Source of the DNA: a virus
Strand: one strand, 5' to 3'
DNA: 22,823 nt
IMG/VR virus record: IMGVR_UViG_3300017719_002879
Span: 1 to 22,823 of that record
The notes below the pieces were generated by a model. It worked only from the letters and a program-made list of their open reading frames with translations, did no database searches and was not told the origin of the DNA. This document shows, piece by piece, positions 1 to 22,823 of this stretch (its first letter is position 1; the number at the start of each line of letters is the position of its first letter). The translations under genes and the position numbers were made by a program.

Positions 1-297
1 CAAGACGATGAGAATTTCGTCATTGAAATCGCTGCGGCTGGATTCACGAAAGATGAATTCAACATTCATGTAGTGCCAGAAGGCAACAAGCTTGTTGTTC
101 AAGGCGTACAAGATCGTGGTGAAGATAAGAATGAATATTACCATAAAGGAATCGCAGCTAGAAACTTCACACGCACTTTTGCTTTGTCAGAAGATGTAGA
201 AGTCCTAGACGCAGATTTTGAAAATGGTATGTTATGTATCTCTCTAATCAGAATCATTCCTGAAGAGAAGAAACCTAAAGAAATCAAAGTGAAATAA
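1..297 (+). CDS. Hsp20/IbpA-family small heat-shock protein (5' end outside window)
   Basis: The reading frame is open from base 1 to the TAA at 295-297, so the N-terminus lies upstream. The visible 98 residues are the C-terminal part of an alpha-crystallin domain. The segments YHKGIAARNFTRTF and DADFENGMLCISLIR match the IbpA-type pattern (RGIAxRxFxRxF, then ASFENGxLxIxL), followed by a short basic tail ending EIKVK. Proteins of this family are ATP-independent holdases that bind unfolding proteins. T4-like marine phages often carry one, presumably to protect phage or host proteins during infection; that role is inference. An internal ATG at 73 exists but would cut the domain, so I treat the gene as partial. 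The next gene starts 15 bases downstream in the same direction. Confidence 0.88.
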   Translation, partial: QDDENFVIEIAAAGFTKDEFNIHVVPEGNKLVVQGVQDRGEDKNEYYHKGIAARNFTRTFALSEDVEVLDADFENGMLCISLIRIIPEEKKPKEIKVK

Positions 298-311
298 AAT
301 AGGATATTATT

Positions 312-653
312 ATGGCCGAAGTACAAATTCTAAAGCTCTCCTCAGGAGAAGATATCATTGGCGCAGTCACTGAGGTAAACCTCGAAGGCGGCAAGATGAT
401 TCAAATTGAAAAGCCCTGTTATATTATGATGCGACCCAAGCCTGAGAATGAGTATGAATTTGTACTCGGCCTTACTCCTTACGCACCGTATGCAAAAAAT
501 AACGTAGTGCCAATCATGCCAATGCATGTTATCTCGGTCTTTGCACCAAACACTGATTTACTCAACGAATACAATCGCCGTTACGGTAGTGGCATTGTTG
601 TCCCTGATGATAAAGTAGCAGCACCAGCACCTAAACAAATCATCACGGGATAA
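312..653 (+). CDS. Conserved phage hypothetical protein, possible Sm-like fold
   Basis: This 113-residue protein starts at ATG 312 behind the leader AGGATATTATT. It opens with MAEVQILKLSSGEDIIGAV, a short beta-rich beginning of the form 'IxxLxxGExIIGxV' that recalls Sm-like phage proteins. A hydrophobic stretch follows (PCYIMMRPKP, EYEFVLGLTPYAP), then a Pro/Ala-rich tail. No catalytic motif, signal peptide or membrane segment is visible. It sits between the heat-shock gene and a 51-residue ORF. The resemblance to Sm-like proteins comes from memory of T4-type marine phage genomes and is weak. Function unknown. Confidence 0.72.
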   Translation: MAEVQILKLSSGEDIIGAVTEVNLEGGKMIQIEKPCYIMMRPKPENEYEFVLGLTPYAPYAKNNVVPIMPMHVISVFAPNTDLLNEYNRRYGSGIVVPDDKVAAPAPKQIITG

Positions 654-656
654 ATT

Positions 657-812
657 ATGGACGCTGAAACACTAAAAGTTGTTGTTGAAGACTTGGACCG
701 TATATTGTCACTAACAGGTGTAACTTTTCTTCGTGGCAAGTATTTAGAAAAGATAGAAGACCTTGAGAAGGAGGCACAATGTACGAATACAGAGCAACAA
801 TCCGCAGAGTAG
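657..812 (+). CDS. Small hypothetical protein, 51 aa
   Basis: The ORF runs from ATG 657 to TAG 810-812 and starts three bases after the previous stop. The first 41 residues (MDAETLKVVVEDLDRILSL..., ending YLEKIEDLEKEA) look like an acidic amphipathic helical protein. The last ten residues lie in the 34-base overlap with the nuclease gene at 779 and look low-complexity (CTNTEQQSAE). The Shine-Dalgarno for the nuclease (AAGGAGG) lies inside this ORF, so translation of the two is probably coupled. The upstream ribosome site is weak. Coding is supported by the tight packing and helical periodicity only; function unknown. Confidence 0.5.
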   Translation: MDAETLKVVVEDLDRILSLTGVTFLRGKYLEKIEDLEKEAQCTNTEQQSAE

Positions 813-1222
813 TGGACGGTGACACCGTTGACGTAGACATCGACCTAGGCTTCGGCATTTGGTTGAAAGACGAGCGAGTCCGAATCATGGGTATCGACAC
901 ACCAGAATCACGTACTCGTGACAAGGTAGAAAAGAAGTTTGGCAAAGCTGCCGGTGCTAGACTGAAAAGTCTTCTAGGTAAAACTGCTGTACTCAAAACT
1001 CGTGTGGCAAAAGACGGCGAAGACATGAAGGGCAAGTTCGGACGTATTCTAGGAGACTTTGAGGTCTATTATGCTGCCGAAGACCGATACTGCCTAGCCG
1101 GAGAGATACTAGTCAAAGAAGGCTACGCTGTGCTGTACGAAGGTCAGTCTAAGGACGATGTACAAGCAGCACACATGGTGAACCGCCAACGACTTATCGC
1201 TGAGGGTGTCGTATCACTCTGA
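779..1222 (+). CDS. Staphylococcal-nuclease-like endonuclease (SNase/thermonuclease family)
   Basis: This 147-residue protein has the SNase (TNase) signature: VVDGDTV at residues 11-17, RVRIMGIDTPES at 33-44 and KFGRILGD at 86-93. By comparison with staphylococcal nuclease, the calcium and catalytic residues correspond to D13, D15, R35, D40, E43 and R89, so the active site appears complete. No signal peptide is present, so the enzyme should act in the host cytoplasm, cutting phosphodiester bonds in DNA or RNA; breakdown of host nucleic acid or DNA repair are both possible. The start ATG 779 is preceded by a strong AAGGAGG site at good spacing and lies within the preceding small ORF. Confidence 0.85.
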   Translation: MYEYRATIRRVVDGDTVDVDIDLGFGIWLKDERVRIMGIDTPESRTRDKVEKKFGKAAGARLKSLLGKTAVLKTRVAKDGEDMKGKFGRILGDFEVYYAAEDRYCLAGEILVKEGYAVLYEGQSKDDVQAAHMVNRQRLIAEGVVSL

Positions 1223-1274
1223 TTTCTCTCTACATGCGTATAGAGTTTTTGAACGATTGTTATATATTATCTAC

Positions 1275-1303
1275 TTGACATTGTGTTGATTTTATTATAT
1301 TAT
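1275..1303 (+). promoter_or_regulatory. Sigma70-type early promoter upstream of the TAGT gene
   Basis: TTGACA at 1275-1280, a 17-base spacer, then TATTAT at 1298-1303 (5 of 6 matches to the -10 consensus). It lies in the 115-base gap between the nuclease and the glycosyltransferase gene. The predicted start near 1310 gives a leader of about 28 bases containing the AAGGTG ribosome site. It shares the CTTGACA extension with the other promoters in the window. Confidence 0.7.
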
Positions 1304-1337
1304 GGTTATAGATTTATTATTGTAAGGTGTATATGTG

Positions 1338-2867
1338 ATGACAAACAAAGTTGATGTAAAAGAATCAGCCGATTATGACAACTTTCTAGAAAAAGATGTT
1401 CGTCTAAATGATGAATATACTATGTCACTAGAAAAATTCTTTGGTGATGAAATACCAGTTCCTCTTCCTCCAAGAGTATTATCGAGAGAAGAGAGGGCAG
1501 GTGTATACAAAGTTCTGTATGTTCATTTTCGTAATGTTGATGACATGGCAGATTTCTGCAAAGACATTGGACAGATGATTGACTATAATACCAATGTTGT
1601 CAATTATCCGAAAGTTGTGGCAGAAAACTCTTTATTTGATGATGAAGAAGACATTGTTAAAATCGACAAATCACTTCTTATTCCCCGTAAAAAGAAAACT
1701 GCAACTGAGAGCAAGCTTGATATTGAGGTTGACGAAGTTGTAGATGATGTGAATTCAAAGTGGCGAGACCACTGGATTGACATGCCAGAATATGAACAGA
1801 AAGAAGCAGCATCCTTTAGAACTATTCACATGCACTTTGAGAATAAAGAGTTTTATGAAGAGTTCGCAAAGAAGATAGGACAAGATATCACAGAAAAAAC
1901 TAACTCTATCTGGTATCCAAAACTTTATGTGACAAAGAATATGTTGTTACGTTGGGTAGACGAAGAAGAAGCTAAGCCACTTCGACACCCGATGTACATT
2001 GTATCTAAAGGTCGTTCAGATACAATGATTACTTCTAGATCATTGTCACGCATGAAGATTCCACACTACATTATTATTGAACCTCAAGATGAAAAAGACT
2101 ACGATGCCGCACTTGATACTTTCGGCATTCGTGACTATGTAACACTTCTTGTTGCTCCATTCTCAAATCATGGCGACGGCCCTGGTCGTGCTAGAAACTG
2201 GGCATGGGATCATTCAATTAGTATTGGTGCAACTTGGCATTGGGTACTTGATGATAATCTAGCAGACTTTTATCGCTTACATCAGAATGAAAGAATCAGA
2301 TTCGAAAGCTCCACTGGTTTTCGTGTGATGGAAGATTTCTGTGACAGATACGAGAATGTGTACATTGCAGGTCCACAATACAGATTCTTTATTGCACCTA
2401 ATCAAGCATATCCTCCTTTTGTCGCTAATACACGAATTTATTCTTGTTTGTTAATTCGAAACGACTGCAAACACAAATGGCGTGGCAGATATAATGAAGA
2501 TACTGATATTTGTTTGCGTGTAATGAAAGATGGCGATGTCTGTCTACAATTCAACTCATTCATGCAAGGCAAAATGGCAACACAAACAGTTGCCGGTGGT
2601 AATACAGCAGAATTTTACCACGCTGAGAATACTGAAGCTATCAATGAAGAAGGATATAACACTGACGGAACTATCAACAAGTCTCAGATGCTTGCTGACA
2701 TGCACCCAGATGTAGCTAGAGTTGTTTGGAGATATGGCCGCTGGCATCATCATGTGAACTATAATCCATTCAAGAAAAACAAGCTGGTATTGAAAGACGG
2801 ACTAAACTTGCCTAAATCCACAAATACTTATGGAATGATCCTAGATAGAAACTTTAATGGGCAATAA
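1338..2867 (+). CDS. TET-associated-type glycosyltransferase (TAGT-like) with duplicated N-terminal motif
   Basis: This 509-residue protein uses ATG 1338, nine bases after an AAGGTG site; an in-frame GTG one codon upstream is also possible. The region from about residue 215 begins with PMYIVSKGRSD, continues through EPQDEKDYDAA and GRARNWAWDH, and reaches WHWVLDDNLADF with D305-D306-N307. This pattern (Y-x-SKGR, RNW, LDDN) is that of phage glycosyltransferases named for their association with TET/JBP enzymes and proposed to modify hydroxymethylated bases in DNA. The N-terminal half is separate and holds two related segments (about 59-91 and 160-194), each of the form hhVHFxNxxxhxxFxKxIGQxI followed by YPK. 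The D-rich stretch between them is probably a linker. No TET oxygenase or base hydroxymethylase gene lies in the window, so the DNA substrate is inference. The gene has its own promoter and precedes gp43. Confidence 0.66.
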   Translation: MTNKVDVKESADYDNFLEKDVRLNDEYTMSLEKFFGDEIPVPLPPRVLSREERAGVYKVLYVHFRNVDDMADFCKDIGQMIDYNTNVVNYPKVVAENSLFDDEEDIVKIDKSLLIPRKKKTATESKLDIEVDEVVDDVNSKWRDHWIDMPEYEQKEAASFRTIHMHFENKEFYEEFAKKIGQDITEKTNSIWYPKLYVTKNMLLRWVDEEEAKPLRHPMYIVSKGRSDTMITSRSLSRMKIPHYIIIEPQDEKDYDAALDTFGIRDYVTLLVAPFSNHGDGPGRARNWAWDHSISIGATWHWVLDDNLADFYRLHQNERIRFESSTGFRVMEDFCDRYENVYIAGPQYRFFIAPNQAYPPFVANTRIYSCLLIRNDCKHKWRGRYNEDTDICLRVMKDGDVCLQFNSFMQGKMATQTVAGGNTAEFYHAENTEAINEEGYNTDGTINKSQMLADMHPDVARVVWRYGRWHHHVNYNPFKKNKLVLKDGLNLPKSTNTYGMILDRNFNGQ

Positions 2868-2872
2868 AAGAC

Positions 2873-2901
2873 TTGACATGTAGCTTCCTTTCTTTTATAA
2901 T
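2873..2901 (+). promoter_or_regulatory. Consensus sigma70-type promoter for the gp43 gene
   Basis: TTGACA at 2873-2878 and TATAAT at 2896-2901 with a 17-base spacer, a perfect match to the bacterial consensus. It fills most of the 57-base gap before the polymerase gene. The predicted start near 2908 leaves a leader of about 17 bases carrying GGGAG. Confidence 0.85.
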
Positions 2902-2924
2902 AGTTTAAATGATTGGGAGTTACT

Positions 2925-5411
2925 ATGTTCTACACTTACGCTAAACACTACGGCAACAAAATCCTCTACAGAGGTATCAGCGAGAAAGGCAATCGCCAAA
3001 TTGGCAATGACACCTTTCAGCCTACTTTGTTTGTCAAATCTGATAAACCTAGTAAGTACAAATCCATGTTCGGAGAAACCGTTTCTCCCATCCAATTCGA
3101 TACAAATAAAGAAGCTGCCGAATTTATAAAAACCTATTCTGATGTTTCTAACTTTCCTATCTACGGACAATCAGATTGGTGTTATCAATACCTCACTCAA
3201 AAATTCCCAGAAGAAGTTCAGTGGGATCAAAGTAAAATCAAAGTTGTTTCTATAGATATCGAGACTACTGTTGACAACGGATTTCCTGACGTATTTAATC
3301 CTTTAGAGCAAGTCACTCTGATTACGATACAAGATGCTTACACCAAAAAGATTATCACATGGGGCTGCGGTGAATATACTCCTACTGAACATACTGCACA
3401 CCTGAATGTTGATTATAGATGGTGTGAAGATGAGAAGGATCTGTTCACTAAATTTATTAATTGGTGGGCGCAAGATCCACCAGATGTTGTGACTGGCTGG
3501 AATCTGGCACTGTTCGATATTCCATATCTTGTCGCCCGTACAGACAGATTGTTTGGCGAAGACATGAAGAAAGGTTTTAGTCCTTTCAACTTAGTCCACG
3601 CAAAGACTGTAACAATGGGCAGTCGTGATTTTCTCAAGTACGATATTTGGGGTGTAGCACAGTTAGATTATCTTGACCTATATAAAAAGTTCACCTATGT
3701 TACTCGTGAGTCTTACAAGTTGGACTTTATCACAGAAGTAGAACTTGGACATAAAAAGCTAGAGAATCCTCATGATTCTTTCAAAGACTTTTATGAGAAA
3801 GACTGGAATCTTTTCGTAGAATATAACATCATCGATACTGTGTTGGTAGATCAACTAGAAGACAAACTCAAGCTGATTGAACTTTGTCTAACAATGGCAT
3901 ACGATGGTAAGATGAACTATTCTGATGTTGCATCTCCTGTAAAAACGTGGGACTGTTTGCTATACAATCATCTATGGGAACAGAATGTTGTTTTTGGTCA
4001 GAAAAGTCCAAAACAAGGTAGACAAATCGCAGGTGCATATGTACAAGAACCTGTTCCTGGCCAGTATGAGTGGGTAGAAAGCTTTGATGCTACTTCGCTT
4101 TATCCTTCTATCATTATGCAATACAATATGTCACCAGAAACTCTTGTGCCAGGCGAAGTGTACGATGTCACAGTTGACGGAATGTTAGAGAGAAAATATG
4201 AATTTGATGGTAAGTATGCAGTCGCTGCAAACGGACAATGCTTCTCAAGAAACAAGCTAGGATATATGCCAGAAATTGTACAAAAGTTCTTCGATGACCG
4301 TCAGAAATACAAGAAGCTGATGAAGAAATCAGAACAACTTCTTGAAGACACAAAAGATCCCAAGCACAAAAATGATATCGCAAAGTACAACAACTTTCAG
4401 ATGGCAAGAAAGATTCAGCTTAACTCTCTTTATGGTGCGATGGCTAACGAGTACTTTAGATTCTACGATGACAGAATCGCAGAAGGCATCACGCTTTCTG
4501 GTCAGTATATTATTCGTGCTACTGCATCTGCTCTCGATACATTCGTGAATAAAATAGTAGGTACAACTGGCGAGACGTACAGTTTCTATTCTGACACAGA
4601 TTCATGCTACATTACTCTGAAAGCAGTTGTTGACAAATATTTTGCAGACAAAGATGTTGCTAAGATAGTTGATGTTCTAGATCAGATTGGCACAGATCAA
4701 ATTGAGCCATGTATATCAATAGCGATGGATGCATTGTCAGAGTATTCTCACGCATACGAGAAGAAGATATTCTTTAAGCGAGAAGCTATTGCAGATAAAG
4801 CTATCTGGATCGCAAAGAAACGATATGCAATGAATGTATATGACAACGAAGGCACTCGCTATCAAGAACCTAAACTCAAAGTCATGGGTCTTGAGATTGT
4901 TCGTTCGTCTACTCCTGCTCCTGTTCGTGAGTCTCTGAAAGAAGCAGTAAGATTGACACTTACAACAGACGAGAAGACTTTGCAGAATTTTATTCAAGAT
5001 ACCAGAGAGAAATTTAAGAATATGTCTGCCGAAGCGATTGCTTTTCCTAGAGGCTGTAACAACATGGGAAAATACTCTAGCAAAAAAGATATCTATTCGA
5101 AGGGTTGTCCTATACATGTTCGTGGCAGCTTGCTATATAATTATTATCTCGAAAAGAATAATCTCACTCACCGATACGAACAAATTCAAGAAGGTGACAA
5201 AATTAAGTTCTTGTATCTCAAAGAACCTAATACACTACGAGAAAATTGCATATCATTTAATGGCAAACTGCCAGAAGAATTCAATGTACATAGATATGTC
5301 GATTACGATTTGATGTTTCAAAAAGCTTTCTTAGACCCAATGGATACGATTGTAAAATCACTGAAATGGGACACCGAAGAGAAAAATACACTTGAGGATT
5401 TATTTTCATGA
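2925..5411 (+). CDS. 43: Family B DNA polymerase, T4 gp43-like
   Basis: This is the replicative polymerase, 828 residues, compared with 898 in T4. The 3'-5' exonuclease motifs are Exo I SIDIET (D111, E113), Exo II in VTGWNLALFDIPYL, and Exo III YNIIDTVLVD. Polymerase motif A is FDATSLYPS (D388), motif B is KIQLNSLYGA, motif C is YSDTDSCY (D557, D559) and the KxY-type motif is AKKRY. Both activities look intact. The C-terminus ends LEDLFS, a short hydrophobic tail that could contact the sliding clamp as the T4 tail does (inference). I chose ATG 2925 because GGGAG lies five bases upstream; a TTG four codons earlier overlaps that site and is unlikely. A perfect promoter precedes the gene, and its stop overlaps the next start as ATGA, so the dehydrogenase is probably co-translated. 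Confidence 0.97.
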   Translation: MFYTYAKHYGNKILYRGISEKGNRQIGNDTFQPTLFVKSDKPSKYKSMFGETVSPIQFDTNKEAAEFIKTYSDVSNFPIYGQSDWCYQYLTQKFPEEVQWDQSKIKVVSIDIETTVDNGFPDVFNPLEQVTLITIQDAYTKKIITWGCGEYTPTEHTAHLNVDYRWCEDEKDLFTKFINWWAQDPPDVVTGWNLALFDIPYLVARTDRLFGEDMKKGFSPFNLVHAKTVTMGSRDFLKYDIWGVAQLDYLDLYKKFTYVTRESYKLDFITEVELGHKKLENPHDSFKDFYEKDWNLFVEYNIIDTVLVDQLEDKLKLIELCLTMAYDGKMNYSDVASPVKTWDCLLYNHLWEQNVVFGQKSPKQGRQIAGAYVQEPVPGQYEWVESFDATSLYPSIIMQYNMSPETLVPGEVYDVTVDGMLERKYEFDGKYAVAANGQCFSRNKLGYMPEIVQKFFDDRQKYKKLMKKSEQLLEDTKDPKHKNDIAKYNNFQMARKIQLNSLYGAMANEYFRFYDDRIAEGITLSGQYIIRATASALDTFVNKIVGTTGETYSFYSDTDSCYITLKAVVDKYFADKDVAKIVDVLDQIGTDQIEPCISIAMDALSEYSHAYEKKIFFKREAIADKAIWIAKKRYAMNVYDNEGTRYQEPKLKVMGLEIVRSSTPAPVRESLKEAVRLTLTTDEKTLQNFIQDTREKFKNMSAEAIAFPRGCNNMGKYSSKKDIYSKGCPIHVRGSLLYNYYLEKNNLTHRYEQIQEGDKIKFLYLKEPNTLRENCISFNGKLPEEFNVHRYVDYDLMFQKAFLDPMDTIVKSLKWDTEEKNTLEDLFS

Positions 5412-6139
5412 ACGTAGCAATTATTGGTTATGGCTTTGTTGGCAAAGCAACAGAGTATCTACTGAAAAAAACAAACTGCACAATTCAAATACATGATCCA
5501 AAAAAATATTTACTTTGTGACTTTGATACAGTAGAGTATGCATTTGTCTGTGTTCCTACACCTACTACTGGCGGCGAACTTGATATTAGTATTCTGAAAG
5601 AAGTGTACGAGCAATATAAAGATGTTTGTCAGCTCGTCATTCGCAGTACTATTGGACCAGAACAAGTAAAAGAATTTCCTCAAGCACACATCATGCCAGA
5701 GTTTCTGCGTGAGCGTTGTTGGAAAGACGATGTAGATGATCCTGAGCTGCCATTGATTCTGGGTATAACGGACTACGATGCAGAGTTAGTAGAAATCTTT
5801 GAAGTGGTAGAGAAAACACTACATATTTACGAGCCTATAGAAGCGAGTATGTTTAAATTGATGCGTAATACTGCACTGGCTATGAGAGTAGCAGTTGCTA
5901 ACGAGTTTTATGAAATTTGCCAGCGCAACGGTGTAGACTATTCTCTAATCAGCGAAAGGCTTTCTCATGATGCATGGACAGGAGGTACTCATTGGGATGT
6001 TCCTGGTCCGGACGGCAAAACTGGCTTTGGTGGCAGTTGCTTTCCAAAAGACTTGACACACATGAAAACATTGTGTTATAATGATCTTAATATTTTTGAC
6101 ACAGCTTTAAAAATTAACGATGAACGGAGAAATAAATGA
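5408..6139 (+). CDS. Short UDP-glucose/GDP-mannose dehydrogenase-like protein
   Basis: This 243-residue protein has an N-terminal NAD-binding Rossmann motif (IGYGFVG, residues 6-12), then VCVPTPT, RSTIGP and PEFLRE. The central-domain helix reads K150-LMR-N154, and the catalytic loop GFGGSCFPKDL has C211. These are the hallmarks of nucleotide-sugar dehydrogenases, which oxidise UDP-glucose to UDP-glucuronate with two NAD. The usual enzyme is near 400 residues; here the C-terminal sugar-nucleotide domain after the catalytic loop is missing, and the protein ends about 30 residues later. It could be a reduced enzyme, one that pairs with another protein, or a decaying copy, though all NAD-domain and catalytic motifs are kept. 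It overlaps gp43 by four bases (ATGA) and uvsX likewise, and the uvsX promoter lies inside its 3' end. Confidence 0.8.
   Translation: MNVAIIGYGFVGKATEYLLKKTNCTIQIHDPKKYLLCDFDTVEYAFVCVPTPTTGGELDISILKEVYEQYKDVCQLVIRSTIGPEQVKEFPQAHIMPEFLRERCWKDDVDDPELPLILGITDYDAELVEIFEVVEKTLHIYEPIEASMFKLMRNTALAMRVAVANEFYEICQRNGVDYSLISERLSHDAWTGGTHWDVPGPDGKTGFGGSCFPKDLTHMKTLCYNDLNIFDTALKINDERRNK
6053..6082 (+). promoter_or_regulatory. Sigma70-type promoter inside the dehydrogenase gene, serving uvsX
   Basis: TTGACA at 6053-6058 and TATAAT at 6077-6082, both perfect, with an 18-base spacer. It lies in the coding sequence of the upstream gene, 53 bases before the uvsX ATG. The predicted start near 6089 would let the recombinase-helicase genes be transcribed independently of gp43. 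Confidence 0.75.
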
Positions 6140-7215
6140 GCTTACTTGAAAAACTAAAAAAGAATAGCACTATCAAAGACACTGCTATTCTAACCGAATC
6201 TAAATTCTTTACAACAAAAGATTTAGTACAAACCTCTGTTCCTGCGCTAAACGTAGCATTGTCAGGTAAACTAGACGGCGGCCTTGCTCCTGGTCTTACA
6301 ATCTTTGCAGGTCCTTCTAAGCACTTCAAGACTGCTTTCTCGCTGTTGATGGCAAAGTCGTATCTTGACAAGTATCCTGAATCAGTTATTCTGTTTTATG
6401 ATTCAGAGTTTGGTACTCCTCAAGCGTACTTCGATACTTTTGATATTGATACTACTCGTGTACTTCACACACCTATCACTGACATCGAACAGTTGAAGCA
6501 TGATATCATGTCACAAGTAAATTCATTCGAACGCAATGACCGTGTTATGATTGTGATTGACTCTGTTGGCAACTTGGCATCTAAGAAAGAAGTGGACGAT
6601 GCGCTTGAAGGTAAGTCTGTTGCTGATATGACCCGTGCAAAGCAATTGAAGTCACTGTTCAGAATGGTAACACCTCACTTGACTATCAAAGATATTCCGA
6701 TGGTTGTTGTGAATCACACCTATCAGACGCAAGAAATGTTCAGCAAGGCAGTCGTATCAGGTGGCACAGGAATCTACTACTCAGCGTCTAATATCTTTAT
6801 CATTGGACGGCAGCAAGAGAAGACTGGCACAGACATTACAGGCTACAACTTCATTATCAATGTTGAAAAGTCTCGCTTCGTGCGTGAGAAGTCTAAGATT
6901 CCTCTTGAAGTATCATTCGATGGTGGTATCAGCAAGTGGTCAGGGCTGCTAGACATGGCAATGGAATCTGGACATGTTGTCAAGCCATCTAATGGTTGGT
7001 ATCAGAGAGTCGATACTACTACAGGCGAAGCGATTGATCCTAAGTATAGAAAAGCAGATACATACAAGAAAGACTTCTGGTTGCCTATTCTCTCCGATCA
7101 AACTTTCATCGATTGGATTTCAACACGATATACAATCTCAAGTTCAGATGGTATAATGCGTGAAGAAATCACCGAAGAGGATATTGCAGATGTTTACGAA
7201 GCAATCGAAGACTAA
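6136..7215 (+). CDS. uvsX: UvsX RecA-like recombinase
   Basis: This 359-residue protein is the phage strand-exchange recombinase that coats single-stranded DNA and drives recombination-dependent replication. The Walker A region GPSKHFKT (residues 59-66) has the UvsX form (T4 has GPSKSFKS) rather than the standard RecA loop. Walker B is RVMIVIDSVG with D142. The L1/L2 DNA-binding region lies around MVVVNHTYQTQ and VVSGGTGIYYSA. The C-terminus is acidic (EEITEEDIADVYEAIED), as in RecA and UvsX, where it tunes DNA binding. The start ATG overlaps the previous stop (ATGA) and GGAG lies upstream. The next small gene begins inside the last 26 bases. It is slightly shorter than T4 UvsX (391). Confidence 0.95.
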   Translation: MSLLEKLKKNSTIKDTAILTESKFFTTKDLVQTSVPALNVALSGKLDGGLAPGLTIFAGPSKHFKTAFSLLMAKSYLDKYPESVILFYDSEFGTPQAYFDTFDIDTTRVLHTPITDIEQLKHDIMSQVNSFERNDRVMIVIDSVGNLASKKEVDDALEGKSVADMTRAKQLKSLFRMVTPHLTIKDIPMVVVNHTYQTQEMFSKAVVSGGTGIYYSASNIFIIGRQQEKTGTDITGYNFIINVEKSRFVREKSKIPLEVSFDGGISKWSGLLDMAMESGHVVKPSNGWYQRVDTTTGEAIDPKYRKADTYKKDFWLPILSDQTFIDWISTRYTISSSDGIMREEITEEDIADVYEAIED

Positions 7216-7366
7216 AGGTGCTTGTGACCGATGTCAAATTACAATATACGAATCTGACACCGCTGTATGCTTTCACACAGATGAGGAAGAACTTTATCTG
7301 TGTGAGACATGTGTCGAAGCTATTCGTGAAGAATTCGTGAAAGAAACTATCAAGGAAAATATTTAG
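7190..7366 (+). CDS. Small four-cysteine putative zinc-binding protein between uvsX and helicase
   Basis: This 58-residue ORF uses ATG 7190, nine bases after GAGG; an in-frame GTG at 7160 would place ten extra residues inside uvsX and lacks support. It contains CDRC near the N-terminus and CETC about 26 residues later, with C and H in the intervening CFH, so a single zinc ribbon or knuckle is likely. The remainder is acidic and ends in a helical Glu/Lys tail. It overlaps uvsX by 26 bases and shares a TAGTG junction with the helicase, so the three are translationally coupled. A role in replication or recombination follows only from position. No specific family is recognised. Confidence 0.7.
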   Translation: MFTKQSKTKGACDRCQITIYESDTAVCFHTDEEELYLCETCVEAIREEFVKETIKENI

Positions 7367-8757
7367 TGCAACAAAATATTGAAAGAATTATTCTAGCTGG
7401 TCTATGTTACAATGAAGATTATCTCCGAAAGGTTATACCTTTTCTAAAGCCAGAATATTTTTCGAATGCATCAGAACGAGTAATATTTAATAAGATTAAT
7501 CAATATGTAAATGAATACAATGCACCTCCGTCAAAGCAAGCTATTATAATTTCTACTACTGATGATAAATCGGTATCAGAAACTCAGTATAGTGAGATTC
7601 AAGAGATCGTAAACGATATTGAGCAAGGTGATAGCAAGCAACAGTGGTTACTAGATGAGACTGAAAAGTTTTGTAAAGATAAAGCACTATTCAATGCAAT
7701 TATGGAAGGTATTCAAATCATTGACGGTAGAAATAAAGACATGGGCAAAGATGCATTGCCCAGTATTCTATCAGAAGCACTCGCCGTGGGTTTTGATAAC
7801 ACTGTCGGCCATGATTATATTGACAATGCTTCAGATAGATACGAGTTCTATCACAGACTAGAAGAGAAGTTGCCGTTTGATTTGGATATGTTCAACAAAA
7901 TTACCGAAGGTGGTTTGTCAAATAAGACGTTGAATGTTGCGCTTGCTGGTACGGGTGTTGGTAAATCTCTGTTCATGTGTCATATGGCAGCAGGTCATAT
8001 CTCACAGGGCAGAAATGTTCTGTACATCACACTAGAAATGTCAGAAGAGCGAATCGCTGAACGAATCGATGCTAATTTAATGAATCTGCCCATTGGACAG
8101 TTGAAAGACTTGTCTAAACAGATGTTTGATGACAGAATTGCCAAGATTAATTCTAAGATTCAAGGTCGTCTTATCATTAAAGAATATCCTACAGCATCTG
8201 CCCATGCAGGACACTTTAAGTCTTTGTTAAACGAGTTGACTTTGAAGAAAGACTTCTCTCCTGATATCATTTTTATTGATTATCTAAATATTTGTGCAAG
8301 TAGTAGATTCAAAGCTGGCTCATCTGCAAATTCTTACACAATTATTAAAAGCATTGCAGAAGAGCTACGAGGTTTGGCAGGTGAATTCAACTTACCCATA
8401 TTCACAGCTACACAGACTACCCGGGGTGGTTACGGCAACAGTGATGTTGAGTTGACAGATACTTCAGAATCGTTTGGTCTTCCTGCTACAGCAGACATTA
8501 TGGTAGCGTTGATAAATACTGAAGAGTTAGAAGAGCAAGGCGTAATTATGGTAAAGCAGTTGAAGAATCGCTATGCTGATCCTACAACTAATAAACGATT
8601 CATGATTGGCGTAGATAGAGCTAGAATGAAACTCTTTGACTTGGAAGACCCACAAGCAGGACTTACAGATTCTGGTGCGTCAAAGTATGATGAGACTCCA
8701 GTATTCGACAGGAAGAACCTGAGTGTTGAAAAAGATTATGGTAGCATAAAATTTTAA
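7366..8757 (+). CDS. 41: Replicative DNA helicase, T4 gp41/DnaB-like
   Basis: This 463-residue protein (T4 gp41 has 475) is the 5'-3' hexameric fork helicase. The N-terminal part of about 170 residues is helical and matches the DnaB-type N-domain position. The RecA-like C-domain has Walker A GTGVGKS (residues 195-201), the DnaB motif VLYITLEMSEERIAERID, Walker B IIFIDYLN (D305), and FTATQTTR, matching the sensor/H3-like region. The start is GTG 7366 in a TAGTG overlap, preceded by AAGGA at nine bases. No terminator follows the stop; the next gene begins 33 bases on with its own late promoter, so early read-through from here would enter it. Confidence 0.93.
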   Translation: MQQNIERIILAGLCYNEDYLRKVIPFLKPEYFSNASERVIFNKINQYVNEYNAPPSKQAIIISTTDDKSVSETQYSEIQEIVNDIEQGDSKQQWLLDETEKFCKDKALFNAIMEGIQIIDGRNKDMGKDALPSILSEALAVGFDNTVGHDYIDNASDRYEFYHRLEEKLPFDLDMFNKITEGGLSNKTLNVALAGTGVGKSLFMCHMAAGHISQGRNVLYITLEMSEERIAERIDANLMNLPIGQLKDLSKQMFDDRIAKINSKIQGRLIIKEYPTASAHAGHFKSLLNELTLKKDFSPDIIFIDYLNICASSRFKAGSSANSYTIIKSIAEELRGLAGEFNLPIFTATQTTRGGYGNSDVELTDTSESFGLPATADIMVALINTEELEEQGVIMVKQLKNRYADPTTNKRFMIGVDRARMKLFDLEDPQAGLTDSGASKYDETPVFDRKNLSVEKDYGSIKF

Positions 8758-8760
8758 TTC

Positions 8761-8768
8761 TATAAATA
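8761..8768 (+). promoter_or_regulatory. T4-type late promoter (TATAAATA)
   Basis: An exact TATAAATA octamer, the late promoter element recognised in T4 by gp55 with gp33 and the sliding clamp. It lies in the 32-base gap after the helicase gene. With T4 spacing (+1 six bases after the last A), transcription would begin at 8774, just inside the leader of the EF-hand protein. Confidence 0.8.
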
Positions 8769-8791
8769 GTGAGAAAGGGAGTACTCACTAT
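8766..8791 (+). promoter_or_regulatory. Hairpin masking the start of the EF-hand membrane protein
   Basis: ATAGTGAG at 8766-8773 is the exact reverse complement of CTCACTAT at 8784-8791. The 8-bp stem includes the A and T of start ATG 8790. The 10-base loop holds the ribosome site AAAGGGAG. The 5' arm overlaps the last three bases of the late promoter and ends exactly one base before the predicted late start, so only read-through RNA could form it. Confidence 0.7.
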
Positions 8792-9110
8792 GACAGAAGA
8801 AACTAAGAAAGAATTTCATCCCGCAGACACTAACGGTGATGGTAAAGTAAGCGAAAAAGAACAGGCGATGTACATGGAGTTCAGGCGCAAAGAGCTTGAA
8901 GACCAAGATGCAATGCGAGATGCTCAACGAAAGATGGCTTGGTTTGCACTTGGAGGTATGTTGTTGTATCCTTTTGCAGTTGTAGTCGCATCACTCGTAG
9001 GGTTAGACCAAGCACAATCTACACTTGGTGATATGGCACCTACTTATTTTGTTGCTGTTGCTGGTATTGTCGCAGCATTCTTTGGAGCGCAAGCTTTTAC
9101 TAAAAAATAA
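8790..9110 (+). CDS. EF-hand protein with two membrane segments; holin candidate
   Basis: This 106-residue protein starts at ATG 8790 behind AAAGGGAG. Residues 13-24 form a textbook EF-hand calcium loop with D13, N15, D17, K19, S21 and E24 in the coordinating positions. A charged helix follows (25-48), then two hydrophobic stretches, about 51-73 (AWFALGG...SLVGL) and 84-102 (APTYFVAVAGIVAAFFGAQAF), with a basic C-terminus. A short protein with a membrane hairpin and a soluble head fits a holin or another inner-membrane effector; calcium sensing is an inference from the loop. Expression looks late-only because of the TATAAATA promoter and the start-masking hairpin. The lysozyme is 6 kb away, so the lysis assignment rests on topology and timing alone. 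Confidence 0.8.
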   Translation: MTEETKKEFHPADTNGDGKVSEKEQAMYMEFRRKELEDQDAMRDAQRKMAWFALGGMLLYPFAVVVASLVGLDQAQSTLGDMAPTYFVAVAGIVAAFFGAQAFTKK

Positions 9111-9128
9111 TGAGATTAGAGTTATATT

Positions 9129-9833
9129 ATGGATAAAAATTTATATCCGAGAGAAGAACAACACAACAGATATCCTATGTTCAAGGATATGTTTGGTGAA
9201 GTAGAAGATTCGACAGTACTAGACTACGGTGGTAATACTGCAAATCTTCTACACTTCTCAGAAGGCGCTATAAAAGAAGAAAACTATACCTGCATTGATA
9301 TGGAAAAAGAAGCACTGTCTATTGGTAAGAAAGATTTTCCAAAAGCAGAATTTCTAAAGTACAACAAATATAATTGGGCAGACAATCACAACGGCAACTA
9401 CCACGCCGACTATCCTACCTTAAGAAATGAAAGCGTTGACTACATTTTTTCGTACAGCGTTTTCAGTCACTCCGATTTTCTAGACTTGCTACTGACAATA
9501 CAGTGGATGAAAACTTTAAGTCCAAGGAAGATCGCCCTCAGTATTGTATCTACAGAAGACAAAGTCCTCACAAACTGGTTTTGGCAGAGAAGAGTCCAAG
9601 AATACGGATCGTGTGTGGACTTCCGGTCTAATATCGCCGAGTGCAAGTCTACTTTTACCTTGTTTGACAATAATTTCATTGTTGAAAACACGTTGGCTCA
9701 GGCTGAATATGATTCTACTCATATGCTCACAATATACAACCCTGACTGGTTAGTAGAGCGTTTAGCGACCGAAGGATTCGATGCTGAGATCGTGCGTCCT
9801 CGAGGCAGCTACGCTTCTTTTGTCATCATATAG
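9129..9833 (+). CDS. SAM-dependent methyltransferase-like protein
   Basis: This 234-residue protein has the class I (Rossmann) methyltransferase pattern: motif I VLDYGGNTANLL (residues 30-41; D32, G34, G35), an acidic residue after strand beta2 in YTCIDMEKEAL, and a post-motif strand VDYIFSYSVFSHSDF typical of small-molecule or sugar methyltransferases. No DPPY- or NPPY-type catalytic motif of DNA amino-methyltransferases is seen, so the target is more likely a small molecule, lipid, sugar or protein. The start ATG 9129 follows TTATATT with a weak GAG site. It follows the EF-hand gene by 18 bases and could share its late transcript. The substrate is unknown. Confidence 0.68.
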   Translation: MDKNLYPREEQHNRYPMFKDMFGEVEDSTVLDYGGNTANLLHFSEGAIKEENYTCIDMEKEALSIGKKDFPKAEFLKYNKYNWADNHNGNYHADYPTLRNESVDYIFSYSVFSHSDFLDLLLTIQWMKTLSPRKIALSIVSTEDKVLTNWFWQRRVQEYGSCVDFRSNIAECKSTFTLFDNNFIVENTLAQAEYDSTHMLTIYNPDWLVERLATEGFDAEIVRPRGSYASFVII

Positions 9834-9891
9834 CTAGACTATAGACAAAAATACCAGCTCACAGAGAGCCTCTCAGAGCGTCTGGTGCGAT

Positions 9892-9986
9892 TTGTAAGTC
9901 ATTGATATTACTGATAATTTAATGCTTGACACTTCATACCAAACCAGCTATAATAGTTATATGAAATCGAGTTGTAAGTCATTGAT
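9892..9986 (+). repeat. 15-bp direct repeat TTGTAAGTCATTGAT (two copies, 80 bp apart)
   Basis: Identical copies lie at 9892-9906 and 9972-9986. Each sits upstream of a perfect TTGACA/TATAAT promoter, ending 19 and 30 bases before the respective -35 box. This is consistent with a regulator-binding site or a duplicated promoter cassette. The surrounding sequences otherwise differ. Confidence 0.75.
9926..9954 (+). promoter_or_regulatory. Consensus sigma70-type promoter, distal copy
   Basis: TTGACA at 9926-9931, a 17-base spacer and TATAAT at 9949-9954. The predicted start is near 9961, and the transcript would run through the second repeat and the proximal promoter into the gene at 10087. Confidence 0.8.
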
Positions 9987-10016
9987 CTATCTAGGGCAAA
10001 TAAGTTAAAATAAAGC

Positions 10017-10045
10017 TTGACATTTACCCAAATAGTCTGTATAAT
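10017..10045 (+). promoter_or_regulatory. Consensus sigma70-type promoter, proximal copy
   Basis: TTGACA at 10017-10022, a 17-base spacer and TATAAT at 10040-10045. The predicted start near 10052 gives a leader of about 35 bases with GAGGG at 10074-10078 before ATG 10087. Confidence 0.85.
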
Positions 10046-10086
10046 GTACTTATAAACTGAGAAAACAAGCTGTGAGGGCTTATATT

Positions 10087-10356
10087 ATGACAAACATTAC
10101 CGAGCGAGACGAATTAGCCAGCTACATTTCAGATTCGTACAAGAGTTTGTACGGCATTCGTCCACGTTTTTTTGATTGGAAGGCGATGAGCATTGAAACT
10201 CTTCGGTCTGAGGCAGATCGCATGAGCGATGAGATCGAGTACGAGCTGGATCGTGACCGTGTCGAGATGGAAAGAAATCTCGATTCATTCTTACAGTATG
10301 CGCCTACGCAGGAAGTTGCCAAGCGTTGGATACAGGAGATGATAGATGATGTATAG
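10087..10356 (+). CDS. Small hypothetical phage protein (89 aa), helical
   Basis: The start ATG 10087 is placed nine bases after GAGGG; an in-frame GTG at 10072 overlaps that ribosome site and is rejected. The protein begins MTNITERDELASYISDSY and contains YGIRPRFFDW, a pattern seen in unnamed small early proteins of T4-like marine phages (recalled, not searched). The C-terminal two-thirds is predicted helical with many charged residues (RMSDEIEYELDRDRVEME). No catalytic motif is visible. It is driven by one or both tandem promoters, and the next gene starts inside its end with an 11-base overlap. Function unknown. Confidence 0.78.
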   Translation: MTNITERDELASYISDSYKSLYGIRPRFFDWKAMSIETLRSEADRMSDEIEYELDRDRVEMERNLDSFLQYAPTQEVAKRWIQEMIDDV

Positions 10357-10555
10357 TAAATATCCTTGCCAAGTTGAGATGGTCAAGTATCATCTTGATG
10401 GTATTAAAGAAGGCATGCATACTGTCGAAAAGATGGGATTCATGTCTTGGAATGACGCATGTACTTGGGCAGGTTCTGTGACTGAGAGCCACAAAGTATC
10501 TTATGTCGTACTTGAGATGCAAAACCTAGAAACCAAAGAAATAGAAAAGTTTTAA
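10346..10555 (+). CDS. Small hypothetical protein, 69 aa
   Basis: The ORF begins at ATG 10346 (a second ATG follows at once), six bases after AGGAGA, and overlaps the previous gene by 11 bases, so the two are probably translationally coupled. The sequence begins MMYSKYPCQVEMVKYHLDGIKEGM and includes SWNDACTWAGSVTE and VSYVVLEMQNLET. It looks like a small alpha/beta protein without membrane segments. No family is recognised. It closes the two-gene early operon before the promoter at 10563. Confidence 0.7.
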   Translation: MMYSKYPCQVEMVKYHLDGIKEGMHTVEKMGFMSWNDACTWAGSVTESHKVSYVVLEMQNLETKEIEKF

Positions 10556-10562
10556 TTAGTGC

Positions 10563-10591
10563 TTGACATTGTACTTCCTAATGAGTATAAT
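10563..10591 (+). promoter_or_regulatory. Consensus sigma70-type promoter for the HTH gene
   Basis: TTGACA at 10563-10568, a 17-base spacer and TATAAT at 10586-10591, all perfect. The predicted start is about 10598, at the left edge of an inverted repeat, giving a leader of about 84 bases. Confidence 0.85.
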
Positions 10592-10598
10592 GTTTAGA

Positions 10599-10619
10599 CA
10601 CTCAAAGAATTTGAGAGTG
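10599..10619 (+). promoter_or_regulatory. Inverted repeat at the transcript 5' end (hairpin or operator)
   Basis: CTCAAA at 10601-10606 pairs with TTTGAG at 10610-10615 around a GAA loop; CA and TG extend the stem after a two-base bulge. It begins at the predicted +1 of the 10563 promoter, so it could be an RNA-stabilising 5' hairpin or an operator for the winged-helix protein encoded downstream. Confidence 0.5.
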
Positions 10620-10681
10620 ATCTTGAATAGCGACCGCAAAGTCGTTTAATTTTAATGTTAATAATCAAAGGTGATTATATT

Positions 10682-10969
10682 ATGGCTACAACTACTACAA
10701 CTAAGGCTGCGAAGGCAGCACCTGTTAAGAACCAGAACGAGAAGATCCTTGCTTTCCTTCGATCTGGCCAAACTTTGACAGCGGCTCAAGCAGCTTCAAT
10801 GTTCGGTGTAAAGACGGTCTCTGCTCGTGTTGCAGAACTTCGTGCAGCTGGACAGCCTATTTACGCTAATGTAAACAAGTCTGGCAAGACTGCTTATCGT
10901 CTAGGTCGTCCTAGTCGTGCAATGATTGCTGCTGCATACGCTGCTGTTGGTTCTTCAGTATTTAGCTAG
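10682..10969 (+). CDS. Winged-helix DNA-binding-like protein (HTH_39 type)
   Basis: The start is ATG 10682, eight bases after AAAGGTG; an in-frame upstream ATG at 10655 lacks a site and adds an unlikely tail. The 95-residue protein has a Thr/Ala/Lys-rich N-terminus. A helix-turn-helix follows from about residue 20 to 75, with ILAFLRSGQTLTAAQAASMFGV, then SARVAELRAAGQPIY and the wing KSGKTAYRLG. This matches the pattern of small phage HTH proteins annotated as HTH_39. A C-terminal Ala-rich helix follows. It has its own strong promoter with an inverted repeat at +1 and a terminator behind it, so it is a stand-alone early unit that may regulate itself. Whether it is an activator, repressor or abundant DNA-coating protein cannot be told. 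Confidence 0.78.
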   Translation: MATTTTTKAAKAAPVKNQNEKILAFLRSGQTLTAAQAASMFGVKTVSARVAELRAAGQPIYANVNKSGKTAYRLGRPSRAMIAAAYAAVGSSVFS

Positions 10970-10980
10970 TGTAAATATCC

Positions 10981-11011
10981 TGGGCATGATGTGAAACTGC
11001 CCACTCTTTTT
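10981..11011 (+). terminator. Rho-independent terminator after the HTH gene
   Basis: TGGGCA at 10981-10986 pairs with TGCCCA at 10998-11003 around an 11-base loop, followed by CTCTTTTT. It lies 12 bases after the HTH stop and 24 bases before the next start. Confidence 0.65.
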
Positions 11012-11034
11012 AGTTAGTTAAGTGTGAGGGTATT

Positions 11035-11565
11035 ATGGCAAATCATGTTGATAATTATATTGAAGTCATTGGCAACGATGCAGCAAAGGTAGAATTCGAA
11101 CGAATCTTTCAACAGATTGATTCTTGTGAATTTCAGTCTCTCTATGACGCAGAGTTCCTTCCTGTGATTACAGAAACTGGCAAAGTTGGTATAGATACAG
11201 TCGGCGCAAAGTGGGCTAATCTAGAAGATTTCGGTGAAGACTATGCTCTTGTTACTTCAGCATGGTCTGCTGTATTACCTTTTCTCGATGAACTTGGATG
11301 TCATCTAGAAGATTTTGATCCTAAAGTACAGCTTACTTGTCAGTTTACTGACGAAGGCTACAATTTTGTTGGGTGTGCATTGTTTCACGATTCAGATGTA
11401 GAATCAGACGAAGAATATTATGATGATCTGGTTGAATTGCGTTGCCTGTCTCTAGGCGAAGAAAATACAGAAGATTATGATATATGGGAAGATGAAGATT
11501 GGTATGATTTCATCGACACACGAATTGAATTAATGAAAAATGATTTGCTTGAGTGTGCTGCATGA
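11035..11565 (+). CDS. Acidic hypothetical protein, possible YubB/Api92-like ferredoxin fold
   Basis: This 176-residue protein starts at ATG 11035 behind GAGGG. It opens with MANHVDNYIEVIGNDAAKVEFERIF, resembling the beginning of YubB/Api92-like phage proteins (ANWxxNxLxIxG, then a helix with a F). The C-terminal half is strongly acidic (DSDVESDEEYYDD, EENTEDYDIWEDEDW). Such acidity could be DNA mimicry or simply a soluble tail. No catalytic motif or membrane segment is present. It overlaps the next gene by four bases (ATGA). The family assignment is tentative. Confidence 0.75.
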   Translation: MANHVDNYIEVIGNDAAKVEFERIFQQIDSCEFQSLYDAEFLPVITETGKVGIDTVGAKWANLEDFGEDYALVTSAWSAVLPFLDELGCHLEDFDPKVQLTCQFTDEGYNFVGCALFHDSDVESDEEYYDDLVELRCLSLGEENTEDYDIWEDEDWYDFIDTRIELMKNDLLECAA

Positions 11566-11990
11566 ATAACATGAAATGGACAGGATTTACTTGCTCCACT
11601 TTCGATCTATTACATGCAGGTCATGTTACAATGTTGAAAGAAGCAGCACAATCTTGTGATTATCTTATCTGTGGACTACAAACTGATCCAACTATTGACA
11701 GACCGACAAGTAAGAATAAACCTATTCAATCTTTGGTTGAAAGATTTATCCAACTTGATGCTATAAAATATGTTGATGAGATTGTTGTTTATCAAACAGA
11801 AAAAGACCTTGAAGACCTTCTTCTTACACTGAATATCAATGTTCGTTTTGTGGGAGAAGAATATCGTAATGTCAGTTTTACAGGTAAAGATATCTGTGAA
11901 AAACGAGATATTGAGATATTCTACAACAAAAGAGAACACAGCTTCTCTACCACTGAACTAAGGGAGCGAATCTATGCCTCTAAACAATAG
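11562..11990 (+). CDS. Cytidylyltransferase-like nucleotidyltransferase (TagD/RfaE-C type)
   Basis: The start ATG 11562 overlaps the previous stop as ATGA; a GTG three codons earlier is a weaker choice. The 142-residue protein shows the HxGH nucleotidyltransferase fold: GFTCSTFDLLHAGH (HAGH at residues 18-21), a strand CDYLICGLQTDP, the segment VRFVGEEYRNVSFTGKD, and the C-terminal signature STTELR (129-134). The closest pattern is glycerol-3-phosphate cytidylyltransferase or the ADP-heptose synthase C-domain, which join CTP or ATP to a phosphorylated sugar or alcohol. It could supply an activated precursor to the GT2 enzyme about 0.5 kb downstream, but the substrate is unknown. The next ORF overlaps by 17 bases. 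Confidence 0.82.
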   Translation: MNNMKWTGFTCSTFDLLHAGHVTMLKEAAQSCDYLICGLQTDPTIDRPTSKNKPIQSLVERFIQLDAIKYVDEIVVYQTEKDLEDLLLTLNINVRFVGEEYRNVSFTGKDICEKRDIEIFYNKREHSFSTTELRERIYASKQ

Positions 11991-12219
11991 AGTACTAGAA
12001 CTGTATCTTGAAGATTGGGAGTTTAATATGAACGATGATGATGTAAAACGAAAGATTGCTAAGGTTGTTGTTGCAGGACAACGAGCATTAGACCCTAGCT
12101 TCAAATCTTTTTGGAATGATAAGGCACAAAAATTAGCGACTAAATATAATGTGAACTTATCTGAAATTAAGCAATGTCCGGAGTTTTATAATGAAGTTGA
12201 AATTAGTCGCATCCACTAA
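11974..12219 (+). CDS. Small hypothetical protein, 81 aa
   Basis: ATG 11974 lies seven bases after AGGGAG, inside the end of the cytidylyltransferase gene. A second in-frame ATG at 12030 also has a good GGGAG and could give a 62-residue form. The protein contains DDDVKRKIAKVVVAGQRALDP and FKSFWNDKAQKLATKYN, mostly helical and charged. It overlaps the next gene by 29 bases. No known domain. Confidence 0.7.
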   Translation: MPLNNRVLELYLEDWEFNMNDDDVKRKIAKVVVAGQRALDPSFKSFWNDKAQKLATKYNVNLSEIKQCPEFYNEVEISRIH

Positions 12220-12538
12220 AATCTTTAAAAATATTGGCAACATGGAAGTCCCGATGTGGCGGTGCGTAGATGGTAATGAATATATCATCGAACGCTTTGA
12301 TGAAGAACCTACATGGCCTGATGTAGGCAAAGCAGTTACATATTTTCAACACATTCTTGAGGGTAAACTAGAGGTAGATGTGAAAGAAATTTATTCCGGG
12401 TTTGAGTTGTACGATAACAATTCTCTAACTCACGGTGAAAACTTTCAACTTGAAAACGGCGGGACTATAGACTTTCCTGCTGAAGATGTAACCAAGATTG
12501 ATGTGACGGAAATGATGGATGGAATCAAAGGACTGTAG
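12191..12538 (+). CDS. Hypothetical protein, 115 aa
   Basis: ATG 12191 follows GGAG by seven bases and lies within the previous gene. The protein begins MKLKLVASTKIFKNIGNME and runs through WRCVDGNEYIIERFDEEPTWP to an acidic end. Alternating hydrophobic and charged segments suggest a small alpha/beta fold. It overlaps the glycosyltransferase gene by 20 bases. No motif was recognised. Confidence 0.7.
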   Translation: MKLKLVASTKIFKNIGNMEVPMWRCVDGNEYIIERFDEEPTWPDVGKAVTYFQHILEGKLEVDVKEIYSGFELYDNNSLTHGENFQLENGGTIDFPAEDVTKIDVTEMMDGIKGL

Positions 12539-13238
12539 ATTTACAATAGGTTATACCTATTACGATGAACCTGAACTGCTCCTTGAACAAATATCGCTTT
12601 GGAAGAAATATCCTCATCAAGTAGAAATTATTCTAGTAGATGACGGCTCTCAAAAATATCCAGCATATGACATCGTAAAAGACCTTGAACTGCCAAATTT
12701 TCATCTTTATGTAGTAGATGAAGATTTGGGGTTCAATAGTCACGGGTGTAGAAACCTCATTTCAAAAGTTGCTTCCTGCGACTTTATATTATTTTCTGAT
12801 ATCGATTGTCAGTTTGCGCCTGAAGTCATCGCATTTCTAAAAACAGTATCCTTCAATACAGATAGAATTTATAAATTTTGTATGTATGTAACTCAATCTT
12901 TCAAGTATTTTCCTTGGCCAAGTCATCCAAACGTATTCATAGTTGACAGATATAAATTCTGGGAAGCAGGCGGATATGACGAATCATTTACTGGCTGGCA
13001 TTATGGTGATCGTGAGTTTATTGACCTTCTGGAAAAAGTGGCTACTGTGTCAAAAATATCAGAACACTTAGGATTTACTGTAGTTCGTGGTGCAAGAAGA
13101 ACTTATGTAGATACTTCGGTAGATAAAATAACATATGATAATGAAACAATGGTTATAAAAATACCAAGAAGAATGCCTGATAATCTTTCTGGAACAGTAA
13201 AAGAAAAAATTAACTTCTCGTATTCACAATTGTTATAA
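12519..13238 (+). CDS. GT2-type glycosyltransferase (GT-A fold)
   Basis: This 239-residue protein has the GT-A glycosyltransferase layout: IGYTYYDEPELL at the N-terminus, LVDDGS at residues 39-44, the metal-binding DID triad D94-I95-D96 in FILFSDIDCQF, and GYDESFTGWHYGD (152-164), the acceptor-side loop seen in the galactosyltransferase C-domain type. A nucleotide-sugar donor is expected; the acceptor could be phage DNA, host surface glycan or a phage protein. It starts at ATG 12519 inside the preceding gene with only a GGA site. Its TAA stop lies inside the late promoter at 13234, so its 3' end and the late module's control element share bases. Confidence 0.85.
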   Translation: MESKDCRFTIGYTYYDEPELLLEQISLWKKYPHQVEIILVDDGSQKYPAYDIVKDLELPNFHLYVVDEDLGFNSHGCRNLISKVASCDFILFSDIDCQFAPEVIAFLKTVSFNTDRIYKFCMYVTQSFKYFPWPSHPNVFIVDRYKFWEAGGYDESFTGWHYGDREFIDLLEKVATVSKISEHLGFTVVRGARRTYVDTSVDKITYDNETMVIKIPRRMPDNLSGTVKEKINFSYSQLL

Positions 13239-13241
13239 ATA
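13234..13241 (+). promoter_or_regulatory. T4-type late promoter overlapping a stop codon and abutting a start codon
   Basis: Exact TATAAATA. The TAA of the GT2 gene (13236-13238) lies within it, and the next gene's ATG is only five bases after its last A. With T4 spacing, +1 would be base 13247, the A of that ATG. Confidence 0.8.
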
Positions 13242-13246
13242 CAAGT

Positions 13247-14410
13247 ATGATGAAATTTACAAAATTTTTAGCTGAAGAAGCGAACGATGATAAGCTAACT
13301 CACCTTGAGCATGTGGAAGATCATGTTGTTCACGGTGGTTCGGAAGGGTTCGCACACGCATTTCATACTCTCAATGGCGTTCACGACCAGCTTCGTGGTG
13401 CTAAGAACGACACTAAGATTACTATGAAATACGACGGCAGTCCTTCTGTTGTATTCGGTACTCATCCAGAAACTGGTAAATTCTTTGTCGGTTCTAAGTC
13501 GGTATTCAATAAGAATCCAAAGTTGAACTTTACACCAGAAGACATTCAAAAGAATCACGGACACGCTCCTGGTCTAGTCAGAAAGCTAACGACCGCATTA
13601 GAACATCTTCCTAAAGTACATGACGGTAAAGGCATCTACCAAGCTGACATTATGCACACCAAAGAAGAGATGAAGCACGAAGGCCATCGTGTCTCTTATA
13701 AAACTAATACTCTTACCTATCATCACCCTGCTGATTCAGAACACGCACAAAAGGCAGTGAACTCACACATAGGTGTCGCTGTACACACCGCATACGAGGG
13801 TAAGAACTTTGCAGACATGAAAGTGAAGCAAGGTCATGTACCTGAGTTGCAAGAGCATCCAGATGTACACCAGCTACCTATTCACCACGATGTTTCGCAG
13901 ACCAATTACAATTCTGCAAATCAGGCAGACTACAAGAAGCATCTAGATGCCGCTGTATCAGAATTCAAGAAAGCACCTAAAGAAGCTCATGAAGCAGTAT
14001 CTAAGCATGTGTTGCCACTCAAAACTTACATGAACGCAACAGTACGAGACGGCTCGCAGCCTACACATGCAGGATTTGCACAACACTATTCTACTGCAAT
14101 GAAAAAGAAAGTCGCTGGCGTAAAGACTGACGCAGCAAAAGCGAAACACACAAAAACGCATGATGATACTATGAAGCATGTAAACGGCAATAAAGAGCAT
14201 ATCGAAAGTGCCATTAAAATGCAACAGCATCTACAAAAAGCAAAAACTGTATTAACAGATGCCTTGAACTCACATAATACAATAGGACACGAAATAGCAG
14301 GTCAACCTGCAAGCCCAGAAGGCTATGTTGTCCATCATAACGGTAAACCATCTAAGTTCGTTCATAGACATGAATTCAGCGCAGCAAACTTTGCAAGGGC
14401 AGGTGACTAA
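13247..14410 (+). CDS. His-rich putative nucleotidyltransferase/ligase-fold protein with capsid-targeting-like N-terminus
   Basis: This 387-residue protein starts at ATG 13247 or the adjacent ATG 13250; no ribosome site fits between the promoter and these codons. The N-terminus MKFTKFLAEEA resembles the capsid-targeting peptide of T4 internal proteins. Next comes a helical region, then MKYDGSPSVVFG with K61-Y-D-G64, a KxDG motif as in the catalytic lysine site of ATP- or GTP-dependent ligases and capping enzymes. The segment GKFFVGSKS follows. Near the C-terminus EGYVV (358-362) and K370-FVHR look like motifs IV and V of that superfamily. I recall similar unnamed T4-like cyanophage proteins with KWDGAPA in the same place. 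Histidine is very abundant, 41 of 387 residues. The gene is led by a late promoter and joined to the next by TAATG. Ligase-like activity is inference. Confidence 0.7.
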   Translation: MMKFTKFLAEEANDDKLTHLEHVEDHVVHGGSEGFAHAFHTLNGVHDQLRGAKNDTKITMKYDGSPSVVFGTHPETGKFFVGSKSVFNKNPKLNFTPEDIQKNHGHAPGLVRKLTTALEHLPKVHDGKGIYQADIMHTKEEMKHEGHRVSYKTNTLTYHHPADSEHAQKAVNSHIGVAVHTAYEGKNFADMKVKQGHVPELQEHPDVHQLPIHHDVSQTNYNSANQADYKKHLDAAVSEFKKAPKEAHEAVSKHVLPLKTYMNATVRDGSQPTHAGFAQHYSTAMKKKVAGVKTDAAKAKHTKTHDDTMKHVNGNKEHIESAIKMQQHLQKAKTVLTDALNSHNTIGHEIAGQPASPEGYVVHHNGKPSKFVHRHEFSAANFARAGD

Positions 14411-15051
14411 TGGCTGATAAGCATATGGTATTCAGTTTCGGACGATTTAATCCTCCCACTGCTGGACACAGTAAAGTGGTAGATCATGTGATGAAGACCG
14501 CAGAAACACATGGCGCCGATCACAAAGTAATTGTAAGTCATTCACAAGACAAGAACAAGAATCCTCTCCACGGCCAGCACAAGGTCGATTATCTAAAGCA
14601 TATTCATCCTAATACGAATGTCGAAGCATCGAGTAAAGAACATCCTCACTTCATGGCACACTTGAAGAAGATGCACAAAGACGGATACACTCACGCCACA
14701 ATGGTTGCAGGCTCTGACAGAGTAGAAGAGTTTCAGAAACTCGCTGATAAATACAATGGTCCCAACGGCGAATATCATTTCAAACATTTGAAAGTGGTAT
14801 CAGCAGGTCACAGAGATCCAGATTCAGAAGGCACAACTGGTATCAGTGGAACTAAAATGCGTTCACACGCATCGAACAACGATTATAAATCATTCAAGTC
14901 CGGCTTACATCCAAATGCTTCAGACGAACACGCTAAGAAGCTATACAATGCTACTCGCAGTGGCATGGGTCTAAACGAAGGCGAGACACGATTATCTTTT
15001 GGAGCATTTTTAAATGAACAGAGAAGCAGTATACGAGACACTGAAGATTGA
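14410..15051 (+). CDS. His-rich HxGH-type nucleotidyltransferase
   Basis: This 213-residue protein has the nucleotidyltransferase signature FGRFNPPTAGH (residues 10-20, with T17-x-G19-H20) and the second motif ISGTKMR (145-151), as in NMN adenylyltransferase and related cytidylyltransferases. It should transfer a nucleotide from an NTP to a phosphorylated acceptor; NAD metabolism is one option but the substrate is not visible. Histidine makes up 21 of 213 residues, matching the upstream gene. Near the C-terminus SFGAFLNE (196-203) has the same form as the capsid-targeting-like peptides found at the N-termini of neighbouring proteins. It joins the previous gene by a one-base TAATG overlap and overlaps the lysozyme gene by 38 bases. 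Confidence 0.82.
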   Translation: MADKHMVFSFGRFNPPTAGHSKVVDHVMKTAETHGADHKVIVSHSQDKNKNPLHGQHKVDYLKHIHPNTNVEASSKEHPHFMAHLKKMHKDGYTHATMVAGSDRVEEFQKLADKYNGPNGEYHFKHLKVVSAGHRDPDSEGTTGISGTKMRSHASNNDYKSFKSGLHPNASDEHAKKLYNATRSGMGLNEGETRLSFGAFLNEQRSSIRDTED

Positions 15052-15475
15052 TGAAGGGGTAGTATATGCAGTATACGAAGATCACCTCGGATATCCAACC
15101 TTCGGAGTCGGTCATCTTGTCCTCGAAAGTGACGAGGAATTCGGAAAGCCAGTTGGAACTCCTGTTGGTGAAGAAAGAGTCAGGGCGTGTTTTGACAGAG
15201 ACCTTGATATTGCCATTGGAGAGTGCAGCATTCTATACGGAGAAGGGCAATTTGCAGATTTTCCGTCCGAAGTCCAGCAGATCCTGATTAATATGATGTT
15301 CAACATGGGACGTCCTCGTCTCAGCGGATTCAAAAAGTTCAATGCCGCAATAGAAGCAGGCGACTGGACAGAAGCGGCAAAAGAAGGTAGAGATTCACGA
15401 TGGTACAATCAAGTCACCAATCGTGCTGAAAGATTAATGGTAAGGCTTGAGAACTTGGCAAGTTTAGATAGATAA
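15014..15475 (+). CDS. e: T4-type lysozyme (endolysin, GH24)
   Basis: This 153-residue muramidase cuts the peptidoglycan sugar backbone. The catalytic triad of T4 lysozyme is present in the right order and spacing: E14 (in IDEG), D23 (in YEDHLGY) and T29 (in PTFGVGH), corresponding to E11, D20 and T26. The C-terminal half keeps NMMFNMG, FKKFNAAIEAGDW and SRWYNQVTNRAERL, all close to T4. No signal peptide is present, so release should need a holin. The start ATG 15014 has GGAG nine bases upstream, inside the previous gene. It differs from T4 e in having no late promoter of its own immediately upstream; it sits within the late module begun at 13234. Confidence 0.95.
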   Translation: MNREAVYETLKIDEGVVYAVYEDHLGYPTFGVGHLVLESDEEFGKPVGTPVGEERVRACFDRDLDIAIGECSILYGEGQFADFPSEVQQILINMMFNMGRPRLSGFKKFNAAIEAGDWTEAAKEGRDSRWYNQVTNRAERLMVRLENLASLDR

Positions 15476-15492
15476 TAAAACGGAGAATAATA

Positions 15493-16209
15493 ATGTTATC
15501 ACCTGAGTTTCATGCACACGCATGTATTTCAAGACTAGCGTACAAAGACCTAGACAAAGATGTTCGCAAAGAATGGAAAGCACTTGGCTTTACGAGTGTC
15601 AAATTCTTTAGTATCGAAGGCGCACAGGCTTATGTACTAGGCAACAAAGAGCGAATCACTGTAGCATTCCGTGGCACTGAGCCAAAGGAAAAGAGTGATG
15701 TCTTTGCTGACTTAGAGACTACTCACGAACGAGGCTTTCACGAAGGCTTCTATGAAGAGTACGAAAAGCTAGAATTGTCAGTACACGGTGAAGTCGCTAA
15801 ACTTATGGGACGAAAGAAGCGTCCAGTATTTGTAACTGGTCACAGTCTCGGTGCTGCAATCGCATCTATTTTCTGCTTTCATTATCCAACAGCAGAAGCA
15901 TTGTACACATTCGGTTGTCCTCGTAATGCGACACCAAGTAAGTGTAAAGAACTCACAGTGCCACACTATCGCACTGTAAACAATAACGATATTGTTCCTA
16001 GTATGCCGCCAGCTCTACTCTGGTACAAGCATCACGGCGAGCTATGTTACATTAACTTCTATGGTAATGTTCGTAAGATGACTGCATGGCAGAGATTCAA
16101 AGACGGATGGCGTGGTCGAAGAGCAGCTTGGAAGAAGAAAGAAGTTTTTGACGGCGTTAGAGATCACCTCATGAATAATTACTGCAAGCACTTACAGGAC
16201 AATGACTAA
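15493..16209 (+). CDS. Class 3 lipase-like alpha/beta hydrolase
   Basis: This 238-residue protein shows the lipase class 3 pattern: TVAFRGTE near the oxyanion hole, the nucleophile elbow VTGHSLGAA with S118, TFGCPRN after strand beta6, D166 in NNNDIVPSMPP, and a histidine at 180 or 181 in WYKHHGELCYI. The triad is therefore complete. The enzyme should hydrolyse acyl esters of glycerides or phospholipids. No signal peptide is visible, so it would act in the cytoplasm, at the membrane after holin damage, or as a virion protein. Its place directly after lysozyme suggests a contribution to lysis, which is inference. The start follows GGAG by eight bases; the stop overlaps the next ATG by one base. 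Confidence 0.85.
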   Translation: MLSPEFHAHACISRLAYKDLDKDVRKEWKALGFTSVKFFSIEGAQAYVLGNKERITVAFRGTEPKEKSDVFADLETTHERGFHEGFYEEYEKLELSVHGEVAKLMGRKKRPVFVTGHSLGAAIASIFCFHYPTAEALYTFGCPRNATPSKCKELTVPHYRTVNNNDIVPSMPPALLWYKHHGELCYINFYGNVRKMTAWQRFKDGWRGRRAAWKKKEVFDGVRDHLMNNYCKHLQDND

Positions 16210-16541
16210 TGTGGATACTGTTAGTTAGAGCAGCTATCACTGGTGTATTTGGTTCTGCTTTCGGTAAGTGGTTTCTTTCTACTCGCATGGGTAGATGGTT
16301 TCAAACGAAGCTAGATAACTTCATGGAATATCTTGCTGTAAAGTATGATATAAATATAGCAAAGAAAGAAGCTAAGTGGGCATCACAATATCCTGGACTA
16401 GCTAACAGAATAGAACAGTTAGAAGCGTGGACACATCCTCCTGTCGCACCTGGTGGAGCAACAGAACTTATAGAAGAGATTGCTAAACTTCAAAAAGAAA
16501 TAGAATCTTTAAAAGAAAAAAGAAAAAAAACTAGGAGTTAA
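16209..16541 (+). CDS. Small membrane-associated protein with C-terminal coiled coil
   Basis: This 110-residue protein begins MWILLVRAAITGVFGSAFGKWF, a hydrophobic or amphipathic N-terminal helix likely to sit in or on the membrane. A basic helical region follows (DNFMEYLAVKYDINIAKKEAKW). After a Pro/Gly break (THPPVAPGG) a heptad-like coiled coil, ELIEEIAKLQKEIESLKEK, ends the protein. It lies in a TAATG overlap with the lipase gene. Its place behind lysozyme and lipase and its topology fit a lysis or envelope-related role, but no family is certain. Similar proteins are recalled in T4-like marine phages. Confidence 0.75.
   Translation: MWILLVRAAITGVFGSAFGKWFLSTRMGRWFQTKLDNFMEYLAVKYDINIAKKEAKWASQYPGLANRIEQLEAWTHPPVAPGGATELIEEIAKLQKEIESLKEKRKKTRS
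16349..16356 (+). promoter_or_regulatory. Possible internal late promoter (TATAAATA) within the coiled-coil gene
   Basis: An exact TATAAATA lies inside coding sequence, 190 bases before the tail-fibre gene, and could boost that gene's transcription. It spells Tyr-Asp-Ile-Asn codons in frame, so it may be chance. Confidence 0.3.
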
Positions 16542-16546
16542 CCAGA

Positions 16547-19345
16547 ATGGCATCAAAAATACAGTTTAAACGAGGCACTACAACACAGAGCAATGCACAC
16601 ACTGGTGCAGAAGCTGAAATTATCATCAATACAACTAAAGACACTATTGTTGTACATGATGGCTCTGAGCAAGGAGGATTTGAAGCTCTGCGTTCAGATT
16701 TAAGTAACCTAGACTCAGCTGTTCCAGCAGATAATATAGGATCTGTTGATTGTGGGTTATACGGTAGCGGATTGTTTACTGCAGGTACATTTTCCTCAGC
16801 ATCACTGTCACAAACAATAGATAATCCTAACGATTATGATACAAGCGCAAGTGACCAGTTTGGTGTTTATTCTGTTGCAACATCAGGCAACTATACTATT
16901 GTTGGCGCAAAAAGCGAAGACGATGCTAGTGATCCTAGTACAGGTAAAGCATATATCTTCAATAATTCTACAGGTGCGTTAGTTCATACACTAGATAATC
17001 CTAATGCTCACGGCACTGGCAATAGCGATGAGTTTGGCCATTCAGTTGCAATCTCAGGTAACTACGCCGCTGTTGGCGCAAGAGGAGAAAGTTCTGCTGC
17101 TTCTAACACTTATGCTTCAGGTAAAGCATATATCTTCAATGTAACTACAGGCGAATTGTTACAGACACTAGCTAATCCTAATCCTTATGGTACAGCTCTA
17201 GAGGACCAGTTTGGCTACAAAATGGCAATGTCAGGTGACTATGTTATTATTGGCGCACCACAAGAAGACGCTGCTGGCGGTACAGGTTCAGGTAAAGCAT
17301 ATATCTTCAATGTGTCTACAGGTGCGTTAGTTCATACACTAGATAATCCTAATGCCGCCGCCAACAGCTACTTTGGCTGGGCAGTAGCGATATCAGGCAA
17401 CACTGCGATTGTAGGTGCTTGGGGTGCTAGTAGTTCTTCAGGTAAAGCATATATCTTCAATGTGTCTACAGGTGCATTGTTACATACACTTGATAATCAG
17501 AATGCTTATGGTACAAGTGATGGTGATAGATTTGGATTCGCTGTTGCAATATCAGACAACTATGCGATTGTAGGTGCACACCAGGAAGACGATGCTGGCG
17601 GTACAGGTTCAGGTAAAGCGTATATCTACAATAATTCTACAGGTGCGTTAGTTCATACACTAGATAATCCTAATCCTTATGGTACAAGTCAGTATGACAG
17701 TTTTGGCTATTCAGTTGCAATATCAGGCATCACTGGGATTGTTAGTGCGTATGCTGAAGGCGATGCTGGGGGTACTCGGTCAGGTAAAGCGTATATCTAC
17801 AATGTAACTACAGGAGAATTACTAGAGACACTAGATAATCCTAATGCTTATGGTACAAGTCAGGATGACTACTTTGGCCATTCAGTTGCAATTTCAAGCG
17901 ATTACATTGTGGCTGGCACCTTTGGTGAAGACGATGCTGGTGGTGACCGTTCAGGTAAAGTATATATCTACGAAGTGGAGAGGGAAGCAGGAAATGAAAT
18001 TACAGCGCCAGGAGCTCCTACTATAGGCACAGCAGCTTCAGTCAACGCATCAACTGTTGCGGTACAATTCACTGCCCCTGCTGAAGATGGTTATGCGACA
18101 ATTGAAACATACACGGCAACATCTTCTCCTGGCGGTATTACTGGTACACTAAGTCAAGAGGGATCAGGTACAATTACTGTAACTGGCTTGACTGAAAACA
18201 CTTCATATACATTTACAGTAACAGCGACTAATAGTTACACTACTGGCCCTGCTAGTTCTGCAAGTAACTCTGTTGTTCCTGTACCACCTCCACTAGATTG
18301 GGATGATTTTTCATCAATTGCTACTAATACAGAGACAGTATATATTGGTAAGAGTGTAGCAATAGGACCTAATTACTATGCAACCGGCGGCGAATCTGCG
18401 AATAACACAATTTATGTTTATAATAACAGCAATGGTGGATCACGTTATACGATAAGCGTACCTGTTAATTCCAGCCTCGCACCCCGAGCTGGTAAGTCGA
18501 TGGACATGTACGGGGACTATTTAGTTGTTTCCGACTACTGGGGCAAAGATAGCTCTAGCCATGACCGTGGTAGAATGTGGGTATATGACTTATCTCAAAG
18601 TACTGCAAGCAATGCTTTCGTTTTTAAGAAGACGAGCCCTGCAACATCATCAGGCAGTTTTGCTTCTAGTGTAACTATTAATAGTACTTTAATAGCGGCA
18701 AATGACAGCGGTACTGATAATATTTCCATTTATAATTATAGTGGGGTTTTACAACATACTCTTACCAGATCCTCTATTAGCGCAACCGGATCCGGTTATC
18801 CTTATAATATCAAGCTAACAGAAGATTATCTTTTCATAGGCAATAACGGCGGAAGTGTATATCAGGTCAATTTGTCAGATTATTCATTAGAAAGAACCAT
18901 AACAGGATCCAGCAGCGGATATTTTAGTCGAACTATGAATACATCTTCTGATGGAAGTAGACTTATAGTTTCTGCCCCATATGAAAGCACTCCATTACAG
19001 GCATCTGGCGAAATGGGAGGAAAAGTATATGTGTATGATACTTCTGACGGAAGCCTCGTCAGATCCTTTACTCAGCCTAGCTCAAGTGGGTACAAGTTAG
19101 GCATGGGCGAAGCTGAAGGAAATACTGGGGGAGTTGCTGTTTCATCTAGTCATGCGTTCATAGCCAATAGGCTCGGAAGCACCAGCGTTCTGTATGCATA
19201 TCGTTTGTCTGACGGTACTCTAGAACACAGTTTTTATGCGACTAACTCAAAACATATCGATTCAGTCAATGTCTTAGGAACTGATTTAGTTATTGGATCG
19301 CCAGGTTCAAAGCAAACTCTTTTATACCGAGCCGACGATTCGTAA
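16547..19345 (+). CDS. Tail-fibre/adhesin protein: Mtd_N-like head, two predicted seven-bladed beta-propellers, Fn3 linker
   Basis: This 932-residue protein starts with KIQFKRGTTTQ and VVHDGSEQGG (about residues 4-46), the pattern of the N-terminal domain of Bordetella phage Mtd and other fibre proteins that dock on the virion. Residues of about 85-484 hold seven FG-GAP-like repeats with core FGxSVAISGNYxIVGA, DDAGGTGSGKAYIFN and TLDNPNAYGT. The first strand pair and the final SGKVYIYEVE would close a seven-bladed propeller. Residues 487-577 are a fibronectin type III domain (APGAPTIGTAAS, then TVTGLTENTSYTFTVTATNS). A second, more diverged set of about seven blades fills 585-932 and ends LLYRADDS. 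There is no signal peptide. Propellers of this type bind sugars or proteins, so host recognition is likely. The gene follows the coiled-coil gene by five bases, with GGAG upstream. Confidence 0.82.
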   Translation: MASKIQFKRGTTTQSNAHTGAEAEIIINTTKDTIVVHDGSEQGGFEALRSDLSNLDSAVPADNIGSVDCGLYGSGLFTAGTFSSASLSQTIDNPNDYDTSASDQFGVYSVATSGNYTIVGAKSEDDASDPSTGKAYIFNNSTGALVHTLDNPNAHGTGNSDEFGHSVAISGNYAAVGARGESSAASNTYASGKAYIFNVTTGELLQTLANPNPYGTALEDQFGYKMAMSGDYVIIGAPQEDAAGGTGSGKAYIFNVSTGALVHTLDNPNAAANSYFGWAVAISGNTAIVGAWGASSSSGKAYIFNVSTGALLHTLDNQNAYGTSDGDRFGFAVAISDNYAIVGAHQEDDAGGTGSGKAYIYNNSTGALVHTLDNPNPYGTSQYDSFGYSVAISGITGIVSAYAEGDAGGTRSGKAYIYNVTTGELLETLDNPNAYGTSQDDYFGHSVAISSDYIVAGTFGEDDAGGDRSGKVYIYEVEREAGNEITAPGAPTIGTAASVNASTVAVQFTAPAEDGYATIETYTATSSPGGITGTLSQEGSGTITVTGLTENTSYTFTVTATNSYTTGPASSASNSVVPVPPPLDWDDFSSIATNTETVYIGKSVAIGPNYYATGGESANNTIYVYNNSNGGSRYTISVPVNSSLAPRAGKSMDMYGDYLVVSDYWGKDSSSHDRGRMWVYDLSQSTASNAFVFKKTSPATSSGSFASSVTINSTLIAANDSGTDNISIYNYSGVLQHTLTRSSISATGSGYPYNIKLTEDYLFIGNNGGSVYQVNLSDYSLERTITGSSSGYFSRTMNTSSDGSRLIVSAPYESTPLQASGEMGGKVYVYDTSDGSLVRSFTQPSSSGYKLGMGEAEGNTGGVAVSSSHAFIANRLGSTSVLYAYRLSDGTLEHSFYATNSKHIDSVNVLGTDLVIGSPGSKQTLLYRADDS
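16943..17990 (+). repeat. In-frame tandem repeats encoding propeller blades (period mostly 171 bp)
   Basis: The GGTAAAGC segment that encodes GKAY or GKVY recurs at 16943, 17120, 17291, 17441, 17612 and 17783, with a variant at 17954. The steps are 177, 171, 150, 171, 171 and 171 bases, all multiples of three. Stretches of dozens of bases around each are nearly identical between copies, pointing to recent duplication or homogenisation. Confidence 0.85.
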
Positions 19346-19383
19346 AGTTATAGAAGAGCTAGAGACTTTAAAGGAGACCACAA

Positions 19384-19548
19384 ATGTTAAAAAAGTGGCT
19401 GTCAAAAAGACTAGAAGAAAGAACAACACTTGATGGCGCTGTGCTGATAGCAGCAGGCGTCATTTTTCTTCTATTTAAACCATTCGCTACACTAGCGGCA
19501 TATGCTGCTATTCTGTATGGCGTATACACAACGGTAAAAGCAGAATGA
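19384..19548 (+). CDS. 54-aa membrane mini-protein (pinholin-sized)
   Basis: ATG 19384 follows AAAGGAG by nine bases and the ORF ends at TGA 19546-19548, overlapping the next ATG as ATGA. The protein has a basic helical head (MLKKWLSKRLEERTTLDG), then two closely spaced hydrophobic segments, AVLIAAGVIFLLF (19-31) and PFATLAAYAAILYGVY (33-48), and a short charged end. A two-helix membrane hairpin of this size fits small holins or antiholins and other mini membrane proteins. It lies just upstream of a basic protein and the spanin-like pair, which favours a lysis role, but this is inference. Confidence 0.75.
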   Translation: MLKKWLSKRLEERTTLDGAVLIAAGVIFLLFKPFATLAAYAAILYGVYTTVKAE

Positions 19549-19826
19549 AATCATTTAAAGAATTTTTAGAAGAAGCAAGAGGCGAAGACTCTAAAGGTCA
19601 CTACAGATCAACAGAGTCGGGTGCTGGAATGACACGCAAGGGCGCAAAAGCAGCAGGTGTTAAAACTGCTGTCACTACTCCTCCAAGCAAGCTAAAGAAA
19701 GGTAGCAAGGCTGCAGCCAGACGCAAATCATTCTGTGCTAGAATGGGAGGCATGAAAGGGCCGATGAAAGACGAGAAAGGTCGTCCTACTCGTAAAGCAA
19801 TGTCACTGAGAAGGTGGAACTGCTAA
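19545..19826 (+). CDS. Basic Lys/Arg/Cys protein with capsid-targeting-like N-terminus
   Basis: This 93-residue protein begins MKSFKEFLEEARGED. The first eleven residues match the form of the T4 internal-protein capsid-targeting peptide (MKTYQEFIAEA), which is cut by the gp21 head protease after the Glu. The rest is strongly basic. It contains KLKKGSKAAARRKSFCARMGG and a C-terminal RKAMSLRRWNC, a signature I recall from many T4-like cyanophages, where it is annotated only as a domain of unknown function. Two cysteines and the basic patches suggest DNA or RNA binding, perhaps zinc. It is coupled by ATGA to the mini membrane gene and by TAATG to the i-spanin-like gene. Packaging into the capsid with the DNA is a hypothesis. 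Confidence 0.8.
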   Translation: MKSFKEFLEEARGEDSKGHYRSTESGAGMTRKGAKAAGVKTAVTTPPSKLKKGSKAAARRKSFCARMGGMKGPMKDEKGRPTRKAMSLRRWNC

Positions 19827-20209
19827 TGGCTAAGATTTTTTTTGTGATGTTACTTACCTTAGGTGGTATCGGTTACTGGTACTACAACGACACTCAGGCT
19901 ACAATCGGAACTCTGAGAAGTAACAATGCAAAATTAGCAGTAGCAGCAGAAACGAGTAAAGAGACTATCAACAAACTCCAAGCTGATGCAGCTCAGTTTG
20001 AGAGATCAAATCAAGAGTTGCAGTCTCAGTTGAACGAAGCCGAAGAGTACTCAGACGAACTAGCAGGCAAACTGAAAAGACACAACTTGACAGTACTGAC
20101 GCTACAAAAGCCAGGACTCATTGAAGGAAGAGTAAACAATGCAACAGCAAAACTATTTGACGAAATGGAAACTCTTACGGGCAAGCCTGTTCCTGCTCCT
20201 GCTGAGTAG
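19826..20209 (+). CDS. i-spanin-like (Rz-like) membrane/coiled-coil protein
   Basis: ATG 19826 is used, in a TAATG overlap with the previous stop; a GTG four codons upstream is less likely. The 127-residue protein has one N-terminal membrane segment (about residues 3-20, IFFVMLLTLGGIGYWYY) and then a long coiled coil (TIGTLRSNNAKL through AEEYSDELAGKLKRHN), with a Pro/Ala tail. This is the layout of inner-membrane spanin subunits, which fuse inner and outer membranes at the last step of lysis. The partner lipoprotein gene at 20139 begins inside it in another frame, which is typical of Rz/Rz1 pairs. Assignment is by architecture, not sequence identity. Confidence 0.72.
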   Translation: MAKIFFVMLLTLGGIGYWYYNDTQATIGTLRSNNAKLAVAAETSKETINKLQADAAQFERSNQELQSQLNEAEEYSDELAGKLKRHNLTVLTLQKPGLIEGRVNNATAKLFDEMETLTGKPVPAPAE

Positions 20210-20555
20210 CTTCACTGCTTGTAGTTTACTCAAGCCTGAAGAAGTAGTTGTAACACAGGTTGAGTATGTAGACAGAGTTATACCTGTACAGCCTAGACCT
20301 AAGCCCGTTACGCTATATGACATAGAGTTTTATGCTGTTACAAAAGAGAATATAGACGAATTTATAGAAAGATTTGAAAAGGCAGAAGGTAGCTTAGTTT
20401 TCTTTGCTATCAGTGTGCCTGATTACGAAAACATCGCATTAAATATGGGCGAGCTGAGACGCTTTATTGAGTCACAAAGCGCAGTTATTCTATATTACGA
20501 AGAGAATGCGAGTCGAAAGCCAAAGGTAGAAGAGCAGACTGATGAAAACATTTAA
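20139..20555 (+). CDS. o-spanin-like (Rz1-like) lipoprotein
   Basis: This 138-residue protein starts at ATG 20139, ten bases after AGGA, overlapping the Rz-like gene by 71 bases in a different frame. It has a basic N-terminus, the hydrophobic stretch LFLLLLSSF, then TAC with C28, a lipobox-like site for lipid attachment and export to the outer membrane. The Phe at the -3 position is less common than Leu. A proline-containing linker (VIPVQPRPKPV) follows, then a globular acidic domain with VFFAISVPDYENIALNMGELRRF. It is larger than the usual Rz1, with an extra folded domain that I recall in T4-like marine phages. Together with the upstream gene it forms a plausible two-component spanin. Confidence 0.75.
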   Translation: MQQQNYLTKWKLLRASLFLLLLSSFTACSLLKPEEVVVTQVEYVDRVIPVQPRPKPVTLYDIEFYAVTKENIDEFIERFEKAEGSLVFFAISVPDYENIALNMGELRRFIESQSAVILYYEENASRKPKVEEQTDENI

Positions 20556-22398
20556 AGAATACCACTTAGACGAAGACCTGCGAAAATGGTTCGGCAAAGG
20601 CAAAGAAGGCGATTGGGTTCGTGTAGGCACTGATGGTAAAATTAAAGGCGAGTGTGCTAGAGAAGAAGGCGAAGGCAAGCCAAAGTGTATGCCAAGAAGT
20701 CGTGCTCATGGAATGGACAAAGATGACAGAGCAAAAGCTGCTCGTAGAAAAAGAAGAGAGGATCCTGTGGCAGACAGAAAAGGTAAAGGCGGCAAGCCTG
20801 TCATGGTTGCTACTGAAGAGACACTTGAAGAAAAAAAGCGTGGTCTTTGGGACAACATCAGAGCAAAGAAAGCAAGAGGTGGAAAGCCTGCTAAAAAAGG
20901 CAGTAAAGCTTATCCAGATGAACTAGAAAAGATTCGTATGGCAGAAGAAGAGCTACACGAGAAAAATGTTCCAACAAAGCCAGCTTTATGGTCTAAGTAC
21001 AAATCACAAGCAAAAGCAAAGTTTGATGTGTATCCTTCTGCATACGCTAACGGTTGGGCATCTAAGATGTACAAGAAAGCAGGCGGTGGTTGGAAGTCTG
21101 TATCTGAGTCTGTATCTTCAAAGATTGCTGAAGCATGTTGGTCTGGTTATAAGCAGAAAGGCATGAAAAAGAAAGGCGAAAGAGTGGTTCCTAACTGTGT
21201 GCCTGAAGAAGTTGTAGGCGTTGCTCAAATGAAAGGTCCTACTGGTTCTGTCTTTGCCATGAACAAAGAAGGCAAAGAACATTCTTGGAAGTCAGAAGGA
21301 CACTACACAAAAGATGGCAAAGAGTGGAAAGGTCCTCAACACGCTCACAACGGACAAGTAATGACAGGCGAAAAGCACACCGCTGATAGTCAAGACCTAT
21401 ATCACTACAAAGAACTGTCACCCGAAGTCAGAAAGAAAGTTTCAAATACTATTGACGAAAAGCTCAACGCTGACAAAGACAGTATTGGAACATATGTAGA
21501 CGATTTCAAGAAGTCTGACGCACCTCAGTTCAAGGGTGCAGACAAGTCTAAGCGTAGGTCAATGGCCATTGCTGCTTATCTAAAATCTAAGCGTAGAAGC
21601 GGCGAACGAGCTATGGGCGAATCGATCAAATATAACTCAGATATGGGTGCTATGGATTGGGGAACTCCTGCTGGCACAGACTACATGAAAGACAACACGC
21701 CTGGTCAGAAGAATCCAAAAGAAGCTCCCATCAAGACATTAGAACAATCGACTCTAAAGCGTTTGAATGTACAAGACAAATATGTCAAAGAATCTGGACC
21801 TGCACACGAAACTAAAGCAGAGTACAAGAAAGACAACGAAGAAGAAGCTCCTGTACTTGGTGATTACGCACTCACAAAGCAAGACATCGCAGAACTAGAA
21901 CACGAAGCCGATAACATTACATATGATATGGCACTAGAATATGGTGCTTTTGATGATGAAGACGAGGATGAGCCAGAAGTAAATATCACTGAGGTATTGT
22001 CCGTCCAAGGCAGACTCAAGCGAAAGTTTTCTGCAAGAAAGAACAGACAGAAACTCAAAGTAGCTCGTGGTATTGCACTCAGACGAGGATCATCACCTGA
22101 TCGTCTGAAGAAAAGGGCAACTCGTGGTGCTAGAGGCGCAGTCTATAAGCGTCTACTCAAAGGCAGAGACAAATCAAAACTCCCACCAGCAGAGAAAGGT
22201 CGCCTAGAGAAACTCATAGGCATGTATGCACCTTTAGTCTCAAGACTTGCTGTTAGAATGCTCCCTGGAATGCGTAAGATGGAAATCAATCGCATGAAGA
22301 ATAGAAAAGGCGGCGCACAGAAAGCTAAGAAGTATAAAGCAGCAAAGCCAGTGGCGAAGAAGCAAACAGCTACTAAGTATAAAATCAAAAGAAAGTAG
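20542..22398 (+). CDS. Large basic multi-domain protein with capsid-targeting-like N-terminus (DUF5872-like segment)
   Basis: This 618-residue protein begins MKTFKEYHLDEDL, a looser version of the capsid-targeting-like peptide. Residues of about 15-90 form a Cys/Lys-rich domain (WVRVGTDGKIKGECA, KPKCMPRSRAHGM, ARRKRRED). Near 148-182 is PALWSKYKSQAKAKFDVYPSAYANGWASKMYKKAGGGW, cited here only by position and key residues FDVYPSAYANGW, the pattern of DUF5872. A segment CWSGYKQKGMKKK...PNCVPEE follows near 200. The middle is hydrophilic, with WKSEGHYTKDGKEW and an acidic stretch (DDEDEDEPEV), and the C-terminus is very basic (RGARGAVYKRLLKG to KYKIKRK). It looks like several small basic phage modules joined in one chain. 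A DNA-associated, virion-internal role is possible. It overlaps the o-spanin-like gene by 14 bases. Confidence 0.78.
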   Translation: MKTFKEYHLDEDLRKWFGKGKEGDWVRVGTDGKIKGECAREEGEGKPKCMPRSRAHGMDKDDRAKAARRKRREDPVADRKGKGGKPVMVATEETLEEKKRGLWDNIRAKKARGGKPAKKGSKAYPDELEKIRMAEEELHEKNVPTKPALWSKYKSQAKAKFDVYPSAYANGWASKMYKKAGGGWKSVSESVSSKIAEACWSGYKQKGMKKKGERVVPNCVPEEVVGVAQMKGPTGSVFAMNKEGKEHSWKSEGHYTKDGKEWKGPQHAHNGQVMTGEKHTADSQDLYHYKELSPEVRKKVSNTIDEKLNADKDSIGTYVDDFKKSDAPQFKGADKSKRRSMAIAAYLKSKRRSGERAMGESIKYNSDMGAMDWGTPAGTDYMKDNTPGQKNPKEAPIKTLEQSTLKRLNVQDKYVKESGPAHETKAEYKKDNEEEAPVLGDYALTKQDIAELEHEADNITYDMALEYGAFDDEDEDEPEVNITEVLSVQGRLKRKFSARKNRQKLKVARGIALRRGSSPDRLKKRATRGARGAVYKRLLKGRDKSKLPPAEKGRLEKLIGMYAPLVSRLAVRMLPGMRKMEINRMKNRKGGAQKAKKYKAAKPVAKKQTATKYKIKRK

Positions 22399-22407
22399 TT
22401 TCTTGAA

Positions 22408-22450
22408 GTTTGTTTTGTTATAAATACTTGTATGGACAACAAAAACAAAC
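22408..22450 (+). promoter_or_regulatory. Imperfect hairpin enclosing the late promoter and start codon
   Basis: GTTTGTTTTGTT at 22408-22419 pairs with AACAAAAACAAAC at 22438-22450 (12 pairs, one bulged A). The loop contains most of TATAAATA and ATG 22432. As at 8766, RNA reading through from upstream could fold, while late RNA starting near 22432 would lack the 5' arm. The stem is A/T-rich and less convincing. Confidence 0.4.
22419..22426 (+). promoter_or_regulatory. T4-type late promoter abutting a start codon
   Basis: Exact TATAAATA in the 33-base gap after the large basic protein. ATG 22432 lies five bases after the last A, the same spacing as at 13234, so the predicted +1 is the A of ATG. 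The flanks TTG and CxxGTATG are also shared with the 13234 site. Confidence 0.78.
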
Positions 22451-22823
22451 AACGATTAGAGCAACTAGTGCGGCAAGGTATTGTACCAAGTCGCAAACTT
22501 CCTATTCTCATGACTGCCATGAGCAGTCTTCACCTGGGTAAGCAACTCACGCCTACTGAAAGAGATGTGTTATCGAAGTATATGTTCAACATGACTGACA
22601 TTATGTTGAAAGATGACACTGCATTCAATCGTGCCAAATTACATACACAAAAAACTAGATATCAAACGGAGGAAACTACCGTGGACTTAGATGAGAAAAT
22701 GGTTGATGGCGTTGAAATAGTAGACGGCCCAGAAGAACAAGGTAAGAAGACAAAAGCTATGAAGAAAGAAAAAGAGAAGGACATGAAAGAAGCAATGGAT
22801 CCTGATGAAGAAGAAAGACTGCG
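22432..22823 (+). CDS. Hypothetical protein, 3' end beyond the window
   Basis: The frame is open from ATG 22432 to the window edge (130 codons, no stop). The N-terminal part (LVRQGIVPSRKLPILMTAMSSL, LTPTERDVLSKYMFNMTDI) looks like a folded helical domain. From about residue 84 the sequence is highly charged and Lys/Glu-rich (KKTKAMKKEKEKDMKEAMD), as in scaffold or head-core proteins, but no family is certain. A strong GGAGG at 22668-22672 precedes an in-frame GTG at 22681, so a shorter product or an alternative start is possible. No ribosome site fits between the late promoter and ATG 22432. Confidence 0.65.
   Translation, partial: MDNKNKQRLEQLVRQGIVPSRKLPILMTAMSSLHLGKQLTPTERDVLSKYMFNMTDIMLKDDTAFNRAKLHTQKTRYQTEETTVDLDEKMVDGVEIVDGPEEQGKKTKAMKKEKEKDMKEAMDPDEEERL

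Follow-up and report, generated by a model that had tools for sequence, protein, structure and literature searches.

A gene pair encoding a DUF6267 protein and a HIGH-superfamily nucleotidyltransferase appears to be transcribed together late in infection and to supply a nucleotidyl-transfer module packaged in the phage head, a reading that we hold at a probability of about 0.55. The pairing of the genes, their conservation, and their targeting peptides carry this reading, together with the modeled fold of the second protein and the published presence of its homologues in virions. The window, by which we mean the whole stretch of 22,823 bases analyzed from IMG/VR virus record IMGVR_UViG_3300017719_002879, has a T4-type gene order in which genes for DNA polymerase, UvsX, and a DnaB-type helicase precede the pair and a tail protein gene follows it. 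All of the elements named in a sequence-only reading of this DNA (the ORFs, TAATG, KYDG, EGYVV, GRFNPPTAGH, ISGTKMR, and SFGAFLNE) are present where that reading had placed them. The features on which we rely are as follows.

13234-13241, plus strand: T4-type late promoter octamer TATAAATA, starting 13 nt before the gene 1 ATG
13247-14410, plus strand: gene 1, DUF6267 protein, 387 aa (Pfam PF19782, E=5e-94; phrog_455, E=2e-86)
13247-13276, plus strand: N-terminal T4-type capsid-targeting sequence MMKFTKFLAE of gene 1 (F4, F7, L8, and E10 in exact register)
13427-13438, plus strand: KYDG, motif I-like, residues 61-64, with the candidate nucleotidyl-accepting Lys61 at the end of predicted strand 57-61
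13640-13648, plus strand: Q132-x-D134, motif III-like, 82/82, inside predicted strand 130-138
13784-13789, plus strand: H180-T181, motif IIIa-like, H180 in 82/82, predicted strand 175-184
14318-14329, plus strand: EGYV, motif IV-like, 82/82 (EGYVV at residues 358-362)
14354-14368, plus strand: K370..R374, motif V-like, both residues in 82/82
14410-15051, plus strand: gene 2, HIGH-superfamily nucleotidyltransferase, 213 aa (CTP_transf_like, 3e-7; phrog_3041, 6e-64)
14440-14469, plus strand: GRFNPPTAGH, the (H/T)xGH signature of HIGH nucleotidyltransferases, residues 11-20
14842-14862, plus strand: ISGTKMR, second nucleotide-binding signature, residues 145-151
14995-15018, plus strand: C-terminal capsid-targeting-like peptide SFGAFLNE of gene 2, residues 196-203, conserved with diverged flanks
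19545-19826, plus strand: DUF6321 gene, the third tagged gene in the window, starting MKSFKEFLEE in exact T4 register (Pfam PF19846, 1e-13)

Elsewhere in the window, a second, distinct HIGH-superfamily nucleotidyltransferase (11553-11990) lies 1.3 kb upstream of the pair and is heptose-1-phosphate adenylyltransferase-like (phrog_7878, 4e-34). A phage lysozyme gene (15014-15475; tail-lysozyme-like by its PHROG match) shares 38 nt with the end of gene 2, its ATG falling within the SFGAFLNE codons, and a class 3 lipase (Lipase_3, 4e-17; 15493-16209) is encoded shortly downstream of the pair; a lipase-like protein has been reported in S-CREM1 virions (PMC9964418). A tail-type protein of 932 aa (16547-19345) contains many GDYAVVGA..GKAYIFNVSTGALVHTLDNPN repeats that look beta-propeller-like by eye. 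At 1335-2867 and 5408-6139, the window encodes a beta-glucosyl-HMC-alpha-glucosyltransferase-like domain (phrog_842) and a UDP-glucose dehydrogenase-like protein, which together suggest glycosylated DNA bases in this phage.

Pairing, distribution, and late promoter of the two genes

The two genes are joined by a TAATG overlap (14408-14412), and PHROG 455 joins their families. Gene 1 matches Pfam PF19782 across residues 18-383 with 316 bits, above the curated cut-off of 27; DUF6267 is a Pfam family of unknown function, for which a literature search found nothing. Of 50,697 phage records searched by tblastn, 471 contain gene 1 and 533 contain gene 2; most are from T4-like phages of Synechococcus and Prochlorococcus, with further carriers in Pelagibacter phage HTVC008M, Stenotrophomonas phage DLP6, and Methylophilales phage Melnitz. 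At IMG/VR loci the DUF6267 gene usually lies directly before gene 2, overlapping it or a few bases away, and the two are directly adjacent in most loci that have both. Seven ORFs (L111, L123, L127, L131, L134, L135, and L148) encode them as a single polypeptide. The adjacency and the fusions indicate that the genes are functionally coupled, in agreement with their earlier description as a pair. Public labels for these families vary: a cytidylyltransferase annotation is common for gene 2 homologues, while homologues of gene 1 or gene 2 in metaG-MbCM1 (H167), S-MbCM25 (H197), and phage 121Q (H237), and in phrog_4808, are labeled ribonucleotide reductase A, apparently a propagated misannotation.

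The late promoter proposed from the sequence is likewise borne out, as the octamer occurs near the start of 29 of 81 DUF6267 genes compared with 46 of 727 other ORFs at the same loci (p=1e-12). Its -13 spacing is identical in the close relatives L007, L008, L011, L038, and L039. Under the T4 geometry for late promoters, this spacing would put the transcription start at the start codon itself and make the gene 1 message leaderless.

Conserved motifs and predicted folds

Gene 1 had been described as carrying ligase or capping-enzyme motifs in their usual order, with the conservation of Lys61 as a key point, and both hold across the family. Among 82 nonredundant DUF6267 proteins (<85% identity, ranging down to about 30%), K61, D63, G64, Q132, D134, H180, E358, G359, V361, K370, and R374 are invariant (82/82). 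By our motif assignment, these residues match motifs I-III-IIIa-IV-V of RNA/DNA ligases and capping enzymes in set and order, with the difference that motif V has Arg at +4, not Lys at +2. H19, H22, E24, P66, P74, N263, K333, F377, and N381 are also invariant, and we know of no nameable counterpart for them in ligases.

An AlphaFold2 model of gene 1 built from a 67-sequence alignment (pLDDT 91.7, pTM 0.88) places the motif residues on or beside predicted strands; helices are inserted between IIIa and IV, and residues 1-12 form a disordered segment (pLDDT <50). Foldseek comparison of this model with the PDB gave no match at E<0.001. Among the PDB matches listed, DNA ligases account for 5 of 50, none of them significant (6dt1, 6p0a, 1dgs, 3jsl, and 9a6z, comprising the enzymes of T4, human Lig1, and three bacterial LigA); in a viral structure library, several RNA ligases and an NAD ligase are among the matches that follow DUF6267's own. 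This enrichment has p of about 1e-4 under an assumed base rate of 1% and with related entries that are non-independent, and we regard the likeness of the modeled fold to ligases as suggestive. The structural comparison that the sequence-only reading had called for thus gave gene 1 no significant ligase match, nor did it show the fold to be unrelated.

Profile comparison is similarly graded. In hhalign, DUF6267 scores p=0.017-0.022 with T4 RNA ligase 1 (Rnl1) and p=0.07-0.41 with Rnl2 across shallow and deep profiles, and the alignment pairs its EGYV with EGYV of Rnl1; since 4 of 24 unrelated control families also reach p<=0.024, the Rnl1 match is not significant against controls and we do not count it as proof. 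A sequence search of DUF6267 against PDB chains found no relative. DUF6267 and Rnl1 share KxDG, EGYV, and the following Lys, and their motif IV-V spacing is similar (12 residues from E358 to K370 in DUF6267, 13 from E227 to K240 in Rnl1), whereas in DUF6267 a large helical insert (about 223-341) separates IIIa from IV and no domain follows motif V. With LigA, the NAD+-dependent DNA ligase to which three of the weak structural matches belong, DUF6267 shares a conserved N-terminal helical element before motif I but lacks the OB, zinc, and BRCT regions; its invariant N-terminal H19/H22/E24/D25 presumably do not correspond to the known residues of the LigA Ia domain. The gene 1 chain ends in a helix 13 residues past R374, with no OB fold or motif VI after motif V, and hence gene 1 is neither a standard DNA ligase nor a standard capping enzyme. 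On the combined motif and model evidence, DUF6267 likely belongs, as a divergent member, to the covalent lysyl-nucleotidyltransferase superfamily that includes RNA/DNA ligases and capping enzymes.

Both nucleotide-binding signatures of gene 2 are well conserved in 33 sequences: R12, P15, G19, and H20 of GRFNPPTAGH are invariant and G11, N14, P16, and T17 nearly so, while in ISGTKMR S146 and R151 are invariant and G147, T148, and M150 nearly so. Its AF2 model (pLDDT 88.5) matches NadD best in the PDB (8aih, E=1e-5), and nearly all matches at E<0.001 are NadD/NMNAT. As modeled, gene 2 therefore has an NaMN/NMN-adenylyltransferase fold, the part of the structural comparison that did return a clear relative. 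The NMNAT-type assignment refers to the fold only, because gene 2 reaches only E of about 0.02, far below cut-off, with the NCBIfam models for NadR and NMNAT; for this reason NMNAT was dropped as a sequence-level family. A NadR-type C-terminal kinase domain is absent from the gene 2 chain.

Capsid-targeting peptides and virion proteomes

In the T4 capsid-targeting sequence, packaging depends on residues 4 and 7 and cleavage on residues 8 and 10, a register shown by mutation for IPIII (PMC9026906). The start of gene 1, previously called capsid-targeting-like, has exactly this register, and the strict pattern recurs in 57 of the 82 DUF6267 proteins. The DUF6267 protein of the cultured Stenotrophomonas phage DLP6 is likewise tagged and opens with MMKFTQFLAES. 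SFGAFLNE of gene 2, which had also been singled out, recurs in relatives as SFSKFLVE, SFGLYLKE, SFSMFLKE, and DFATFLTE. A strict tag is present at one end of 20 of 52 nonredundant gene 2 proteins, compared with 0.27 expected from shuffles; it is N-terminal in 11 and C-terminal in 9 (0.04 and 0.23 in shuffles) and at both ends in none, moving from the N- to the C-terminus between lineages and still conserved. This recurrence above shuffled sequences, at one end and never both, indicates that SFGAFLNE is a real, conserved peptide, and we consider it a candidate C-terminal targeting label. T4 Alt is processed at its C-terminus, and C-terminal propeptides thus exist (PMC9026906). In L073 and L076-L078, the gene 2 C-terminal tag leads into a fused DUF6321-like tail; because the DUF6321 protein of the window itself starts with the same label, the tag may be portable. 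A literature search found nothing linking capsid targeting with cyanophages beyond one T4 head review.

To place these peptides in a genomic context, whole-genome ORF sets were searched for the exact 4/7/8/10 register, for which shuffled sequences give 0.02-0.18 matches per genome. In T4, the register matches 2 of 257 ORFs, IPII and IPIII. In S-CREM2 it matches 3 of 202 (a SAM hydrolase, an APH/ChoK-like kinase, and the cytidylyltransferase), in S-SCSM1 1 of 267 (NMNAT), and in S-SM1 1 of 238 (cytidylyltransferase T4-GC190), so that each of these three cyanophages with proteomes has its gene 2 homologue among the matches. All five cyanophage matches are enzymes detected by mass spectrometry in purified virions (PMC10665884, PMC9602691, PMC3037559); the association of register and virion detection in S-CREM2 has a Fisher p of 0.008. 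The S-CREM2 SAM hydrolase (ORF6, 3837-5081) and APH/ChoK-like kinase (ORF14, 10579-12846) carry the exact register at their N-termini, which likely explains their packaging, an explanation that the available portion of the S-CREM2 proteome paper does not give. S-SZBM1 has two register matches, neither matched to a virion protein, and the tag of its virion-detected cytidylyltransferase is one residue short of exact register.

Mass spectrometry has detected gene 2 homologues (phrog_395/3041) in purified virions of S-SM1 (T4-GC190), S-SCSM1 (ORF91), S-SZBM1 (S-SZBM1_140), and S-CREM2 (ORF154) (PMC3037559, PMC9602691, PMC9146016, PMC10665884). These tagged proteins are syntenic with gene 2 in most cases and, unlike gene 2, have an N-terminal tag and an extra C-terminal domain. 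S-CREM2 virions also contain gp156, a Pol-beta-type protein (21.4 bits, cut-off 21) encoded two genes from the cytidylyltransferase.

The DUF6267 partners of these homologues are untagged where present, namely in S-SZBM1, S-CREM2, and S-SCSM1, and are distant from the gene 2 homologue in the latter two; the S-SM1 DUF6267 is T4-GC71. DUF6267 is absent among the reported virion proteins of S-SZBM1 and S-CREM2 and is not labeled virion in S-SCSM1. That untagged copies go undetected fits the tag rule, and packaging of tagged DUF6267 proteins is its prediction. The virion packaging envisaged for both proteins is supported for gene 2 through its homologues in four cyanophages, while our literature search found no report of any DUF6267 protein in a virion. 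S-SCSM1 ORF89 and ORF90 were considered as a virion DUF6267 and rejected, as neither matches the Pfam family; the true S-SCSM1 DUF6267 is ORF257.

Tagged genes with a PD-(D/E)XK-like pattern (NADLIV...GISAKYG) lie directly upstream of DUF6267 at four loci (L123:2695-3933, L131:2125-3366, L134:2755-3996, and L117:2724-3995), and visual inspection shows similar patterns in SSM1_188, HTVC008M gp126, and S-SCSM1 ORF90, the last a virion protein.

Proposed role and competing explanations

In relatives, the DUF6267 gene is accompanied by an AAA_33/Zeta-type (PNK-like P-loop) kinase at 21 of 82 loci, ten of them fused to gene 2, by a DxDxT phosphatase-like protein, assigned by motif only, at 9 of 82, and by a Pol-beta nucleotidyltransferase at 6 of 82, three of them fused to gene 2. 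Several of these neighbors carry the tag; none of the three genes was found on the 22.8-kb contig. RNA end-repair systems comprise kinase, phosphatase, ligase, and Pol-beta enzymes, with RlaP and PNK-HAD among those described (PMC7824862), and we therefore favor an injected nucleic-acid end-repair or modification module. Phage RNA-repair modules (Pnkp kinase-phosphatase, RNA ligase, and RlaP Pol-beta nucleotidyltransferase) are described as expressed in the cell rather than packaged in the head and, unlike the pair, lack a HIGH nucleotidyltransferase.

The module could operate as follows. The targeting peptides, N-terminal in gene 1 and C-terminal in gene 2, would bring both proteins into the prohead core, where the prohead protease would clip each after the LxE site present in its tag. 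Given the T4-type address label on both genes, the pair probably enters the host alongside the phage DNA, and the clipped enzymes would then act before phage gene expression. K61 of gene 1 would take up AMP, and gene 2 would serve as an NMNAT/NadD-type adenylyltransferase. The likeliest job would be nucleic-acid end repair or modification, perhaps early RNA-end repair; NAD-coupled adenylylation would be a variant of it. Since NMN is released by NAD+-dependent ligases and the fold of gene 2 is one that turns NMN into NAD+, an NAD-coupled loop is attractive but unproven. In its most elaborate and speculative version, which we rate as quite unlikely, AMP from NAD+ would pass through DUF6267 K61 to host or damaged nucleic acid (or protein), gene 2 would return the released NMN to NAD+, and fuller versions would also package the PNK-like kinase, phosphatase, and Pol-beta nucleotidyltransferase. 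Such an adenylyl-transfer machine would be a head-delivered end-repair kit against RNA- or DNA-cleaving and NAD-depleting defenses, in place before expression begins.

The fold of gene 2 would also suit an injected NAD+ salvage function, in which gene 2 remakes NAD+ from NMN early in infection and blunts NADase defenses; DUF6267 would then be its partner or its regulator, not a ligase-like enzyme. There are precedents both for phages that resynthesize NAD+ and for NAD/ADP-ribose enzymes packaged in virions (PMC9503650). The kinase fused to gene 2 in ten relatives recalls the arrangement in NadR. In Pfam, however, that kinase is AAA_33/Zeta-like, which we take to lie outside the NadR kinase family; the subthreshold NadR/NMNAT profile scores also argue against salvage, and the invariant ligase-type residues of DUF6267 would be left unexplained. 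We consider this alternative unlikely. That DUF6267 is no nucleotidyltransferase at all, but a new, unrelated fold (such as some other enzyme or a head protein that binds nucleic acid) with convergent KxDG, EGxV, and K..R, is also doubtful: the lack of a significant fold match or of a profile match above controls would suit it, as would invariant residues such as H19, H22, and E24, whereas five separate motif positions in the right order on strands, the enrichment of polynucleotide ligases among weak structural matches from two independent libraries, and the agreement of E-to-K spacing with Rnl1 point the other way.

A further explanation concerns the virion rather than the enzyme: these could be ordinary late metabolic enzymes, in keeping with the common cytidylyltransferase annotation, that stick to virions, with the peptide a short N-terminal helix that has no packaging role. 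The authors of the proteomes allow for carry-over of such proteins from lysate through CsCl purification. Against this stand the exact agreement of the peptide with the mutationally defined IPIII register, the finding that every register match in S-CREM2, S-SCSM1, and S-SM1 is an enzyme detected in virions, and the conservation of a peptide that has switched termini between lineages, and we find it improbable. A head-packaged nucleotidyl-transfer module remains our preferred reading. It resembles T4 IPI-III and Alt, which have N-terminal capsid-targeting sequences, in tag register, late promoter, and proposed delivery with the DNA; it differs in its cargo, a ligase-like protein and an enzyme with the NMNAT fold where T4 has small basic proteins or an ADP-ribosyltransferase, and in that one tag, that of gene 2, is C-terminal.

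Overall, the interpretation offered by the sequence-only reading is partly supported. Its statement that no such system was described must be qualified, as virion NMNAT/cytidylyltransferase-like proteins appear in papers of 2010-2023, without a link to a targeting sequence or to DUF6267. Virion-borne gene 2 homologues are thus already known; we did not find described the likely biochemical class of DUF6267, the targeting code in marine phages, the switch of the tag between ends, or the wider module. The pair is widespread in hundreds of T4-like marine phages, cultured ones included, yet is filed as hypothetical or cytidylyltransferase. The T4-type targeting code yields a simple rule for predicting from sequence which enzymes such phages inject and makes the DNA-delivered cargo of cyanophages and pelagiphages directly testable. 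To our knowledge, no head-packaged ligase-like enzyme is known, and DUF6267, if ligase-like, would be the first, which would suggest that these phages open an infection by repairing or modifying nucleic acid of the host.
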